The notes beneath the pieces are model-generated. The model did no database searches and had not been told where the DNA came from. It worked only from the letters and a program-made list of their open reading frames with translations. A program made the translations under genes and the position numbers. DNA of 64,000 bases from Clostridiales bacterium (lineage in GTDB: Bacteria; Bacillota; Clostridia; Christensenellales; Aristaeellaceae). Location: NCBI GenBank assembly GCA_017569285.1, contig CP069419.1:124001-188000 (forward strand), in the 5' to 3' direction. This document shows, one piece after another, positions 1 through 64,000 of the stretch (position 1 is the first letter of the stretch; each line of letters begins with the position of its first letter).

Positions 1-353
1 TCATTACCGATCAGGCCGCCCTTGATTTCCAGAGAGGTCAGCTTGTTCTTCTCAATGAAGCTGTTAATGATTTTAGGTGCTGCGGTAACGTCCTTTTCAC
101 CGAACACAAAAGCATTCGGGCCTTCGAGAAGCGCATCCAGCCCTTCGATGTTCAGTTCCTTTACGGCACGGGCAACCAGGCGGTTCTTCAGAACACAGTA
201 ATGCACATCATTTTCACGGCACTGTTTCCGGAGTTCGGTCACCTGTTCAACTGTCAGTCCGCTGTAGGAACAAATCACCATCGATTCGGCGTTCTTCAGC
301 TTCTCAACGATTTCAGAAACGACCTGTTTCTTCATCTCAAGATTACTGCTCAT
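1..353 (-). CDS. rplJ: 50S ribosomal protein L10, 3' part cut off by window edge
   Basis: L10 forms the base of the L7/L12 stalk that recruits translation factors. The first 117 residues or so are visible and read as a typical L10 N-terminus, beginning MSSNLEMKKQVV with the family's CSYSGLTVEQ segment and a later NAFVFGEKD stretch. The ATG at 351-353 follows a good GGAGGTG ribosome binding site. The rest of the gene, and presumably rplL, lies beyond position 1. It is preceded by an L10 leader and its own promoter, so it is transcribed separately from any rplK-rplA genes, which are not here. Confidence 0.97.
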   Translation of the reverse strand, partial: MSSNLEMKKQVVSEIVEKLKNAESMVICSYSGLTVEQVTELRKQCRENDVHYCVLKNRLVARAVKELNIEGLDALLEGPNAFVFGEKDVTAAPKIINSFIEKNKLTSLEIKGGLIGN

Positions 354-379
354 TTCTATTACACCTCCAGCCCGGCTCA

Positions 380-509
380 GAATAAAGAAACCCTTGCGTG
401 CAGGCGCAAGGGAATATCAAAACAATTCACTTACACCTCGGCAGGCGGGATCATTCCCATTAAACCGTTTCCGGTACCGGCTGTCTACGGCCGCGGGTTC
501 TCAGAACCA
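380..509 (-). promoter_or_regulatory. Ribosomal protein L10 leader (autoregulatory mRNA structure)
   Basis: Read on the minus strand, the untranslated region has the hallmarks of the Bacillota L10 leader family. There is a GTAGACAGCCGGT block, a later CCTGCCGAGG block, and a CCCTTGCG/CGCAAGGG hairpin just before the ribosome binding site. In this family the L10(L7/L12) complex binds the leader and represses its own operon. The conserved blocks and the position before rplJ make the call firm; exact ends are estimated from the promoter. Confidence 0.9.
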
Positions 510-515
510 ATAGAA

Positions 516-544
516 AAAATACCATAATTACTGATAATTGTCAA
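516..544 (-). promoter_or_regulatory. Promoter of the rplJ operon
   Basis: The minus strand carries a perfect TTGACA (539-544), a 17-base spacer and TATTTT (516-521). Transcription would begin near 509, at the edge of the L10 leader. It starts 7 bases past the stop codon of the upstream SH3 gene. Confidence 0.85.
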
Positions 545-551
545 GAATTTT

Positions 552-1538
552 TTACCAGGTATGTTTAAGTGCTTCCTTTACACAGTTCTGGTGTGTTTTA
601 TCCACTTTTCCCGAACCATGCGTTTTACTTCCGCTGAAGTGAATGCAGAAATGTCCATCAAATTTATTGTCTGCAATTGTTTGAGTACCATGAGGCATAC
701 CGTTCATGGATGCCGCATATACATGGCCGTTGTATTTTACCAGAACAGCACGGCGCTTCCAGCTCCAGTGTCCGTAAATGGACTTCATTTTTGAAGTATC
801 GGATGAAGTCAGCGGTTCTGCATCGATGTGATTATATCCGCTCCAGCGTTTCACGGTAAAAACTTTCCCTGTTTTTATATCTTTCACCTTAAAGGTTGCC
901 CCTTTGGGAATTTTTTTTGATCCGCCGTTAAACCAATCCAGTTTTTCAGTCTTCAGTTCCTCTTTCTGGTTATCTGTCCCGGAAGAGGATGCTTTTTTCG
1001 CTTTTGAACTATTGAGTTTTTCCAGGGTCTTTTTTCCGACAACACCGTCATTTGTCAGTCCGTTGTTTTTCTGGAAGCTTTTTACTGCTTTTTTGGTCGC
1101 ATCTCCAAAGTCCCCGTCCACGGAAGCCGTAAAATATCCCAGTTCCTTCAGACGTTTCTGGACCTTTTTTACCGCATCACCCTTATCTCCCTTTTTGCAG
1201 GTTCCATCCGAAGAAGACTGTTTCTTTCCGGAATCTGAAGAAGATGATGATGTTTTTTTATCAGAAGAACTTTTCTTATCGGAAGAAACAGTGAGATATT
1301 TTTTTGCCGCATATCCGGTTTTTCCGCCTACAGAAACCTTATACCAGCTTCCGCTGGTTCCCTTGATTTCGACTTTTGTGCCTTCCTTTACGACTTTAAT
1401 CACATCACTTTTCGAGGAGGCAGATTCCCGGATATTCAGGGAACTTGTATTTACAACGCCTGTATCTGCAACGGCTGAAACTGCAAGCATGGAGAAAAGG
1501 AGAATTGTCCCCAGAATGGCTCCAAACCGATTCTTCAT
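552..1538 (-). CDS. Secreted SH3b / peptidoglycan-binding protein with uncharacterised C-terminal domain
   Basis: This 328-residue protein should act outside the membrane on or in the cell wall. Residues 1-24 form a signal peptide ending AVA-D. A bacterial SH3 domain follows (about 25-85, LNIRESASSKSDVI). Then come a Ser/Lys-rich linker, a PG_binding_1 domain (about 114-177, VQKRLKELGYF and DGDFGDATKKAVKSFQ), another linker and a C-terminal domain (about 205-328). The last domain has clustered His and Cys residues (H283, C298, H300, H307) in the context MPHGTQT and FCIHFSGSKTHG. That recalls, but does not match, the HG...SHGC pattern of L,D-transpeptidases. The ATG at 1538 is chosen because AAGGAG precedes it; a TTG 21 bases upstream would start inside that site. 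Confidence 0.85.
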   Translation of the reverse strand: MKNRFGAILGTILLFSMLAVSAVADTGVVNTSSLNIRESASSKSDVIKVVKEGTKVEIKGTSGSWYKVSVGGKTGYAAKKYLTVSSDKKSSSDKKTSSSSSDSGKKQSSSDGTCKKGDKGDAVKKVQKRLKELGYFTASVDGDFGDATKKAVKSFQKNNGLTNDGVVGKKTLEKLNSSKAKKASSSGTDNQKEELKTEKLDWFNGGSKKIPKGATFKVKDIKTGKVFTVKRWSGYNHIDAEPLTSSDTSKMKSIYGHWSWKRRAVLVKYNGHVYAASMNGMPHGTQTIADNKFDGHFCIHFSGSKTHGSGKVDKTHQNCVKEALKHTW

Positions 1539-1571
1539 ACAGATTGATCTCCTTTCCAAATAATCGATTAT

Positions 1572-1600
1572 ATTTTATTACGTATTTATTACAATGTCAA
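1572..1600 (-). promoter_or_regulatory. Promoter of the SH3/peptidoglycan-binding gene
   Basis: TTGACA (1595-1600), a 17-base spacer and TAAAAT (1572-1577) lie on the minus strand. The flank upstream of it, about 1600-1680, is almost pure A/T and may act as an UP element. This region separates it from the divergent hisS promoter. Confidence 0.82.
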
Positions 1601-1677
1601 GTCGATTTAATATTATTTTGTAGCAATTAATTAATCAATATATATTATATATTAACATTTGATATGGTTTCTTTTTT

Positions 1678-1705
1678 TTGCAATCGGCTCTGATTATGAT
1701 ATAAT
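1678..1705 (+). promoter_or_regulatory. Promoter of hisS-aspS
   Basis: A consensus TATAAT (1700-1705) is preceded at 16 bases by TTGCAA (1678-1683). The start would fall near 1712, leaving only about 35 bases of leader. That is too short for a T-box, so no tRNA-sensing control is seen here. Confidence 0.75.
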
Positions 1706-1747
1706 ACGATGGTTTCATCCATAATTGATTTCAAGGGGAGGACCGCC

Positions 1748-3007
1748 ATGCTGACCCAAGCACCCAAAGGAACAAAAGACGTATTGCCCACTGAAAGCTA
1801 CCGGTGGCATTATATTGAGGAGAAAATGCGCAAAGCCGCGGAGTTATCCGGATACCGCGAAGTGCGTACGCCTGTATTTGAACATACTGAACTGTTTCTT
1901 CGCGGTGTCGGCGATACAACGGATATCGTGCAAAAGGAGATGTATACGTTCCAGGATAAAGGGGAGCGTTCCGTTACACTGAAACCTGAAGGAACTGCCG
2001 GCGCTGTACGCTGTTTTCTTGAAAGCAATCTTTATGCAGAAGCGCTTCCCTGCAAGATGTATTACCTGAACGCCCCGATCTTCCGGTATGAAAACCCGCA
2101 GAGCGGACGTCTGAGAGAACACCATCAGTTTGGCCTGGAATGTTTCGGTGCGAAGGAGCCGACCGCTGATGCAGAATTGATCCTGCTGGCGTACCACCTT
2201 CTTCAGGATCTCGGTATTTCCAATCTGAGCGTCAACATCAACAGTATCGGCTGTCCCAACTGCAGGCCCGAATATCACCGTGTCCTCAAGGAATATCTTC
2301 AAAGCCGGAAGGACTGCCTCTGTGATACCTGCCGCGGACGTATGGACCGAAATCCCCTCCGGATTCTCGACTGCAAGGAAAAAAAGTGCCAGGAAATCAC
2401 AAAGGATGCTCCCAGTATGCTGGACATGCTGTGTGATGACTGCAGGGTCCATTTTGAAGAATTGCAGAAATGCCTGAGTGAAGCCGATATTCCATACCGT
2501 ATCAACAGCCGGATTGTCCGGGGCCTGGACTACTATACCAAGACGGTATTTGAACTGATCACCTCCACACCGGACGGTAATCTGACCGTCTGCGGCGGCG
2601 GCCGGTATGACAACCTTGTTTCCCAGATCGGCGGGCCCGATCTGCCGGCTGTCGGCTTCGGGATGGGGATCGAACGGGTCCTGATGCTGATGGATTCTGA
2701 AGGGATTTCGATTCCAGAACCTGAACGGTACGATCTGTTTGTCACTTATATGGGTAACAACCGGATGAAAGCATTCAGCCTCGTCCAGAAACTCCGTCGT
2801 GACGGATTCAAGGCAGATATGGACCACTGCGGGCGCAGCCTGAAAGCGCAGTTTAAATTTGCCAACAAGACCGGTACAAAATGGACCGGTGTAATCGGCG
2901 ACGATGAAGCTGCTTCAGATTCCGTAAAACTGAAAAATATGTCAACCGGAGAAGAAACCACTGTTCCAGCCGCCCAGGCAGAGATTATTCTCCGCCAGAA
3001 TAAATAA
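1748..3007 (+). CDS. hisS: Histidine--tRNA ligase
   Basis: HisRS charges tRNA-His in the cytoplasm. The 419-residue protein has the class II core with family signatures: GTKDVLP near the N-terminus, the motif 2 region FRYENPQSGRLREHHQFG, the HisA motif RGLDYYTKTVFE, and the glycine-rich GGGRYDNLV segment. A C-terminal anticodon-binding domain covers the last 90 residues or so. The length is typical of bacterial HisRS. The ATG at 1748 is preferred over an in-frame ATG at 1709 because AGGGGAGG precedes it and the N-terminus then aligns with the family. aspS follows 23 bases downstream, a common pairing in Bacillota. Confidence 0.97.
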   Translation: MLTQAPKGTKDVLPTESYRWHYIEEKMRKAAELSGYREVRTPVFEHTELFLRGVGDTTDIVQKEMYTFQDKGERSVTLKPEGTAGAVRCFLESNLYAEALPCKMYYLNAPIFRYENPQSGRLREHHQFGLECFGAKEPTADAELILLAYHLLQDLGISNLSVNINSIGCPNCRPEYHRVLKEYLQSRKDCLCDTCRGRMDRNPLRILDCKEKKCQEITKDAPSMLDMLCDDCRVHFEELQKCLSEADIPYRINSRIVRGLDYYTKTVFELITSTPDGNLTVCGGGRYDNLVSQIGGPDLPAVGFGMGIERVLMLMDSEGISIPEPERYDLFVTYMGNNRMKAFSLVQKLRRDGFKADMDHCGRSLKAQFKFANKTGTKWTGVIGDDEAASDSVKLKNMSTGEETTVPAAQAEIILRQNK

Positions 3008-3030
3008 CAGCGAAAAGAGATGTGATTAAA

Positions 3031-4812
3031 ATGCAGAACAGAACCCATACATGCAATGAATTACGAATTACAGATATCGGTAAAACCGTTCAGCTGAGCG
3101 GCTGGATGGAAAACATACGGGAAGTCGGGGGAAGCCTGGCTTTCATTGTCCTGCGCGATTTTTACGGTTCCACCCAGCTTGTAGCGGAAACTGAAGATAT
3201 CCTGAATATTTTCAGAAGCCTCAACAAGGAAAGCGTTGTTTCCGTTACCGGCACCGTACGCGAGCGCGACAGCAAAAACAGCCGTATGGATACGGGTGAT
3301 ATAGAAGTGGTTCCCACTCATGTCGAAGTGCTAGGAAAATGCCGTTACAATGCGCTTCCGTTCCAGATCAGCCGCAGCCGCGAAGCTGATGAAAGCCTGC
3401 GGCTGAAATACCGTTACCTGGACCTGCGCAATCCTGATGTCAAAAAGAATATTGTGATGCGCTGCAACGTGGTATCCGCACTTCGGCAAGCCATGAATGC
3501 AGAAGGGTTCCTGGAAATCACGACACCGATCCTGACAGCTTCCTCACCTGAAGGAGCCCGTGACTACCTGGTTCCTGCCAGAAAGCATCCCGGTATGTTT
3601 TATGCTCTTCCGCAGGCACCCCAGCAGTTTAAGCAGCTGCTGATGACCAGCGGTTTCGACCGCTATTTCCAGATCGCTCCCTGCTTCCGCGATGAAGACG
3701 CCCGGGGGGACCGAAGCCCCGGTGAATTCTATCAGCTTGACATGGAAATGTCATTCGCATCCCAGGAAGACGTGTTCGGTGTGATGGAACGTGTGCTCCC
3801 GCCTGTTTTTTCCAGATTCGGAAAATACCACACAGCTTCCTCGGCTCCATTCAGAAGGATACCTTATCTGGAGGCAATGGAAACCTACGGATCTGATAAA
3901 CCCGACCTTCGGATTGATCTTACCGTACGCGATGTAACCGCCCTGATCGGAGACTGCGGTTTTGAACCTTTTGCCGGCAATACCGTCAAAGCCGTTCCCG
4001 TTTCCGGTTTTTCCTGCACTCGGAAGCAGATTGAAAAATTCTGCGCTGATGTTGAGGTTGTAAGCGGAAACAAGACATACTGGTTCAGGCTCGATGAAAC
4101 CGGTGAGCTTTCAGGCGGAATTGCAAAGTTCCTCCAGGCCCGTAAGGATGAAATTATCCGGACACTGTCTCTTCAGCCCAACACATTTGTCGCTCTTTCT
4201 TCCGGTTCCCTGCGGGATGCCCAGAAAACCGCCGGCGTCATCGTGAAAAAGCTCGGTGAGCTCTGCCCGGATCACATGGACAAGGAACGGTATGAATTCT
4301 GCTGGATCGTCGATTTCCCGATGTATGAGATCAGTGAGGAAAGCGGAGAACTGGAATTCTGCCATAATCCTTTCTCGATGCCGAACGGCGGACTGGATGT
4401 ACTTAATAAAGCGGCTTCCGGTGAGATTGATCCTCTGTCCATCACTGCTTTCCAGTATGACCTTGTCTGCAACGGTGTTGAACTTTCTTCCGGCGCCGTC
4501 CGGAATCATGATCCGGAAATTATGATCAAGGCATTCGAACTCGTCCGCCTTGGGGAAGAAGACGTAAAAGCCAAATTCCCGGCTATGTATAACGCCTTCT
4601 GTTACGGTGCACCGCCGCATGCCGGTATTGCTCCCGGCGTGGACCGGATGGTGATGCTGCTTGCCGGCGAGGATTCCATCCGTGAAGTGATTCCGTTCCC
4701 GATGAATAAAAATGCCCAGGATATCATGATGGGTGCTCCCGGAAAAGTTGAACAGAAACAACTGGACGAACTTCATATATCGATTGTGAAGGATGACGAA
4801 CCCGCTGAATGA
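3031..4812 (+). CDS. aspS: Aspartate--tRNA ligase
   Basis: AspRS charges tRNA-Asp (or tRNA-Asp and tRNA-Asn in non-discriminating forms). The 593 residues show an N-terminal OB-fold anticodon domain (about 1-105), a class II catalytic core and a bacterial GAD insertion (about 290-400). The core includes SSPEGARDYLVPARKHPG, motif 2 (FRDEDARGDRSPGEFYQLD) and motif 3 (GIAPGVDRMVMLL). Motif 2 is unlike the usual RDEDLRADRQPEFTQ form, and the later FPMNKNAQDIMMGAP replaces the common FPKTQSATDLMTGAP. This looks like a divergent but intact enzyme. The start is the ATG at 3031; an upstream GTG overlaps the likely ribosome binding site. It is co-transcribed with hisS. Confidence 0.95.
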   Translation: MQNRTHTCNELRITDIGKTVQLSGWMENIREVGGSLAFIVLRDFYGSTQLVAETEDILNIFRSLNKESVVSVTGTVRERDSKNSRMDTGDIEVVPTHVEVLGKCRYNALPFQISRSREADESLRLKYRYLDLRNPDVKKNIVMRCNVVSALRQAMNAEGFLEITTPILTASSPEGARDYLVPARKHPGMFYALPQAPQQFKQLLMTSGFDRYFQIAPCFRDEDARGDRSPGEFYQLDMEMSFASQEDVFGVMERVLPPVFSRFGKYHTASSAPFRRIPYLEAMETYGSDKPDLRIDLTVRDVTALIGDCGFEPFAGNTVKAVPVSGFSCTRKQIEKFCADVEVVSGNKTYWFRLDETGELSGGIAKFLQARKDEIIRTLSLQPNTFVALSSGSLRDAQKTAGVIVKKLGELCPDHMDKERYEFCWIVDFPMYEISEESGELEFCHNPFSMPNGGLDVLNKAASGEIDPLSITAFQYDLVCNGVELSSGAVRNHDPEIMIKAFELVRLGEEDVKAKFPAMYNAFCYGAPPHAGIAPGVDRMVMLLAGEDSIREVIPFPMNKNAQDIMMGAPGKVEQKQLDELHISIVKDDEPAE

Positions 4813-4819
4813 CCGGAGA

Positions 4820-4848
4820 TTGTCATATCCGTCTTTTTCTGATATAAT
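4820..4848 (+). promoter_or_regulatory. Promoter of the asp23-nusB-fol-xse-isp run
   Basis: TTGTCA (4820-4825), a 17-base spacer and a perfect TATAAT (4843-4848) start 8 bases after the aspS stop codon. The next 9 kb of plus-strand genes are tightly packed with no other obvious promoter, so this may drive a long operon. Confidence 0.82.
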
Positions 4849-4889
4849 TATTTGAACTTTGAAGTCCCGATATGAGGAGGAATACGCAA

Positions 4890-5588
4890 ATGGCAGCTAA
4901 AAAGAATCCGAATAACACATTGCCTCAGACCGTTGATACGGATTCCGCCCCTTCCTCGACAATTACATATGCAAATGAGGTCGTTGCCATTATTGCCGGT
5001 CTGGCCGCCAATGAAGTGGAAGGAATTGCCGGAATGTGCAATGCGAACGGGAGCATCCTGGGGAAAAACCGGAATGTCACCCGTGGGGTCAAAGTGGAAA
5101 TCGGAACTGAAGAAGCCGCGGTGGACCTCTATGTAGTCGTTGAATACGGTGTTCCGATCCAGCGCGCTGCAATGGATGCGCAGGAAAGCGTCCGGAAAGC
5201 AATTGAAAGCATGACCGGTCTGCATGTTGTCCGTGTGGACGTCCATGTGCAGAGCGTCAGTTTTGAGAAGGAAAACAAAGCCCTTCAGGCCGGCGCAGCC
5301 AGCGCCGCCCTGGAAGCCGGAGATGAAACAGAAAGTATCCGCACCCCCGTTTCCGATCCTGTTCCCGAGGCGCCTCAGAATGTTCCGGATCCGATTCCCG
5401 AACCTGTTCAAGTTCCCGAAACAGCTGCTGAAGCCCCTGCGGAGGCTCCGGGTCCAAAGGCCGATTCTCCAAGCGCCAGAAAGAAATCATCCAAGAGCCG
5501 TAAAACTGCTTCTCCCGCCAGTGAATCCCGTGCAGAGGAGAAAAATGAGACTGCCGGCGAAACCGAAGAAAACGGACAGGGGGGTTAA
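4890..5588 (+). CDS. Asp23/Gls24 family envelope stress protein
   Basis: Asp23-type proteins are abundant membrane-associated cytosolic proteins tied to cell-envelope homeostasis and anchored through AmaP. The Asp23 domain fills residues about 15-120, with NEVVAIIAGLAANEVEGIAGM and the later VVVEYGVPIQRAA and VHVQSVSF segments. The remaining 110 residues are a Pro/Glu/Ala-rich, low-complexity tail ending in Lys/Ser-rich sequence, probably disordered. The ATG at 4890 is preceded by GAGGAGG; an upstream in-frame ATG lies before that site. The amaP gene follows directly, which supports the assignment. Confidence 0.9.
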   Translation: MAAKKNPNNTLPQTVDTDSAPSSTITYANEVVAIIAGLAANEVEGIAGMCNANGSILGKNRNVTRGVKVEIGTEEAAVDLYVVVEYGVPIQRAAMDAQESVRKAIESMTGLHVVRVDVHVQSVSFEKENKALQAGAASAALEAGDETESIRTPVSDPVPEAPQNVPDPIPEPVQVPETAAEAPAEAPGPKADSPSARKKSSKSRKTASPASESRAEEKNETAGETEENGQGG

Positions 5589-5642
5589 TCCCCTCTGTCT
5601 TTCTGACTGTCATGGGAATATTTACAGAACGGAGGCAATAGC

Positions 5643-6632
5643 ATGAAAATTCGTGTTTTGGACCGGATTCTGGTAGCGGTTGCCGGAATTGTCCTGCTGG
5701 CACTCTGCGCCGCCCTGGTCGCACAGGTTTTCTTTCAGGCAGATGTTGTCCGCTTTATCAGTGACCAGGTCAATCTGAATTCCCGGCTTTTCCGGATTAT
5801 TGCCGCATGTATCGCCGGAGTTCTCCTGCTGATCGGAATATACTGTTTCCTGATGCTTTTCCGCCACCGCAGCAAGCGGGATAAGTTTATCCTGCAGAAA
5901 ATGGAAAGCGGCGATCTCGCCATTTCCCTGAAAGCGCTTGAAACCATGGTCTCCAAATGCATGGAGCAGCATCCTGAGATTCAGACCGAAGGAATCCGCC
6001 TTGAAAACCAGCGGGACGGACTGATCATAAAAATCCGCGGCAAGGTTGCCGGTGGGATCAGTATCCCCCTGACCATCGATACACTCCAGAAGCAGATCAA
6101 GCAATATGTAACTGCCTGCAGCGGAGTGGAAGTAAAAGGAATCCGGGTACAGATTGAGTCCTCGGGTGAAGAAGCACAGGATGCACCTTTTGCGATTGAC
6201 CCGCCTGCTGCCATTCCGCTGCTTCGCAGCTCCGAAAAGAAAGAAGAAATTCCGGAAGAATTACCCGCTTCAGATAATCCGAAAGAATCTTCCGTCCCCG
6301 AAACAGCCATTCCGGAAGAACCGGCTGCTGTTCCTCCATCGAAATCTGCTGCAGAAGCGGCCATGGAGGAAGCAGAAAGCCGGATGAAGGAATACGAAAT
6401 GGAAAACGAGGATGACCGGCCGATCCACCAGCGCATTTTCAGCACACCGGAAGAACCCTGTATCATGCCCCTTCCTCCGGAAGACCTGATCGAGCCATCC
6501 GGCAGTGCTGCAGATGAAACCGATCATGCATCGGATATACTCCCGGAAAAGAAGACGGAAGATGCTCAGATGATTTCACCGGAAGAAGCCATTCCTTCCG
6601 GGATCGAAGATCAACCGGATACGAAAGAATAA
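5643..6632 (+). CDS. amaP: Alkaline shock response membrane anchor protein AmaP
   Basis: AmaP anchors Asp23 at the membrane. The 329-residue protein opens with two membrane segments (about 8-32 and 47-72). A soluble Asp23-like domain follows (about 85-175), containing the ISIPLTIDTLQKQIKQYV stretch. From about residue 190 it continues as a very acidic Glu/Pro-rich tail, longer than in most relatives. A strong ribosome binding site (GGAGG) precedes the ATG. Its place between asp23 and DUF2273 is the standard arrangement. Confidence 0.88.
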   Translation: MKIRVLDRILVAVAGIVLLALCAALVAQVFFQADVVRFISDQVNLNSRLFRIIAACIAGVLLLIGIYCFLMLFRHRSKRDKFILQKMESGDLAISLKALETMVSKCMEQHPEIQTEGIRLENQRDGLIIKIRGKVAGGISIPLTIDTLQKQIKQYVTACSGVEVKGIRVQIESSGEEAQDAPFAIDPPAAIPLLRSSEKKEEIPEELPASDNPKESSVPETAIPEEPAAVPPSKSAAEAAMEEAESRMKEYEMENEDDRPIHQRIFSTPEEPCIMPLPPEDLIEPSGSAADETDHASDILPEKKTEDAQMISPEEAIPSGIEDQPDTKE

Positions 6633-6650
6633 TAAGTGAGGAATCTTAAA

Positions 6651-6974
6651 ATGAAAAATCTGAAATTCGGCGAAACCTCCACGGGCCTGATTCTCGGCGG
6701 CATTCTGGTCGCTCTCGGTGCACTTGTGATGCTGATCGGATTCTGGCGGGTACTGATCCTGGTTTGTCTTTTCGGCGTCGGTTATTTTATCGGCACCGTG
6801 GACAATAAAGAGGATTTCTTCAAACAGCAGATCCGGAAAGTGATTCCGGACAAATCCGCTCAACCCATCAACCTGAAGGAAGAAATTGCCCGCGAACAGG
6901 AACAGGTTCAGATTCCGCAGAAAATGGTTTTTAATTTCGAAGAGGAGAAGACTGAAGACCAGTCTGAGGAGTAA
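6651..6974 (+). CDS. DUF2273 small membrane protein
   Basis: This 107-residue protein has two closely spaced hydrophobic segments (about 10-32 and 34-52, with GFWRVLILVCLFGVGYFIG) followed by a charged C-terminal tail. That is the DUF2273 pattern regularly found beside asp23 and amaP. Its molecular role is unknown; context points to the same envelope module. The start is the ATG at 6651 because the upstream in-frame GTG is part of the GTGAGG ribosome binding site. Confidence 0.85.
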   Translation: MKNLKFGETSTGLILGGILVALGALVMLIGFWRVLILVCLFGVGYFIGTVDNKEDFFKQQIRKVIPDKSAQPINLKEEIAREQEQVQIPQKMVFNFEEEKTEDQSEE

Positions 6975-6980
6975 TCATAT

Positions 6981-7433
6981 ATGTCCCGAACAACAGCTCG
7001 TATTGCCGCCATGCAGATGATATTTGAACGTATTTCCGGAGGTCAGGGCGGCGAAGAAACCCTGCAAATGGTTTATGAAGAACTCCGGGAAAACGGAATA
7101 CCCGGTAACAGGAAAATCGATGGCCGCGAGCCTGATGAAGAGGATCGTGCGTATATCTCGCGCGCCTTTGACGGCGTCCTGAGCCACCAGGACGAGATAG
7201 ACGGACTGATCAGCAAAACATCCCAGGGCTGGCCGATTGACCGTATGTCGCTTGTTGACCTGACAATCCTCCGTCTTGCCGTATGGGAAATCCTGTATGA
7301 TCCGTCCATTCCCGGAAGTGTTTCCATATCGGAAGCCGTTGCAATTACAGAGTGTTACTCGGATCCGGAAGACAAAGGCTTTGTCAACGGAATCCTGGGA
7401 ACCATCCTCCGTTCCTGCGAGGCTGAATCGTGA
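6981..7433 (+). CDS. nusB: Transcription antitermination factor NusB
   Basis: NusB joins NusE (S10) on boxA RNA to prevent early termination in rRNA operons. The 150-residue all-helical protein begins SRTTARIAAMQMIFE and carries the conserved WPIDRMSLVDLTILRLAVWE and ISEAVAITECYSDP segments. The length fits the family. GAGGAG precedes the ATG. Its stop codon overlaps the GTG start of the next gene. Confidence 0.95.
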   Translation: MSRTTARIAAMQMIFERISGGQGGEETLQMVYEELRENGIPGNRKIDGREPDEEDRAYISRAFDGVLSHQDEIDGLISKTSQGWPIDRMSLVDLTILRLAVWEILYDPSIPGSVSISEAVAITECYSDPEDKGFVNGILGTILRSCEAES

Positions 7434-8386
7434 GCGATGTCGTTATCGGAATAGATACCAGCAATTACCGGACATCTGTTTCTGCAGTAACAATTGACGG
7501 CAGAATTATCCTGAATGACCGCAAGCTGCTTCCGGTATCCCACGGTGATCGTGGACTGCGGCAGAGTGACGCGGTTTTTTCTCATATCAGGCAGCTCCAG
7601 TCTGTCGGGAATCCGCTGAGGGAAATTGCATCCAGTCACCGGATTGCCGCAGTGGCAGCGAGTGTATCCCCGGCCGACGGAGCTGAATCCTATATGCCGG
7701 TTTTCCAGGCAGGAAAAACGATTGCCATGTTGCTTTCATCCGGCCTGAATGTCCCTTTTTTTCCGACCACCCATCAGCGCGGCCACCTTGCAGCTGCAGC
7801 TGCCGGGACCATTATCCAGGATCTTGACGATTATCTCGCAATGCATCTTTCAGGCGGGACCACCGATCTGTTATGCGTACAGGGGGATCATATCCGCCGG
7901 ATCGGTTACGGAATGGACCTGCATGCCGGGCAGCTTGTTGACCGTGCCGGGGTTTCCATGGGACTGGATTTTCCATCCGGTCCGCAGCTTGAAAAACTGG
8001 CCGCAGAAGGCGAAGAGCACAGCCTGCTTGGGTGCAGTATGGAAGCAGATGACCTGAACTGCCACCTGAGCGGTGCAGAAGCCCAGATCCGGAGATGGAT
8101 CCTGGAAGGAAATATGTCCCGGGAAAACATCGCGCGTGAAATATACAGCCTCCTGTCCAGAACATTCGCCCGCATGGCTTATGCCGGATTCCGGACCACC
8201 GGATTCCGAAACCTGCTTGTAACCGGCGGAATTGCTTCATCACCATTATTCCGGAAGATGTTTTCCGATCGGATTTCCAAACTCAGATGTCCTGTAAATC
8301 CTGTTTTCGGAAAACCGGAATTCAGCGGAGACAACGCGGTCGGAGTTGCACTGATCGGAATTCATAAACTGCTTCAAAGCAGATAA
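7430..8386 (+). CDS. TsaD/Kae1-like protein (O-sialoglycoprotein endopeptidase family paralogue)
   Basis: This 318-residue ASKHA-fold protein resembles TsaD, the catalytic subunit of t6A tRNA modification. It starts VVIGIDTSNYRTSVS, has a metal-site-like HQRGH and the nucleotide-binding GGTTDLL, and ends with TGGIASSPLFRKMF and a GDNAVGVAL motif. True TsaD usually has HxEGH and is somewhat longer. A shorter Kae1-like paralogue after nusB is common in Clostridia and is the likelier identity. It starts at a GTG overlapping the nusB stop (translational coupling). The window also holds tsaC, but no tsaB or tsaE is seen. Confidence 0.75.
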   Translation: MSDVVIGIDTSNYRTSVSAVTIDGRIILNDRKLLPVSHGDRGLRQSDAVFSHIRQLQSVGNPLREIASSHRIAAVAASVSPADGAESYMPVFQAGKTIAMLLSSGLNVPFFPTTHQRGHLAAAAAGTIIQDLDDYLAMHLSGGTTDLLCVQGDHIRRIGYGMDLHAGQLVDRAGVSMGLDFPSGPQLEKLAAEGEEHSLLGCSMEADDLNCHLSGAEAQIRRWILEGNMSRENIAREIYSLLSRTFARMAYAGFRTTGFRNLLVTGGIASSPLFRKMFSDRISKLRCPVNPVFGKPEFSGDNAVGVALIGIHKLLQSR

Positions 8387-8408
8387 ATATCCTGGAGGAA
8401 CAGAATAT

Positions 8409-9263
8409 ATGTCCGCTAAAATACTTGACGGAAAAATCATGTCCGCAGAGCTGAAAGCACAGATTGCCGAAAGAACCCAAAAAATGAAAGAAAAAGGAAT
8501 TGTTCCCGGTCTGGCTGTTATTCTTGTCGGTAATGATCCGGCCAGTGAGATTTATGTCCGCAACAAGCAAAAAGGCTGTGAAGAAGTCGGCTTTTACAGC
8601 CGGACAATCCGTATGGAGCAGAATATCTCCCAGCGGGAACTAGAGGACGAGATTGACCGGCTGAACCAGGATCCCCGGATTCACGGGATTCTGGTTCAGC
8701 TTCCGCTTCCAGCCCATCTTGATGAACAAAGTGCCCTTGCCCGAATTCTTCCTGAAAAGGATGTGGATGGTTTCCACCTGATCAATGCAGGCCGCCTGTT
8801 GTCCGGACTGCCTGGCGTTACAGCCTGCACACCCAAAGGCGCCCTTTACATGATTAAGCATACCGGGCTGGATCTCAGCGGAAAAGAGGCTGTGGTCGTC
8901 GGTCGAAGCAACATTGTCGGAAAACCAATGGCTATGCTGCTTCTTCAGGAAAACTGCACTGTGACTATGTGCCACAGCCGTACCCAAAACCTGAAGGAGC
9001 ATACACTGAATGCGGATGTCCTGGTCGTCGCTGTCGGCAAGCCCGGGATCATAACGGGCGATATGGTCAAACCGGGGGCAGTTGTCATCGACGTCGGTAT
9101 TAACCGGGTAGACGGAAAAGTCTGCGGCGATGTGGATTTTGAGTCCGTAAGCCAAAGAGCCGGCTGGATTACGCCGGTTCCCGGCGGTGTCGGAAGGATG
9201 ACGATCGCCATGCTGCTTTCCAATACGGCTGACGCTGCTGAAAGGGCCGAAAGCCATGCCTGA
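8409..9263 (+). CDS. folD: Bifunctional methylene-THF dehydrogenase / methenyl-THF cyclohydrolase
   Basis: FolD interconverts 5,10-methylene-THF and 10-formyl-THF using NADP in one-carbon metabolism. The 284 residues show the substrate-site YVRNKQKGCEEVGF (with the catalytic Lys), VQLPLP, the Rossmann GRSNIVGKPMAMLLL and the C-terminal PVPGGVGRMTIAMLL. Most relatives read GVGPMT where this one has GVGRMT, a small change. The length is standard. GGAGGA precedes the ATG. The last 8 bases overlap xseA. Confidence 0.96.
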   Translation: MSAKILDGKIMSAELKAQIAERTQKMKEKGIVPGLAVILVGNDPASEIYVRNKQKGCEEVGFYSRTIRMEQNISQRELEDEIDRLNQDPRIHGILVQLPLPAHLDEQSALARILPEKDVDGFHLINAGRLLSGLPGVTACTPKGALYMIKHTGLDLSGKEAVVVGRSNIVGKPMAMLLLQENCTVTMCHSRTQNLKEHTLNADVLVVAVGKPGIITGDMVKPGAVVIDVGINRVDGKVCGDVDFESVSQRAGWITPVPGGVGRMTIAMLLSNTADAAERAESHA

Positions 9264-10521
9264 TCCTAACGGCATATCCGTATCAGAACTGAATCTGATG
9301 ATTGCCGAAGCCATTCGCCGGGAGCCAAGGACCCGAAGCGTTTCCGTCTGCGGCGAAGTCAGCGGTTTCAGGCATCATATTGCTTCCGGCCACTGGTATT
9401 TTTCCCTGAAGGATGCCGAATCCTCAATCAGCTGCGTCATGTTCCGGCAAAATACTTTTCGTTCCGCAATCCGCCCGACGGACGGCCAATCCGTTCTGGT
9501 TACCGGATATGTGGATGTATATCCCCGAAACGGCACATACCAGCTTTATATCACTTCCATGCAGGAAGCAGGCACCGGAGATGCCTATGCAAGGCTGGAA
9601 GCCCTGAAACGAAAACTTTTCAGCGAAGGCCTGTTTGATCCCTCCAGGAAGAAACTCCTTCCGAAGGTCCCACAAAAAGTGGCGGTCATCACGTCAGCAA
9701 GCGGTGCAGCGCTTCATGATATCCTGAATGTTTCCGGTATGCGCTGTCCGTTTATTCCGATCGTCCTCGTACCGGTTACCGTACAGGGTGATCATGCAGG
9801 TGCCGATATTGCCAATGCCATCCGCCTGGTCAATCAGACATCAGACGCGGATGTGATTATTGTCGCCCGCGGCGGTGGATCCACTGAAGACCTCTGGTGT
9901 TTCAACGATGAGGCAATTGTACGTTCCGTTTGCGACAGCCGGATTCCCGTTGTATCCGGTGTCGGGCATGAAATTGATATCACCCTTTGCGACCTTGCCG
10001 CTGATGTCCGGGCATCCACCCCCAGCAACGCAGCTGAAATTGTTTTTCCGGACGTTCGTGAACTCCATGCCGTAATCCGCTCTGTCCGGACCAGACTTGT
10101 CCAGTCTGTCCGGATGAAGATGAGTGACGCGGAAAAGAGTATCCATGAAAAACAACTGATTCTTTCCTCAGTATCCCCGGAGAGGAAAGTCGCAAAGCTT
10201 TCAGCAGAAAGCATGCTGAAACGAACTGCTTTGCTCAGCGCCGTACGAATCCGGATCAGCCAGATTGGAACCGGATTGCAGAATTCATCCCGGGAACTTG
10301 ATTCCGCCATCCATCACCGTACAGAACATGCGATGATCATCCTCGATCGTCTGCGTGAGCGCCTCCGGGCGATCAATCCGTCTGCTGTACTGGATCGTGG
10401 ATATGCACTTGTAATAAGTCCTGAGGGAAAAATCATTACCCGAAAATCCCAGGTAAACGGCATTCCTGAAATGAAAGTCCGATTTGCGGACGGAGAAATT
10501 GAGGTGGAACACCATGGATAA
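9256..10521 (+). CDS. xseA: Exodeoxyribonuclease VII large subunit
   Basis: ExoVII degrades single-stranded DNA from both ends; XseA is the catalytic subunit. The 421-residue protein has an N-terminal OB-fold (about 5-100, VCGEVSGFRHHIASGHWYF) and the catalytic domain with VARGGGSTEDLWCFND and VSGVGHEIDITLCDLAAD. A long helical region follows, and the C-terminal segment contains LDRGYALV. Its start lies inside the end of folD and its end overlaps xseB, so the three are translationally coupled. Confidence 0.96.
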   Translation: MPDPNGISVSELNLMIAEAIRREPRTRSVSVCGEVSGFRHHIASGHWYFSLKDAESSISCVMFRQNTFRSAIRPTDGQSVLVTGYVDVYPRNGTYQLYITSMQEAGTGDAYARLEALKRKLFSEGLFDPSRKKLLPKVPQKVAVITSASGAALHDILNVSGMRCPFIPIVLVPVTVQGDHAGADIANAIRLVNQTSDADVIIVARGGGSTEDLWCFNDEAIVRSVCDSRIPVVSGVGHEIDITLCDLAADVRASTPSNAAEIVFPDVRELHAVIRSVRTRLVQSVRMKMSDAEKSIHEKQLILSSVSPERKVAKLSAESMLKRTALLSAVRIRISQIGTGLQNSSRELDSAIHHRTEHAMIILDRLRERLRAINPSAVLDRGYALVISPEGKIITRKSQVNGIPEMKVRFADGEIEVEHHG

Positions 10522-10741
10522 CAGTCAAAATCCCGCCAGCTTTGAAGAGAAGCTCCAGGCCGTCCAGGATATGATTGCAGGAATTGAAAGCGGAAAACTG
10601 TCTCTGGAAGAATCCGTACTTCAGTATGAAAAAGGAATCAGGATGCTTTCCGAACTTGACGCAGCACTGGAAAGCATGAACAGGCGGATTACCGCCCTGC
10701 ATGACGGGAAGGAGACGGAAATTGAAAGCGCAGAGCTATGA
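10514..10741 (+). CDS. xseB: Exodeoxyribonuclease VII small subunit
   Basis: XseB is the small helical subunit that binds along XseA. The 75 residues contain the family pattern FEEKLQAVQDMIAGIESG followed by LSLEESVLQYEKGIRM. The ATG at 10514 overlaps the last 8 bases of xseA and has GAGGTGG upstream. Its 3' end overlaps the start of the prenyl transferase gene by 20 bases. Confidence 0.95.
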   Translation: MDNSQNPASFEEKLQAVQDMIAGIESGKLSLEESVLQYEKGIRMLSELDAALESMNRRITALHDGKETEIESAEL

Positions 10742-11603
10742 AGAATACCTGAAACTGGTTGAAGAAAACCTGCTTCCGATGCTTTCGGGTCTGGGAAGTA
10801 TCCCCGAACGGCTGAAGAATGCCATGTGCTACAGTCTTGAAGCCGGCGGGAAACGGATCCGTCCCGTACTTCTGCTGGCAGCCTGCGAAATGGCAGGCGG
10901 TTCCTGCCGGAATGCACTTCCATATGCCTGCGCGCTGGAGATGATCCATACATACAGTCTGATTCATGATGATCTTCCGGCAATGGACAACGATGATCTG
11001 CGCAGGGGAAAGCCCACCAACCACCGTGTATTCGGTGAAGACATGGCCATTCTTGCCGGAGACGGTCTCCTGAATGCCGCTGCTGAACTGATGGCCAATA
11101 CTGCAGCGGAATCCGGAGATATCCGCGGAGTCCAGGCTATGGCTTCCATCATGATGCACGCCGGGGTTACCGGTATGATTGCCGGACAAACCGCCGATAT
11201 ATCCGCTACCGGACAGAAAGCAGATCCTGATACGCTGACCTATATTCACACCCATAAAACAGCCGACCTCCTGATGGCAGCTATGGAAGCCGGTATTATT
11301 CTCGGCGGTGCAGGCAAAAAAGAAATTGCATCCGCATCCGAATACGCGTATCATATCGGTATGGCATTCCAGATGACCGACGACCTGTTGGATGTGACCG
11401 GTCAGGCGGAAATGATGGGGAAGAATCCCCACGCTGATGCGGAAGCAGACAAAATGACCTGGGTTTCCCTGAAAGGGATTGAAGGAACCCGTCAGGATGC
11501 CGAAAGAGAAATCATGCTTGCAAACAAGGCACTGGAGAAATTACCGTACAATACTGAATTCTTTACTGCGTTTGCCGGTAAAATAATCGGAAGAAATCAT
11601 TAA
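10722..11603 (+). CDS. ispA: Polyprenyl (farnesyl) diphosphate synthase
   Basis: This enzyme condenses IPP with DMAPP or GPP to give the C15 isoprenoid precursor. It has the first Asp-rich motif DDLPAMDNDDLRRG, the second motif DDLLD and a GKRIRP substrate-binding segment. The predicted protein is 293 residues, normal for the family. I take the TTG at 10722 as the start because AAGGAG lies 7 bases before it; an in-frame ATG at 10701 has no such site. The gene usually sits after xseAB, but the expected neighbour dxs is absent downstream. Confidence 0.92.
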   Translation: MKAQSYEEYLKLVEENLLPMLSGLGSIPERLKNAMCYSLEAGGKRIRPVLLLAACEMAGGSCRNALPYACALEMIHTYSLIHDDLPAMDNDDLRRGKPTNHRVFGEDMAILAGDGLLNAAAELMANTAAESGDIRGVQAMASIMMHAGVTGMIAGQTADISATGQKADPDTLTYIHTHKTADLLMAAMEAGIILGGAGKKEIASASEYAYHIGMAFQMTDDLLDVTGQAEMMGKNPHADAEADKMTWVSLKGIEGTRQDAEREIMLANKALEKLPYNTEFFTAFAGKIIGRNH

Positions 11604-11617
11604 TTGAGGTGAGTATC

Positions 11618-12172
11618 ATGGCTATGGATCGTTTCTGGGAAGAAGTTGCTGTAAAGCAAAAGAATACGTTAAACCGAATCCTGTATCTGTTCAGCTGGGT
11701 TGTAATTGTTTTTTCCGGCATTATTGCCGTGATGTCCTTCAGTTCCCTGACTTCCGGTTTCTCCATGGGAGCCGGTATTGACTGGCCGACGGTTGTTATT
11801 CTCCTGGTTTCCGGCGGTATTGCTGTTTATACCTACTTTATGCATGACAAAATCCTGACCGAATATGAATACACCTTTACAAACGGTTCCCTTGATTTTG
11901 CCGAAGTATACAACAACAAAAAACGGAAATCCCTCGGAAGCCTGAACGTCAAAAATGTGGAATCTTTCGGCAAAGTCAATTCCGACAAATTCCGCCGTTA
12001 CGTCAATATGCCCGGAATCAAGCGAATGAACTGGTTCCTGAACCGGGAAGCAGAGCTCTACTATTTCTACTTTACAAAGGATTCGGACAAGAAGATGATT
12101 ATTCTTGAACCGAGTGAGGAACTGGTTTCCTACATCAGGGAGTATCTGCCCCACGGCGCCTACCAGGAGTAA
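11618..12172 (+). CDS. Small membrane protein, DUF6106-like
   Basis: This 184-residue protein has two membrane segments near the N-terminus (about 22-45 and 57-78). A soluble domain follows, opening YEYTFTNGSLDFAEVYNNKKRK and holding the N-V-x-S/R-(F/L) type segment LNVKNVESFGKV. The layout matches the DUF6106-type proteins of Clostridia, as far as I can judge by eye. Its function is unknown. GAGGTG sits 6 bases before the ATG at 11618. It lies three bases before the cysteine desulfurase gene, so it is probably in the same operon. Confidence 0.6.
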   Translation: MAMDRFWEEVAVKQKNTLNRILYLFSWVVIVFSGIIAVMSFSSLTSGFSMGAGIDWPTVVILLVSGGIAVYTYFMHDKILTEYEYTFTNGSLDFAEVYNNKKRKSLGSLNVKNVESFGKVNSDKFRRYVNMPGIKRMNWFLNREAELYYFYFTKDSDKKMIILEPSEELVSYIREYLPHGAYQE

Positions 12173-12175
12173 CAA

Positions 12176-13327
12176 ATGAACGTTTATCTTGACAACAGCG
12201 CGACGACAAAACCCTGCGAAGCTGCCGCTGCGCTTACGCAGGAATACCTTGAAAGCGGATGGTATAATCCATCCGCTTTATACAGGCCTGCCCTGGAAAC
12301 TGAAAAGAGAATCAATGCTGTCCGTGATAAATGCCTTTCCGCTGCCGGCGCTGCCGGGAACCGGATGATTTTTACGTCCGGCGGAACGGAAAGCGATAAT
12401 CTCGCCATTTTCGGATATATGCGGGGACGCCGTGAAAGCGGCACCGTATTGATCTCTTCCATCGAGCATCCTGCCGTTTCTGCCTGTGCGGATGAACTCC
12501 GCAGGATGGGGCATCATACAGAAGAATTACCTGTTCGCAGAGACGGTATCATTGACTGTGAAAAGCTGGAAACCATCCTGAATTCCGATACCGCGATGAT
12601 CTGCGTAATGCAGGTCAATAATGAGACCGGTGCGATACAGCCGGTCCGCGAGATTGTTGAACTGAAAAACCGGATCTGCCCGGAAGCAGCGGTTCATATT
12701 GACGGTGTGCAGGGTTTCCTGCGGGTGCCGGTCGATTTTAACCGGATCGGTATCCAGTCCTATGCTTTTTCCGCCCATAAGATCCATGGCCTGAAAGGAA
12801 CCGGCGGGCTGATTGTTTCAAAGGATTTCCCGCTTCATCCGGTAATCTTCGGCGGCGGACAGGAAAAAGGGTTCCGTTCCGGAACGGAAAACACCCTCGG
12901 CATCCTTGCCCTCGGTGCCGCAGTCGATGCATGGAATTCCCGGGACACGGAGAATATACGCAGACTCAAAATCCGCCTGTGGCAAAAACTTTCCGAACAG
13001 ATTCCGGGAGCCGTTGTCAACGGCCCGGTGCCCGATGCGGCAGAATCGGCTCCGCATATCCTGAACATGGCCTTTGAACCGGTCCGTAGCCAGACCATGC
13101 TGTTTGCCCTGGAAGGAAACGGTATTCTTGTTTCTGCCGGCAGTGCCTGTGCCAGCCGGAAGCAGAAGATTTCTCCGGTGCTGAAAGCCATGAATATCCA
13201 AACTGTGCGCGCAGACTGCTCCATCCGTTTCAGCCTGAGCCGGGAAACGACGGAAGAAGAGATCGACTATACCGCAGAATGCGTCGTAAAACAATATGAA
13301 GCACTGAAAAGATTTGTTCGCAGATGA
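12176..13327 (+). CDS. Cysteine desulfurase (NifS/IscS family)
   Basis: This PLP enzyme moves sulfur from cysteine to an active-site Cys persulfide. The 383 residues include DNSATTKP at the N-terminus, the PLP Lys in SAHKIHGLKGTGG and the catalytic-loop Cys in SAGSACASRKQK. The next gene is thiI and lies 10 bases downstream. It therefore most likely supplies sulfur for 4-thiouridine in tRNA (and possibly thiamine) rather than Fe-S clusters, as seen for dedicated NifS-ThiI pairs in other Bacillota. No iscU or other Fe-S genes are nearby. Confidence 0.93.
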   Translation: MNVYLDNSATTKPCEAAAALTQEYLESGWYNPSALYRPALETEKRINAVRDKCLSAAGAAGNRMIFTSGGTESDNLAIFGYMRGRRESGTVLISSIEHPAVSACADELRRMGHHTEELPVRRDGIIDCEKLETILNSDTAMICVMQVNNETGAIQPVREIVELKNRICPEAAVHIDGVQGFLRVPVDFNRIGIQSYAFSAHKIHGLKGTGGLIVSKDFPLHPVIFGGGQEKGFRSGTENTLGILALGAAVDAWNSRDTENIRRLKIRLWQKLSEQIPGAVVNGPVPDAAESAPHILNMAFEPVRSQTMLFALEGNGILVSAGSACASRKQKISPVLKAMNIQTVRADCSIRFSLSRETTEEEIDYTAECVVKQYEALKRFVRR

Positions 13328-13337
13328 GGTGTTATCC

Positions 13338-14483
13338 ATGCAGGAGCTTTTACTTGTCCGTTACGGGGAAATCTTCCTCAAGGGCCTGAACCGGCCTTAT
13401 TTTATCCGTTCCCTGATCCGGAAGATCCGTTATGCCGTCCGCGGGATGCACGCGGAAGTATGGATTCATGACGGACGGATTTTCATCCGCGGTTTCGATG
13501 ACCTGGATGAATGCATCGACCGGGTTACCCGGGTTTTCGGTGTGCACAGTGTCAGTCCGGCCCTTGAAATGCCCAAGGATGACTTCGATGCGATCTGCGA
13601 CCAGGCGATCCGGATGACCAATGACCTGAAGGGAACCTTTAAAGTCAACGCGCGCAGGAGCGACAAGCGCTATCCGATGAACTCCCCGGCGATCAACGAA
13701 GAAGTCGGATACCGCATCCTGAACGCAAATCCGAACCTGAAGGTCGATGTCCACAATCCGGATTTCCTGATGAATATCGAGATCCGTGACATGGCTTACC
13801 TGTATGTCAAAATCATCCCCGCTGTCGGCGGTATGCCCGTCGGCACCAACGGAAACGCTACGCTGCTGCTGTCCGGTGGTATCGACAGCCCGGTTGCCGG
13901 ATGGATGATTGCCAAGCGCGGCGTCCAGATCAATGCCGTGCATTTCCACAGCTATCCTTATACTTCAGACCGTGCAAAGGAAAAGGTGCTGGACCTGGCC
14001 CGGAAACTCAGCTTCAGCTGCTGCGGAATCAAGGTGCATGTCGTTCCGTTTACGGAGATCCAGATGCAGATTCATGAAAAGTGTCCGGACGAGTACACGA
14101 CCCTGATCATGCGCCGCTATATGATGCGGATCGCTGAACGGATTGCCCGGCAGGAAAACTGCGAAGCCCTGATCACCGGCGAAAGCATCGGCCAGGTGGC
14201 CAGCCAGACAATGACCGCGCTCGGAACAACTGATTCGGTTGTGAACATGCCGGTATTCCGGCCCCTGATCGGTTTTGACAAGAGTGAGATCATCGAGATT
14301 GCGCGGAAGATCGGTACGCTGGAAATTTCCGAACTGCCCTATGAGGACTGCTGTACAGTGTTCACTCCCCGGCATCCTGCCACCCATCCCAAGATGGAAA
14401 AGATTCTGGAAGGGGAGAAACACCTGGATGAGGAAACCCTGATCCGGGAGGCCCTTGACGGCACGGAAATCATCCGTGTCTGA
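13338..14483 (+). CDS. thiI: tRNA 4-thiouridine synthetase ThiI
   Basis: ThiI adenylates U8 of tRNA and transfers sulfur to it. The 381-residue protein has an N-terminal ferredoxin-like/THUMP region (about 1-165, beginning LLVRYGEIFLKGLNR) and a PP-loop ATPase domain with SGGIDSPVAGWM. It lacks the C-terminal rhodanese domain of the E. coli enzyme. In that form sulfur must come directly from a partner desulfurase, here the gene just upstream. The ATG at 13338 follows a GAGGTG site. No terminator is visible before the cggR promoter. Confidence 0.95.
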   Translation: MQELLLVRYGEIFLKGLNRPYFIRSLIRKIRYAVRGMHAEVWIHDGRIFIRGFDDLDECIDRVTRVFGVHSVSPALEMPKDDFDAICDQAIRMTNDLKGTFKVNARRSDKRYPMNSPAINEEVGYRILNANPNLKVDVHNPDFLMNIEIRDMAYLYVKIIPAVGGMPVGTNGNATLLLSGGIDSPVAGWMIAKRGVQINAVHFHSYPYTSDRAKEKVLDLARKLSFSCCGIKVHVVPFTEIQMQIHEKCPDEYTTLIMRRYMMRIAERIARQENCEALITGESIGQVASQTMTALGTTDSVVNMPVFRPLIGFDKSEIIEIARKIGTLEISELPYEDCCTVFTPRHPATHPKMEKILEGEKHLDEETLIREALDGTEIIRV

Positions 14484-14517
14484 TCCTTTCCGCCGGATTA
14501 CTTCACAAAGATTTAAC

Positions 14518-14546
14518 TTGTTTTCAGATATTGGATATGGTATGAT
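14518..14546 (+). promoter_or_regulatory. Promoter of cggR-pgk-tpiA
   Basis: TTGTTT (14518-14523), a 17-base spacer and TATGAT (14541-14546) lie just upstream of the palindromic operator. Transcription would begin within or next to that operator. Confidence 0.75.
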
Positions 14547-14550
14547 TATT

Positions 14551-14586
14551 GGGACAGGTATCGCCCATGAGGGCGGTTTCTGTCCC
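14551..14586 (+). promoter_or_regulatory. Probable CggR operator (36-bp imperfect palindrome)
   Basis: The arms GGGACAG and CTGTCCC enclose an inner GCCC-ATGA-GGGC, giving a 36-bp dyad with a few central mismatches. The B. subtilis CggR operator is built from CGGGAC...TGTC half-sites. Related half-sites immediately downstream of the -10 of the cggR gene make autoregulation very likely. The transcript would also form a strong 5' hairpin here. Confidence 0.75.
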
Positions 14587-14609
14587 ACTATTTCTGCAGG
14601 AAGGGAGCC

Positions 14610-15647
14610 ATGCATCCAATGGACCGAGATTTTATCTCCCTGATGCGGAAGCTGGCGCCCGATCTGACGGATGAAATGACACGGCGCGCCTTGATCCTGG
14701 AACGGATTTCCGCGCTTCAGCCAGTGGGCAGAAGACAGCTTGCCATGAAGCTGAATCTTCCGGAGAGAGAAATACGGAATACCGCCCTCCTGCTGAAGGA
14801 TCTAGGTTACCTGGAGCTTGATGCAAACGGAATGTGCCTCAGCCGGAAAGCAGAAGAAGTGCTGAACAGTGCCCGTGAGTTTTCACGGGTGATGAGCGGC
14901 ATTACCGAAATGGAAAAGACCCTGGCTGAACTGCTGCAGGTTGACCGTGTCATGATTGCCCCGGGGAACGCGGATGAAGATCCGCATGTTCTCAGCGATG
15001 TGGGACGAATCTGTGCTGCCGGCCTGCGGAACATGCTCCAGAACGGCAACACCCTCGCCGTTACAGGCGGAAGTACTGTGGCGGCTGTTGCCAGAAACCT
15101 TCAGAGTCCGGTTCCGCTGAATGTCATGGTAGTACCTGCACGCGGCGGTATCGGACGAAACGTGGAGCTGCAGGCCAATACACTGGCTGAAGAAATAGCC
15201 GGACGTCTTGGCGGACATTACCGGCTGATCCATCTTCCGGATAACCTGGACGCTGTTGCCATGCAGGAAATGCTGAAAATGCCGGAAGTCAGCGAAGCGC
15301 TGGAACTGCTGGAACGCGCAGATGTCATTCTCCATGGTATCGGCACTGCCCGGGATTCCATGAAAAACCGGTATATCGACCGGACAAGGCAGACCCGGCT
15401 CATCCAGGAAGGAGCAGAAGGGGAGAGTTTCGGTGCATTTTATGATATAACCGGCAAATGCCTGCTGACCGCATCCAGCATGGGTGTAGACCCTGCCCGG
15501 CTGAAACCCACCTGCCGGATGATTGCAGCCGCAGCCGGCGCCAATAAAGCCGAAGCGATCATCTCTGTAATGCGGCATAAAAGGCACCAGCTTCTCGTTA
15601 CGGATCAGGCAGCAGCCGAGAAAATGATCCGTATTCTCCACTCATGA
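14610..15647 (+). CDS. cggR: Central glycolytic genes regulator (SorC/DeoR-type repressor)
   Basis: CggR represses lower-glycolysis genes until fructose-1,6-bisphosphate or a related sugar phosphate releases it. The 345-residue protein has an N-terminal winged helix-turn-helix (about 20-75, [19 protein letters not shown]). A sugar-phosphate-binding SorC domain follows with [29 protein letters not shown] and HGIGTARD. It precedes pgk and tpiA and carries its own operator. In B. subtilis the first target is gapA, which is missing from this operon. Confidence 0.93.
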
Positions 15648-15714
15648 TTGCAGATCCCAGTGGGATTTATGCGATACATTTTATGCTAAACTATTTGCAA
15701 AGGAGCGTTCATCC

Positions 15715-16917
15715 ATGGCAAAGAAGACAGTTGACGACATTCAGGTAAAAGGAAAACGGGTTCTGGTTCGCTGTGATTTCAACGTACCCATGAAAGACGG
15801 TGTCATTACGAACGACAAGCGTATTGTCGCTGCGTTGCCCACCATTAAAAAGCTGATTGCTGACGGCGGCAAAGTGATCCTGTGCAGCCACCTCGGCAAG
15901 CCGAAGAACGGTCCGGAAGAAAAGTTCTCCCTGGCCCCTGTGGCGGTCCGCCTGAGCGAGCTTCTCGGACAGAACGTCGTTTTCGCCAATGACGACAATG
16001 TCGTCGGTGAGAATGCCAAGGCCGCTGTCGCTGCCATGAAGGACGGCGATGTCGTGCTGCTGCAGAACACCCGTTTCCGCAAGGAAGAAACCAAGAACAT
16101 CGAAGACTTCAGCAAGGAACTGGCAACCCTGGCCGATGCCTATGTGGACGATGCTTTCGGCTCCTGCCATCGCGCACACTGCTCCACCGCAGGCGTAACT
16201 GCCTATACCAGCCCCAATGTTGCCGGTTATCTGATCGGCAAAGAACTCTCCATCATGGGCAAAGCCCTGGAAAATGCGGACCGTCCCTTCGTCGCAGTAC
16301 TGGGCGGCGCGAAGATCGAAGACAAGCTGAACGTGATCAACAACCTGCTGGAAAAGGTTGACACGCTGATCATCGGCGGCGGTATGGCGTTCACCTTCCT
16401 GAAAGCGAAGGGCTATGAAGTCGGCAAGAGCCTGCTGGATGAAACCAAGATCGATTACTGTACCGAAATGATGGCAAAAGCTGCCGAAAAGGGCGTCAAG
16501 CTGCTGCTGCCCATCGATACCGTATGCGCCGCCGGTTTCCCGGATCCGATCGACGGACCCGTGGAAGTCACCGTTGTGGATTCTGACAAGATTCCGGCCG
16601 ATATGGAAGGCCTGGACATCGGACCGAAGACCCGTGAACTGTTCGCGGATGCTGTGAAGACCGCCAAGACCGTGGTCTGGAACGGACCGATGGGCGTTTT
16701 CGAAAATCCCACCCTGGCGCAGGGCACCCTGGCGGTTGCCCAGGCAATGGCGGATTCCGAAGCTGTGACCATTATCGGCGGCGGCGACAGCGCTGCGGCT
16801 GTTGAACAGATGGGCCTCGGCGACAAGATGACCCATATCTCCACCGGCGGCGGTGCCAGCCTGGAATTCCTGGAAGGGAAGACCCTGCCCGGTGTTGCCT
16901 GCCTGGATGATAAATAA
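15715..16917 (+). CDS. pgk: Phosphoglycerate kinase
   Basis: Pgk transfers phosphate from 1,3-bisphosphoglycerate to ADP in glycolysis. The 400-residue protein has the full family pattern: [15 protein letters not shown] at the N-terminus, [20 protein letters not shown], and the nucleotide site [14 protein letters not shown] with [14 protein letters not shown] at the C-terminus. AAAGGAG lies before the ATG. Codon use is notably biased to C- and G-ending codons compared with flanking genes, as expected for a highly expressed gene. tpiA follows after 16 bases. Confidence 0.98.
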
Positions 16918-16933
16918 GAAAGGAATCATAGCC

Positions 16934-17686
16934 ATGCGTAAATCGATTATTGCCGGAAACTGGAAAATGAACAAAACTCCCGAAGAAGCAAAAGCGCTTG
17001 TGACGGAACTGAAGCCCCTCGTGAAGGACGCGATCTGTGATGTCGTGGTCTGTGTGCCCGCCGTGAACTTTGCCGCGGTGAAAGAAGCTGCCAAAGGCAG
17101 CAACATCCACCTGGGCGCGGAAAATGTGCACTGGGCCAAGAGCGGCGCTTATACCGGTGAACTGAGCGCTGATATGCTCAAGGCCTGCGGTGTGGAATAT
17201 GTTATCATCGGCCACTCTGAGCGCCGTCAGTACTTCGGTGAGACCGACAAGACCGTGAACCAGCGTGTGCTGGCTGCTGTTGAAGCCGGTCTGAAGGTCA
17301 TTATGTGCGTAGGCGAGAACAAGGAAGAACGCGAAGCAGGTTATACCAACGCATTGGTTGAATACCAGACCCTGATCGGCCTGAACGGACTGACCAAGGA
17401 ACAGGTTGCCAAGGTCATCATCGCTTATGAGCCTGTCTGGGCGATCGGCACCGGCCTGACTGCCACCGATGAGCAGGCTAATGAAACCATCGGCGTAATC
17501 CGTGCTGCGGTTGCCCGCAAGTACGGCAAGGGAACTGCCAACAAGGTCCGCATCCAGTACGGCGGAAGCATGAATCCCAAGAACGTCAAGGGCCTCATGG
17601 CCCAGCCGGAAATCGACGGCGGCCTGATCGGCGGTGCCAGCCTGAAGGCTCCTGATTTCAGCCTGGTCGTCAACTACGACAAATAA
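16934..17686 (+). CDS. tpiA: Triose-phosphate isomerase
   Basis: TpiA interconverts dihydroxyacetone phosphate and glyceraldehyde-3-phosphate. The 250-residue protein shows the substrate Lys in AGNWKMNK, the electrophile His in [13 protein letters not shown], the catalytic Glu in [11 protein letters not shown] and the phosphate loop YGGSMNPKN. The ATG at 16934 is preceded by AAAGGAA. It is the last gene of the cggR operon and ends at a clear terminator. Confidence 0.98.
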
Positions 17687-17702
17687 TCCGGTTTATTCAA
17701 TA

Positions 17703-17735
17703 GGGGATCCGGTATAATTGCCGGATTCCTTTTTT
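17703..17735 (+). terminator. Intrinsic terminator after tpiA
   Basis: GGGATCCGG and CCGGATTCC pair around an 8-base loop, with one wobble pair, and are followed by six T residues. It closes the cggR-pgk-tpiA operon. Confidence 0.88.
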
Positions 17736-17740
17736 AATAT

Positions 17741-17770
17741 AAAAAACAGGCAGCTTATCCGCTGCCTGTT
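17741..17770 (-). terminator. Intrinsic terminator after tRNA-Arg
   Basis: On the minus strand AACAGGCAGC and GCTGCCTGTT form a 10-bp stem with a 6-base loop, followed by a T-run. It lies 6 bases past the tRNA 3' end. Confidence 0.85.
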
Positions 17771-17776
17771 ATTGTG

Positions 17777-17850
17777 TATGCCCGGCAGGATTCGAACCTG
17801 TGACCTTCAGAGTCGGAGTCTGACACTCTATCCAGCTGAGCTACGGGCAC
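17777..17850 (-). tRNA. tRNA-Arg (anticodon CCG)
   Basis: The minus strand folds into a complete cloverleaf. The acceptor stem is GTGCCCG/CGGGCAT, with a G-U pair at the end. The D-arm is GCTC...GAGT, the anticodon stem TCAGA/TCTGA closes the loop CTCCGAC, and the T-loop is TTCGAAT. The anticodon CCG reads the Arg codon CGG, which is used very often in this window. CCA is not encoded. The tRNA has its own promoter and terminator, so it is a single-gene unit. Confidence 0.96.
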
Positions 17851-17862
17851 TCAACGGATGGT

Positions 17863-17891
17863 ATAATACCACACCGCTGAGCGAAAGTCAA
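17863..17891 (-). promoter_or_regulatory. Promoter of tRNA-Arg
   Basis: TTGACT (17886-17891), a 17-base spacer and TATTAT (17863-17868) lie on the minus strand 13 bases before the tRNA. It fits in the short gap after the GH120-like gene. Confidence 0.8.
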
Positions 17892-17903
17892 TTGCTTATT
17901 CGA

Positions 17904-19895
17904 TTACCAGAGAATATCTCCTGCGGAAACGGCGGAAGCAAACGGCCCGGGAATGGTATCAATTCCCCTGGGTGCTCCGAAATAGTCCTGATTGAAGATA
18001 ATATCCGTTCCATCCGGATTTTCAAAGCGCTGTTCCGGTTCGAATGCCTTTCCGAGGGATTCTGTCGCAATTATCCCATCTGTGAAGTTTTTCAGGTATG
18101 TGTACAGATTCGTCTTGATTGAATATTTTCCGTCCTTCTCTACCAGCTGAACCTTCACTTTTGCAGTCTTGTTTTCCAGACAGTGCTTTTCCTTCGCATA
18201 GATATTGCATCCATTGAAATAGGCGTTTCCATCCACCCAAACCGGCAGATGGCCAAAGTGGGCTTTCCCCAGGCCGCCCATATTCGGTTCTGCACCGGGC
18301 AGGAAAGGCGCAATCCATTCGTCATAGGTCGGGAAAATATCGAATGCTGCCGTGCCAACCGCCTGGTAATCCGCATCCGTCGGTTTTTTGTCCGGATTCG
18401 TAACCGGATATGCCTGGACAAAGATATTGTTATAGATCCGGTCATCCCCGTGAAGTATGGTCATAAACCCAGCTACTTCTGTCCGATGGCGGATATGATA
18501 TGGCGTATACCGCGGTTCGCGCTGTCCGTTCACAATGCTGTCCACACCGCTGTTGATCAGGCTGAAGGAGCCAAGCATCAGGTTATGGATTACTGCAATT
18601 CCTTCGCTGGGAATTGTCACATTCACCGGGCTCATCAGTACATTGTTGTCAATCAGGGTCGGGCCATGTCCGACTTCGATAAAGATATCCGTGGAGAACA
18701 TGGCTCCCATGGCTTTTTCACGTTCATCCGGTTTCCAGTTGTCATGCATGAGGTTCTGGGTAATCCGCGCCCCCTGCGCTTCCCAGTCGAGCCATACGCC
18801 CATGATACAGTTATGAATATGATTGCGCCGGATTGTCACGTCAATACCCGCATGAAGCTTAATTCCGGCTGTTTCCGCGCCTCCCAGCTGCTGGGAATTG
18901 CAGATATGATGAATATGGCAGTCTTCAATGATGGAAAACACGCCGCCCATCCGGCCCACAATACCGGTCTGCTCACAGTGATGCACCTCACACCGGCGGA
19001 CAATATGGCTGCCAACATTTTCTTTCAGCCAGCCATGATACTGACCGCGGCAGACTGCATCCCGCTCCATCTGGGTCGGGCTCTTCACCCGCTTATGGTA
19101 GAAATACATGTCATTTTCCGGATCGAGGTATTTTCCGAGGGAGATCCCGCAGCAACGGCTGTTGCTGACTTCGCAGTCTTCAATAATCCAGCCCTTGGAC
19201 CAGTGCGGACCAATCAGCCCGTCCTGATACGCTGCCGGAGGAGCCCAGGTTGTCGCCGCTTTTGTCAGCACAAATCCGCTGACTGTAATATATCCAACAC
19301 CATTTTTATCGGGCATGAAAACATTCCGGCGGACACTGATTTCCACATTTTCCCGGTTGGGATCATATTCCTGGAAGTTTGCATAGAACACTGTTTCGTC
19401 GCCGTCCTGCTCCGAATACCAGAGGTATTTCGCCTCATCCTGGTCCCAGGCATATTTATCCGGCTTTCCGGCCTGGCATTCCTTGAGCGATGTGGTTTCA
19501 TACATCATCCTGTCATTCAGGAAAACCGAGCCTGTATGACGGACAGTCGGCGCAAAATACCAGTCACCGCATACCATTGTCGTATAAGGATTATAAGCGC
19601 CGAAAATGCTGTTCCTGACACGCGCTGTCCATACTTTCCCTTTGACTTTCTTCCATCCGGTGAGAACTTCAGCACCGGTAATCACTGCCGCTTTCGGAGA
19701 TTCGCTGCGATATACAATCCGCTTATCCTCCGTACCCGCAAAAACCGGATTGACATATTCCCGGTAAGTTCCCGGCGCAACAACCACCTCATCGCCGGGG
19801 CGTGCGATTTTAGCCGCATCATTGATGTGCCGGAAAGGAGTTTCCCGGCTTCCGTTTCCTTCACAGCCGGCATTAATGTTGACGTAATAGATCAT
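17904..19895 (-). CDS. Parallel beta-helix glycoside hydrolase, GH120-like (probable beta-xylosidase)
   Basis: This 663-residue protein has no signal peptide, so it should act in the cytoplasm. It opens YYVNINAGCEGNGSRETPF, a start typical of right-handed beta-helix enzymes, and has repeated helix turns such as HIVRRCEVHHCEQTGIVG and TLIDNNVLMSP. The segments WLDWEAQG (D360) and IFIEVGHGP (E397) resemble the nucleophile and acid/base regions of GH120 beta-xylosidases. I judge this by memory of the family. The D-to-E spacing of 37 is larger than the 23 I recall for the Thermoanaerobacterium enzyme. It sits 18 bases after the GH8 exo-oligoxylanase, which supports a role in xylobiose or xylotriose hydrolysis. 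AAAGGAGG precedes the ATG. Confidence 0.7.
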   Translation of the reverse strand: MIYYVNINAGCEGNGSRETPFRHINDAAKIARPGDEVVVAPGTYREYVNPVFAGTEDKRIVYRSESPKAAVITGAEVLTGWKKVKGKVWTARVRNSIFGAYNPYTTMVCGDWYFAPTVRHTGSVFLNDRMMYETTSLKECQAGKPDKYAWDQDEAKYLWYSEQDGDETVFYANFQEYDPNRENVEISVRRNVFMPDKNGVGYITVSGFVLTKAATTWAPPAAYQDGLIGPHWSKGWIIEDCEVSNSRCCGISLGKYLDPENDMYFYHKRVKSPTQMERDAVCRGQYHGWLKENVGSHIVRRCEVHHCEQTGIVGRMGGVFSIIEDCHIHHICNSQQLGGAETAGIKLHAGIDVTIRRNHIHNCIMGVWLDWEAQGARITQNLMHDNWKPDEREKAMGAMFSTDIFIEVGHGPTLIDNNVLMSPVNVTIPSEGIAVIHNLMLGSFSLINSGVDSIVNGQREPRYTPYHIRHRTEVAGFMTILHGDDRIYNNIFVQAYPVTNPDKKPTDADYQAVGTAAFDIFPTYDEWIAPFLPGAEPNMGGLGKAHFGHLPVWVDGNAYFNGCNIYAKEKHCLENKTAKVKVQLVEKDGKYSIKTNLYTYLKNFTDGIIATESLGKAFEPEQRFENPDGTDIIFNQDYFGAPRGIDTIPGPFASAVSAGDILW

Positions 19896-19913
19896 TGTTC
19901 TACCTCCTTTGTA

Positions 19914-21044
19914 TTATCGATAAATCCGGTAATGCCCGGAAAGCATCATCAGGCAGAAGAAATACAGGCAATTGTCATAATACCGGCGGACGCCTTTCCG
20001 GAGCGGAGTATTCACAAAGGCTTCCATGAAATATTTCCGGTGCCGGCTCCGGCTTGCAATGGATGATGCGCCGAGAACGGCAATGATTGCAACCGGATGC
20101 ATTGCAGGTTCTTTTTCCGGAGTCCCGTCCAGTTTGTAGGCACGCAGATCAGCCAGATCCTGTTTTGCGAAAAAGTCCTGAATCCGCGTACAAATATCGT
20201 CTTCTTCCTCATGCGGCCCAAACCACAGATGATCCAGAGCAATATTTTCAACCACGCGATATGCATCTGAATAGTATTCCCAGGGTTTCCTGAACAACAG
20301 AACTGTTTTTCCGTCATAACCGGCATATTCAGGGCTCAGCCCTGTTACCGGGTGGGCAGACAGCACGATATACTTCCTGCTTGCTTCCGCTGCACATTTC
20401 CAGAATTCCCGGTCCTCAGGATTGGCTTTTTCCGCAAATAGGTCATAGAAATGGGGAAGATGATAACTGGGATCAGAAATCTTCATATTCGGTACAAACC
20501 GGATATAACGGTTCTCCGGTTCCCACATCGGTTCACCGCCGATGACAATTTCGTGCTGGTGGACCGCATGATGAAGGATGTCCCGTGCTTCCGCCGAATA
20601 GTTGAAAATACCTTCTCCATCCCCCCAGCGGGCTGACGCCATAAACAGCGCCATGGCAAAGTATTCTTCCCCGTCCGGAGCCGGCCCGTTTGAATTGGAT
20701 GTCCCGTCCGGAAGGACCGACCATGCAAAATATCCGGCATTGGGGCCTTCTTTCATCCGCATATAGCGGTCAGAAAACATCCAAAGTTTATCGAAGATAT
20801 CCTTCCGGTCCATCTGTACACACATCATCATGCCATAGCTCATGCCTTCCGTACGGGCATCATTGTTGCCCGTATCCACCATGCACCATGCATCCGGATC
20901 CGTATGATGGCAGAAGTTTTCCTCCGGATCAAAGAAAATCGTCTGAAATGCCTGGTTTACAAGTGTATCCGCCTGCTCATCAGTTATACCGATTTCACTC
21001 AGAAAATTCGGATAATTCCGGGTTTCAAAGGATCCTGCGTTCAT
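19914..21044 (-). CDS. Reducing-end xylose-releasing exo-oligoxylanase (GH8)
   Basis: Rex enzymes remove xylose from the reducing end of xylo-oligosaccharides by an inverting mechanism. The 376-residue protein has the GH8 signature NDARTEGMSYGMM, with E66 at the general-acid position. It also has the WSVLPDGT, DGEEYFAMAL and RWGDG segments characteristic of the Rex subgroup. There is no signal peptide, so substrates must be imported first. It is the first gene of a two-gene operon with the GH120-like protein, behind a strong promoter and a possible sugar-repressor operator. Confidence 0.92.
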   Translation of the reverse strand: MNAGSFETRNYPNFLSEIGITDEQADTLVNQAFQTIFFDPEENFCHHTDPDAWCMVDTGNNDARTEGMSYGMMMCVQMDRKDIFDKLWMFSDRYMRMKEGPNAGYFAWSVLPDGTSNSNGPAPDGEEYFAMALFMASARWGDGEGIFNYSAEARDILHHAVHQHEIVIGGEPMWEPENRYIRFVPNMKISDPSYHLPHFYDLFAEKANPEDREFWKCAAEASRKYIVLSAHPVTGLSPEYAGYDGKTVLLFRKPWEYYSDAYRVVENIALDHLWFGPHEEEDDICTRIQDFFAKQDLADLRAYKLDGTPEKEPAMHPVAIIAVLGASSIASRSRHRKYFMEAFVNTPLRKGVRRYYDNCLYFFCLMMLSGHYRIYR

Positions 21045-21079
21045 TTTCCCTCCAGATTTTTCAAGAATATTGATATCAA

Positions 21080-21097
21080 AAATTGTACTTACAACTT
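21080..21097 (-). promoter_or_regulatory. Possible GntR/AraR-type operator for the xylan operon
   Basis: The core TTGTA-AG-TACAA (21083-21094) is an inverted repeat that extends imperfectly to about 18 bp. It is close to the AraR operator core TTGTACGTACAA of Bacillus. It overlaps the predicted transcription start of the GH8 promoter, where a repressor would block initiation. No matching regulator gene is in the window. Confidence 0.55.
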
Positions 21098-21103
21098 ATC
21101 TTC

Positions 21104-21131
21104 ATTATAAACATCTGAAAATGACTGTCAA
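21104..21131 (-). promoter_or_regulatory. Promoter of the GH8-GH120 operon
   Basis: A perfect TTGACA (21126-21131), a 16-base spacer and a perfect TATAAT (21104-21109) lie on the minus strand. With both hexamers at consensus this would be strong unless repressed. Confidence 0.85.
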
Positions 21132-21194
21132 GCTTGAATTCCGGCGTTTGTTCGAATAAAATAAAGACTGATCAGATTTTCATGGGAGGTTGCC

Positions 21195-21956
21195 ATGCGG
21201 ATACTGCTCATCAGGCATGCAGAGCCCGATTACACAAACGATTCCATCACGGAAAAAGGGAAAAGGGAAGCCATGCTTCTCAGTGACCGGATCGCCCGTT
21301 ATGATATCAGAGACTTTTATGTATCACCGCTCGGCAGAGCCCGGGATACGGCTGCCTATACGCTTCAGAAAACAGGTCGAAACGCCGAAATCCTCAGCTG
21401 GCTCCAGGAATTCCGTGGAAAGTATCCCGATCCGGAAACCGGAAGACTTCGCCTTGCCTGGGATATTCCGCCCAGAATCTGGACCGATTATCCGGGGGTG
21501 TATGATTTCCGGACATTCCTGAACAATCCTCTTTTTGATACAGGGGATTTTCGTGAAATCTGGACGGAAACAGCAAACGGTGTTCAGGCGCTGATGAAAC
21601 GTTACGGGTTTACAAAATCCGGCCCGGTATGGCTTTGTGACAACAATCGGTCCGAAACGATCGCACTTTTCTGCCATTTCGGCATCAGTATGGCCGTGAT
21701 CAGCTGCCTGGCCGACATCTCTCCCTTCATCCTCTGGCACCGGTTCCTTTGCTTTCCATCCTCTGTTACGGAAGTTGTAACGGAGGAAAGGGAAAAAGGG
21801 GTTGTTTCCTTCCGGATTACAAAGCTCGGTGATATTACCCACCTTGAAAGTGCCGGTGAGCCCCGTTCCGATGCCGGCCTTTATCCGGAATGCTATACCG
21901 GAATTGATACCACGGAAGCCGGTAATTCCGGGCTTTTCCCGGATCGGAATCCGTAA
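21195..21956 (+). CDS. Histidine phosphatase family protein
   Basis: The protein begins MRILLIRHAEPDY, the RHG-type motif in which the His is phosphorylated in catalysis. It has a second conserved Arg/Glu region in VSPLGRARDTAAYTL. The phosphoglycerate-mutase-like fold appears complete at 253 residues, with CHFGISMAVISC holding the second catalytic His. The substrate cannot be inferred: relatives include phosphatases, mutases and alpha-ribazole phosphatases. It is divergently placed from the GH8 gene and may be a single-gene unit. GGGAGG precedes the ATG. Confidence 0.85.
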   Translation: MRILLIRHAEPDYTNDSITEKGKREAMLLSDRIARYDIRDFYVSPLGRARDTAAYTLQKTGRNAEILSWLQEFRGKYPDPETGRLRLAWDIPPRIWTDYPGVYDFRTFLNNPLFDTGDFREIWTETANGVQALMKRYGFTKSGPVWLCDNNRSETIALFCHFGISMAVISCLADISPFILWHRFLCFPSSVTEVVTEEREKGVVSFRITKLGDITHLESAGEPRSDAGLYPECYTGIDTTEAGNSGLFPDRNP

Positions 21957-22009
21957 CTTTCCCCGTTGCTTCCTCATCCGGATTCCGCGAAAAAATGATC
22001 CCTTTCAAA

Positions 22010-23527
<1,518 letters not shown>

Positions 23528-23557
23528 CCGATATGCAGTTTGAAGGATGGGTGACAG

Positions 23558-24223
23558 ATGGGAAAGCGATTTTATAAAGCCGCAAGCGCATTGATCCGTA
23601 CTTTCTCACACCGGATGACGACCGAGTGGGAAGTGCCTTTTGAGGAAGGCCCGTGCGTATTTGTTGCGAATCACGTCGGCGCAATCGGTCCGGTGAATAT
23701 GTGCACAAAGTTCCCGATGAGAGACCGCTGCCATCCCTGGATCAACAACGGAATGCTGGAGGCAAAAGAAGTGCCGGCCTATGTCCGTCAGGATTACTGG
23801 TGGAGGCCGGGCAACATTTTTGAACCCCTTCTCAATGTCACTGTCCCGTACATAGCCGCCGCCATCCTGCCCCCTGTGCTTCGCAGCGTTCAGTATATTC
23901 CTGTATATCATGACCAGCGGATTATGCTGACGCTCCGCCAGAGTATCCGTGCATTGCAGAAGGATGATTATCTGATCATTTTTCCGGAACAGCCCAGCGG
24001 GTGGCTGACTCATCATGACTGGATCAATACAAGCTGGCTTCGTATCGGTGAGATGTGGTACCGCGCAAGCGGCCGTGCATTAAAGCTTTATCCTGTCCAT
24101 ATTGACCGGAAAAAGCATCTTTTCAGGGTTGCTGCACCGGTATATTACGATCCGGCACGACGTTTTACAGAGCAGGAAGAAGAACTGGCCGGGAAGCTGG
24201 CCAAAGGAATCCGCGGGGAGTAA
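23558..24223 (+). CDS. PlsC-like acyltransferase domain protein (divergent)
   Basis: The 221-residue protein has the overall order of 1-acyl-glycerol-3-phosphate acyltransferases. There is an N-terminal VANHVGAIGPVNM region in the place of the NHxxxxD motif, a hydrophobic patch, and later IIFPEQPSGW where the family has FPEG. The catalytic Asp of HxxxxD appears to be replaced (H-V-G-A-I-G), so activity is uncertain. The hydrophobic stretch near residues 90-110 could dip into the membrane. It probably shares the guaB transcript, with no obvious functional link. Confidence 0.6.
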   Translation: MGKRFYKAASALIRTFSHRMTTEWEVPFEEGPCVFVANHVGAIGPVNMCTKFPMRDRCHPWINNGMLEAKEVPAYVRQDYWWRPGNIFEPLLNVTVPYIAAAILPPVLRSVQYIPVYHDQRIMLTLRQSIRALQKDDYLIIFPEQPSGWLTHHDWINTSWLRIGEMWYRASGRALKLYPVHIDRKKHLFRVAAPVYYDPARRFTEQEEELAGKLAKGIRGE

Positions 24224-24246
24224 TTCCTCACGGATTCATTTTCTGT
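24207..24246. terminator. Convergent terminator between the acyltransferase-like gene and the minus-strand membrane gene
   Basis: GAATCCG and CGGATTC form the base of a long hairpin that spans the four-base gap and overlaps the ends of both genes. The plus-strand side continues ATTTTCTG. The stem is interrupted by one mismatch and a wobble pair. Confidence 0.55.
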
Positions 24247-24866
24247 TCCGTTTCCGTATTCTTATCCTCAAGCATGTCCCTGCACAGGATCCGAAGGAAA
24301 GCCATCGCATTTTCCTCGTTCCTGTTGCTGAAATGTACGGAAAGAAATCCGTTATCGCAGTATGCATACTGAATCAGACCGGGGAGCTTATCCTGCGGAA
24401 TCCCGTAGAGATGGTTTTCCCCGGTTTCTGTATTTTTACGCCAGCCTCGCTGCAAATCCACATCTTTCAGGATTTCCATCAGTTCCGGGGGAATGAATGC
24501 TCCTTCCGAAGACAAGGACAGGAAGTTTTCCCGCGGAAGCAGATAAATATCACCTTCACCAGCAGCAATGTAAGTCATCAGCTGCATCGGGCCGTACTGA
24601 TCATCTGTATACAGGGTAACCTGCTGGATTTTTTCCAGCCATGGCATCTCCTCCGAGCGGATTCGCTCCGTATAAACATCCAGCTTTTCCGTATCGACGT
24701 AGCCGGAAATATAAAAATCCACTTTCCTGTCATCCGGAATCCGCGGTGTCGTGACAGTGTACAGCAGATCCACACCGAAAACCCCGATCAAAAGGAACAG
24801 AACGTATTTCCACCAGTTGTAAGTCAGATGCTGTTTCAGGGTACGGCGGTTTACAGGCGTCTTCAT
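24228..24866 (-). CDS. Membrane-anchored protein of unknown function
   Basis: This 212-residue protein has a short basic N-terminus, one membrane segment (about 20-42, WKYVLFLLIGVFGVDLLYTV) and a domain of about 165 residues outside the membrane. The outer domain contains YTDDQYGPMQLMTYIAAGEGDIYLLPRE and FIPPELMEILKDV. In style, not demonstrably in sequence, it recalls the lobes of extracellular solute-binding proteins. The ATG at 24866 is chosen for its CGGAGGATCT site; the open frame extends further upstream without a good site. I do not recognise the family. Confidence 0.7.
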   Translation of the reverse strand: MKTPVNRRTLKQHLTYNWWKYVLFLLIGVFGVDLLYTVTTPRIPDDRKVDFYISGYVDTEKLDVYTERIRSEEMPWLEKIQQVTLYTDDQYGPMQLMTYIAAGEGDIYLLPRENFLSLSSEGAFIPPELMEILKDVDLQRGWRKNTETGENHLYGIPQDKLPGLIQYAYCDNGFLSVHFSNRNEENAMAFLRILCRDMLEDKNTETEQKMNP

Positions 24867-25032
24867 AGATCCTCCGGTTATCTTTGCCATATTGGCTGAA
24901 ATGATTTCAGGATGAAGAATAACACGAATACAGTTGAAAAACAAGCCGATGTTTCCGGAAGGAAAAACCGTTTTTTTTTCGAATTTATATAGTACCGGCA
25001 TAATCAATCATACTCTATACGGAAAGGGTGGA

Positions 25033-25686
25033 ATGACGATGAAGTTTCAACCGATCATAACCGTAGGACGCCAGTACGGATCCGGCGGGCGATACGTCGC
25101 GAAGCTGCTTTCCGAACGGCTTGGAATTCCTTTTTATGACAAGGAACTGCTCGTGGAAGCGTCCAAGGACAGCGGAATATGCCAGGAAGTGATGGAAAAC
25201 TACGATGAAAAGCAGGAAAAGCGCGGATTGTTTTCCATGCTCGGCGGATACCAGGCTCGTTCTGAAATGAGTATGTACCTGGATATTCCCCTGAATCACC
25301 GTATTTTCCTGGCCCAGTTCGACACCATCCGCCGGATTGCGGATGAAGGACCGTGTGTAATTGTCGGACGCTGCGCCGATTATGTACTCCGGGATCATCC
25401 GAATGTAATCAATATTTTTATCAAAGCTTCCAACGAGGAACGAATCCGCCGGATTGTCAATATCTACGGAATCGATCCGGCCGATGCTGAAGAAAGCATC
25501 CGGAAAGCTGACAAGCAGCGTGCTTCCTATTACAATTATTATGCCACGGGAACATGGGGCAGCGTTGACAACTATCATCTTTGCGTGGATACCGGTGTTA
25601 TGGGAATCAACGGCGCTGTTGAACTGATCTGCAAGAGTATTGAAATCCGGGAAAAAAAGATCGAAGAGGATAAAACCGAATGGTAA
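25033..25686 (+). CDS. Cytidylate kinase-like family protein
   Basis: The protein opens with the P-loop-like ITVGRQYGSGGRYVAKLLSERLGIP and YDKELL, the pattern of the AAA_26 cytidylate-kinase-like family. It also has CVIVGRCADYVLRDHPNVINIFIKA and YYATGTWGSVDNYHL. These proteins are widespread in Clostridia and of unknown substrate; they are distinct from true Cmk. It is about 217 residues long. The start could be the ATG at 25033 or the one at 25039; AAGGGTGG precedes both. The stop overlaps the start of the next gene. Confidence 0.85.
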   Translation: MTMKFQPIITVGRQYGSGGRYVAKLLSERLGIPFYDKELLVEASKDSGICQEVMENYDEKQEKRGLFSMLGGYQARSEMSMYLDIPLNHRIFLAQFDTIRRIADEGPCVIVGRCADYVLRDHPNVINIFIKASNEERIRRIVNIYGIDPADAEESIRKADKQRASYYNYYATGTWGSVDNYHLCVDTGVMGINGAVELICKSIEIREKKIEEDKTEW

Positions 25687-26414
25687 TCAGACGTATTTTT
25701 CTCCTGTTCATTGTCCTGATCACGGCCTTCAGTTCCGCTTCTGCAGATATTGCCTGGCCGGAAGAAACAAACGGCCAGAAAGTACTGAAACAATACATTG
25801 AGAGCGTCAATTCTTTCCTGACGCAGCAGGGCGAAACGCCGGTCAACTCCGGTTTTGATATTTATCCCGGATTTGCCGTCCTTGGAATCACGCATTCAGA
25901 TAACGCTGACGTGCCTGAAGATGTCGAAATTACTGTGAAACTGAACGATGATACGCTTGATTCGCTGGAGCTGATCGTCCGGGATATCCCCCGGTTTCCT
26001 GCAATCGCCTCATCCTTCCTTCGCGCTTTGTTCCAGAATGCTGATTCCGCGACGGACGAAATCTCTGTTCCCTCACAGAAAGCAGCTCAGGTCATCCGGG
26101 ACCCGGACACTTCTTTCGGGGAGGAAATATACGAAGACAAAGGGAATGCGCCACGTATATACTATAACTATATTCCGAAAAATTATGACGAAAAAAGCTG
26201 GCTTGTCATGACAATCATCTTCCCGCACATAGATTCCTGGGACGGATCCGACATCCTGACAATCCAGGATGAGGAAAAAACCTATATTCCGGATGAGGAA
26301 GTCGGCGAAGCCTATGAGGGCTACTACTCCAAGGATGATTATTCCCATTTCGACATTTTTACAACGCCGACTCCCGAACCTGATTCTGCTGCCGCTGAAT
26401 ATGATTTCAGATAA
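25680..26414 (+). CDS. Secreted protein of unknown function
   Basis: The 244-residue product has a clear signal peptide (about 1-22, ending SSASA-D) and no lipobox Cys. The mature part is acidic. It contains VNSGFDIYPGFAVLGIT and VEITVKLNDDTLDSLELIVRD in an apparent beta-rich N-terminal half, and an Asp/Glu/Tyr-rich C-terminal third. I find no catalytic motif. The ATG overlaps the end of the kinase-like gene by 7 bases, so the two are coupled. A hairpin with a T-run follows downstream. Confidence 0.8.
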   Translation: MVIRRIFLLFIVLITAFSSASADIAWPEETNGQKVLKQYIESVNSFLTQQGETPVNSGFDIYPGFAVLGITHSDNADVPEDVEITVKLNDDTLDSLELIVRDIPRFPAIASSFLRALFQNADSATDEISVPSQKAAQVIRDPDTSFGEEIYEDKGNAPRIYYNYIPKNYDEKSWLVMTIIFPHIDSWDGSDILTIQDEEKTYIPDEEVGEAYEGYYSKDDYSHFDIFTTPTPEPDSAAAEYDFR

Positions 26415-26466
26415 ACCATCCGTTGTTTCTGTGTTGTTTTTCCGGCCACCGTATTGTGAATGTCCG

Positions 26467-26500
26467 CCTCAGAGGGTAAAATTCTCTCTGGGGCTTTTTT
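26467..26500 (+). terminator. Terminator-like hairpin between the secreted-protein gene and icd
   Basis: CCTCAGAGGG pairs with CTCTCTGGGG (two wobble pairs, 7-base loop) and is followed by C and six T residues. It ends 26 bases before the icd start codon. No convincing promoter lies between it and icd. It may therefore end the upstream operon, or attenuate a transcript that continues into icd. Confidence 0.65.
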
Positions 26501-26525
26501 CAGCCCTAATGAACGGAGGTATACC

Positions 26526-27734
26526 ATGAATAAAATCCAGATGAAAACACCCCTGGTTGAGATGGACGGCGATGAGATGACCCGGATCCTCTGGGCGAAA
26601 ATCAAAGATCTTCTCATTACCCCGTTTGTAGATCTTCAGACGGAATATTATGATCTGGGCCTGAAGCATCGGGATGAAACCAATGACCAGGTTACAATTG
26701 ACAGTGCAAACGCAGCCAAAAAATACGGTGTGGCTGTTAAGTGTGCCACCATCACCCCCAACGCCCAGCGGGTGGAAGAGTATCACCTGAAGGAAATGTG
26801 GAAGAGTCCGAACGGAACCATCCGGGCCATCCTGGACGGAACCGTTTTCCGCTCTCCGATCCTGGTGGACGGTGTTCATCCTACCGTCCGTACCTGGAAG
26901 AAACCCATCGTTATTGCCAGGCATGCCTATGGCGACGTTTACCGAAATTCCGAAATCCGTGTTCCATCTGCCGGAAAGGCAGAACTGGTTTTCACCGGTG
27001 AGGACGGGGAAGAAATCCGACAGACTATATTTGATTTCAAAGGCCCCGGTGTAATCCAGGGAATCCACAACCTGGACAGTTCCATCTGTTCTTTCGCCCA
27101 CAGCTGTTTCCGTTATGCCCTGAGCCAGAAACTTGATCTGTGGTTCTCCACAAAAGATACCATCAGCAAAACATATGACCACCGGTTCAAGGATATCTTC
27201 CAGGAAATCTATGACCAGGAGTATAAAAAGGCATTTGAAGATAACGGAATCACCTATTTCTATACACTGATCGATGATGCCGTCGCCCGTGTGGTTCGTT
27301 CTGAAGGCGGATTTATCTGGGCCTGCAAGAATTATGACGGCGATGTAATGAGTGATATGATCGCGACGGCCTTCGGCTCCCTTGCGATGATGACTTCCGT
27401 GCTGGTCAGTCCGAACGGACAGTTCGAGTATGAAGCCGCCCACGGAACTGTTACCCGCCATTATTACCGGTACTTGAAAGGGGAGGAGACCAGCACCAAT
27501 CCGGTGGCAACGATCTTCGCATGGAGCGGCGCACTGAGAAAACGCGGTGAACTTGATCATCTTCCTGATCTGCAGGATTTTGCCGACAGGCTGGAAAAAG
27601 CCACACTGGATACCATTAATTCCGGAATCATGACCAAAGACCTGGCCGGCCTGTATGACGGCAATGTCCAGGGTGTCAACAGCCAGCAGTTCCTGGAAGC
27701 AATCTCCGCCAGAATCACCGCCATGTATGCCTGA
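26526..27734 (+). CDS. icd: NADP-dependent isocitrate dehydrogenase (eukaryote-like homodimer type)
   Basis: This enzyme oxidatively decarboxylates isocitrate to 2-oxoglutarate with NADP. The 402-residue protein belongs to the subfamily shared with eukaryotes rather than the E. coli type. It has [14 protein letters not shown] near the start, [19 protein letters not shown] for isocitrate binding, [24 protein letters not shown] at the metal site, and [18 protein letters not shown]. The ATG at 26526 follows GGAGG. An exact inverted repeat CCTGAAC...GTTCAGG (27730-27750) covers the stop codon and may be a weak terminator lacking a T-run. Confidence 0.96.
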
Positions 27735-27752
27735 ACTCATCCGGTTCAGGTA

Positions 27753-27781
27753 TTGACGTCCGGTTTTGTTTTCGCTATAAT
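27753..27781 (+). promoter_or_regulatory. Promoter of the structured non-coding RNA
   Basis: TTGACG (27753-27758), a 17-base spacer and a perfect TATAAT (27776-27781) predict a start near 27788. No open reading frame follows before the terminator at 27980-28010. Confidence 0.85.
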
Positions 27782-27787
27782 TTAATC

Positions 27788-28010
27788 AGCTTCCTGGGGA
27801 TCGCGACAGCTTTTCGGTTTTCCCCACATTTCATAAAATGGAGCCCGGGTCCATATGGTGATATGCCATGCCCCCGTTCTGAACGTCAGGGGACGGCAGA
27901 TTCATCAGGCAGGGCACCAGCCTGCTTTACATAGCGGGTGAAAAAACGAAAGCATCGGCTCCCTGGGGCAACAGAAAAACCTGTACAAATCTGTACAGGC
28001 TTTTTCTTTT
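27788..28010 (+). ncRNA. Unidentified structured RNA of about 220 nt (6S RNA is one candidate)
   Basis: The region has its own strong promoter and a perfect terminator but no plausible protein. The ends pair into a long rod. GGGA (27797-27800) pairs with TCCC (27960-27963), CGA with TCG, and GCTTT(T)CG(G)TTTT..CCC (27809-27825) with GGG..AAAACGAAAGC (27936-27953). Inside are local hairpins: ATTT/AAAT (27829-27839), CATAT/ATATG (27852-27865), and a nested TGCC-CCCC-CGTT/AACG-GGGG-GGCA element (27864-27898). GCAGG/CCTGC (27910-27924) is a further one. A rod with an open interior resembles 6S RNA in outline, but I cannot find its conserved bubble sequences. It lacks the SRP GGAAGGAAGCA, tmRNA and RNase P signatures. 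Identity is open; existence of an RNA gene is well supported. Confidence 0.78.
27980..28010. terminator. Bidirectional terminator: structured RNA and ZorAB-like operon
   Basis: CCTGTACA and TGTACAGG form a perfect 8-bp stem with a 4-base loop, followed by TTTTTCTTTT on the plus strand. The minus strand also gives a T-run (GGTTTTTCTG), so the hairpin can end the convergent three-gene operon as well. Confidence 0.9.
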
Positions 28011-28026
28011 CTGAAAAATGGAGATT

Positions 28027-28542
28027 CTACCGGGTTGACTGGCCGATCGTCATCCTTTGCGAGAAGGGCATACCCCACAGGTACCAGGAAACAATCGCTT
28101 CCCTGACATGATGCACCCCGGACCCCGTCAGTACAGTTATCCTGATCAGTTCATCCCGCCCCGGTTCAATTACTGTTTCTTTCCCCGGTTCCAGCATGGT
28201 TTCAACAGTACCATTCAACTGAATGATATCCCCCGAAAGGGGAATAATGCGGATTTCCGCCGCTTTAGCCGGAATTCTGGTCCGGTTGGAGATCCGGACC
28301 GTCCAGGTGTACAGGAGGCTGTCTGCCGGGGAAAAGGCTGTTTCCTGTGCCAGTTTCAGTCCGGCAAATGTATCCTCTTCCAGCTGCGTCTTCAGCGATT
28401 CCATCAGTTCCGGCCGGGACATCGGATCAGTCGCGACGCAATCAATATAAGTCACCGTCAGGGAAGATGATGCATAATAATATACCACGCCAGCCAGTGC
28501 GGCAATGCACAGGATAATCAGAATAATACCCGCTGCTTTCAT
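28027..28542 (-). CDS. Membrane-anchored accessory protein of the ZorAB-like operon (unknown function)
   Basis: This 171-residue protein has one N-terminal membrane segment (about 4-24) followed by an outward-facing domain. VRISNRTRIPAKAAEIRIIPLSG and a repeated Glu-Pro-Gly pattern (MLEPGKETVIEPG) suggest a small beta-sandwich, Ig- or LEA14-like fold. I recognise no named family. It starts 2 bases after the OmpA-like gene, so the three genes form one operon. By context it may be a periplasmic or wall-side partner of the channel. Confidence 0.7.
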   Translation of the reverse strand: MKAAGIILIILCIAALAGVVYYYASSSLTVTYIDCVATDPMSRPELMESLKTQLEEDTFAGLKLAQETAFSPADSLLYTWTVRISNRTRIPAKAAEIRIIPLSGDIIQLNGTVETMLEPGKETVIEPGRDELIRITVLTGSGVHHVREAIVSWYLWGMPFSQRMTIGQSTR

Positions 28543-28544
28543 AA

Positions 28545-29537
28545 TCAGTTACCTGTTCCTTGTTCCTGCTGTGAAAGGATCCGGTTCATTTCGTCAATCA
28601 TTTCAGCATCTTTCAGGCTGAATTTGAATTCCACCCGGCGGGAAGCGTCCGCATCTTCCTTTCCGTCGACATAGATCAGGTCGGAATAGCTTCGTCCCTT
28701 TGCGGTGAGAATTTGCTGCAGGCGTGTTTTTTGTTCCCTGGACAGGGACTGCATATTCAGACAGTACAGCGCCACCTGAAGCGCCCGGTCCTGGCTGAGT
28801 TTCAGATTTGTTTCATAGCTGCCCTGAGAATCCGTATGTCCTTCAATGATGATCTCACCCAGATAATCCGAATATTCATCCCGAAGCAGGACGTTCAGGT
28901 ATACCGGAACAAAACGGTTCAGAAGATCCTGACCTTCCTGCTTGATTGTATACTTTCCGGATTCAAAGAATACGGAACTGTCGAGAACAATATCTCCGTT
29001 ATTCGGATCGACGGTTGCCTTCAGATTCGCATGGGAAAGGGCAGAGGAAAGCTCCCGGATCATCGCAGTCCTGATCCCCACAAGATCATCGATCCGGCGG
29101 GCCTGGCTGGAAAGCAGAAGCTGCTGTTCTTCAAGTCTTGCAGTCGCTTTGTCCAGATCCGCCTGTTTCAGGATCAGTGTGTTCTGAAGTTTCTCCAGTT
29201 CCTCTTCCCTGGAAATCAGAATCAGATTGGTCGCATTCAGTTCCTCTTCTTTGGAGGTCAGTGTTGTCTGCAGCTCATCCAGATCCGCCTGAATAATAAT
29301 CAGCGCTTTTTCCTTTTCGTTCAGCGCATCCTGCGCGATATTCAGCTGGATTGCCTGATTGTCCAGTTCTCTGGTCTTTGATTCCAGCATCGTAAAATAC
29401 TGGTACAGGCTGTATGTCAGTATCAGTACAAAGATCAGCAGCAATGCCGCCATCATATCCGAATAGCTGATCCAGCTTGCTCCGCCTCCCGGACTTCCGT
29501 GTGCGGCCCGCCGGTTATGTATTCGTTGACGCGCCAT
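28545..29537 (-). CDS. MotB/ZorB-like protein with OmpA peptidoglycan-binding domain
   Basis: This is the second subunit of a putative ion-driven stator. Residues 22-46 (WISYSDMMAALLLIFVLI) match the MotB/ZorB membrane segment, with the essential proton-carrying Asp at 27. A long coiled coil follows (about 48-160, heptad-like LNATNLILISREEELEKL). A C-terminal OmpA domain (about 180-315) contains IIIEGHTDSQGSYETNLKLS and QDRALQVALYCL, which would grip peptidoglycan. The 330 residues are longer than typical ZorB because of the coiled coil. It is 2 bases from both operon neighbours. Confidence 0.85.
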   Translation of the reverse strand: MARQRIHNRRAAHGSPGGGASWISYSDMMAALLLIFVLILTYSLYQYFTMLESKTRELDNQAIQLNIAQDALNEKEKALIIIQADLDELQTTLTSKEEELNATNLILISREEELEKLQNTLILKQADLDKATARLEEQQLLLSSQARRIDDLVGIRTAMIRELSSALSHANLKATVDPNNGDIVLDSSVFFESGKYTIKQEGQDLLNRFVPVYLNVLLRDEYSDYLGEIIIEGHTDSQGSYETNLKLSQDRALQVALYCLNMQSLSREQKTRLQQILTAKGRSYSDLIYVDGKEDADASRRVEFKFSLKDAEMIDEMNRILSQQEQGTGN

Positions 29538-29539
29538 GA

Positions 29540-30826
29540 TCAGTCCTCCCCGGAAAGCGTTGAAACTGTATCAGAAATTTTGCCTACATTGCGGCTGATT
29601 CCTTCCATCAAATCCCGGATGGCATCCAGATCCTTCTGATTCAGTTCCGTCCGGTCGGACAGGGAACGGATTTTACCGCCGAATTCAGCCATAAGTCCGG
29701 CCAGTTCCTTATTTTCCTTCTCCATCCGGTCCAGAACCGAGCTGACTCTTTCTTCATATGTTTCATCACGGTGCCGGACTTCATTGATCCCTTTCATATA
29801 GTGATCAAATTTGTCCAGGATATGATTGGTCATCTCCTGCAGGGCAAGGGCATTATTGACAATTCCCTGCGCAGCAGCCACATTCTCACCGGCTGCCCGT
29901 GATGCGCTGATCTGGTTTTTGGTGAGCGAATCCATGGACAGGGACAAAGCGGAGAACTGATTTCCCAGACTCCGGTCCATTTCATCCAGGAACCGCGCCA
30001 CAATTCGATTGACTCCGTCGATCTGATTCCGGGTAGCACCGACAATGAAGTGATCCATCGATTCGGATACCGGATTCATTGCACGGGTGATGGAACGGCC
30101 GACGTTTTCGGCAAGCCGGTCCACCAGCGTATCATTGATTCCCTGCAGCATGAAATTCCGGTCCTGATTCTGAATAATCATCTGTACATCATTATCCAGA
30201 GGCCGGGACATCGCCAGCTGGGTGAAAGAAGAAACAAAATCATCAATCGCGCGGTAGCTTGAGCCCTGGGAAATCCGGTTCATCATATTAAAAACAATAC
30301 TGCAGCTGATACCTGCCACAGACGTCCCGAACGCGAACCGCATTCCGCCGAGCAGATCCGGAATCCCCTTGATCAATTCTGACGCATCTGCGAAATTCAG
30401 GGATGAAAGACCCCTGGACAATCCCATAAACGTACCCAGGATACCCAGGGATGTCAACAGGTTCGGGATCAGCTCCGCCAGGGTCGCATTTCCGGGCCCG
30501 TGGGTTACCGTATCATCGTTGATATAGTCCTCCACATTTGTCGGAAGTCCGCGCCGGTCCAGCTGTTCCGCATTCTGCAGAAAACGCAGCCATATATCCT
30601 GGAGCCTTTTTCCGACAAACCTGGCTTCCTGCCAGACCGGCTTATCAGTCGTTTTTCCGGCATTGGCCTGGAGCCGGCTGATTGCCCTGCGAAGAGCCCC
30701 GGTGGTTTTCCACAGCGGAATGAGGCACTTGAACAAACCGATCAGCGTGACAACCGCAATGGCAGAATATACCAGATAATCGGCAAGATCCGGTAGAATT
30801 GCCGTAACGTTCGACAGATCAGGCAT
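29540..30826 (-). CDS. MotA/TolQ/ExbB-family channel protein, ZorA-like with helical tail
   Basis: The 428-residue protein has three membrane segments (about 12-34, 118-141, 160-183). The core NLLTSLGILGTFMGLSRGLS and GMRFAFGTSVAGISCSIVFN is typical of the MotA/ExbB proton-channel fold. From residue 200 it is a long helical cytoplasmic tail of about 230 residues, as in ZorA of Zorya anti-phage systems, though shorter. No ZorC, ZorD or ZorE effector is nearby. The alternative is a housekeeping stator-like envelope complex. The ATG at 30826 has AGGAGG before it; an upstream in-frame ATG at 30847 does not. Confidence 0.83.
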   Translation of the reverse strand: MPDLSNVTAILPDLADYLVYSAIAVVTLIGLFKCLIPLWKTTGALRRAISRLQANAGKTTDKPVWQEARFVGKRLQDIWLRFLQNAEQLDRRGLPTNVEDYINDDTVTHGPGNATLAELIPNLLTSLGILGTFMGLSRGLSSLNFADASELIKGIPDLLGGMRFAFGTSVAGISCSIVFNMMNRISQGSSYRAIDDFVSSFTQLAMSRPLDNDVQMIIQNQDRNFMLQGINDTLVDRLAENVGRSITRAMNPVSESMDHFIVGATRNQIDGVNRIVARFLDEMDRSLGNQFSALSLSMDSLTKNQISASRAAGENVAAAQGIVNNALALQEMTNHILDKFDHYMKGINEVRHRDETYEERVSSVLDRMEKENKELAGLMAEFGGKIRSLSDRTELNQKDLDAIRDLMEGISRNVGKISDTVSTLSGED

Positions 30827-30856
30827 AATAACGCCTCCTATAAACAAACATACGTC

Positions 30857-30885
30857 ATTATATCATTTTATATTTGAAATGTAAA
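30857..30885 (-). promoter_or_regulatory. Promoter of the ZorAB-like operon
   Basis: TTTACA (30880-30885), a 17-base spacer and a perfect TATAAT (30857-30862) lie on the minus strand in an A/T-rich gap after the sirtuin gene. Confidence 0.82.
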
Positions 30886-30918
30886 TGAAACACATTTAAC
30901 AGATATATAATATTTGGA

Positions 30919-31635
30919 TCATTTCAAAGAAGAGAGAACCTGCCCGACCTTGTCATGAATCACCAGGTCGCATTCGCTGTCCATCGGTGTCGCATCCCGG
31001 TTGATCAGAATCAGATGTTTTCCGCGAAAATACCGGACCAGTCCTGCCGCAGGATATACTGTGAGGCTTGTACCAGCAACAATCATCAGGTCGGCTTTGG
31101 ATATCGCATGAACCGCCCCCGTCACAACATCATTGTCCAGGCCTTCCTCATAAAGAACCACGTCCGGCTTAATCCTTCCTCCGCAGCCGCATTTCGGAAC
31201 CAGTTCCGGATAATCCCGGATATATTCAGGCGGAAAGAACTTTCCGCAGCGTTCACAGTAATTTCTGTGAATACTTCCGTGAAGCTCAAATACTTTCTGA
31301 TTGCCCGCTTTCTGATGGAGACCGTCAATATTCTGTGTTACGATTCCAGCCAGTTTCCCTGATTTTTCCCATTCCGCCAGTTTCCGGTGAGCCGCATTCG
31401 GTTCAGCGTCCAGGGGAAGCATTTTATCCCGGTAGAAACGAAAGAATTCTTCCGGTTTTCGCACAAAAAAGGTATGAGAGAGAATCTCTTCCGGCGGATA
31501 ATCGTATTTCTGGTGGTACAGCCCGTCTACACTCCGGAAATCCGGAATTCCGCTTTCAGTTGATACACCGGCGCCTCCAAAGAAAACAATTTTTGAGCTT
31601 TCATCAATCCATTGCTGCAGTAATTCATAAGTCAT
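30919..31635 (-). CDS. NAD-dependent protein deacylase (sirtuin)
   Basis: Sirtuins remove acetyl or other acyl groups from lysine while consuming NAD. The 238-residue protein has the NAD-binding GGAGVSTESGIPDFRS, the catalytic TQNIDGLHQKAG with FELHGS, and a zinc site (YCERCGKFF and PKCGCGGRIKPDVV). This is the plain single-domain SirTM/CobB form, not one of the fused Sir2 proteins of defence systems. GAGGTGG precedes the ATG. The DUF308 membrane gene is 9 bases upstream, so the two are probably co-transcribed. Confidence 0.93.
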   Translation of the reverse strand: MTYELLQQWIDESSKIVFFGGAGVSTESGIPDFRSVDGLYHQKYDYPPEEILSHTFFVRKPEEFFRFYRDKMLPLDAEPNAAHRKLAEWEKSGKLAGIVTQNIDGLHQKAGNQKVFELHGSIHRNYCERCGKFFPPEYIRDYPELVPKCGCGGRIKPDVVLYEEGLDNDVVTGAVHAISKADLMIVAGTSLTVYPAAGLVRYFRGKHLILINRDATPMDSECDLVIHDKVGQVLSSLK

Positions 31636-31644
31636 TGTTCCACC

Positions 31645-32415
31645 TCATTTCTCCGGTTTCTCATCGGTGCAGGCAGTATCCTGAATTCCTTCCGGTTTAT
31701 TATCTTCCGCCATTCCCGAATCCGGTTCTGTATTCTGTACTTCCACAGGCTGTTCTGTACCGGCAGGAACTGCAGGCTTTTCTTCAGCCGGTTCATTTTC
31801 AGCCGGATTCTTTTCATTCAATTCCGTTGAATGCGGAGTATTGAAGTTCTTTTTTATTGCACGGTTCATCATGAAAAGCACAACAATATCAAGGACCGCC
31901 TCGAATATCAGCATCAGGCCGATTACAAACTCTTTGTTTTCACCAAGGAAGTCCGGACGAAGCATCGCAAGAATGCCGATCACAAGGGACAAAGAGGCGA
32001 AAATGAGCATAATCCACCATCTGGCTATTTTCAGCTGAAGCTGGTCAAAGGCATACTGGATTTTCAGGAATGCTCCGGCCAGAAGCGACAGCCCCCAGAT
32101 CACCGGGAATATTTCCTGCAGAAACGCCGGATTGAACACAAGCATAGTGCCGGAGAGAAGGAGGATCAGCCCTGACGCCAGCCTGGACTCCACAATCTTC
32201 CGCATTACAGGGGAATGCAGGTAGACAAAGATCTGGTAAATACCGCAGATCGCCAGGAATGCTGAAAGGACATAGGCAGCAATCATCAGCGCCGTATCCT
32301 TCAGGAAAACCAGCAGCAATCCGAAAAGCAGATCAAATCCGATCGAAAACAGCAGGGAATGCATATGGTAAAGCAGTCCTTTTTTCTTTTCCTGATTCCA
32401 TTTACGGGCACTCAT
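31645..32415 (-). CDS. HdeD/DUF308 family membrane protein
   Basis: The 256-residue protein has about six membrane segments in three pairs between residues 20 and 190. They include LLFSIGFDLLFGLLLVFLKD and the DUF308-like LLSGTMLVFNPAFL and VIWGLSLLAGAFL. A hydrophilic Glu/Pro-rich tail of about 60 residues follows, probably cytoplasmic. Family members are linked to acid or envelope stress in some bacteria, but the role here is unknown. The ATG at 32415 is favoured by a GGAGGGAG site; the open frame extends 57 bases upstream from a TTG. A weak TTGACT...TAGAAC promoter may lie near 32455-32483. Confidence 0.8.
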   Translation of the reverse strand: MSARKWNQEKKKGLLYHMHSLLFSIGFDLLFGLLLVFLKDTALMIAAYVLSAFLAICGIYQIFVYLHSPVMRKIVESRLASGLILLLSGTMLVFNPAFLQEIFPVIWGLSLLAGAFLKIQYAFDQLQLKIARWWIMLIFASLSLVIGILAMLRPDFLGENKEFVIGLMLIFEAVLDIVVLFMMNRAIKKNFNTPHSTELNEKNPAENEPAEEKPAVPAGTEQPVEVQNTEPDSGMAEDNKPEGIQDTACTDEKPEK

Positions 32416-32534
32416 CCGTGCGTATCTCCCTCCATATTCATTTTCCGGAAGTTCTATTTCTAATTTCAACAAAAGTCAAATCGTTTCCTTCCGTACAACG
32501 TTTGTTCTTTTGGTTTCCGCAGCCTGCCGATTTA

Positions 32535-32563
32535 TTGACATGGCCGTATCTTCATGCTATGAT
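32535..32563 (+). promoter_or_regulatory. Promoter of asd
   Basis: A perfect TTGACA (32535-32540), a 17-base spacer and TATGAT (32558-32563) predict a start near 32570 and a leader of about 70 bases containing a terminator-like hairpin. Confidence 0.83.
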
Positions 32564-32586
32564 GCAACAAGTCAAAGCGGAGGGGT

Positions 32587-32616
32587 CTGCCTGATGATGA
32601 TCTCAGGCGGCTTTTT
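32587..32616 (+). terminator. Terminator-like hairpin in the asd leader
   Basis: GCCTGA (32589-32594) and TCAGGC (32603-32608) form a stem with an 8-base loop, followed after three bases by TTTTT (32612-32616). It lies between the asd promoter and start codon. It is therefore either an attenuator or a 5' stabilising hairpin. The leader is too short for a lysine riboswitch. Confidence 0.6.
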
Positions 32617-32639
32617 GCTTAGAGTGGAGGAATTGCCGT

Positions 32640-33740
32640 ATGAATCAGTACCGTGTCGGAATTGTCGGTGCCACCGGAATGGTCGGGCAGCGGTTTATCT
32701 CACTGCTGCAGAATCATCCGTGGTTTCAAGTGACCTGCCTGGCTGCATCTGCCAGAAGCGCCGGAAAAAAATACGCTGAAGCTGTCGGCGACCGCTGGGC
32801 TTTTGACTGGCCAATCCCCGATTATGCCGCTGATATGAAGGTGATGGATGCATCTGATATTGATGCCATCAAGCCCCTGGTGGACTTCGTATTCTGTGCC
32901 GTGGACATGAAGAAGGATGAAGTCCGCGCGATGGAGGAAAACTATGCCCGCCATGAGATTCCCGTCGTCAGCAACAACAGTGCCTGCCGGGGAATTGAAG
33001 ATGTTCCCATGGTGGTTCCCGAAATCAACTCTTCCCATCTGGAAGTCATTGAAACCCAGCGGAAACGCCTGGGCACTGAATACGGCTTCATCGCTGTCAA
33101 GCCAAACTGCTCCATCCAGAGCTATGTTCCCGCACTCACCCCGCTGCTCGATTTTGAGCCCGAAAAGGTTATGGTCTGTACTTACCAGGCCATCAGCGGA
33201 GCGGGAAAGACGTTTAAAACCTGGCCGGAAATGATCGACAATGTCATTCCGTATATCGGAGGCGAGGATGAAAAAAGCGAAAATGAACCGCTTAAGCTCT
33301 GGGGGCATCTTGAGGACAATGGGAATGGCAAGGTTATTGTAAATGCCAAAGCCCCTGTCATCAGCGCACAGTGTATCCGTGTTGCCGCCAGCGACGGGCA
33401 TATGGCTGCTGTATCTGTTTCATTCGGCAAAAAGGTGACGAAAGAGGAGATCCTGGAGCGCTGGGCCAATTATGAAACAGAAGCGCAGCGTCTTGAACTG
33501 CCGAACGCTCCCAAGCCTTTCCTTCAGTATTTTGACGATCCTGCCCGGCCGCAGACCCGCCTGGACCGGAACTTCCAGAACGGATTCGGTGTCAGCATCG
33601 GACGCCTGCGGGAAGACAAGATTTTCGACTGGCGCTTTGTATGCCTGAGCCACAACACAATCCGCGGTGCCGCCGGCGGCGCCATCCTGACCGCAGAACT
33701 CCTGTGCAGGAAGGGATATATTCAATCCGACCGGGCATAA
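32640..33740 (+). CDS. asd: Aspartate-semialdehyde dehydrogenase (archaeal/fungal-type)
   Basis: Asd reduces aspartyl phosphate to the semialdehyde for lysine, diaminopimelate, threonine and methionine synthesis. The 366-residue protein has the NADP-binding GIVGATGMVGQRFISLL, the catalytic Cys in VKPNCSIQSYVPAL, the loop YQAISGAGKTFKTWPEMIDN and the C-terminal SHNTIRGAAGG. The sequence style and length match the archaeal/fungal branch rather than the E. coli branch. GTGGAGGAA precedes the ATG. No dapA or dapB follows, unlike in many Bacillota. Confidence 0.96.
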   Translation: MNQYRVGIVGATGMVGQRFISLLQNHPWFQVTCLAASARSAGKKYAEAVGDRWAFDWPIPDYAADMKVMDASDIDAIKPLVDFVFCAVDMKKDEVRAMEENYARHEIPVVSNNSACRGIEDVPMVVPEINSSHLEVIETQRKRLGTEYGFIAVKPNCSIQSYVPALTPLLDFEPEKVMVCTYQAISGAGKTFKTWPEMIDNVIPYIGGEDEKSENEPLKLWGHLEDNGNGKVIVNAKAPVISAQCIRVAASDGHMAAVSVSFGKKVTKEEILERWANYETEAQRLELPNAPKPFLQYFDDPARPQTRLDRNFQNGFGVSIGRLREDKIFDWRFVCLSHNTIRGAAGGAILTAELLCRKGYIQSDRA

Positions 33741-33776
33741 CCTCTTCAATATCTGGTAAACCTGGATCCTTTATGA

Positions 33777-33782
33777 TATGAT
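33777..33782 (+). promoter_or_regulatory. Extended -10 element for the folT riboswitch transcript
   Basis: TATGAT is preceded by TG one base upstream, an extended -10. No good -35 is present 16-18 bases before it. Transcription would start around 33789, shortly before the riboswitch aptamer. Confidence 0.55.
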
Positions 33783-33802
33783 AGTAAAGATGGATTCGTG
33801 AA

Positions 33803-33903
33803 GGCAGAGTAGCGTTTTCCGCGTCAAGTGTTCATGAACGGGGAGTTGTCATGAAACGAAACAGCTGACAGCTGTGCGGTGGAAAATGCGCATCCCGCTG
33901 CTT
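33803..33903 (+). promoter_or_regulatory. THF (tetrahydrofolate) riboswitch aptamer
   Basis: The RNA matches the THF riboswitch consensus block by block: GCAGAGTAG at the 5' side of P1, CGCGTCAAGTGTT, ACGGGGAGTTGTC, an ACGAA joining segment, GCGGTGG, and GCATCCCGCTGC closing P1. It stands directly upstream of a folate-type ECF transporter gene, the usual target. Binding of reduced folates is expected to turn expression off. Confidence 0.92.
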
Positions 33904-33913
33904 TTCCGGCAGG

Positions 33914-33968
33914 AAAGCCTCTGCGAATCACAAGAATTGTTTCTGTGAATTCGAAAGGAGGCTTTTTC
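33914..33968 (+). terminator. THF riboswitch expression platform: terminator that contains the ribosome binding site
   Basis: AAAGCCTC (33914-33921) pairs with GAGGCTTT (33958-33965). An inner CGAAT-CACA/TGTG-AATTCG helix is stacked above, and a T-run follows. The 3' arm of the stem is the AGGAGG ribosome binding site of folT. A competing hairpin, GCTTTTCC/GGAAAGC (33900-33918), can act as antiterminator by taking the 5' arm. The structure could therefore block both transcription and translation. Confidence 0.8.
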
Positions 33969-33970
33969 TT

Positions 33971-35026
33971 ATGCAGAGAAAAAATGTCAACTACAAAACT
34001 TTCAAAACCCCATTCTGCCGGGAATACTGGAAGCTGGCTTTTGCGGAATTCAAAAACACAAAGATGATTGTGTTTGCCGCTCTGATCCTTGCCCTCCGGA
34101 TTGCCGTCAAACCGCTGAGTATCCCGGTCGCCGGTGACCTGAAGGAAGGAATCGGCTTTATCGTGAACGCTTTCGGTTCCATGATCTACGGACCCATTGT
34201 GGCCCTCCTCAGCGGCGCCTTATCCGATACGCTCGGATATCTGCTGTACCCGAGCGGCGTCTATTTTCCTGCATACATGATTACCGAAATGGCCGGCAGC
34301 TTTGTCTTTGCACTCTTTTTATACAGAGCAGAAATCACGGTTCCCCGGCTGCTGCTCTGCCGGTTTTCCATCTGCCTATTCGTAAATGTGATTTTGTCAT
34401 ATCCGATCCATGTATGGTACTGGAATGTCGTACTGGGAAAAACTTATTCCATGGCAATGGTCGCAGTAATAAAAAACGTTGCGTTGTTTCCCATTGAAAC
34501 CGTAGTGCTTGCCGTTGTTTTCCGTGCGCTGATTCCTCCTTTCAACCGTCTCGGGTATGTCTATTCAGGAACGGAACGCCTCGAATTTACCAAAAAGCAT
34601 GTAATCCTGCTGGCCGCCCTGTTTGTTTTCGGCATCGGAACCGTTGCGGGTTATTCCATCTACAGCTACAACACAACTTCTCTCAGTATCTCCTACAGTG
34701 CGGATCAGCGTCTTGCAAGAAACCGTGCAATTGAAGCCCATATGCTGAAAAATCATCCGGAACTGGATTCAGAAGAAACCGTATGCATTATTGAGTCCGC
34801 CTACCCGAAAGCGTTTTCTCCGGAGGTGACCTACCAGGTTGCCGTATATAAAGCGGATGTCACCGGATCCGATGAGCCGGAAAAACTGATGACCGAACTG
34901 GAGGGACTGAGCAAATCTAAAGCAGCTGCCCGGGATGAGATGTCCCTTCTGTTCAGGGAAGAAATCATCCTTTCAGATGAATTTGCAAAAGAACCGGAGA
35001 AGGGTGCTGTAAATCATGAACCGTGA
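33971..35026 (+). CDS. folT: Folate-type ECF transporter S component
   Basis: S components give ECF transporters their vitamin specificity. The 351-residue protein has about six membrane segments in residues 30-195. It has the typical ECF motif MIVFAALILALRIAVKPLSIP and KEGIGFIVNAFGSMIYGPIVALLSG, followed by GALSDTLGYLLYPSG. A soluble domain of about 130 residues follows, not usual in FolT, with a further hydrophobic segment near 205-228. The THF riboswitch in its leader is the main reason to call folate as substrate. No EcfA or EcfT genes are nearby, so it must share a module encoded elsewhere. Confidence 0.88.
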   Translation: MQRKNVNYKTFKTPFCREYWKLAFAEFKNTKMIVFAALILALRIAVKPLSIPVAGDLKEGIGFIVNAFGSMIYGPIVALLSGALSDTLGYLLYPSGVYFPAYMITEMAGSFVFALFLYRAEITVPRLLLCRFSICLFVNVILSYPIHVWYWNVVLGKTYSMAMVAVIKNVALFPIETVVLAVVFRALIPPFNRLGYVYSGTERLEFTKKHVILLAALFVFGIGTVAGYSIYSYNTTSLSISYSADQRLARNRAIEAHMLKNHPELDSEETVCIIESAYPKAFSPEVTYQVAVYKADVTGSDEPEKLMTELEGLSKSKAAARDEMSLLFREEIILSDEFAKEPEKGAVNHEP

Positions 35027-35645
35027 ACAGAAATTGAAAATCCTGGAAAAACTGGAACAGATGTACCCGGAAGCAAAGGCGGAGCTTGTTTTTTCCAATC
35101 CATATGAAATGCTGGTCGCAACAATCCTCTCTGCCCAATGTACCGACCGGCAGGTCAACAAAGTGACCCCGGCTGTTTTCAGCAGGTATCCTGATCCGGT
35201 TTCCATGGCTTCTGCTGATGTAAGTGACCTTTATCCGATGGTCAAAAGCTGCGGTTTCAGCACCAAAGCATCCAATATCATCAGTGCCTGCCGGATCATC
35301 CGCGACATATACGGCGGAGAAGTCCCGCATACCATGGAAGAGCTGACAAAGCTTCCGGGTGTGGGGCGAAAAACCGCAAATGTCGTTTTGAGCAATGCAT
35401 TCGGAATCCCTGCATTTGCCGTGGATACCCACGTTTTCCGGGTTTGCAACCGGCTGGGGCTCTGCAAAGCCGACAATGTGGCCGAAACCGAAAAACAGAT
35501 GACCCGGATCATCCCGAAGGAAAAATGGGGACAGGCCCATCACTGGCTGATCTGGCATGGCCGCCGCCTGTGTAAAGCCCGGAATCCCCTTTGCCGGGAT
35601 TGTGAACTGAAGGACCTTTGCCCATACAGAAAGACCGCGGAGTAA
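35016..35645 (+). CDS. nth: Endonuclease III
   Basis: Nth is a DNA glycosylase/AP lyase that removes oxidised pyrimidines. The 209-residue protein has the helix-hairpin-helix LPGVGRKTANVVL, the catalytic Asp in AVDTHVFRVCNRLGL, and a C-terminal [4Fe-4S] motif with Cys spacing x6-x2-x5 (C...CRDCELKDLC). The start overlaps the end of folT by 11 bases. Expression may therefore follow the THF riboswitch. A terminator overlaps the stop codon. Confidence 0.97.
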   Translation: MNREQKLKILEKLEQMYPEAKAELVFSNPYEMLVATILSAQCTDRQVNKVTPAVFSRYPDPVSMASADVSDLYPMVKSCGFSTKASNIISACRIIRDIYGGEVPHTMEELTKLPGVGRKTANVVLSNAFGIPAFAVDTHVFRVCNRLGLCKADNVAETEKQMTRIIPKEKWGQAHHWLIWHGRRLCKARNPLCRDCELKDLCPYRKTAE

Positions 35646-35664
35646 ATCCGCGGCCTCTTCTTTT
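35635..35664 (+). terminator. Intrinsic terminator after nth
   Basis: CCGCGGA and TCCGCGG form a 7-bp stem around the stop codon, followed by CCTCTTCTTTT. It lies between the convergent nth and GH67 genes. Confidence 0.72.
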
Positions 35665-35669
35665 CCGGT

Positions 35670-37493
35670 TTACAGGTAAATCTTCCTGCCTCTTTCATCA
35701 TCAATACCGGACAGACGGTGGAAAAACGTGTTGATGATATCACACCATTCCCGTGCATTCCGAAGCTGCATATCCATTCGTTGACTGATCACTGTACGGT
35801 CCGGTTCCGGAAATGGAATCGAACCGATAGACGCAGCCATTTCCTCCGTTTCCTTCAGCCCCTCAAAATGATCATCATAAATCCGCTGAATCAATGTCCG
35901 ACCGTCCTTCATCCGGAATGTATAGGGAAGCCGGTGATAGAACAGCAGCATCAGATCCGGGCAGGTTTCCGGAGTTTCATATTTTTTCCGGATTTCTTCG
36001 GGATACTGAAGCAGGTATCCGGTACCGTGTTCTGTGCGGTCAATTCCGACCGCATTCCGGTCCGCTTTATGATAGGTACCCCACAGATCATACTCATAGC
36101 CCGAGGGATTCGGTCCGTAATGATCATGCGGAGTAACCATCCAGCCAATACCGAGCGGGGCTGTATATTTCTCATAGGTCCTGCGGCTGGAAAGCAGAAT
36201 GTTCCGCAGGCGCTCCGTATCCGCTTCCGAAAGGCTGTATGACAGCCGGATCCATTCAGTCACGGAGGATTCCATATCCACTTCCGTATTCCAGGCAAGA
36301 AGCCCGTACGTATACAGATTGACCGCCGCCAGCGGATGACCTGTATAATTCTCATCCCGGCCCAGATTGGAAACGGCTGCAATGGACATGATATTCCCGG
36401 CCGGCATCTCTGCGAACAGTTCCTTCCACATCGGAATCATGGTGTACAGGTCAATCTGATGACCGGTATACTCCTGGGCCAGCTGAAGCTCCATCGCAAG
36501 TTTTGTCTTTTTCATTGCAAGGAGGAGCGGGGATAACGGTTCCCGTACCTGGAAGTCAAACGGACCGTGCTTGACCTGGAGGATCACATTGTCACCGAAC
36601 TGGCCGTCCAGATAAGCATAGTGCTCATATGCGGCTTTGGGCCGGTCTGTCTCCAGATCCCGCCAGTCCTGCCGGCAGTTATATACAAAGCAGCGCCACA
36701 CAATCACTCCGCCATAGGGTTTCACTGCTTCCGCGAGCATATTGGCCCCTTCCGCATGATTGCGCCCATATGTAAACGGCCCCGGACGGCCTTCACTGTC
36801 CGCTTTTACCAGAAAACCAGCCAGGTCCGGAATTGCTTTCCACACCCTTGCGGCGGTATCCTTCCACCACTTCCGCACAGCGGGATCCAGCGGATCTGCA
36901 GTCGGAATTCCATGAAGCATCGGCTGGGAATAATCCACGGAGAACATCAGGCGTACCCCAAACGGCCGAAAAATCGCAGCCAGTGCCGCCGCTTCCGGAA
37001 GATAATCTTCCAGAAGCTGCTGGGCAGGATCATGAACATTGACATTATTGATGCACAGGACATTCAGGCCGACTGAAGCCAGCAGCCTTCCAAGTTCCCG
37101 CATCCTGTCCGGATCGTATGCAAACTGTCCGTTTTCAAAGAACAGACTGCGCCCGGAATACCCGCGTTCCACCGTTCCGTCTGCATTATCCCAGCAGTTG
37201 ATCATCCGAAGTTCGTATCGGGGCGACGATTCCGTCTCAACCGGAACCTGCTGACCGGAATAAAGCTTCCGGATCATCGCATAAGCGCCGTACAGTACAC
37301 CGGTTTCCCCTCCGGAAAGCACCCAGCTGCCGTCTTCCTGGTCAATCCGATATCCGTCTTTCATTTCCGGTACGACACGGATCTTCCATGCAGTTTCCGG
37401 AAACGTATTATCCAGTTCAAATTTAGCCATTTCACAGGGAGATACCATTCCCTTCGGAATCTCACCGGGGCACTGATGAAGCCATGCTTTCAT
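35670..37493 (-). CDS. aguA: Alpha-glucuronidase (GH67)
   Basis: GH67 enzymes remove (4-O-methyl)glucuronic acid from the non-reducing end of aldouronic acids made from xylan. The 607-residue protein has the family blocks KADSEGRPGP with acid E234, VIVWRCFVYNCRQDWRD, LDGQFGDNVILQVKHGPFDF and the base region QVREPLSPL (E318). The other base residue, an Asp 28 residues before REP in the Geobacillus enzyme, appears as Glu (E290, in AAYEHYAYLDG). The protein is somewhat shorter than the roughly 680 residues of well-known members and has no signal peptide. I start it at the ATG at 37493, 9 bases after GAGG. It works with the GH8 and GH120-like enzymes at 17.9-21.0 kb. Confidence 0.94.
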   Translation of the reverse strand: MKAWLHQCPGEIPKGMVSPCEMAKFELDNTFPETAWKIRVVPEMKDGYRIDQEDGSWVLSGGETGVLYGAYAMIRKLYSGQQVPVETESSPRYELRMINCWDNADGTVERGYSGRSLFFENGQFAYDPDRMRELGRLLASVGLNVLCINNVNVHDPAQQLLEDYLPEAAALAAIFRPFGVRLMFSVDYSQPMLHGIPTADPLDPAVRKWWKDTAARVWKAIPDLAGFLVKADSEGRPGPFTYGRNHAEGANMLAEAVKPYGGVIVWRCFVYNCRQDWRDLETDRPKAAYEHYAYLDGQFGDNVILQVKHGPFDFQVREPLSPLLLAMKKTKLAMELQLAQEYTGHQIDLYTMIPMWKELFAEMPAGNIMSIAAVSNLGRDENYTGHPLAAVNLYTYGLLAWNTEVDMESSVTEWIRLSYSLSEADTERLRNILLSSRRTYEKYTAPLGIGWMVTPHDHYGPNPSGYEYDLWGTYHKADRNAVGIDRTEHGTGYLLQYPEEIRKKYETPETCPDLMLLFYHRLPYTFRMKDGRTLIQRIYDDHFEGLKETEEMAASIGSIPFPEPDRTVISQRMDMQLRNAREWCDIINTFFHRLSGIDDERGRKIYL

Positions 37494-37542
37494 TTTCATA
37501 TACCTCATTTTCCATGATTGACTGAATCCAGATTGATATTTT

Positions 37543-37570
37543 ATCATACAGGTATCTGAAAAACAATCAA
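37543..37570 (-). promoter_or_regulatory. Promoter of the GH67 gene
   Basis: TTGATT (37565-37570), a 16-base spacer and TATGAT (37543-37548) lie on the minus strand, leaving a leader of about 40 bases. I see no copy of the TTGTA..TACAA operator found at the GH8 promoter. Confidence 0.65.
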
Positions 37571-37587
37571 GACATAGGGGGAGCACC

Positions 37588-37884
37588 ATGAATCCGTCTG
37601 ATTATCCGGAAAACCGCCTGAATATCATGATTGACGAAAACGGAAATGTTTCTTACCGGCAGGATCCCGCATTTCTCAAGTACTATGTACCCACTGCTGA
37701 GGAACTGGAAGAGGAACTGCAGGATCTGGAATATGAGCTGGATATGAAGCTGCTGGATGAACCGGTTGGTCCGTTTGATATGTTTGACACGGAATATGAT
37801 GACTGGAAGGATGAAGTGTCTGATATCCGGGAAAGGATCCGCGAATTACGGGAATCCATTGAAGAAATCCGCAGGCAGAAATAA
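37588..37884 (+). CDS. Small acidic coiled-coil protein of unknown function
   Basis: This 98-residue protein is rich in Glu and Asp and predicted to be largely helical. Two charged stretches, EELEEELQDLEYELDMKL and VSDIRERIRELRESIEEI, have heptad-like spacing. It has no signal peptide or membrane segment and I recognise no family. A GGGGGAG site lies 7 bases before the ATG. It is divergent from GH67 and upstream of padR, which has its own promoter. Confidence 0.72.
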   Translation: MNPSDYPENRLNIMIDENGNVSYRQDPAFLKYYVPTAEELEEELQDLEYELDMKLLDEPVGPFDMFDTEYDDWKDEVSDIRERIRELRESIEEIRRQK

Positions 37885-37913
37885 CCTTTTCAAAAATATA
37901 TATTTTATCTTGT

Positions 37914-37940
37914 AATATACCTTGACAGGTGAGGTATATT
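37914..37940 (+). promoter_or_regulatory. Probable PadR operator
   Basis: AATATACC (37914-37921) and GGTATATT (37933-37940) are perfect 8-bp inverted arms separated by 11 bases. The dyad covers the -35 box of the padR promoter, where the dimeric PadR encoded just downstream would block RNA polymerase. Confidence 0.72.
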
Positions 37941-37950
37941 ATGTTATAAA
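37923..37950 (+). promoter_or_regulatory. Promoter of padR-DUF4097
   Basis: A perfect TTGACA (37923-37928) sits inside the operator spacer, followed at 16 bases by TATAAA (37945-37950). Confidence 0.78.
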
Positions 37951-37972
37951 TATGCCTGGAGGTGATCCTGAC

Positions 37973-38299
37973 ATGATCTCATCGGATCTGCTGAGAGGAT
38001 ATACCGATGCCATCATTCTGAAACGGCTTTCCCGAAATGATGGATACGGCTACCAGATCAGCAAGGAAGTCGCTGCACTCAGCAACGAAAAACTGGAACT
38101 GAAGGAAGCGACACTTTACACCGCATTCCGCAGGCTGGAGGCTGCCGGATGTATCCGCTCTTACTGGGGCGATGAAAACATCGGCGCACGGAGACGGTAT
38201 TACAGCCTGACGGAAAGCGGACGGAAAAAGCTCAGCGAAGACATTGAATTCTGGATTGAAACCAGGGAAGTCCTCAACCGGCTTCTGGAAGGAGATTGA
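37973..38299 (+). CDS. PadR family transcriptional regulator
   Basis: PadR proteins are small winged-helix repressors that often control their own operon and an adjacent envelope or transport gene. The 108 residues show the typical SSDLLRGYTDAIILKRLSR and the recognition region DGYGYQISKEV, then KEATLYTAFRRLEAAGCI and the wing RRRYYSLTESGRKKL. The ATG at 37973 follows GGAGGTGAT; the open frame runs further upstream into the promoter. The DUF4097 gene follows 4 bases later. Confidence 0.92.
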   Translation: MISSDLLRGYTDAIILKRLSRNDGYGYQISKEVAALSNEKLELKEATLYTAFRRLEAAGCIRSYWGDENIGARRRYYSLTESGRKKLSEDIEFWIETREVLNRLLEGD

Positions 38300-38303
38300 T
38301 TGT

Positions 38304-39452
38304 ATGAATGCAAGTATTTCAGGGATAATTGACCTTTTGTTCAAGGATACAGCGATGAATAACGAAACCCGTGCGCTGTATGAAGAACTGCTGAACAACT
38401 GCCAGGAACACTATGATGACCTGATCGGCCGCGGACTGAGTGAAACAGAAGCACTGGACGCTGTTGTGGAAAGCCTGCAGGGAATGAAGGAAGTCATTGA
38501 TGAATATCCCAAAAAAGCTTCTCCGGCTCCTTCCGGCATTCCGGAAGCGGATCCCAAGAAGCCGGCTGAGCTTGAATCCCGGCAGCCGGATCCCGTTCCA
38601 GGCGACCAGGTTTTCCCTGCAGAAAACCTGCGCAGCATCGTCACAGAACTGAGAAACTGCGATGTGACGCTGAATCGCTCCAGAGACGGACTCATCCATG
38701 TCCGTTCCGAAAACCCGGATCTTTATCACTGCGAATTCAACGGAACATGCCTCCATGTGATCCAGAACAATCACAAAATGAATGAAGAATTCAACATGCA
38801 GCCTGAGGATATGTCCATCAAGGGTATTCTCAGTTTCGTAGGAAAAGTGATCAGCAAAACCGCCGGCAGCATTACAGAGCAGACCGGAATCTATATCGAT
38901 ATTCCGGAGACTTCACTGGATGAAATCCGTTCAAGCTCTCTGAGCGGCGATATTGACGGATGCCATCTTTCGGCCGAGAAAGTCCTGCTGAGTACGACAA
39001 GCGGTGATATTTCCTTCAGTTTTTCCGATACCATGAAAGCCGGCCGTTTTGTTGCCAAATCCACCAGCGGCGATATTTCCCTGCACGGAAATGCGGATGA
39101 AACCGAAATCAACAGTATCAGCGGTGACGTGAACCTGTTCGGCAACAGCCAGACCGCCGTTCTGAAAAGCACAAGCGGCGATGTGAGAATGGAAGGCTGC
39201 ACCAGCCGGCTGAGCGCCCATACTATCAGCGGAGACCAGTACCTGTCTGTCCGGAATACGGATATCCGGAATATTGAAGCCGCCTCAACCAGCGGAGAAG
39301 TTGAAATCCATCTTCCGGACGGGATTCCGGGAATCCATCCCGCAATGCGTTCCGTTTCCGGAAGCCTCCGGTGCCGTTATCCTGATTCCGGGAGCGGCGC
39401 AAGCCTTCAGATCCGTACTTCCACTGTCAGCGGAAATATCGAAATCTGCTGA
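38304..39452 (+). CDS. DUF4097 beta-strand repeat protein with N-terminal HAAS-like domain
   Basis: The 382-residue protein begins with a helical domain (about 1-70, ALYEELLNNCQEHYDDLIGRGLSETEALDAVVESL). That domain resembles the HAAS/DUF1700 helices that pair with PadR regulators. A Pro-rich linker follows, then a long stretch (about 195-382) of short repeats around the pattern STSGDISxxx, typical of DUF4097 beta-helical sheets. Unlike many relatives there is no membrane segment between them. Function is unknown; this type of pair often responds to membrane or antibiotic stress. A strong terminator follows. Confidence 0.85.
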   Translation: MNASISGIIDLLFKDTAMNNETRALYEELLNNCQEHYDDLIGRGLSETEALDAVVESLQGMKEVIDEYPKKASPAPSGIPEADPKKPAELESRQPDPVPGDQVFPAENLRSIVTELRNCDVTLNRSRDGLIHVRSENPDLYHCEFNGTCLHVIQNNHKMNEEFNMQPEDMSIKGILSFVGKVISKTAGSITEQTGIYIDIPETSLDEIRSSSLSGDIDGCHLSAEKVLLSTTSGDISFSFSDTMKAGRFVAKSTSGDISLHGNADETEINSISGDVNLFGNSQTAVLKSTSGDVRMEGCTSRLSAHTISGDQYLSVRNTDIRNIEAASTSGEVEIHLPDGIPGIHPAMRSVSGSLRCRYPDSGSGASLQIRTSTVSGNIEIC

Positions 39453-39467
39453 AATCTCCCATTCACG

Positions 39468-39498
39468 GCCATCCGCCGTTCAGGCGGATGGCTTTTTC
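39468..39498 (+). terminator. Intrinsic terminator after the padR-DUF4097 operon
   Basis: GCCATCCGCC and GGCGGATGGC form a perfect 10-bp stem with a 5-base loop, followed by five T residues. Confidence 0.93.
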
Positions 39499-39504
39499 AT
39501 ATGC

Positions 39505-39533
39505 TTGATCCCCGGACTGATTTCCGATATAAT
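39505..39533 (+). promoter_or_regulatory. Promoter of the PPK2 gene
   Basis: TTGATC (39505-39510), a 17-base spacer and a perfect TATAAT (39528-39533) lie just after the preceding terminator. Confidence 0.8.
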
Positions 39534-39571
39534 AAAGAAAAACCTGACAACTGCATAGAAGGAGCTTCGAA

Positions 39572-41062
39572 ATGTTGAAAGATATTGAGAAATCCAAACC
39601 GGAAAACAAAGATCAACTGAACGGAGAAATCAGGGAATACCGAAGCCGGCTCTTTGGTATGCTGCAGAACATGCGTGAAAAAAAGATTCCTGTCCTTGTT
39701 CTGCTGGAAGGATGGTCTGCCGCCGGAAAGGGAAGCCTGATCAAGGAACTGATCAGCGAAATCGATCCACGCTTCTATAACGTTGTTTCTCCTGCGGTCA
39801 CAGCTGAAAGTGAAAGCCGTTATCCCTTTCTGTATCCATATGCCTGCGCAATTCCGGAAAACGGAAAAATCATGTTCCTGGATTCCGGCTGGATGGAAAA
39901 CCTGGTCCGGAAATATATCCGCCGGGAAATAACCGATAACGAATACAAAAACAGAGTCCGCTCCATCAACGAATTTGAACGTCAGCTTCGGGACGGCGGT
40001 TATGTCATTCTGAAGCTTTTCCTTCACATTGACCGTGAAGAACAGCTGAAACGGCTTGAATCCCTTTACAGCGCCCCGGAAACAAGATGGCGTGTCACGG
40101 ATGATGATCTGTGGCAGAACCGGGAATACAGCCGTTTTTTCAAGGCCTACGATGAAGTAATGGAAAAGACTGACAAATCTGTCAAATGGCATATCCTGGA
40201 CGCAAGGAAACGGAAAACCGCTGTCCGGGATGCCCTGGAACTGCTGACCTCGCGGATTGATTCTGCCATCCGGAAAGGCAGATATACCGGAGATGTTTAC
40301 GACGCAGATTTTCCGGTTATCAAGATGCCGCTGCTAAAGGATGTGGATCTTTCTCCATCCATCAGTGAAGAAGATTACAAGCATGAACTGAAACGATACC
40401 AGGCCCGGCTCAGTGAACTTCATAACAAGATTTATGAGAAAAAAATCCCGGTGATCCTGTGCTATGAAGGATGGGATGCCGCCGGAAAAGGAGGCAACAT
40501 CCGCCGGGTTGCCTATCCGCTGGATCCGCGGGGATTTGACGTACATCCGATCGCATCCCCGCTTCCGCATGAGCTGAACCGCCATTACCTGTGGCGTTTC
40601 TGGACACGGCTTCCCCGTACCGGTCACATCTGTATATTTGACCGAACCTGGTATGGACGGGTGATGGTGGAGCGGCTTGAAGGTTTCTGTACCGAAAAAG
40701 ACTGGCAGCGGGCTTATCACGAAATCAATGAATTTGAGCGGCAGCTGACTGAATGGGGCGCTGTTGTCCTGAAATTCTGGATCCATATCGACCAGGAAAC
40801 CCAGCTGGCCCGATTTGCAGAACGGCAGAACACCCCGGAAAAGCAATGGAAAATCACGGAAGAAGACTGGCGGAACCGCGAAAAATGGCCGCAGTATGAA
40901 ACCGCAGTCAATGAAATGCTGCAGAAAACCAGTACCCAAAACGCCCCGTGGTATATTATTGAATCAAATGATAAAAAATATGCCCGGATCCGTACGCTGA
41001 AAATCATTACAGACGCTCTTGAAAAGGCCTGCCGGGAACGGTTCAGGGATACGATGGAATAA
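39572..41062 (+). CDS. pap: Polyphosphate:AMP phosphotransferase (two-domain PPK2, class II)
   Basis: Class II PPK2 enzymes use polyphosphate to turn AMP into ADP. The 496-residue protein carries two PPK2 domains in tandem. The first (about 25-235) has LLEGWSAAGKGSLIKEL and FLDSGWMENLV. The second (about 265-490) has CYEGWDAAGKGGNIRRVAYP, the substrate segment ASPLPHELNRHYLWRFWTRLP and FDRTWYGRVMVERLEGF. In two-domain members the C-terminal half is usually the active one, and here its motifs are the better conserved. The gene has its own promoter and is followed by pgi. Confidence 0.93.
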   Translation: MLKDIEKSKPENKDQLNGEIREYRSRLFGMLQNMREKKIPVLVLLEGWSAAGKGSLIKELISEIDPRFYNVVSPAVTAESESRYPFLYPYACAIPENGKIMFLDSGWMENLVRKYIRREITDNEYKNRVRSINEFERQLRDGGYVILKLFLHIDREEQLKRLESLYSAPETRWRVTDDDLWQNREYSRFFKAYDEVMEKTDKSVKWHILDARKRKTAVRDALELLTSRIDSAIRKGRYTGDVYDADFPVIKMPLLKDVDLSPSISEEDYKHELKRYQARLSELHNKIYEKKIPVILCYEGWDAAGKGGNIRRVAYPLDPRGFDVHPIASPLPHELNRHYLWRFWTRLPRTGHICIFDRTWYGRVMVERLEGFCTEKDWQRAYHEINEFERQLTEWGAVVLKFWIHIDQETQLARFAERQNTPEKQWKITEEDWRNREKWPQYETAVNEMLQKTSTQNAPWYIIESNDKKYARIRTLKIITDALEKACRERFRDTME

Positions 41063-41071
41063 CCATGGCGC

Positions 41072-41100
41072 TTGTCACAGGCCTTCCTCAGGGTTATAAT
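41072..41100 (+). promoter_or_regulatory. Promoter of pgi
   Basis: TTGTCA (41072-41077), a 17-base spacer and a perfect TATAAT (41095-41100) lie in the gap after the PPK2 gene. Confidence 0.82.
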
Positions 41101-41144
41101 CAATATGTTCACCTTTTAAATTCTGTTGACGGAGGACGATTCGA

Positions 41145-42725
41145 ATGGAATGGAAAAACCTTGATCAGCTGTCTTCTTTCCGTACCCTGCAGTCCGATCC
41201 GCACCGCGTGGATCTTGTCCAGGCGATGAGCGGCGAAAACGGTGTTGACCGTGTCACACGCTACCGGGTTCCGATGGGAGGCGGCCTGACATATTATTAT
41301 GCAGCCAAACAGGTGGATGATCAGATCCTTACCCATTTGTGCTCTCTGGCGCAGGAAGCCGGTCTTGCCGAAAAGTTTGCCGAACTGTATAACGGAGCGG
41401 TAATCAACACCGGTGAAAAGCGCAAAGTACTTCATCAGCTGACACGCGGACAGCTTGGAAACGACGTAATCGACGGAACCGAAAACAAGCGTGAGTTTTA
41501 CCTGGAGCAGCAGCGCCGGATTGCCGAATTTGCCGGAAAAGTCCATGCGGGAGACATCTGCAATGAAGCAGGGGAGAAGTTTACCACCGTTGTCCAGATC
41601 GGGATCGGCGGGAGCGACCTCGGACCGAGAGCCATGTATCTGGCAATGGAAAACCATGCCCGCAGAACCGGTCATTTCCGCATGAAGGCTGCATTTATCA
41701 GCAATGTGGATCCCGATGATGCTGTTTCCGTACTTGAATCCACAGACCTGTCCCGGTCCATCTTCATCCTTGTTTCCAAGTCCGGAACCACACTGGAAAC
41801 GCTGACCAATGAAACGTTTGTGAAAAACTTCCTGAAGGACAGGGGACTCAATCCCGCAAAGCATATGATCGCTGTCACCAGCAAATCCTCACCGCTGGCC
41901 AGCAGCAGTGACTACCTTGCCGCGTTCTTTATGGACGATTATATCGGCGGACGGTATTCCTCCACATCTGCCGTCGGCGGAGCTGTACTTTCGCTCGCCT
42001 TTGGCCCTGATTACTTTAACCGTTTCCTGAACGGCGCTGCTGAAGCCGACCGTCTGGATACGTGTCCCAATCCCATGGAAAATCCCGCCATGCTGGACGC
42101 ACTGATTGGCGTCTATGAGCGGAATGTCCTTGGATACCCTTCCACGGCTGTTCTTCCTTATTCCCAGGCGCTGAGCCGTTTCCCGGCCCATCTCCAGCAG
42201 CTGGATATGGAATCCAACGGGAAATCTGTCAACCGCTTCGGCGAGCCGGTGGAATACCCGACCGGGCCTGTGATTTTCGGCGAACCCGGAACGAACGGGC
42301 AGCATTCGTTCTATCAGCTTCTTCATCAGGGAACCGATATCATTCCGCTTCAGTTTATCGGATTCCGGAAAAACCAGACAGAGCAGGATATTGTTATCCA
42401 GGATTCAACCAGCCAGCAAAAGCTCTGTGCAAATGTTGCGGCACAAATCATGGCTTTTGCCTGCGGAAAGCCGGATGATAACCGGAACAAATACTTTGCC
42501 GGGAACCGTCCTTCTTCCATTATTATCGGTGATCAGCTGACCCCGGAAGCGCTCGGCGCACTGCTGGCCCATTTTGAAAACAAGGTCATGTTCCAGGGAT
42601 TCCTGTGGAACCTGAACAGTTTTGACCAGGAAGGCGTACAGCTTGGAAAAATCCTTGCGAAGCGTGTCCTTGCACATGACTGTGACGGTGCATTGAAAGC
42701 ATTCAGCGATCTGCTCGGCATCTGA
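41145..42725 (+). CDS. pgi: Glucose-6-phosphate isomerase
   Basis: Pgi interconverts glucose-6-phosphate and fructose-6-phosphate. The 526-residue protein has VQIGIGGSDLGPRAMYLAME, VSKSGTTLETLTNE for phosphate binding, SSTSAVGGAVLSLAFG, and GTNGQHSFYQLLHQGT with the catalytic residues. Its length is between the short Bacillus form (about 450) and the long E. coli form (about 550). GGAGG precedes the ATG. It ends at a terminator shared with the convergent tsaC operon. Confidence 0.97.
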   Translation: MEWKNLDQLSSFRTLQSDPHRVDLVQAMSGENGVDRVTRYRVPMGGGLTYYYAAKQVDDQILTHLCSLAQEAGLAEKFAELYNGAVINTGEKRKVLHQLTRGQLGNDVIDGTENKREFYLEQQRRIAEFAGKVHAGDICNEAGEKFTTVVQIGIGGSDLGPRAMYLAMENHARRTGHFRMKAAFISNVDPDDAVSVLESTDLSRSIFILVSKSGTTLETLTNETFVKNFLKDRGLNPAKHMIAVTSKSSPLASSSDYLAAFFMDDYIGGRYSSTSAVGGAVLSLAFGPDYFNRFLNGAAEADRLDTCPNPMENPAMLDALIGVYERNVLGYPSTAVLPYSQALSRFPAHLQQLDMESNGKSVNRFGEPVEYPTGPVIFGEPGTNGQHSFYQLLHQGTDIIPLQFIGFRKNQTEQDIVIQDSTSQQKLCANVAAQIMAFACGKPDDNRNKYFAGNRPSSIIIGDQLTPEALGALLAHFENKVMFQGFLWNLNSFDQEGVQLGKILAKRVLAHDCDGALKAFSDLLGI

Positions 42726-42740
42726 TCCCCCAAAACAAAA

Positions 42741-42776
42741 GACCCGGCTGTTCAGCACAGAACTGCCGGGTCTTCC
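42741..42776. terminator. Bidirectional terminator between pgi and tsaC
   Basis: GACCCGGC (42741-42748) and GCCGGGTC (42765-42772) form a perfect 8-bp stem. The plus side continues TTCCTTA. The minus side continues TTTTGTTTTGGGG, a better T-run, so it mainly serves the tsaC operon. Confidence 0.82.
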
Positions 42777-43814
42777 TTATACATCAATTGCCCTGAAAGC
42801 CGCCGCGCGCCCAAGCCGGTTCATAACTGCCAGCCCGACTCCTTCCGGCGGAATCACTTCACTGTAGATTGTCTCCATTCCTTCCTGATCCAGCTGCCGG
42901 AGGATGTCAAACAATCGATGGGCGATTTCCGCATGGTTTGCAATGGAACCCATATCGTGCGGACAACAGCTTTCCAGCATGGGAACATGTTCCGTAAAGC
43001 ACAGGACACAGGATTTCCTGCCTGCTTCAAGATCCTGCCTGCATAAGAGCCTCAGTGTGGATACTACCGCCGTTTCGCTTCCCCTGATGAGTGTCACGTT
43101 TCCGGCCGGGGCGTAATGCTTATATCGCATCCCGGGAGACAAAGCCTTCTCATCCGGCTGAAGGGGACGAAGAATGCTTCCAGCCAGCAGAACTTCCTCA
43201 TGAAGGACTTCCTCCAGCATCGATTTCGTGATTCCACCCGGCCGAAGAATCACCGGCTTCTCATTGGACAAATCCAGCACTGTGGACTCCAGTCCAATTT
43301 CACATGCACCTCCATCCAGGATCATCGGAATGATTCCTTTCATATCTTCCATCACATGCATCGCTGTCGTCGGACTCGGCCGGCCGGATCGGTTTGCCGA
43401 CGGCGCCGCAACCGGCAGCCCGCTTGTTTTGAGAAGGGAAAGTGCAACCGGGTGAGACGGCATCCGGACCGCAACCGTGGATAAACCGGCAGTCACTACA
43501 TCCGGAATGACCGGCTTCCGCGGAAAAAGAATCGTCAGCGGGCCCGGCCAGAAAGCATCCATCAGAGCCGGTGCCCGGGGTGGAATATCACAAATTTCAT
43601 CCAGCTGGCTTCGCTCATAAATATGCACAATCAGCGGATTGTCCGCCGGGCGTCCCTTCGCGGTAAATACCGAAAGCACAGCTTCGGCGTTAAACGCGTT
43701 CGCGCCCAGACCGTATACGGTCTCTGTGGGAAAAGCCACAAGGCCCCCGGATTTCAGGATTTCCGCAGCTTCCCGAACCGATGCTTCATCTGCATTCCGC
43801 AGTTTCGTTAACAT
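42777..43814 (-). CDS. tsaC: L-threonylcarbamoyladenylate synthase (Sua5 type)
   Basis: This enzyme makes threonylcarbamoyl-AMP from threonine, bicarbonate and ATP, the first step of t6A in tRNA. The 345-residue protein has the YrdC domain (about 10-200) with PTETVYGLGANAF, FTAKGRPADNPLIVHIY, SANRSGRPSPTTA and LDGGACEIGLESTVLDL. A C-terminal Sua5 domain contains SPGMRYKHYAP. It is the last gene of the DUF1385-prmC-prfA-tsaC operon, a usual order in Bacillota. Confidence 0.95.
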   Translation of the reverse strand: MLTKLRNADEASVREAAEILKSGGLVAFPTETVYGLGANAFNAEAVLSVFTAKGRPADNPLIVHIYERSQLDEICDIPPRAPALMDAFWPGPLTILFPRKPVIPDVVTAGLSTVAVRMPSHPVALSLLKTSGLPVAAPSANRSGRPSPTTAMHVMEDMKGIIPMILDGGACEIGLESTVLDLSNEKPVILRPGGITKSMLEEVLHEEVLLAGSILRPLQPDEKALSPGMRYKHYAPAGNVTLIRGSETAVVSTLRLLCRQDLEAGRKSCVLCFTEHVPMLESCCPHDMGSIANHAEIAHRLFDILRQLDQEGMETIYSEVIPPEGVGLAVMNRLGRAAAFRAIDV

Positions 43815-43820
43815 TCCAAG

Positions 43821-44888
43821 TCACTTCCCTGAAGACAAGCCGGAAAGCCTGTCCGTTTTTTCTGCCAGCTGGAGCGCTTCAATAAACGGAGAAAGCTCTC
43901 CGTTCAGCACTTCAGCGGTCCTGTTTATTGTCATCCCGATCCGGTGGTCAACCACATAATCATGGTTGAAATAATAAGTGCGGATCCTGTCACTCCGGTC
44001 TCCATTTTTGATCTGCTGGCTTCGTTCCGCAGCCACCGCTGCCTCCTGGCGGATCCGTTCTTTTTCCGCCAGCCGGGAACGGAGTACCTTCATGGCTTTA
44101 TTCTTGTTTTCCAGCTGGCTTCGTTCATCCTGGCATACAACAACCAGTCCTGTGGGGATGTGCGTCAGCCGGACTGCGCTGTCGGTTGTATTGACGCCCT
44201 GGCCTCCATGCCCAGAAGCATGGAATACATCCACCCGTATATCAGAAGGATTGATTTCCACTTCAACATCTTTTGCTTCCGGAAGTACTGCAACCGTAGC
44301 GGTTGATGTGTGAATCCGTCCGCCGCTTTCCGTAACCGGGACCCGTTTTACACAATGAGTTCCGCTTTCGAATTTCATTTTGGCAAACGGTTCGGATCCG
44401 GTTACCATCATCAGCGCCTCGCTGATCCCGCCCAGATCCGTAGGGCTCACCGAAAGCAGCTCGATGGACAGACCGTTTTTATCCGCATATTTCGAATACA
44501 TCCGCATGAGATCCGCCGCAAACAGGGCAGCCTCTTCTCCGCCCACTCCTGCACGGATTTCCAGAATGACATTCCGGCTGTTCAACGGATCCGGAGGCAC
44601 CAGCAGCAGACGCAGCTGATCGATTTTCCTGTTTTTTGCTTCTTCCAGTGCGGCAATTTCGGCCTCGGCTTCCGATGAATAATCCGGATCGCTGAGCAAG
44701 CCCTTTGCATCCTGTATCTGTCGGATGATTCCGATATATGCTTCATATTCTTCCGCAACCGGCCTGATTGCGGATATTTCCTTCATGCAGGACTGATATC
44801 TGCTGAAATCACAGGCAGTATCCGGCTGCAGAATTGCCTCCTGCAGTTCATGATACCGGTCCCGTATTTCCTCCAGTTTCTCAAACAT
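43821..44888 (-). CDS. prfA: Peptide chain release factor 1
   Basis: RF1 reads UAA and UAG stop codons and triggers release of the finished peptide. The 355-residue protein has the GGQ motif in HASGHGGQGVNTTDSAVRL and the codon-reading PVT tripeptide in KRVPVTESGGRIHTST, which marks RF1 rather than RF2. prmC, whose product methylates the GGQ glutamine, lies 10 bases upstream. tsaC follows 6 bases downstream. Confidence 0.98.
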   Translation of the reverse strand: MFEKLEEIRDRYHELQEAILQPDTACDFSRYQSCMKEISAIRPVAEEYEAYIGIIRQIQDAKGLLSDPDYSSEAEAEIAALEEAKNRKIDQLRLLLVPPDPLNSRNVILEIRAGVGGEEAALFAADLMRMYSKYADKNGLSIELLSVSPTDLGGISEALMMVTGSEPFAKMKFESGTHCVKRVPVTESGGRIHTSTATVAVLPEAKDVEVEINPSDIRVDVFHASGHGGQGVNTTDSAVRLTHIPTGLVVVCQDERSQLENKNKAMKVLRSRLAEKERIRQEAAVAAERSQQIKNGDRSDRIRTYYFNHDYVVDHRIGMTINRTAEVLNGELSPFIEALQLAEKTDRLSGLSSGK

Positions 44889-44898
44889 AAGTCCTCCG

Positions 44899-45735
44899 TC
44901 AGCATTTTAAACCGGAAATCATCCGGCTGATCTGCCGGAAATCCTTCCTGATCTCCACAGACTGGAATCCGGATTCTTCCATCATTTTCCCGACAGCACT
45001 GTGCTGCCCGTCGCCCAGCTCAAACATCAGTATTCCGCCCCGGCGCAAGTAATCCGGTGCTTCCCGGCATATCCTGCGGTAAAAATCCAGTCCGTCATTT
45101 CCTCCATCCAGTGCAGTAAGCGGCTCTTTTTTTACTTCTTCCTGAAGAAGGCTGCATTCATTTTCTGGTATGTAGGGCGGATTGGATATAATCAGGTCGA
45201 AATTCCGATCCCGTATATTTTCAAACAGATCACCTGTTCCAACCGAAACATCTGCGGAAAGGCGTTCCGCATTCCTCCGGGCAACGTCTGCAGCTGCTGA
45301 AGATAAATCGGACATGTACACAGCAGAAGAGGGAATCCGCAGCTTCAATGTAATTCCAATACATCCGCTGCCGCAGCACAGATCCAGTATCCTCGGGGAA
45401 GCATCCACGGGTATTTTCTCCACCGCCCATTCACACAGGAGCTCCGTTTCCGGCCGTGGAATCAGAACAGACGGCGTTACAGCAAAACTGTATCCGCAGA
45501 ACCTGCTTTCGCCTGTAATGTACTGAAGCGGTTCACGGCGGATTCTTCTTGCGCAAAGCGAACGATACCGGTCTTCCGTTTCCTGATCAATCTCCGTTTC
45601 CATATCCAGCCGGAGTGAAAGGGGATTCCTTCCGCACAAGGAAGCCAGCAGTGCAGCGCTGTCAAATTCCGGATCCGGAATGCCTGCAGCACGGAACCGG
45701 CGCGTCATCTCCAGGATCAGGCTGCGTGGATTCAT
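44899..45735 (-). CDS. prmC: Release factor glutamine methyltransferase PrmC
   Basis: PrmC methylates the glutamine of the GGQ motif in release factors, using SAM. The 278-residue protein has an N-terminal helical domain and a class I methyltransferase domain with ILDLCCGSGCIGITL and the catalytic NPPYIPENE. A common bacterial version of the SAM loop reads DLGTGSG; here it is DLCCGSG. The ATG at 45735 has GAAGGGGA upstream and lies one base after the DUF1385 gene; a further upstream in-frame start would overlap that gene. Confidence 0.95.
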   Translation of the reverse strand: MNPRSLILEMTRRFRAAGIPDPEFDSAALLASLCGRNPLSLRLDMETEIDQETEDRYRSLCARRIRREPLQYITGESRFCGYSFAVTPSVLIPRPETELLCEWAVEKIPVDASPRILDLCCGSGCIGITLKLRIPSSAVYMSDLSSAAADVARRNAERLSADVSVGTGDLFENIRDRNFDLIISNPPYIPENECSLLQEEVKKEPLTALDGGNDGLDFYRRICREAPDYLRRGGILMFELGDGQHSAVGKMMEESGFQSVEIRKDFRQISRMISGLKC

Positions 45736-45736
45736 A

Positions 45737-46783
45737 TCAGGTTTCCCCTTCGTCCATACCCGGTTCGGAAGCTGCCAGTGCTTTATATCCGGGCTCCGAT
45801 TCACGGTAATCGCGGAAAACTGCCCAGCCTTCCGGTGTCTTTTCGCATCCTTCCGGGAACCCGTTCAGAACTACATTGACAGAAACAATTGCGCATTCCA
45901 GCATGGAACTGTCCGGTTCCCGGGTGGTCAGACGCTGCATCTGCATCCCGGGCCAGCGGAGAATGGATGCCGCTTTTCCGGACGAATGCGCCAGCTTCAT
46001 CAGTATTTCGTAACTGCAGCCTGCCACAATCGGCAGCATTGCCAGATGGAAAAGGAACCGAAGGATATACACCTTGATCGGGAAAACGATATTCAGAACG
46101 AGGAAAAGCAGTATACTGATCATAAATACAATCAGCAGGAATGCCGTTCCGCAGCGGGGATGAAGGCGTGAGAACTCCTGCGCATTTTCCGGAGTCAACG
46201 GTTTTCCGGATTCATGGCAGTGAACCGATTTGTGTTCAGCACCATGATACTGGAATGTCCGCCGTACATCCGGAACAAAACCGCACAGAATCATATATCC
46301 GACAAGGAGCAGTATCTTGAGAAGCCCCCCCACCAGCGTATAAGCCACCGGACTTGCTCCCGCATTGATCATGAGAGATTCAACACCGGCCGGCAAAGCC
46401 ATGAACAGCCCCAGCGCCAGAACCACCGCCAGAATGATGGCAAAACCCATCACAACTTTATCCACGCCTTTCCCAAGCTTTGCCGCAAGCCATTTTTCGA
46501 ACCGTGTGGGTTCTTCATCAAGAAGGCCCAGCATTTTCGTGGAATCTTCGAGCGTATTCATGCCGTAGTAGAGCATGGTTGCCATATTGACCGCTCCGCG
46601 GATGAAAGGTATGCCGGTCCAGGGATGCTTCTCCTTCAGCGGAACAAAAGGTGTCCGCTTTGTAACCATGGTACCGTCCTGGCGGCGTACCGTAACCGCT
46701 GTAGCGTTCGGTGACCGCATCATGACTCCCTCAAGAACTGCCTGGCCGCCAACATCAAACTTCGCAACTGTCTTTTTATCCAT
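45737..46783 (-). CDS. DUF1385 membrane protein
   Basis: The 348-residue protein begins with the DUF1385 signature VGGQAVLEGVMMRSPNATAVTVRR and has four to five membrane segments between about residues 55 and 270. It also has the family's EHKSVHCHESGKPLT and LHPRCGTAFL motifs. Its function is unknown. It is found next to rpmE and prmC throughout Clostridia, as here. AAGGAG precedes the ATG. No clear promoter stands out upstream. The gap does hold a perfect 15-base dyad AAAGGGA-A-TCCCTTT at about 46840. Confidence 0.92.
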   Translation of the reverse strand: MDKKTVAKFDVGGQAVLEGVMMRSPNATAVTVRRQDGTMVTKRTPFVPLKEKHPWTGIPFIRGAVNMATMLYYGMNTLEDSTKMLGLLDEEPTRFEKWLAAKLGKGVDKVVMGFAIILAVVLALGLFMALPAGVESLMINAGASPVAYTLVGGLLKILLLVGYMILCGFVPDVRRTFQYHGAEHKSVHCHESGKPLTPENAQEFSRLHPRCGTAFLLIVFMISILLFLVLNIVFPIKVYILRFLFHLAMLPIVAGCSYEILMKLAHSSGKAASILRWPGMQMQRLTTREPDSSMLECAIVSVNVVLNGFPEGCEKTPEGWAVFRDYRESEPGYKALAASEPGMDEGET

Positions 46784-46911
46784 TCATGGAACTCCTTCCG
46801 GGATTTCTTCATAATCTTATTATTTTTCGACATTGAAAAAGGGAATCCCTTTGATTCACATAATTTTCACAATAACGGGATACTTCCGGCAAATTCGGAT
46901 GAAAAAAATGG

Positions 46912-46940
46912 TTGCAAACGATTCGTATTTATGTTAATAT
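46912..46940 (+). promoter_or_regulatory. Promoter of rpmE
   Basis: TTGCAA (46912-46917), a 17-base spacer and TAATAT (46935-46940) give a leader of about 42 bases. Confidence 0.75.
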
Positions 46941-46989
46941 GTGTCTTGCGGTTTACCGCCATTGCATACGCGAAAGAGGTGAAACAGCA

Positions 46990-47190
46990 ATGAAGGAAAA
47001 CATCCATCCCCAGTACGGCAAGTGTGTGGTTCGCTGCGTATGCGGTGAAACTTTTGAGACGGGTTCCACAAAGAAAGAGATGAAAGTGGATATCTGCTCC
47101 AAGTGCCATCCTTTCTATACCGGCAAGCAGAAGCTGGTAGATACTGGCGGTCGTGTTGATCGTTTCAAGAAACGTTTCAATATCGAGTGA
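46990..47190 (+). CDS. rpmE: 50S ribosomal protein L31 (zinc-binding type)
   Basis: L31 bridges the two ribosomal subunits near the central protuberance. The 66-residue protein reads [19 protein letters not shown] and continues [16 protein letters not shown], so it keeps the four Cys that bind zinc. That is the form used when zinc is plentiful. GAGGTG precedes the ATG at 46990; the upstream open frame is leader. A strong terminator follows at once. Confidence 0.97.
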
Positions 47191-47196
47191 TATGCA

Positions 47197-47223
47197 GAGC
47201 GCACAGCGATGTGCGCTCTCTTT
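47197..47223 (+). terminator. Intrinsic terminator after rpmE
   Basis: GAGCGCACA and TGTGCGCTC form a perfect 9-bp stem closing a GCGA tetraloop, followed by a CT-rich, T-containing tail. Confidence 0.88.
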
Positions 47224-47236
47224 CATTATTCCGGTA

Positions 47237-47264
47237 TTGAAAAATAATCCAAATGAAGTAAAAT
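47237..47264 (+). promoter_or_regulatory. Promoter of the secreted SH3 gene
   Basis: TTGAAA (47237-47242), a 16-base spacer and TAAAAT (47259-47264) lie between the rpmE terminator and the next start codon. Confidence 0.72.
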
Positions 47265-47300
47265 AATGAAAGAATGATCTTTGAACAGGGGGACGGATAA

Positions 47301-48239
47301 ATGAGGCGGATGATACTGGTTTTACTGATCTTTGTACTTGCTTCTTCACCGTTCCTTTGCGCTTTCGCCGACCGGATTCCGGAAGAAAAAGGTCCGCGCT
47401 ATATCGGCGCCATGCAGGTGATCCGCTGCAAAGAATATGTTACGCTTCGCGCAGAACCGTACAAAAAGGCCCGGGCGCTTGCGAAAGTCCCGCTTGGCGC
47501 TGTCGTTTACAACTGCAGCACCATCCGCGAGAAAAAAAGCTTTCTCTACGCTGAATATGAAGGCGTTTCCGGATACATCCTTGCTGAATACCTGGAAAAG
47601 GCTCCCCAGTATGAACCTGCTGTTACATCCGCCGTTTCCGGGAAGCTGACTGAGGCAGAAATCCGGAGCGGGGGAGAAATAGTCCTGGACTGGCAGGACT
47701 ACAACATTTCCGTACTGGCTTCCCACGAATTCCGGACAGAAGAGAAAAAGACAACAGAAATCCTTCGCATCGGCTGCTTTATTGACGGAGAGCCCCTCTG
47801 GGGACATACCGAAACCCTTGAAGTTTTCAGCAGCCATACCATGCTCCGGGTCTTTATCGGCGGAACTGAGGATGACCCGATGGTTATGCTGTATGACGGC
47901 GGCTACGGTCTTTCCCTGCTCGATCTCCTGAGCGGCAGGGAAAGATGGCTGCTCACAACCGCCAACTGCAATCTGGGAGACGGAGCTGTTACTGCTGTCG
48001 GGGAAAGCGGGAACATCTTTGTGTCCGGTACGGACGGCCCTGACCTTACCGCTGTTTCCCCGGACGGCCGTCTCCTGTGGACGGTTGCCGAAGATTATCC
48101 CGGGTTTTATGATCCGGTTGAGATCATCCTGAACAAAAGCTCCATCCAGGTCCGTTTCCGTTCCGGTATGGAAAATGCCTATATCCTGGCTACTTTTGAT
48201 TATTCCGGAGACCTGATTGAATCCCATCAAGTTACATGA
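47301..48239 (+). CDS. Secreted SH3b-domain protein of unknown function
   Basis: The 312-residue protein has a signal peptide (about 1-23, ending CAFA-D). An SH3b domain follows (about 36-97), with YVTLRAEPYKKARALAKVP and GVSGYILAEYLE. The rest is beta-rich and carries phrases such as MVMLYDGGYGLSLLDLLSGRE and LTAVSPDGRLLWTV. These recall the blades of PQQ or WD-like beta-propellers but are too few for a full propeller. It probably sits in the cell wall. Substrate or partner is unknown. A bidirectional terminator follows. Confidence 0.82.
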   Translation: MRRMILVLLIFVLASSPFLCAFADRIPEEKGPRYIGAMQVIRCKEYVTLRAEPYKKARALAKVPLGAVVYNCSTIREKKSFLYAEYEGVSGYILAEYLEKAPQYEPAVTSAVSGKLTEAEIRSGGEIVLDWQDYNISVLASHEFRTEEKKTTEILRIGCFIDGEPLWGHTETLEVFSSHTMLRVFIGGTEDDPMVMLYDGGYGLSLLDLLSGRERWLLTTANCNLGDGAVTAVGESGNIFVSGTDGPDLTAVSPDGRLLWTVAEDYPGFYDPVEIILNKSSIQVRFRSGMENAYILATFDYSGDLIESHQVT

Positions 48240-48271
48240 TCCTCTTTTTGGCTTTTCATTCATACGAAAAC

Positions 48272-48298
48272 GATGCCCGGTTTTCCGGGCATCGTTTT
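48272..48298. terminator. Bidirectional terminator between the SH3 gene and the pyrophosphatase gene
   Basis: GATGCCCGG and CCGGGCATC form a perfect 9-bp stem with a TTTT loop. T-runs follow on both strands (GTTTTCC and CGTTTTCGT), suiting the convergent genes. Confidence 0.9.
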
Positions 48299-48311
48299 CC
48301 GTTTCGCATGA

Positions 48312-49928
48312 TCAGCCCCACAGCTGTGACAGGGCCGGAACAATCTGTTTTTTACGGGATAAAACCTTGGGAAGGAATACGTGGCTGTCATGTACATCTT
48401 CCGCCTCTGCGCTGAACGCATTGCGGATAATGTCCGGATCCCCCGCGAACAGGAGTTCCGTACCTTCTTTCAGAACATTTGTCACCATCAGCAAAATCAG
48501 ATCATATTTCTTTTCTGATTTCTGCTTCTGCAGTTCTGCCAGGATATCTTCCTTCCGCGCCATAAACTGATCCGAATCCACGGTGGTGATCTGGGAAATT
48601 GCCAGGGAATGAGATCCGAGATGGAACTCTTTCTGATCCAGGCGAATCAGTTCCAGCGCGGATTTTTCCGGAGATGCCCCCCGGGAGAACATCGTTTTCC
48701 CCAGTTCATCCAGATCGATCCGGGCATGTCTGGCCAGGCGCTCTGCCAGGATTCTGTCCCGCGGTGTGCAGGTCGGGCTTTTGAACATAACCGTATCTGA
48801 AATAATGGCTGCCGCCATCAGGCCGGCCAGGTTCTGAGAGGGCATCAGTCCGTTTTCCTGATACATTGCCGCAACAATCGATGTCGTTGATCCAACCGGT
48901 TCATTCCGCATAAAGACCGGATTCCCGGTCTGTACATCCGCAAGTCGGTGATGATCAATGATTCCGATGATATCCGCCTGTTCGAGTCCCTGGACCGACT
49001 GGCTCACTTCATTATGATCGACAAGTACAATTTTCTTTTTCCTGGGGCGAATCAGATGATACCTGGAGAGTGTGCCCACCACTTTCTCTTCTTCATTCAG
49101 GACAGGGTAGGAACGGAATCGGTTTTTGACCACCGTATCCCTTACATCATCCAGATAATCATTCAGATGGAAAAAAATCAGGTCCTTTGTAAACGCAATA
49201 CGGCCGACCGGTACAGACTGAAAAATCATTCTTGCTGCCCGGTATGGATCAAACGGTGTTGACATCAGGCAGGTTCTGCATGATTTCCCCTTGTATTCCT
49301 CCGTCAAAGCCGTCTGGCAGAAAATCAGGCATGAAGCACCGGCTTCAATTGCCCGGTCGGCAATTTCCTTCTGCGAACCACACAGAACGATCATACCGGG
49401 CCTGATATCAACCGCATCAGAAAGGGGAATCGTCACTTCACCGGAAATATCCTCAAAGAAATCCCGCGGGTCATTCAGTATATGACCTTCTAGGGCACTG
49501 AGAATATTGAAAACCGGAATATGATCCACATCCGGCCGGCTGATGGATTCCATGTCCCGTTCCGCAATGTTGCCGGCGGTCACCATCCCGTACAGGGTTC
49601 CATCTTCGTTTGTAATCGGAAGCGCAGATACACTGTCCGCCTGCTGGTGAAGGATATTCCAGGCATAGGATACCGGAACAGCCTGACCGAGTGACGGAGG
49701 CGTATCATAGTCAATATCGCTGACTTGTGTCCTGACAGAGCGAAGATAAAGCGGGGGATTGAAGCCGAAGCGTTCCAGCAGAAAAGCTGTCTCATTGTTC
49801 AGATGGCCGATCCGGGCAGCAACGTAATTGTTTTCCCCAAGCGCATTCTGAAGCGAGGCATATGCCAATGCGGAAACGATTGAATCCGTATCCGGGTTCC
49901 TGTGACCGATTACATAGACGGAATCCAT
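48312..49928 (-). CDS. ppaC: Manganese-dependent inorganic pyrophosphatase with regulatory CBS/DRTGG insert
   Basis: Family II pyrophosphatases split pyrophosphate with Mn or Co. The 538-residue protein has the DHH-type core: GHRNPDTDSIVSALAYA, VDHNE, IIDHHRLADVQT and AAIISDTVMFKSPT. The C-terminal DHHA2 domain runs to the end. An insertion (about residues 70-300) holds two CBS halves around a DRTGG-like domain. Such CBS-PPases are inhibited by AMP/ADP and activated by ATP or diadenosine polyphosphates. It lies 17 bases after rho, in the same operon. Confidence 0.93.
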   Translation of the reverse strand: MDSVYVIGHRNPDTDSIVSALAYASLQNALGENNYVAARIGHLNNETAFLLERFGFNPPLYLRSVRTQVSDIDYDTPPSLGQAVPVSYAWNILHQQADSVSALPITNEDGTLYGMVTAGNIAERDMESISRPDVDHIPVFNILSALEGHILNDPRDFFEDISGEVTIPLSDAVDIRPGMIVLCGSQKEIADRAIEAGASCLIFCQTALTEEYKGKSCRTCLMSTPFDPYRAARMIFQSVPVGRIAFTKDLIFFHLNDYLDDVRDTVVKNRFRSYPVLNEEEKVVGTLSRYHLIRPRKKKIVLVDHNEVSQSVQGLEQADIIGIIDHHRLADVQTGNPVFMRNEPVGSTTSIVAAMYQENGLMPSQNLAGLMAAAIISDTVMFKSPTCTPRDRILAERLARHARIDLDELGKTMFSRGASPEKSALELIRLDQKEFHLGSHSLAISQITTVDSDQFMARKEDILAELQKQKSEKKYDLILLMVTNVLKEGTELLFAGDPDIIRNAFSAEAEDVHDSHVFLPKVLSRKKQIVPALSQLWG

Positions 49929-49945
49929 TATCCGATGCCTCCTGT

Positions 49946-51700
49946 TCAGCGGTTCATCAAAGCAAACCAGTCTTTCATCTTCAGGAGCAGCATTTCGTTA
50001 TTTGCTGTTTTTTCCATCATGGAAAGCAGCTGCGGAATTGCAACAGCCGAAGAGGTATTTCCCAGCATGGAGCGGATCAGGTTCAGCCCTTCCTTCTGCT
50101 GGTCGGAAATCAGCAGGTCCGCATTTTTCGTATAGCTGTTCTCCAGATTCAGCGCCGGAAATACGCCTGCACGGGCAACATTTGAATCCAGCATCAGTTC
50201 CATATTGGCTGTTCCGCGGAATTCCTCAACCACGGAATCATCCACCTTGGAGCCGGTCATCACATCCATGGCCGCAATCACTGTCAGGCTTCCGCCTTCC
50301 TTGCAGGCACGTGCCGCCCCGAACATTCTCTTTGCACGGAACAGGCTTGCCGGATTGATCATTCCCGGCAGGCTGCGGCCCTGCTGTGCCGCAGCGGTTG
50401 TATAGACCTTGGCCAGGCGCGTCAGGCTGTCCACCAGAAGGACAACATCTTTCTTCTGTTCCACCAGGCGCATCGCCCTTTCCAGTACGATTTCAGAAAG
50501 GCGGAGATGTGCTTCCGGCGGCTGGTCAAAGCTGGATGCCAGAACCGGGCACGGAACAGAATCCCGCATCAGAGTCATATCTTCTGGATTTACATCAATC
50601 AGGAGCATCAGGACATCAATATCCGGATAATTCCGGCATATCACACTGGCAAAATGCTTCATCAGTTCGGTTTTTCCTGAGCCCGGAGGGCAAAGCAGCA
50701 ATCCCCGCTGGCCGAAACCGATCGGAGCAATCAGATCCACCAGCCTCATGTCCGGATAGGATTTGTTGTCTGCAGATTCAAGGGATATCCTCCGGCTTGG
50801 ATATACCGGCGTCAGTTCATCAAAAGCCGGCCGTGAGAATGTTTCCTCCTCCGCAACACCGTTGATGCTGGAAATATACAACAGTGCCGCATATTTGTCG
50901 CCTTCCTGCTGCGGACGGATTTTTCCCTGGATCATGTCGCCTGTCCGCAGTCCAAAGCGGCGAATCTGCGCCATGGAGACATACACATCCTTGGTTGACG
51001 GGAGAAAACCCGGCGCACGAAGAAAACCATACCCGTCCGGATGCAGTTCCAGAACCCCGCCACCGTCCTCGCATTCACCGGAAGCAAGCAGTTCCTCCAG
51101 TGTCGGCGTTCCGTTTCCATCCTGCTGCGGCACAAACGGCGCAGCATTCTCCGGGACAGACGGTATTCCGGCATAAGCAGATGAAGAAGAATACGGGGCG
51201 GAAATCCGATGTGAATATCCGGCTGTTTCGCTGATGCGGTGATTGGGCAGGGGAGATACCGCCGGACGCCCTGCCTCTTCATTATGCACCTGAGCCTGTT
51301 CGGTTTCCGGCGCAGCGGGCGCAGGGGCCGAGGGCGCCGGGCCGAAGCGGGGCGTAAATCCCGCAGAACGCACCGGCTGGACGCGCGGCTCCCGGTTGAA
51401 CTGATGGCCGGAAAGCGTTGTACTCTGCCATGCCGGACGGGGGCCTGCCCCCGGAGCCTGATAAGACGGGCGCGCACTGAAGCGCGGTGCATCCGTGTTA
51501 TGCCATGCCGACTGATACTTCGGTTCAGCCGTACCCGCCGGTGCAGATGCCGGTCCATTTTCCGCGGGCGCCTGGCTTTCCAGAATTTTCCGGATAATCC
51601 CGGCTTTGTCCACTCCGGCTCCGATCACAATGCTGTTCTCTTTTGCTGTTTTCCGCAGCTGCAGGACAGTCATTTCCCTGAGTTCATTCTCCGTAAACAT
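49946..51700 (-). CDS. rho: Transcription termination factor Rho with long disordered insert
   Basis: Rho is a hexameric helicase that ends transcription. The 584-residue protein has the N-terminal helical domain (about 1-45, LRKTAKENSIVIG). A low-complexity Ala/Pro/Gln/Arg-rich region follows (about 46-190). The RNA-binding cold-shock fold comes next (about 205-285, GVLELHPDGYGFLRAP), then the ATPase core with CPPGSGKTELMKHFA and VILLVDSLTRLAKVY-like VVLLVDSLTRLAK. The insert makes it about 150 residues longer than E. coli Rho; similar disordered inserts occur in some gut bacteria. It is the second gene of its operon. Confidence 0.96.
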   Translation of the reverse strand: MFTENELREMTVLQLRKTAKENSIVIGAGVDKAGIIRKILESQAPAENGPASAPAGTAEPKYQSAWHNTDAPRFSARPSYQAPGAGPRPAWQSTTLSGHQFNREPRVQPVRSAGFTPRFGPAPSAPAPAAPETEQAQVHNEEAGRPAVSPLPNHRISETAGYSHRISAPYSSSSAYAGIPSVPENAAPFVPQQDGNGTPTLEELLASGECEDGGGVLELHPDGYGFLRAPGFLPSTKDVYVSMAQIRRFGLRTGDMIQGKIRPQQEGDKYAALLYISSINGVAEEETFSRPAFDELTPVYPSRRISLESADNKSYPDMRLVDLIAPIGFGQRGLLLCPPGSGKTELMKHFASVICRNYPDIDVLMLLIDVNPEDMTLMRDSVPCPVLASSFDQPPEAHLRLSEIVLERAMRLVEQKKDVVLLVDSLTRLAKVYTTAAAQQGRSLPGMINPASLFRAKRMFGAARACKEGGSLTVIAAMDVMTGSKVDDSVVEEFRGTANMELMLDSNVARAGVFPALNLENSYTKNADLLISDQQKEGLNLIRSMLGNTSSAVAIPQLLSMMEKTANNEMLLLKMKDWFALMNR

Positions 51701-51711
51701 CCAATTCCTCC

Positions 51712-52725
51712 TTAAGGGATCTTTCGGGCAAAAACAACATCCCGCACGACTGCCTGTTCCACCTCATGGCGGAAACCGGAATACCATTCATCCCTGAGCG
51801 GGGCAAACCCGCTCTTCTCCAACAGGGAAACCACGGTATCCGCGGGAAGGGTTAACGTATTGAAGCTTAGAGCAGCTGTTCCGCCGGGCACCAGCGCTTT
51901 TCTCCATTCCGGAAGGGAACGTTCCAGAATGCGGGTGAAAGGTTCCGGTTTCCTGCCGGACTGCGGGGCGTGCTGAATGCCGTATGGAAGATCTGCCACC
52001 AGCAGATGAGCCGGCTTTTTCCTTGCAAGGCCGGAAGCCACGCAGGTATCGCCGGTTGCCAGCATCAGTGAGCGTGTATCTCCGGACTGATAATGCTCCT
52101 TCGTATCAGCAAAAACGAATTCCGTAACCGGAACCGCTGTTTTACCGGCTGTTTCCGACCGTGTTTTCACCGTATGCTTCATCTGATTTATCTTCAGGTA
52201 TCGGCTGAAATACTCAGAAGCTTCACGAATATCCTTTGCATCAATATCCAGACCAACCGCATTCATACCGGCAACCAGTGCACAGAAGCAGGAAGTCCCT
52301 TTGCCGCACATCGGATCCAGCAGGGTCAGCGTTTTCCCGGACTGATCTTCCGGGAGCAGAGACCTGCAGATATTGATCATCATCCGTGTAAATGAAGCTG
52401 ATGTCTTCCCCTTGTATTTCAAGATTTCCGGCAGGTCCTCCTTCAGATAGCAGGCAGGCCGGAACTGGAGCGGTTTCAGCAGAAGATCCGTTTTTTCAGC
52501 CATAAAGCAGATTGTACTGTGACCCGACAAATATGATATTTCTTTTTCCCCGAGCGGGCGGCATTCGAACGTCAGGAAAACAGAACCGCCCATTTCCTCC
52601 GTCCGAACCTCACAATCAATGGAAAGTGAACGCAGCATGGACAGCAGTTCATACATGCCAAGGCGAATAACATACTCCCTGTAACGTATGTTCGCATGCT
52701 TGATCAATGCGAAAGAATAGACCAT
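51712..52725 (-). CDS. TRM11-like SAM-dependent RNA methyltransferase
   Basis: The 337-residue protein has an N-terminal region without a clear motif (about 1-115) and a Rossmann methyltransferase domain. The latter contains LLDPMCGKGTSCFCALVAG and the catalytic DLPYG motif in LLVADLPYGIQ. D-L/P-P-Y-G and the domain order fit TRM11-like enzymes that make N2-methylguanosine in tRNA or rRNA. The exact target is not known. GAGGAT precedes the ATG. It begins the operon that continues with rho. Confidence 0.8.
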   Translation of the reverse strand: MVYSFALIKHANIRYREYVIRLGMYELLSMLRSLSIDCEVRTEEMGGSVFLTFECRPLGEKEISYLSGHSTICFMAEKTDLLLKPLQFRPACYLKEDLPEILKYKGKTSASFTRMMINICRSLLPEDQSGKTLTLLDPMCGKGTSCFCALVAGMNAVGLDIDAKDIREASEYFSRYLKINQMKHTVKTRSETAGKTAVPVTEFVFADTKEHYQSGDTRSLMLATGDTCVASGLARKKPAHLLVADLPYGIQHAPQSGRKPEPFTRILERSLPEWRKALVPGGTAALSFNTLTLPADTVVSLLEKSGFAPLRDEWYSGFRHEVEQAVVRDVVFARKIP

Positions 52726-52758
52726 GACATCCTCATTTCATAGATCGTGATTATATAA

Positions 52759-52786
52759 ATTATATCAAAATTCTTTTATTTTTCAA
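52759..52786 (-). promoter_or_regulatory. Promoter of the methyltransferase-rho-pyrophosphatase operon
   Basis: TTGAAA (52781-52786), a 16-base spacer and a perfect TATAAT (52759-52764) lie on the minus strand. They fall between the rpsU terminator and the first gene. Confidence 0.8.
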
Positions 52787-52810
52787 GCATTTCCGCCCGA
52801 TTCAGGCAAA

Positions 52811-52838
52811 TAAAAAACCCTTCCCGGAAAGGGAAGGG
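52811..52838 (-). terminator. Intrinsic terminator after rpsU
   Basis: On the minus strand CCCTTCCC and GGGAAGGG form a perfect 8-bp stem with a 5-base loop, followed by TTTTTTATTT. Confidence 0.93.
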
Positions 52839-52850
52839 AATTCAGCGAAA

Positions 52851-53024
52851 TTACCATTTGCGCTTACGGGCGGCTTCAGCCTTTTTCTTGCGTTTGACGC
52901 TGGGCTTCTCGTAATGCTCACGTTTACGAACTTCCTGGAGAACGCCACTACGGGCGCACTGCCGCTTAAACCGTTTGAGCGCACTTTCCAGGGACTCATT
53001 TTCGCGGATACGTACCTCGGACAC
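52851..53024 (-). CDS. rpsU: 30S ribosomal protein S21
   Basis: S21 is a small basic protein of the 30S platform needed for initiation. The 57-residue product reads [20 protein letters not shown] and ends AEAARKRKW, with the basic [10 protein letters not shown] segment typical of S21. It starts at a GTG (53022-53024) after a GAGGGGAGGG site. A longer minus-strand reading frame overlapping it is in another frame and is not real. It has its own promoter and terminator. Confidence 0.97.
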
Positions 53025-53100
53025 TGTTATCCCTCCCCTCGCTCATACAACGGCCTTGCCAGCAGCCGGCCAGACGGACGGACGGCAAAACCATGGAATT

Positions 53101-53129
53101 ATTATACAGCCAAATACAGGATGCGTCAA
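53101..53129 (-). promoter_or_regulatory. Promoter of rpsU
   Basis: TTGACG (53124-53129), a 17-base spacer and a perfect TATAAT (53101-53106) lie on the minus strand. The leader is about 70 bases. The gap from here back to the HIT gene holds nothing else I can identify. Confidence 0.83.
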
Positions 53130-53189
53130 CGGCTTTTGCAAATTTCAAATCATACAGCCATCTTACAATCCTGCAGCAGCGCCGGAGCA

Positions 53190-53531
53190 TCAGGTCATAT
53201 CTTCCTTCAGCTGACGTCCGCCGAGAATATGGAAATGCAGATGAAGAACTGACTGGCAGGCATGCGGTCCGCAGTTTGATACGACACGATACCCCTCCGT
53301 CAGGTTCTCCTGATCCGCAATCCGCTTTACCGCCCGGAGACACGCTGCGATTTCATGGTCATCGGCACAATCCAGGTCATTCAGGGATGAAATGTGTTTT
53401 TTGGGTACCACCAGCACATGTACAGGTGCCTGGGGATTGATATCCCTGAAAGCAAAAACCTGTTCGTCCTCATACACCTTTGTGGACGGAATGTCTCCTT
53501 TGATGATTTTGCAGAACAGACAGTTATCCAT
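53190..53531 (-). CDS. HIT (histidine triad) family hydrolase
   Basis: HIT proteins of this type (HinT-like) hydrolyse adenosine phosphoramidates or related nucleotides. The 113-residue protein has the N-terminal zinc-site pair CLFCKII, the strand HVLVVPKKHI and the catalytic triad motif HLHFHILGG. I use the ATG at 53531; a TTG 24 bases upstream is the alternative. It follows mtaB by 7 bases and is the last gene of the prmA-rsmE-mtaB run. Confidence 0.95.
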   Translation of the reverse strand: MDNCLFCKIIKGDIPSTKVYEDEQVFAFRDINPQAPVHVLVVPKKHISSLNDLDCADDHEIAACLRAVKRIADQENLTEGYRVVSNCGPHACQSVLHLHFHILGGRQLKEDMT

Positions 53532-53538
53532 TTTCCAT

Positions 53539-54849
53539 TCATCCTTCCTTTTCAATTATCTTGCCTGTCATTACAGGTTGTCCAGCTTCAATGATCCGGA
53601 TCCTGACCGGACATCCTCCGGTGCATTCATCCTCCGGACTCAGGCGTACCCGCAGGTATTCGGGAGTATATCCCTCCCATGCGCCTTCCACTTTTTCTTC
53701 GGGAATCAGTTCCGTTGTCCGGCCCACCCAGGACCTGCTGTAAGCCAGCGCGGTTTTTTCACCGATCGCAATGAGTTCCCGGCATCTTCGCTGCTTTTCC
53801 GCTTCCGACAACTGACCGGGCATTTCTGCCGCCGGAGTAAATGGACGGGAAGAGTAGGGGAATACATGAATCCGGGAAAACCCAACCTTTTCGATCAGTT
53901 CGGCTGTTTCCCGGAATTCTTCCACGGTTTCCCCCGGAAATCCCGTCAGAATATCTGTGGTAATCGCCGCATGCGGAAACACCGAGCGGATATTCTCAAC
54001 CGCTTTCAGATACTGTGCTGTATTGTATCTGCGTTTCATCCTGCGAAGAACCGAATCGCTTCCGGACTGAAGCGCAAGATGAAACTGGGGGCAGATTTTG
54101 CTGTTCCTACCAAGACGTTCCGCAAAATCGGGCGTTACCACAACCGGTTCAAGTGATCCCAGCCGGACACGAATGATTCCGTCTGTCTGCTGGACCGCAT
54201 CCACCACGTCATTCAGGTTAACCGAACGATCCAGATCCCGTCCGTATGAGGTCAGGTGTATGCCGGTAAGCACAATCTCACAGAATCCTGAATCTGATAA
54301 CCGCCGGATCTCATTCCGGATATCCTCCAGCGGACGGGAACGGATCGGTCCCCGTACGCGCGGGATGATGCAGTATGTGCACCGGTTATCACATCCTTCC
54401 TGAATTTTCACCACAGCCCGCGTCCGCTCATTCTGGCGGGAAACCGTCAGACCTTCAAAGCAGAGATGTTCCGGCATCGGCTCCACTGCGCAGACCGGCA
54501 TTCCCGAATCCATCACAATCTGCAGCAATTCCGCAACCGCCATCCTGTGCTGTGTTCCGATAATCAGGTCTGCCCCGGTTTTGCTGAGCAGTTCTTCCCC
54601 GTACAGCTGGGCCATGCATCCGCACAGGATGATTTTGCTGTCCGGATGGAGCCGTCGGATCCTTCTCACCATCTGCAGGGATTTCTTGTCTCCTGTCCCG
54701 GTAACTGTACATGTATTGATCAGATAAACATCCGCCCCGGAGGAGAAGGGAACCGTCTGAAATCCCGCTTTTTCCAGGATTTCCTCCATCGCCTGGGTAT
54801 CATACTGGTTTACTTTGCACCCAAGGGTATGATAAGCAATTGTCGGCAT
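53539..54849 (-). CDS. mtaB: tRNA t6A37 methylthiotransferase MtaB
   Basis: MtaB adds a methylthio group to t6A at position 37 of certain tRNAs. The 436-residue protein has the N-terminal MTTase domain with TLGCKVNQYDTQAM and further cluster Cys, then the radical-SAM motif CDNRCTYCIIPRVRGPIRS, and a C-terminal TRAM domain. The window also has tsaC for the t6A precursor. The ATG at 54849 lies 2 bases after rsmE; the longer open frame would overlap that gene by 100 bases. Confidence 0.95.
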   Translation of the reverse strand: MPTIAYHTLGCKVNQYDTQAMEEILEKAGFQTVPFSSGADVYLINTCTVTGTGDKKSLQMVRRIRRLHPDSKIILCGCMAQLYGEELLSKTGADLIIGTQHRMAVAELLQIVMDSGMPVCAVEPMPEHLCFEGLTVSRQNERTRAVVKIQEGCDNRCTYCIIPRVRGPIRSRPLEDIRNEIRRLSDSGFCEIVLTGIHLTSYGRDLDRSVNLNDVVDAVQQTDGIIRVRLGSLEPVVVTPDFAERLGRNSKICPQFHLALQSGSDSVLRRMKRRYNTAQYLKAVENIRSVFPHAAITTDILTGFPGETVEEFRETAELIEKVGFSRIHVFPYSSRPFTPAAEMPGQLSEAEKQRRCRELIAIGEKTALAYSRSWVGRTTELIPEEKVEGAWEGYTPEYLRVRLSPEDECTGGCPVRIRIIEAGQPVMTGKIIEKEG

Positions 54850-54851
54850 AA

Positions 54852-55586
54852 TTATTCCATCTCTCCGTATAACGCTGAAAATGCACTGACCGCCGCCAGG
54901 CCGGCAGTTTCCGTCCTCATGATCCGGGGGCCGAGTGTGATGATATCGCATGATACAGATGTCAGAAACGATATTTCCCCGGGTTCAATCCCGCCTTCCG
55001 GTCCGATCACAATTCCAAGGGAACAGATATCAGGATGCGCTTTTGCAAACGCAAGAGGTCCGAAATCCCTGCCGGATTCCCATGGAACCGCAACCGCATC
55101 CAGCTTCCGGATCATATCCGCCGTTTCGCGAACCGAAACCGGCGCATGTATTTCCGGGATTACACATCTGCCGGACTGTTTTCCGGCTTCCCGGGCAATT
55201 TTCTGCCAGCGTTCCTGTTTCCGGATCCGATCCTTCGGATCAATTTTCACCACGCTCCGTGCCATCATGACCGGAACAACATCCGAAACGCCCAGCTCCG
55301 TTGCTTTCTGAACAATGATTTCCATCTTGTCCCCTTTGGGAATGCCCTGGAACAGGACAAAACGGATACGCGTTTCTGTGGACGGAAGCTCACCCTGTAC
55401 CGAAATTGTCACCTTTGAATCGGAGACATCGCGCACCTCTCCTGCATGACGGACACCTGATATAACAATTTCCACGGAGTCCCCGCTGTGAAGCCGCAAT
55501 ACTTTTGCTGCATGGTAAGCATCATCCCGGTCCAGGTAGACTATATCGCTTCCTGAAACAGCCGGATCGGCATAAAAGCGGTGCAT
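54852..55586 (-). CDS. rsmE: 16S rRNA m3U1498 methyltransferase RsmE
   Basis: RsmE methylates U1498 of 16S rRNA. The 244-residue SPOUT enzyme has an N-terminal PUA-like domain (HRFYADPA, HAAKVLRL). Its C-terminal trefoil knot carries IGPEGGIEPGEISFL and TLGPRIMRTETAGLAAVSA. CCGGAGG precedes the ATG at 55586. It starts 1 base after prmA, the common prmA-rsmE pair. Confidence 0.96.
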   Translation of the reverse strand: MHRFYADPAVSGSDIVYLDRDDAYHAAKVLRLHSGDSVEIVISGVRHAGEVRDVSDSKVTISVQGELPSTETRIRFVLFQGIPKGDKMEIIVQKATELGVSDVVPVMMARSVVKIDPKDRIRKQERWQKIAREAGKQSGRCVIPEIHAPVSVRETADMIRKLDAVAVPWESGRDFGPLAFAKAHPDICSLGIVIGPEGGIEPGEISFLTSVSCDIITLGPRIMRTETAGLAAVSAFSALYGEME

Positions 55587-55587
55587 A

Positions 55588-56526
55588 TCAGTTCCTCCGG
55601 GACAGGAATGCCGTCCATTCTCCGCGGTGGCGTTCTTCCAGTACCTGATATCCGGCAGTTTCCAGTGCAGAACGAACTTCATCCGTCCTGTCCACGACGA
55701 TTCCCGAGCATATGAACAGTCCCCCTGGAACAATATGCTGCATCAGGGAAGCGCAGTTTGCGATAATTACATCAGAAATGATATTCGCAACACAGATATC
55801 GCACTGTTCCTTCACATGTTTCAGGAGATCCCCCTCCTGAACGGAAACCACACGGTCCAGGCCGTTATGATCCACATTCTTACGGGCAACGCGCACAGCA
55901 TCCCGGTCGATATCCACTGCCAGCACAGATCCGGCCCCGAGCAGTCCGGCAGCTATAGCCAGAATTCCGCTTCCTGTTCCGACATCAATTACATTCTCGC
56001 CGCCTCTGATCTCATCTTTCAGCAGCTGGATGCACATGGCGGTGGTTTCATGAGTCCCGCTTCCGAATGCCATTCCCGGATCGATTTCAATTACCTGGTC
56101 ATCCGGCTGCGGGGTAAAATCCTCCCATGTGGGTTTGATCACCATATGATCTGTCACATAGAACGGCTTGTAATACTTCTTCCATGTGTCCTTCCATGTG
56201 TCATCCGATACCGTTCTGTAGTCAATCTGCAGAGTCCCGAATTCCGGATGGTCCGAATGCAGCTGCTCCAGACGGTGGTGAAGGCCGGCAATCGCTTTTT
56301 TCCCATTGCCATCGTCCTCAAACCAGCCGTGTACCTGCACGTCTTCAGGCATTGACTCAATCAGCTTCGGGTCAATGATTTCCCATATGCCATGCGGCTT
56401 TCCGGGATCCGGAATATCTGCCCTGTCCTCGATCATCGTACCGGCAGAACCGAGTTCAATCAGTTCAAACGATACACTTTCCGCGCCTTCAGTCGTCGTA
56501 TGCACAATCAGTTCAATCCAGTCCAT
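55588..56526 (-). CDS. prmA: Ribosomal protein L11 methyltransferase
   Basis: PrmA trimethylates L11. The 312-residue protein has an N-terminal substrate-recognition domain. The methyltransferase domain has the family-specific FGSGTHETTAMC and the SAM motif VIDVGTGSGILAIAA, with ANIISDVI in place of the usual ANIxxxVI. The start at 56526 has a GGAGATG site. The solute-binding-protein gene ends 32 bases upstream, with no terminator between. Confidence 0.95.
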   Translation of the reverse strand: MDWIELIVHTTTEGAESVSFELIELGSAGTMIEDRADIPDPGKPHGIWEIIDPKLIESMPEDVQVHGWFEDDGNGKKAIAGLHHRLEQLHSDHPEFGTLQIDYRTVSDDTWKDTWKKYYKPFYVTDHMVIKPTWEDFTPQPDDQVIEIDPGMAFGSGTHETTAMCIQLLKDEIRGGENVIDVGTGSGILAIAAGLLGAGSVLAVDIDRDAVRVARKNVDHNGLDRVVSVQEGDLLKHVKEQCDICVANIISDVIIANCASLMQHIVPGGLFICSGIVVDRTDEVRSALETAGYQVLEERHRGEWTAFLSRRN

Positions 56527-56558
56527 GGAAAATCATCTCCGTTTCGGTTTGCTGCAGA

Positions 56559-58139
56559 TTATTTTGTGAAAAATCCCTGAATTCCGCGCAGCAGCTGATA
56601 CTCCCGCACATCCCGGTTTGTTGTATACATATACCGGGAGACCACTGTCCCGGTCCGCCAGTACAGGCAGAGGAACGGACAGTCTTCATAGAAGAGTGCC
56701 TGGATTTCCATCAGTTTCTGCCGGAACCCTTCCTGTGTCACCTGGGTCCGGAGGGACTTGCAGAGATTGTCCATTTTCTCGCTTTTATAACGGAAATAGT
56801 TCCCGGTATTTCCCTTCATCAGAATAAACCCGGGATCCGGACATACATCCATTGCGTAGGAAACCAGAGCCAGGTCGTATGAACCCGCTTTCAGCTTTGC
56901 CTCGAGGTTTGGCAGGGTCATTGCATCAATCCTGCACTCAATTCCGATTTCTGCAAGTGAGTCGGATATGATGTTCACTGCCACGGCCCGGACATCGTTA
57001 TCCGGTTCCTCATAATAATACAGCCGCAGGCTCAGGTTAACCTGCTTGCCCTTGTTTCCGAGCTTATCCAGAATTCCGTTTTCATCGGTATCCTCCCACC
57101 CGTCTTCCGCCAGCAGCTGTTTCGCCTTTTCAACATCCTTCTTCCAGGTATTTTCATACCCTGAATTATACATCCACGTACCGGGAAAGAACGGAAAATC
57201 GGTTTCCCTGGCCATACCGGAATAAGCAGTGGCGATCAGCCTGCTTTTGTCAATCACACTTCGGATTGCCTTACGCGCATTGACGGTCAGCTCATAGGAA
57301 GAATTGTTCATCAGCAGGCATTCCAGCTGGTTGGTCCTGTAATTCATGGATACCGCAGAAGTGCCGGTCTTGTACTGCGCACCCGCAATCGAACGTGTGA
57401 AGATCGCGTTGACCTGGCCGAATTCGTAGCTTTCGATCACTTTCCTGGCTGTTTCATGCAGCAGGAAATTGATCTCCTGGACCTGCGGACGCGTTTTCCA
57501 CCATCCGTCATTCACTGCAATCCACATGCTTTCTCCCGGATGGAATTCCTGAATCCTGTACGGACCCGAACCGGGCGGATTGTCATCCCCGACATATGCC
57601 GCCGGCACCACAGGGAAAGTCATCGCATACAGGAGCCCGAAATACGGCCTTGAGGTTTTCACCGTCACCGTATAGTCATCCTTGGCAGAGATTCCGGAGA
57701 CAAAGTATTTCAGGTTGCTGTAAAACCCATGGTCCGTAATGTTTTCATCGTTCGCCTTATCCAGGATGTACTGGGCTGAAGCCACGACATCCGCCGCGGT
57801 CAGCGGTGTGCCGTCCGTAAAGGAAACATCCCTGCGCAGATAGAAAGTCCAGTACTTGCCGCCGGAGGATTCCTCCCACCGCTCAGCCAGATAGGGCTGC
57901 GGCATATAGTTTTCATCAATCTGAACCAGACTCTCATATACCAGATCATATATGGAAAGCATATCCCGTTCCACCGGTTCAAACGGCCGAATCGTGTTGG
58001 TCCTGACACTCTGGATTCCGAATGAAATTGACTTTCCGACCTGGGTCGCTCTTGCTGTCCCGATTCCTTCAAACAGTACCAGGACTGCTGTCAGAATGAT
58101 CAGCCGCCGGAGAATAGTGTTTCTTCTGGTAAATCCCAT
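56559..58139 (-). CDS. Family 5 (peptide/nickel-type) ABC transporter solute-binding protein
   Basis: The 526-residue protein captures peptides or similar small ligands outside the membrane. It has an N-terminal signal (about 1-31, ending GTARA-T) without a lipobox Cys, unusual for a Gram-positive binding protein. The SBP_bac_5 pattern includes LVYESLVQIDENYMPQPYLA, WTFYLRRDVSFTDGTPLTAADV and later VNARKAIRSVIDK. No permease or ATPase genes are adjacent, so it is an orphan. Its start lies 71 bases inside the end of the coaE-slt gene; no later start would keep the signal peptide. Confidence 0.9.
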   Translation of the reverse strand: MGFTRRNTILRRLIILTAVLVLFEGIGTARATQVGKSISFGIQSVRTNTIRPFEPVERDMLSIYDLVYESLVQIDENYMPQPYLAERWEESSGGKYWTFYLRRDVSFTDGTPLTAADVVASAQYILDKANDENITDHGFYSNLKYFVSGISAKDDYTVTVKTSRPYFGLLYAMTFPVVPAAYVGDDNPPGSGPYRIQEFHPGESMWIAVNDGWWKTRPQVQEINFLLHETARKVIESYEFGQVNAIFTRSIAGAQYKTGTSAVSMNYRTNQLECLLMNNSSYELTVNARKAIRSVIDKSRLIATAYSGMARETDFPFFPGTWMYNSGYENTWKKDVEKAKQLLAEDGWEDTDENGILDKLGNKGKQVNLSLRLYYYEEPDNDVRAVAVNIISDSLAEIGIECRIDAMTLPNLEAKLKAGSYDLALVSYAMDVCPDPGFILMKGNTGNYFRYKSEKMDNLCKSLRTQVTQEGFRQKLMEIQALFYEDCPFLCLYWRTGTVVSRYMYTTNRDVREYQLLRGIQGFFTK

Positions 58140-59466
58140 AATCTCTCGTCACCTTTTCGGCATATTTTTTTGTCGGGCCGTCCGGAAGGTTCTGCAGTGG
58201 AATGGTAATGCCGTCCGGACTTACTGACCTGTTGGAAAGCCAGGTCTGAACCTGTCCCTGTCCGGCATGGTATGCACTGACCACACATACCGGATCTCCC
58301 CGGAACAACCTGGAAAGATAATTCAGGTACCAGCACCCGAAGCGGATATTCGTATCCGGATCTGTCATCATTTCGAACGCATATCCCGGGATTTTCAGTT
58401 TCCCGGCAATCCACTCAGCGGTATCCGGCATCAGCTGCATCAGACCGCTGGCGCCAACTTTTGACGTTGCCTTCCTGTCGAAAGAACTTTCATTCAGCAC
58501 CACCGAGGTTACAAACGCAGGATTCAGATTGTACTGCGCCGCATATTTATCGATGATCGGCCTGTAATCCCTGACAATGGGGTATGCCGCATCAATTGCC
58601 CGCTGTTCTTTCAGGTGTTTTTCTTCCTGCTGTTTCAGGTAACCGGACATCAGGCTGAATGTCGTGATGCTGATCAGCAGGAGACCGCCCAGGGCAATCA
58701 GCACATTCCGAATCCATACCGGCATCCTCCAGGCTGCTTTCCGTGCGGATGGCTTCCTCTTTGCCGCTTCAGGTCTTTTCATCACTTCGAAAGCCGGGAC
58801 GTTCCTATTCTGCACTGACGAAACGGCGGGCTGCACTGACGGAGCGGCAGTCTGTGGATGCGGGGCAGGGAATCCGTATTTCTCTCCATCCAGAAGCTGA
58901 TCAACCACTGCCAGCGTCTGCCGGACTGATCCCGAATTGTCAATCACATGGTCCGCCCGTGATGCTTTTTCGTCTGAAGACATGACCGACCGGATCCGGG
59001 CCATTGCTTCTTCTTCTGTAAATCCGTCCCGGGCAATCAGCCTGTCCAGCTGAACGCGAAGCGGCAGCCAGACACTCCAGACCGAACTGCACAGCCGGTC
59101 ATAGCCTTTTTCAAACAGAAGCGGCATGTCCAGAAAGCACATTCCGGCTCCGGCCGATTCGTAGTATGAAAGCCGCTGTTTTGTCAGTTCCATCAGGTGG
59201 GGAGCCATGATCGCATCCAGCGCATTTCTTGCATTTTCGTCCCGAAAAACAAGCTGTCCGAGCGCCCTGCGGTTCAGATTTCCGTTGTCATTGATATACC
59301 TTACCCCGAAGGTTTCACGGATTTCCGCAAGAACCGGGCTTCCTGGTTCCGTCAGTTCTCTGGACAGCTGATCCCCGTCGATCACCGGATACCCCCGTTC
59401 CGTCAGGTAGCGGCTGATCATTGATTTTCCGCAGGCAATACTGCCCGTCAGCCCGATAATTCTCAC
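58069..59466 (-). CDS. coaE: Dephospho-CoA kinase fused to membrane-anchored SLT lytic transglycosylase
   Basis: One 465-residue reading frame joins two enzymes. Residues 1-195 are CoaE, the last step of coenzyme A synthesis, with P-loop GLTGSIACGKS, DGDQLSRELTEPGSP and FLDMPLLFEKG. A Gln/Pro/Val-rich linker and basic stretch follow (196-248), then one membrane segment (about 251-274). Residues 300-450 are an SLT domain with the catalytic Glu in LNESSFD (E326), GLMQLMPDTAEW and AYHAGQGQVQTW. The order places the kinase inside and the lytic domain outside the cell. There is no internal stop or frameshift, and no good separate start for the SLT part is obvious. The start is a GTG after AGGTGA. 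Confidence 0.9.
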   Translation of the reverse strand: MRIIGLTGSIACGKSMISRYLTERGYPVIDGDQLSRELTEPGSPVLAEIRETFGVRYINDNGNLNRRALGQLVFRDENARNALDAIMAPHLMELTKQRLSYYESAGAGMCFLDMPLLFEKGYDRLCSSVWSVWLPLRVQLDRLIARDGFTEEEAMARIRSVMSSDEKASRADHVIDNSGSVRQTLAVVDQLLDGEKYGFPAPHPQTAAPSVQPAVSSVQNRNVPAFEVMKRPEAAKRKPSARKAAWRMPVWIRNVLIALGGLLLISITTFSLMSGYLKQQEEKHLKEQRAIDAAYPIVRDYRPIIDKYAAQYNLNPAFVTSVVLNESSFDRKATSKVGASGLMQLMPDTAEWIAGKLKIPGYAFEMMTDPDTNIRFGCWYLNYLSRLFRGDPVCVVSAYHAGQGQVQTWLSNRSVSPDGITIPLQNLPDGPTKKYAEKVTRDYGIYQKKHYSPAADHSDSSPGTV

Positions 59467-59483
59467 GAAATCACCTGTTTCCT

Positions 59484-59520
59484 GTTATAAAACGACCCGG
59501 CATATCAATGTGCCGGGTCG
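59484..59520 (-). terminator. Intrinsic terminator after telA
   Basis: On the minus strand CGACCCGGCA and TGCCGGGTCG form a perfect 10-bp stem with an 8-base loop, followed by TTTTAT. It separates xpaC-telA from coaE-slt, for which no clear promoter is seen in the remaining gap. Confidence 0.9.
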
Positions 59521-59531
59521 ATAAAAGAACA

Positions 59532-60692
59532 TTACAGTTTAACGGAAAGCAGCTTCTTTTTCAGTTCAGCTTCCATGCTGTAGAGCGTTTTCTCCGCTTC
59601 AATCCGCTTTGCCCGGCCCTGGGACTGGATATCCATCACATCGTTGATCGTATCAATCAGATCCTGATTCGTTTTGATGAGCGTTTCGATGTCAATAATC
59701 CCGCGTTCCGCTTCCCGTGCTGTCGCAACGGTACCGATCTTCAGGGCTTCCGCATTCTTCCTGAGCAGTTCATTGGTCATATTGGTAACTGCTGTCTGTG
59801 CCTGCAGCGCCTGCTGGGAATGATGCATTCCCAGTGCAAGTACCATCTGGCTCTTCCACAGCGGAAGGGTGTTGGACAGTGTGGACTGGATTCTTTCAAC
59901 CAGGAGGCTGTCATTATTCTGAAGCAGCCGGATCTGCGGCGCCATCTGGATTGAAACCTGCCGTGTCAGCTTGAGATCGTAAAGTTTCTTCTCAAAGCGG
60001 TCGCACTGAGCTGCCAGGTCATTGGCCTTCTGGGCGTCCATGGCATCCTGGCTTTGTTCGGCTTTTTCACGCAGTTCCTTCAGTTCCGTATTCCGGACCT
60101 GTTCCAGTTTCTTGTCACCGGCAATAATGTACAGGGTCAGCTGATGGAAATAATCGCTGTTCTGGTCATACAGCCGGTCAAACATCGCCACATCCTTCAG
60201 CAGCTGTGTCTGGTACGATTCGAGGGAACCTGCAATGTTTTCCACGTTGGAAGATACTTTGCTGTAACGGGCTTTCATCCGTTCAATCTTGTCCTCTCCC
60301 TTTGCGAAAAGACGTGCCAGGCCTTTCTTATCCTCGGTATCCCGTTCAAAGCCCTTCAGTTCAGACACCAGGTTCACCAGCATATTACCGACTTCACCGG
60401 TATCCTGGGTTTTGACCGCGTCCAGCGCTGTCTGTGAAAAATCGGCAATCCGCTTCTGGGCATCCGCGCCAAAGAGAAGCACATGGTCCGGATTGGTCAC
60501 ATCCACTTTCTGGATAAAATCATCGATTGCCTTCTTTTCGGCTTCTGTCAGCTGGCTCTCATCCAGGCGCGGAAGCGCTTCAGGCTCCTGTGCCGCAGTT
60601 GTCTGCTGGATGCTTTCCGCCGTTTCAGAAGCAGCATCCGGTTCCGGCGCGGCGGGGGCGGGGGCGAGTTGGAGAATCGGTCCTTCTGACAT
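59532..60692 (-). CDS. TelA/YaaN family toxic-anion-resistance protein
   Basis: TelA-family proteins are associated with tellurite or other toxic-anion resistance and with envelope stress, by an unknown mechanism. The 386-residue protein has an Ala/Pro/Glu-rich N-terminus (1-45) and a long helical body. The body includes KGLARLFAKGEDKIERMKARY, QLTLYIIAGDKKLEQ and the conserved IQSTLSNTLPLWKSQMVLALG. The ATG at 60692 follows GGAGG. It lies 17 bases after xpaC, the standard pair in Bacillota. Confidence 0.93.
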   Translation of the reverse strand: MSEGPILQLAPAPAAPEPDAASETAESIQQTTAAQEPEALPRLDESQLTEAEKKAIDDFIQKVDVTNPDHVLLFGADAQKRIADFSQTALDAVKTQDTGEVGNMLVNLVSELKGFERDTEDKKGLARLFAKGEDKIERMKARYSKVSSNVENIAGSLESYQTQLLKDVAMFDRLYDQNSDYFHQLTLYIIAGDKKLEQVRNTELKELREKAEQSQDAMDAQKANDLAAQCDRFEKKLYDLKLTRQVSIQMAPQIRLLQNNDSLLVERIQSTLSNTLPLWKSQMVLALGMHHSQQALQAQTAVTNMTNELLRKNAEALKIGTVATAREAERGIIDIETLIKTNQDLIDTINDVMDIQSQGRAKRIEAEKTLYSMEAELKKKLLSVKL

Positions 60693-60709
60693 GTTGGTTT
60701 CCTCCTTAA

Positions 60710-61567
60710 TCAATTGTTCGTTTCATACCGTGCGGAAGCGGAAGAATTGTATTTTCCGTCTTCTGTCGGGAAATCCATCACCGGTGCCGAGGAAGCCCGC
60801 ATCTGCGCTTCAGCGGCAGTTCTTGCATTCATTGTTATCCCTTTTTCGCCGGTAATTTCATTTTCTGTATAACCATCCCGCTTGAGCATCTGTTCCATGA
60901 CGTCAATGTCCGTTGAGATGTCCAGCATGTTTTCCCTGTGCAGATTGTCAATCTGCTTCTGACAGGCTGTCAGAACCATATTCATACCGCGGACAGCCGT
61001 ATCGCGGGCCTGGGTCATTTCAGAGAAAGATACGCCCCGCTCCTGCATCGTCCTGTAGTTTGCAAGCATCTTCAGAGTCGTCGGAAGGTAATAATTCATA
61101 AACTTGCGTACCTGGGGCGCTTTGGCGGGTGATTCATATACCGTCATGAAAATCTTCTGACACTTTTCAGTCAGCGTATTCATCTGGGCGGAAAGCGTTT
61201 CATCCGGAATCAGTGCATTCTCCGAACGAATTGTTTTCAGCATTTCCATGCCCTTGGTAATCACCTGATCCGCAGTTTCATCGCCGGTCAGGGGAATCTG
61301 GCGGGCAATCTCCTGCTTCCGGACTTCCTCGGCCTTTTTCTTTTCTTCTTCCTCGCGCCTCTGCCGTTCCACATCCCGCTTATTATGGGTCGTTGTGTCC
61401 AGTTTGCTTCCCATGATACTGGAAATCAGTCCAACCCCCGCGCCAATCAGAATACCCAGCACGATTCCGGAAGGCCCGCCGTTGGAGAGCAGCCATATTG
61501 CACCCAATGTAATCAGGAATCCGGCACCGCCGCTTTTCCCGTTGTAATTCTTGCTCTTCCTGCTCAC
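60710..61567 (-). CDS. XpaC-like (5-bromo-4-chloroindolyl phosphate hydrolysis) family protein
   Basis: The 285-residue protein has two close membrane segments near the N-terminus (about 15-30 and 33-52, with GIVLGILIGAGVGLISSIMG). A charged coiled coil follows (60-90), then a helical domain with KFMNYYLPTTLKMLANYRTM, the XpaC signature. It partners with TelA. The start is a GTG at 61565-61567, about 12 bases after GAGGTG. It has its own promoter with an extended -10. Confidence 0.88.
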   Translation of the reverse strand: MSRKSKNYNGKSGGAGFLITLGAIWLLSNGGPSGIVLGILIGAGVGLISSIMGSKLDTTTHNKRDVERQRREEEEKKKAEEVRKQEIARQIPLTGDETADQVITKGMEMLKTIRSENALIPDETLSAQMNTLTEKCQKIFMTVYESPAKAPQVRKFMNYYLPTTLKMLANYRTMQERGVSFSEMTQARDTAVRGMNMVLTACQKQIDNLHRENMLDISTDIDVMEQMLKRDGYTENEITGEKGITMNARTAAEAQMRASSAPVMDFPTEDGKYNSSASARYETNN

Positions 61568-61600
61568 TCTGAATTAACACCTCGTTATCATAATCAAGTT

Positions 61601-61628
61601 ATTATATCACAAAATATCTTTTATGAAA
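61601..61628 (-). promoter_or_regulatory. Promoter of xpaC-telA
   Basis: A perfect TATAAT (61601-61606) with TG one base upstream (extended -10) is preceded at 16 bases by a poor -35, TTTCAT (61623-61628). Confidence 0.7.
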
Positions 61629-61651
61629 AGGGAAAAGGCACCTGCCTGTTT

Positions 61652-62383
61652 TTATTTCAGCAAATCCTGATCATCTTTCTGCCAGAGATCATACGGTTCA
61701 TGCTGCAATGCGTGAAGAATCCTTTCCGGCGCATCCGGTATCCTTTTTTTCAGTTCCCGGAGGAGCTGGTCCATTTCCGCACGCGCTGTTTTCCCGTCCG
61801 CAGGGCACGGAGACTTTACAACCGGAAGAGACAGGATATGATCCATATGCTTTACATGTTTTTCCGGAAGATATACCAGCGGACGAATGACCGTAATTCC
61901 CGTTCTGCTCAGCTTTGTCTTCGGATGAAAGGTATGGAACCTGCCTTCCTGGAAAAGGGACATGAACAGCGTATCGATTACATCCTCCCGGTGATGGCCG
62001 AGTGCCAGTTTGCCGCATCCCAGTTCCACGCATGTATTGGAAAGAACCGCGCGGCGCATTTTGGAGCACAGCGAACAGGGATTCTTTTCCTTCCTGTAAT
62101 CAAAAATAATCCGTCCGATATCCGTTTTTCGGATCTCATACGGGATTACCAGCTGCCCGCACAATTTACGGATGCCTCCCAGGTCAAACGGTTCCAGCCC
62201 CATATCCACCGTAACCGCAACAAGAGAAAAATCCTTATGGGTAAATTTCCTGTACAGTGACAGAGCGTGCAGCAGCAGGAGCGAATCCTTCCCCCCGGAA
62301 ACACCGACCGCAATCCTGTCCCCGGGATCAATCAGACCGAAATCCGTGTCTGCTTTCCGGATACATCCCAGTGTTTTCTTCAT
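61652..62383 (-). CDS. TtcA-like tRNA thiolation protein (PP-loop ATPase)
   Basis: The 243-residue protein has the PP-loop VGVSGGKDSLLLLHAL and the CxxC pair NPCSLCSKMRRAVL, and a later Cys in VKSPCPADG. These are the features of TtcA, which makes 2-thiocytidine at tRNA position 32 using an Fe-S cluster. Many Clostridia carry such TtcA-like proteins of unproven target. It starts 6 bases after ispE. Downstream only a weak palindrome (AGGCAGGTGCCT) with a T-rich tail could act as terminator. Confidence 0.85.
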   Translation of the reverse strand: MKKTLGCIRKADTDFGLIDPGDRIAVGVSGGKDSLLLLHALSLYRKFTHKDFSLVAVTVDMGLEPFDLGGIRKLCGQLVIPYEIRKTDIGRIIFDYRKEKNPCSLCSKMRRAVLSNTCVELGCGKLALGHHREDVIDTLFMSLFQEGRFHTFHPKTKLSRTGITVIRPLVYLPEKHVKHMDHILSLPVVKSPCPADGKTARAEMDQLLRELKKRIPDAPERILHALQHEPYDLWQKDDQDLLK

Positions 62384-62389
62384 GCCTGA

Positions 62390-63256
62390 TTACTCCTCGA
62401 ATATGCGCACACTGTCTGTCTGTGAATGGCATATATGAATATGCTTCCATCTTTTTGAAAGGACTGCCGCTGCCTTTTCCGCCTCTGTTCCGGATGAGAA
62501 CACACCAAAAACAGCACTTCCGCTTCCGGTCATTGAGGCAAGGCGGGCTCCGGAAGCCAGCAGGGAATGAACCGCCTCGCCGATTTCCGGGCAGCGGGAT
62601 GAAGATACCGGTTCCAGCACATTTCCGATACTATCAGACAGCTGCATCAGGTTTCCGCATTCGAGCGCATGCAGTGCGGATTCCGTATCCGGATGCCGGA
62701 CACAATCCGGATTCCATGATTCGAATATTTCCCGAGTACTCAGTCCCCTGCATGGCTGGAAGATCAGCATCCAGTAATTATTCCTGCATGGACGAGGCTC
62801 AATCAGTTCGCCGATTCCCCGGACACGTGCCAGCCCGCCGCGGATCATAAACGGGACATCCGCGCCGAGTCTGAGCCCGGTTTTTTCCAGTTCGTCTCCC
62901 GTCAGTCCAAGGTTCCAAAGCCGGTTCAGTCCGCAAAGAACCGCCGCCGCATCCGCGCTTCCGCCTCCCAGCCCGGCCCCCATCGGGATCCGCTTATGCA
63001 CGTGAATACGGACTCCTCCTGAATAGCCGGCTGATCCCTTCAGTTCCAGCGCCGCACGCATGGCCAGGTTGGTTTTGTCCGCCCTGGAACGGGGATATCC
63101 GTCCGTCGTAATTTCCATATTGTCCGCGGGTGTCAGCACAATTTCATCCGCAAGGGAAACCGGCTGCATGATCATATCCATCAGATGGTACCCATCTTCC
63201 CGGATCCCGATAATATCCAGGGACCAGTTGATCTTTGCAAACGCTTCCAGGCGCAT
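62390..63256 (-). CDS. ispE: 4-diphosphocytidyl-2-C-methyl-D-erythritol kinase
   Basis: IspE phosphorylates CDP-methylerythritol in the non-mevalonate isoprenoid pathway. The 288-residue GHMP kinase has the N-terminal AFAKINWSLDIIGIREDGYH, where most relatives read KINLxLxV, and the phosphate loop PMGAGLGGGSADAAAVL. The C-terminal motif SMTGSGSAVFGVF completes it. With ispA at 10.7 kb, the window holds two steps of isoprenoid synthesis. GGAGGGATGG precedes the ATG. Confidence 0.96.
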   Translation of the reverse strand: MRLEAFAKINWSLDIIGIREDGYHLMDMIMQPVSLADEIVLTPADNMEITTDGYPRSRADKTNLAMRAALELKGSAGYSGGVRIHVHKRIPMGAGLGGGSADAAAVLCGLNRLWNLGLTGDELEKTGLRLGADVPFMIRGGLARVRGIGELIEPRPCRNNYWMLIFQPCRGLSTREIFESWNPDCVRHPDTESALHALECGNLMQLSDSIGNVLEPVSSSRCPEIGEAVHSLLASGARLASMTGSGSAVFGVFSSGTEAEKAAAVLSKRWKHIHICHSQTDSVRIFEE

Positions 63257-63291
63257 CAGCCATCCCTCCTGTCAGGCCGGTATATGCGATT

Positions 63292-63320
63292 ATCATACTG
63301 CCTGCCGGTATAATTGACAA
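63292..63320 (-). promoter_or_regulatory. Promoter of ispE-ttcA
   Basis: TTGTCA (63315-63320), a 17-base spacer and TATGAT (63292-63297) lie on the minus strand, back to back with the DUF1934 promoter. Confidence 0.8.
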
Positions 63321-63333
63321 GATTGTTTTCATG

Positions 63334-63362
63334 TTGCAAAGCGAATGGAAGCAGTGTAAACT
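63334..63362 (+). promoter_or_regulatory. Promoter of DUF1934-gpsA
   Basis: TTGCAA (63334-63339), a 17-base spacer and TAAACT (63357-63362) lie on the plus strand, 13 bases from the divergent ispE promoter. Confidence 0.72.
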
Positions 63363-63397
63363 GATATCTGATCAGAACAGAAAGGAGGCGGACAGTA

Positions 63398-63862
63398 TTG
63401 ATCCAGCAGACAAAGCCGGTCCTGATCAACCTGCTTGCCACCGCAAGATATGACCATACGCCGGATTATCCGATCCAGTTTATGACCCGCGGGAACCTGT
63501 CTTTCTCCGGAGACGGTGAGGCCGTTATTGAATATACTGAATCGCTCCAGGATGAAGACACCGGGGAAAGCATGAATGCACATGTTTCCCTTCTGATGAA
63601 AAACGGCCGTGTGACCATGACCCGCCACGGTGATATTTCCAATATGATGGTCTTTATTCCGAAGCAGCGTTTTGAAGGTGTTTACCAGACCCCGTACGGA
63701 GAGATGAATATGGGCGTTTATGCCCGCGATGTTGATTGCCGGATCGGTCCGGACAGCGGATCCATCCACCTGAAATATCAGCTGGACCTGCAAGGCGCCT
63801 ACGCATCCACCAATGAGCTTCATCTCGAATACACCGCAGAGCAGAAAGGGAACATTCAATGA
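63398..63862 (+). CDS. DUF1934 family protein
   Basis: The 154-residue protein is a small calycin-like beta-barrel of the DUF1934 family. It shows GNLSFSGDGEAVIEYTESL and MTRHGDISNMMVFIPKQRF, and GEMNMGVYARDVDCRIG near the end. Function is unknown. I start it at a TTG 9 bases after AAAGGAGG; no ATG is near. The stop overlaps the gpsA start (ATGA), so the two are coupled. Confidence 0.87.
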   Translation: MIQQTKPVLINLLATARYDHTPDYPIQFMTRGNLSFSGDGEAVIEYTESLQDEDTGESMNAHVSLLMKNGRVTMTRHGDISNMMVFIPKQRFEGVYQTPYGEMNMGVYARDVDCRIGPDSGSIHLKYQLDLQGAYASTNELHLEYTAEQKGNIQ

Positions 63863-64000
63863 ACATTACCATCCTCGGTTCCGGTACATGGGGACTTGCG
63901 CTGGCCCGTGTTCTCTGCCTGAACGGACATTGCGTCACTGTCTGGAGCAAGTTTGATGAAGAGGCAGAAGCCCTCTCCCGGACGCGCAAATCCCCGAATC
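63859..64000 (+). CDS. gpsA: Glycerol-3-phosphate dehydrogenase [NAD(P)+], N-terminal part only
   Basis: GpsA reduces dihydroxyacetone phosphate to sn-glycerol-3-phosphate for phospholipid synthesis. Only the first 47 codons are inside the window. They read MNITILGSGTWGLALARVLC, the dinucleotide-binding GxGxWG start of GpsA. The gene continues past the right edge. The ATG overlaps the stop codon of the DUF1934 gene. Confidence 0.9.
   Translation, partial: MNITILGSGTWGLALARVLCLNGHCVTVWSKFDEEAEALSRTRKSPN

What the first reader, a model, noticed from the sequence alone, without database searches (positions are those of the whole stretch)
27753..28010. A standalone, highly structured RNA gene with no recognised family
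Seen: near-consensus promoter, no credible ORF, perfect bidirectional terminator, and a transcript of about 220 nt. Its ends form a long interrupted rod enclosing at least four local hairpins. Known: stand-alone RNAs of this size with strong promoters are usually housekeeping (6S, SRP, tmRNA) or one of the orphan structured classes. I find no SRP, tmRNA or RNase P signature. 6S fits in outline only. Inference: either a divergent 6S RNA or an undescribed RNA class located between icd and a ZorAB-like operon.
Basis: partly seen in the sequence, partly recalled or inferred. Interest (0 to 1): 0.8.

Follow-up and report, generated by a model that had tools for sequence, protein, structure and literature searches.

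The report
Overlooked 6S RNA gene beside icd
This is the bacterium's copy of 6S RNA, a well-known RNA that imitates an open promoter and holds back RNA polymerase; its sequence has drifted just enough to fall under the standard database threshold, so it is an ordinary gene with an annotation gap rather than a new class.

Summary
The one significant Rfam match in the 2 kb around it is 6S (RF00013), full length, 42.8 bits, E 8.4e-7, under the listing threshold of 46.4. Of 52 family genomes with both a DNA homologue and an over-threshold 6S match, 51 have them at one place and strand. A covariance model from 30 such 6S genes outside the window's genus scores the window at 148 bits, its only match in 64 kb, finds one copy in the genome and finds E. 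coli ssrS where it is annotated. Base pairs covary. The E. coli product-RNA start (position recalled) aligns with C27827, predicting 5'-GUGGGGAAAACC. A strong promoter recurs in 56 of 67 homologues. Expected action: bind housekeeping RNA polymerase as an open-promoter mimic and be released by product-RNA synthesis (inferred from the family, not shown). The notable point is that the strict Rfam search calls 6S in 0 of 7 genomes of the genus, though all 7 carry it.

The parts
27753..27781 (+). promoter of the 6S gene: TTGACG (27753-27758), 17-nt spacer, TATAAT (27776-27781)
   Evidence: TTGAC and TATA(A/C)T conserved in 7 of 7 genus members; 56 of 67 homologues have a 9-12 of 12 promoter in the 45 nt upstream, against 4 of 200 control stretches
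27788..27973 (+). 6S RNA, body of the transcript (covariance-model boundaries)
   Evidence: RF00013 42.8 bits, E 8.4e-7; family model R1 148 bits, E 3.6e-40
27792..27805 (+). closing stem, 5' arm (pairs with 27956-27968)
   Evidence: alignment; helix 1 of A2, 97.9% of cells paired, 1 of 13 pairs changed on both sides
27811..27821 (+). two short stems between closing stem and central bulge, 5' side; the U-tract next to the bulge pairs with 27940-27944
   Evidence: helix 2 has changes on both sides at 4 of 4 pairs; helix 3 has 100% of cells paired but is nearly invariant; the window has one G/A mismatch in helix 3
27822..27839 (+). 5' side of the central bulge (open-promoter mimic)
   Evidence: unpaired in the A2 consensus and in R1
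27814..27827 (+). predicted template for a 14-nt product RNA starting opposite C27827; product read on the complement, 5'-GUGGGGAAAACCGA
   Evidence: E. coli nt 44 aligns with C27827; start motif across 68 sequences. Prediction, not observed
27840..27918 (+). apical (upstream-DNA-like) arm with internal loops
   Evidence: helices 4-7 of A2, 12 of 22 pairs with changes on both sides
27920..27939 (+). small hairpin on the 3' side of the central bulge
   Evidence: helix 8 of A2, 97.7% of cells paired, 1 of 6 pairs changed on both sides
27956..27968 (+). closing stem, 3' arm
27975..28006 (.). intrinsic-terminator-like hairpin, usable in both directions (also at the 3' end of the convergent gene 28027-28542)
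   Evidence: last bases read

Best explanation
The region encodes the single 6S RNA (SsrS) of this clostridial genome, transcribed from 27788 or so to about 28006. By the mechanism established for this family, the RNA mimics an open promoter: the rod and its central bulge occupy the holoenzyme carrying the housekeeping sigma factor when growth stops and hold it off promoters. When nucleotides return, the polymerase uses the 5' side of the bulge as a template, starting with GTP opposite C27827, and makes a short product RNA predicted to begin GUGGGGAAAACC. That opens the adjacent stem and releases the enzyme. Shown here: gene anatomy, homology to 6S genes, conserved and covarying structure, conserved product-RNA start motif. 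Inferred from the family: expression, polymerase binding, product-RNA synthesis and release.
For: (1) cmscan of 27000-29000 against all 4227 Rfam families: 6S full length 1-187, 42.8 bits, E 8.4e-7; the next best has E 0.64. (2) Of 91 family genomes with a DNA homologue at E<=1e-5 (own genome left out), 52 have an over-cut-off RF00013 match, and in 51 of these 52 the two coincide in place and strand (tallied). (3) Model R1, made from 30 RF00013 matches outside the genus, scores the window 148 bits, E 3.6e-40, as the only match at E<=10 in 64 kb; 30 of 30 DNA-homologue loci match at 107.7-185.6 bits (2 of the 30 are genes that are in the model); it finds E. coli K-12 ssrS at 184-367 of the fetched stretch (annotated 184-366), E 7.6e-11. 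(4) Structure on a sequence-only alignment: 95.5% of cells paired against 45-51% when slid; covariation score 0.342 against 0.182 in shuffles, 0 of 500 as high. (5) E. coli nt 44, the start known to me by recall, aligns with C27827. An A follows the start in 68 of 68, GG at 4/5 or 5/6 in 66 of 68, AA at 9/10 in 64 of 68, the hallmarks reported in PMC8414754 (passages); GTP initiation as in B. subtilis 6S-1 (PMC12005410, passages). (6) Promoter conserved: 56 of 67 against 4 of 200 controls. (7) One copy in the genome.
Against: The window sequence is 3.6 bits under Rfam's 6S gathering score and is not listed in the gathering scan or the whole-genome RF00013 searches. Of the 91 genomes with a DNA homologue, 39 have no over-cut-off 6S match. 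In a permissive Rfam scan of 20 homologue loci, 11 show 6S at E<=0.01 and 1 is over the cut-off; of the 7 genus loci only L002 and L003 are listed; L001, which holds the window's own gene, is lost, so the filters drop true members. The RF00013 control also rings in the archaeon Haloferax volcanii at E<=10, so weak family matches prove little alone. Holding the predicted product-RNA site unpaired opened stems but formed no new helix with 9 or 14 nt and only a 3-pair hairpin with 20 nt, whereas the E. coli control gained a 9-pair hairpin in all three. The 68 sequences behind the start motif were chosen because they match R1 and were aligned to it. No transcript data were available.
Confidence: 0.97

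Rival explanations
1. An undescribed structured RNA class that merely resembles a rod with a bulge.
For: Below Rfam's gathering score; no RF00013 match in the strict genome search for 7 of 7 genus members.
Against: DNA homologue and over-cut-off 6S share place and strand in 51 of 52 genomes that have both; the model from such genes finds E. coli ssrS; the A after the product-RNA start is shared by 68 of 68.
Confidence: 0.02
2. A 6S paralogue with a changed role (as for 6S-2 in B. subtilis), the main 6S lying elsewhere.
For: Some Firmicutes have two 6S RNAs (PMC8414754, PMC12005410, passages); genome completeness is 97.05%.
Against: R1 finds one strong copy in the 3.27 Mb genome; the next match is 10.5 bits, E 7.2, with 150 of 934 first-look candidates scored. 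R1 still detects 6S genes as distant as E. coli.
Confidence: 0.02
3. A 3' untranslated element of icd rather than an independent gene.
For: Its first base is 54 bases past the last base of icd on the same strand.
Against: Own near-consensus promoter, conserved in relatives. In 71 of 80 named icd loci R1 finds no match at E<=1e-8 in the flanks held, though some flanks are short and R1 is specific to one family; two of the nine matches lie upstream of icd (L093, L074).
Confidence: 0.01

Closest known systems
6S / SsrS RNA, Rfam RF00013
   Same: Full-length match, rod with central bulge, apical arm, size, product-RNA start motif
   Different: 3.6 bits under the gathering score; the stem beside the bulge is U/A-rich (helix 3 of A2), where E. 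coli has CCCCUGAGCC
Bacillus subtilis 6S-1 (BsrA) and lactic-acid-bacteria 6S RNA
   Same: GTP-initiated product RNA with GG then an A-tract; small hairpin opposite the 5' bulge
   Different: B. subtilis 6S-1 product is 5'-GUUCGGUCAAAACU (PMC12005410, passage); predicted here GUGGGGAAAACCGA. One copy here, two in B. subtilis
E. coli K-12 ssrS
   Same: Found by the clostridial-family model at its annotated place, E 7.6e-11
   Different: Product RNA starts with A in E. coli (alignment), predicted G here; different neighbours (zapA/fau there; icd here)

Membership tests
6S RNA (RF00013) | Significant full-length match to the family's covariance model | tested here: met
   1-187 of 187, 42.8 bits, E 8.4e-7 for 2,001 bases and 4227 families
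6S RNA (RF00013) | Rfam gathering score of 46.4 bits (an annotation threshold, not a biological feature) | tested here: not met
   42.8 bits; not listed at the gathering threshold. Over-cut-off 6S at the homologous place in 51 of the 52 genomes that have both
6S RNA (RF00013) | Homology to an experimentally established 6S RNA | tested here: met
   one model, R1, finds E. coli ssrS, E 7.6e-11, and the window, 148 bits
6S RNA (RF00013) | Rod: closing stem, large central bulge, apical arm, supported by covariation | tested here: met
   50 pairs, 18 with changes on both sides, 95.5% of cells paired on the family alignment; the window fits the same model
6S RNA (RF00013) | Product-RNA template site in the 5' side of the bulge | tested here: met
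   by sequence only: C27827 aligns with E. coli nt 44; motif in 64 to 68 of 68
6S RNA (RF00013) | Expressed ~160-220 nt RNA, abundant in stationary phase | not testable with these tools
6S RNA (RF00013) | Binds housekeeping-sigma RNA polymerase and templates product RNAs | not testable with these tools
   needs bench work
6S RNA (RF00013) | Refolding into a new helix on product-RNA binding | tested here: inconclusive
   E. coli control gained a 9-pair hairpin; the window only opened stems at 9 and 14 nt and gained 3 pairs at 20 nt
tmRNA, SRP RNA, RNase P RNA | Match to the family model | tested here: not met
   none among the 8 matches at E<=10 in 27000-29000; no tmRNA in the window by ARAGORN

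The most novel reading that the evidence does not exclude
A genus-level variant of 6S RNA with a U/A-rich stem beside the bulge and a G4A4 product RNA that frees polymerase by simple stem opening, without the new release helix reported for E. coli and B. subtilis (PMC12005410, passage).
Probability: 0.1. Interest if true: 0.35.

Novelty: new member of a known kind. Interest (0 to 1): 0.15.

Why it matters
It closes an annotation gap: 0 of 7 genomes of this genus are called for 6S by the strict-filter Rfam search, though all 7 carry it. It is a reminder that a structured orphan RNA under the Rfam cut-off should be tested through its relatives before it is called a new class. The 2010 survey PMC2864571 (passage) says that homology searches often fail for diverged members of known RNA classes, and names 6S among those it expanded.

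Tried and rejected
Alignment A1 mixed strands, because loci from the genome search are given on the contig's + strand; it was discarded and redone as A2.

RF00013 searched over whole genomes misses the window's own gene, presumably through the fast first look; this was not taken as absence. L001, which holds the window's own gene, was also lost at E<=0.01.

Other Rfam leads near the gene (Thr_leader, MicC and five more) have E of 0.64 or more and were rejected. The Thr_leader and MicC matches include the terminator hairpin.

A release helix on product-RNA binding was looked for; at most 3 new pairs appeared. A second 6S copy was looked for and not found.

T-runs of five or more within 60 nt downstream: 46 of 67 homologues. 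No control was made, so this carries little weight. In the promoter tally 67 of the 68 rows of A5 were used; E. coli was left out. 11 of 67 scored 8 or less in the 45 nt looked at.

The 68 sources were chosen: the window, 57 of the loci L002-L060 (L017 and L027 left out as duplicates of L048 and L044; L001 left out as the window itself), the 9 of 80 named icd loci that match R1, and E. coli. So 68 of 68 matching is not a rate.

In the overlap tally only places with DNA E<=1e-5 (91 genomes, one best place each, G000 itself left out) and the 76 genomes over the RF00013 cut-off were compared; 52 had both, 39 of the 91 had no over-cut-off match. The one of 52 that differs, G135, has 6S-like places on two contigs and its second DNA match does lie on the 6S place. 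The 20 genomes with only sub-threshold RF00013 matches were not put into that tally.

Named organism: not settled. One search kept the best 80 of 592 relatives of the icd protein, at 71-86% identity; the two best (86%) are goat- and roe-deer-omasum Clostridia MAGs.

Paper searches that found nothing in the held library: '6S RNA' with 'isocitrate dehydrogenase' and 'synteny', 'Gut-1 RNA', '6S RNA' with 'Christensenella'.

Full report
What is there. Between icd (26460-27734, +; NADP-dependent isocitrate dehydrogenase) and a convergent gene (28027-28542, -; no family) lies a stand-alone RNA gene. It has a promoter TTGACG-17-TATAAT at 27753-27781, a body at 27788-27973 and a terminator-like hairpin at 27975-28004 followed by T's. 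No ORF wholly inside is longer than 28 aa. The 219-nt transcript folds well (z -4.0), though much of that comes from the terminator (z -2.0 without it).

Identity. Rfam at gathering thresholds lists nothing here, but the permissive scan of 27000-29000 gives one significant match: 6S RNA, full length, 42.8 bits against a cut-off of 46.4, E 8.4e-7; the next match has E 0.64. To test this without leaning on one sub-threshold score, I searched 150 genomes of the same family twice, by DNA similarity and by RF00013. 138 of 150 had a DNA match at E<=1, many of them chance; 96 of 150 had an RF00013 match at E<=10 and 76 one over cut-off. Of 91 genomes with a DNA match at E<=1e-5 (own genome left out), 52 have an over-cut-off 6S and 39 do not; in 51 of the 52 the two lie at the same place and strand. 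The strict search calls none in the 7 genomes of the window's genus, and a permissive scan of 20 homologue loci shows 6S at E<=0.01 in 11, over the cut-off in 1. So the family threshold falls through the middle of this group.

Independent model. Thirty of the RF00013 matches, none from the window's genus, were aligned by sequence alone (A2) and made into a model, R1. R1 scores the window at 148 bits, E 3.6e-40, its only match at E<=10 in 64 kb. 30 of 30 DNA-homologue loci match full length at 107.7-185.6 bits (2 of these, L017 and L027, are the same genes as L048 and L044 in the model). The whole genome shows one copy; the next match is 10.5 bits. E. coli K-12 ssrS, fetched from its record, is found at 184-367 where 184-366 is annotated, 46.0 bits, E 7.6e-11. 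Of 80 named icd loci, 9 have an R1 match at E<=2e-9, one more has E 0.27; 7 of those 9 are over the Rfam 6S cut-off on their own, and the other two, L061 and L095, have the icd proteins nearest to the window's among the nine (86% and 83%).

Structure. On A2 RNAalifold gives 50 pairs, 18 with changes on both sides. 95.5% of cells are standard pairs, against 45-51% with partners slid by 1-3 columns; the covariation score is 0.342 against 0.182 (0 of 500 shuffles as high; pairs with change on both sides 18 against 14.4, 4 of 500 as high). The helices are a closing stem, two short stems, a long apical arm and a small hairpin on the 3' side of a large bulge. This is the layout that PMC8414754 describes for 6S RNA of lactic acid bacteria, with the small hairpin also in B. 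subtilis 6S-1 (passages).

Product-RNA site. In the model-based alignment of 68 sequences E. coli nt 44 falls on window C27827; that nt 44 is the E. coli start is recalled, not from a call. Reading the complement from that column gives GUGGGGAAAACCGAAA for the window. Across the 68, which were chosen for matching R1, the nucleotide after the start is A in 68, GG stands at 4/5 or 5/6 in 66, and AA at 9/10 in 64. PMC8414754 reports the upstream A, GG and AA as hallmarks (passages), and PMC12005410 states that B. subtilis 6S-1 product RNAs start with GTP (passages). Folding with the site held unpaired formed a 9-pair hairpin in E. coli but in the window only opened stems (9, 14 nt) or added 3 pairs (20 nt), so the release step is not predicted in detail.

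Gene setting. A promoter scoring 9-12 of 12 lies in the 45 nt upstream of 56 of 67 homologues, against 4 of 200 control stretches. In five named relatives the RNA starts 72-119 nt past the end of the icd match on the same strand (L061, L095, L099, L116, L079). 71 of 80 icd loci show no R1 match at E<=1e-8, with the caution that some flanks are short and R1 is specific to one family, so the link looks recurrent rather than fixed.

Verdict. A divergent but ordinary 6S RNA. Shown: gene anatomy, homology, covarying structure, start motif. Inferred from the family: expression, polymerase binding, product RNAs, stationary-phase role. The value is an annotation gap closed; the survey PMC2864571 (passage) already notes that homology searches often miss diverged members of known classes and names 6S among those it expanded.

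Noticed in passing
L003:1716-1808 and L005:1752-1840; genomes G066, G112, G149 and others: Gut-1 RNA (RF01706), reported in 2010 only from human-gut environmental sequence (PMC2864571, passages), matches just downstream of the 6S gene in two genus relatives (sub-threshold) and gives 29, 22 and 29 matches (some overlapping; 29 is also the number of candidates scored) in three genomes of the genus. 31 of 150 family genomes match at E<=0.1 and 20 are over cut-off; none listed in the window's genome; 2 of 14 control genomes ring, none over cut-off. In L003 it is a row of hairpins spaced by TGTGAAATAT. It looks like a multicopy repeat rather than a single RNA gene.
   Followed up: partly
L116:6482-6650: Clostridiales-1 RNA (RF01699, 127.8 bits), an orphan class, begins 3 nt after the end of the 6S match (6298-6479) on the same strand. 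A link between the two classes might be worth testing.
   Followed up: no
G135:C34:17637-17825 and G135:C89:8820-8977: Two 6S-like places in one genome (62.8 and 22 bits by RF00013, both with DNA similarity to the window): a possible second 6S or a mixed assembly.
   Followed up: no
window 28545-30847, - strand: MotB/OmpA-like (28545-29537) and MotA/ZorA-like (29540-30847) gene pair; the best NCBIfam matches are Zorya ZorB1 and ZorA_2 but under their cut-offs. A Sir2 deacylase gene (30919-31635, -) lies next to them, upstream on that strand.
   Followed up: no
window 33803-33902, + strand: THF riboswitch (84.3 bits) ahead of a FolT-like ECF transporter S component (33971-35026), an expected pairing.
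   Followed up: no
window 27795-27800 and 27821-27826: TGGGGA in the closing stem is fully complementary to TCCCCA in the product-RNA template, so an alternative pairing is possible here.
   Followed up: no
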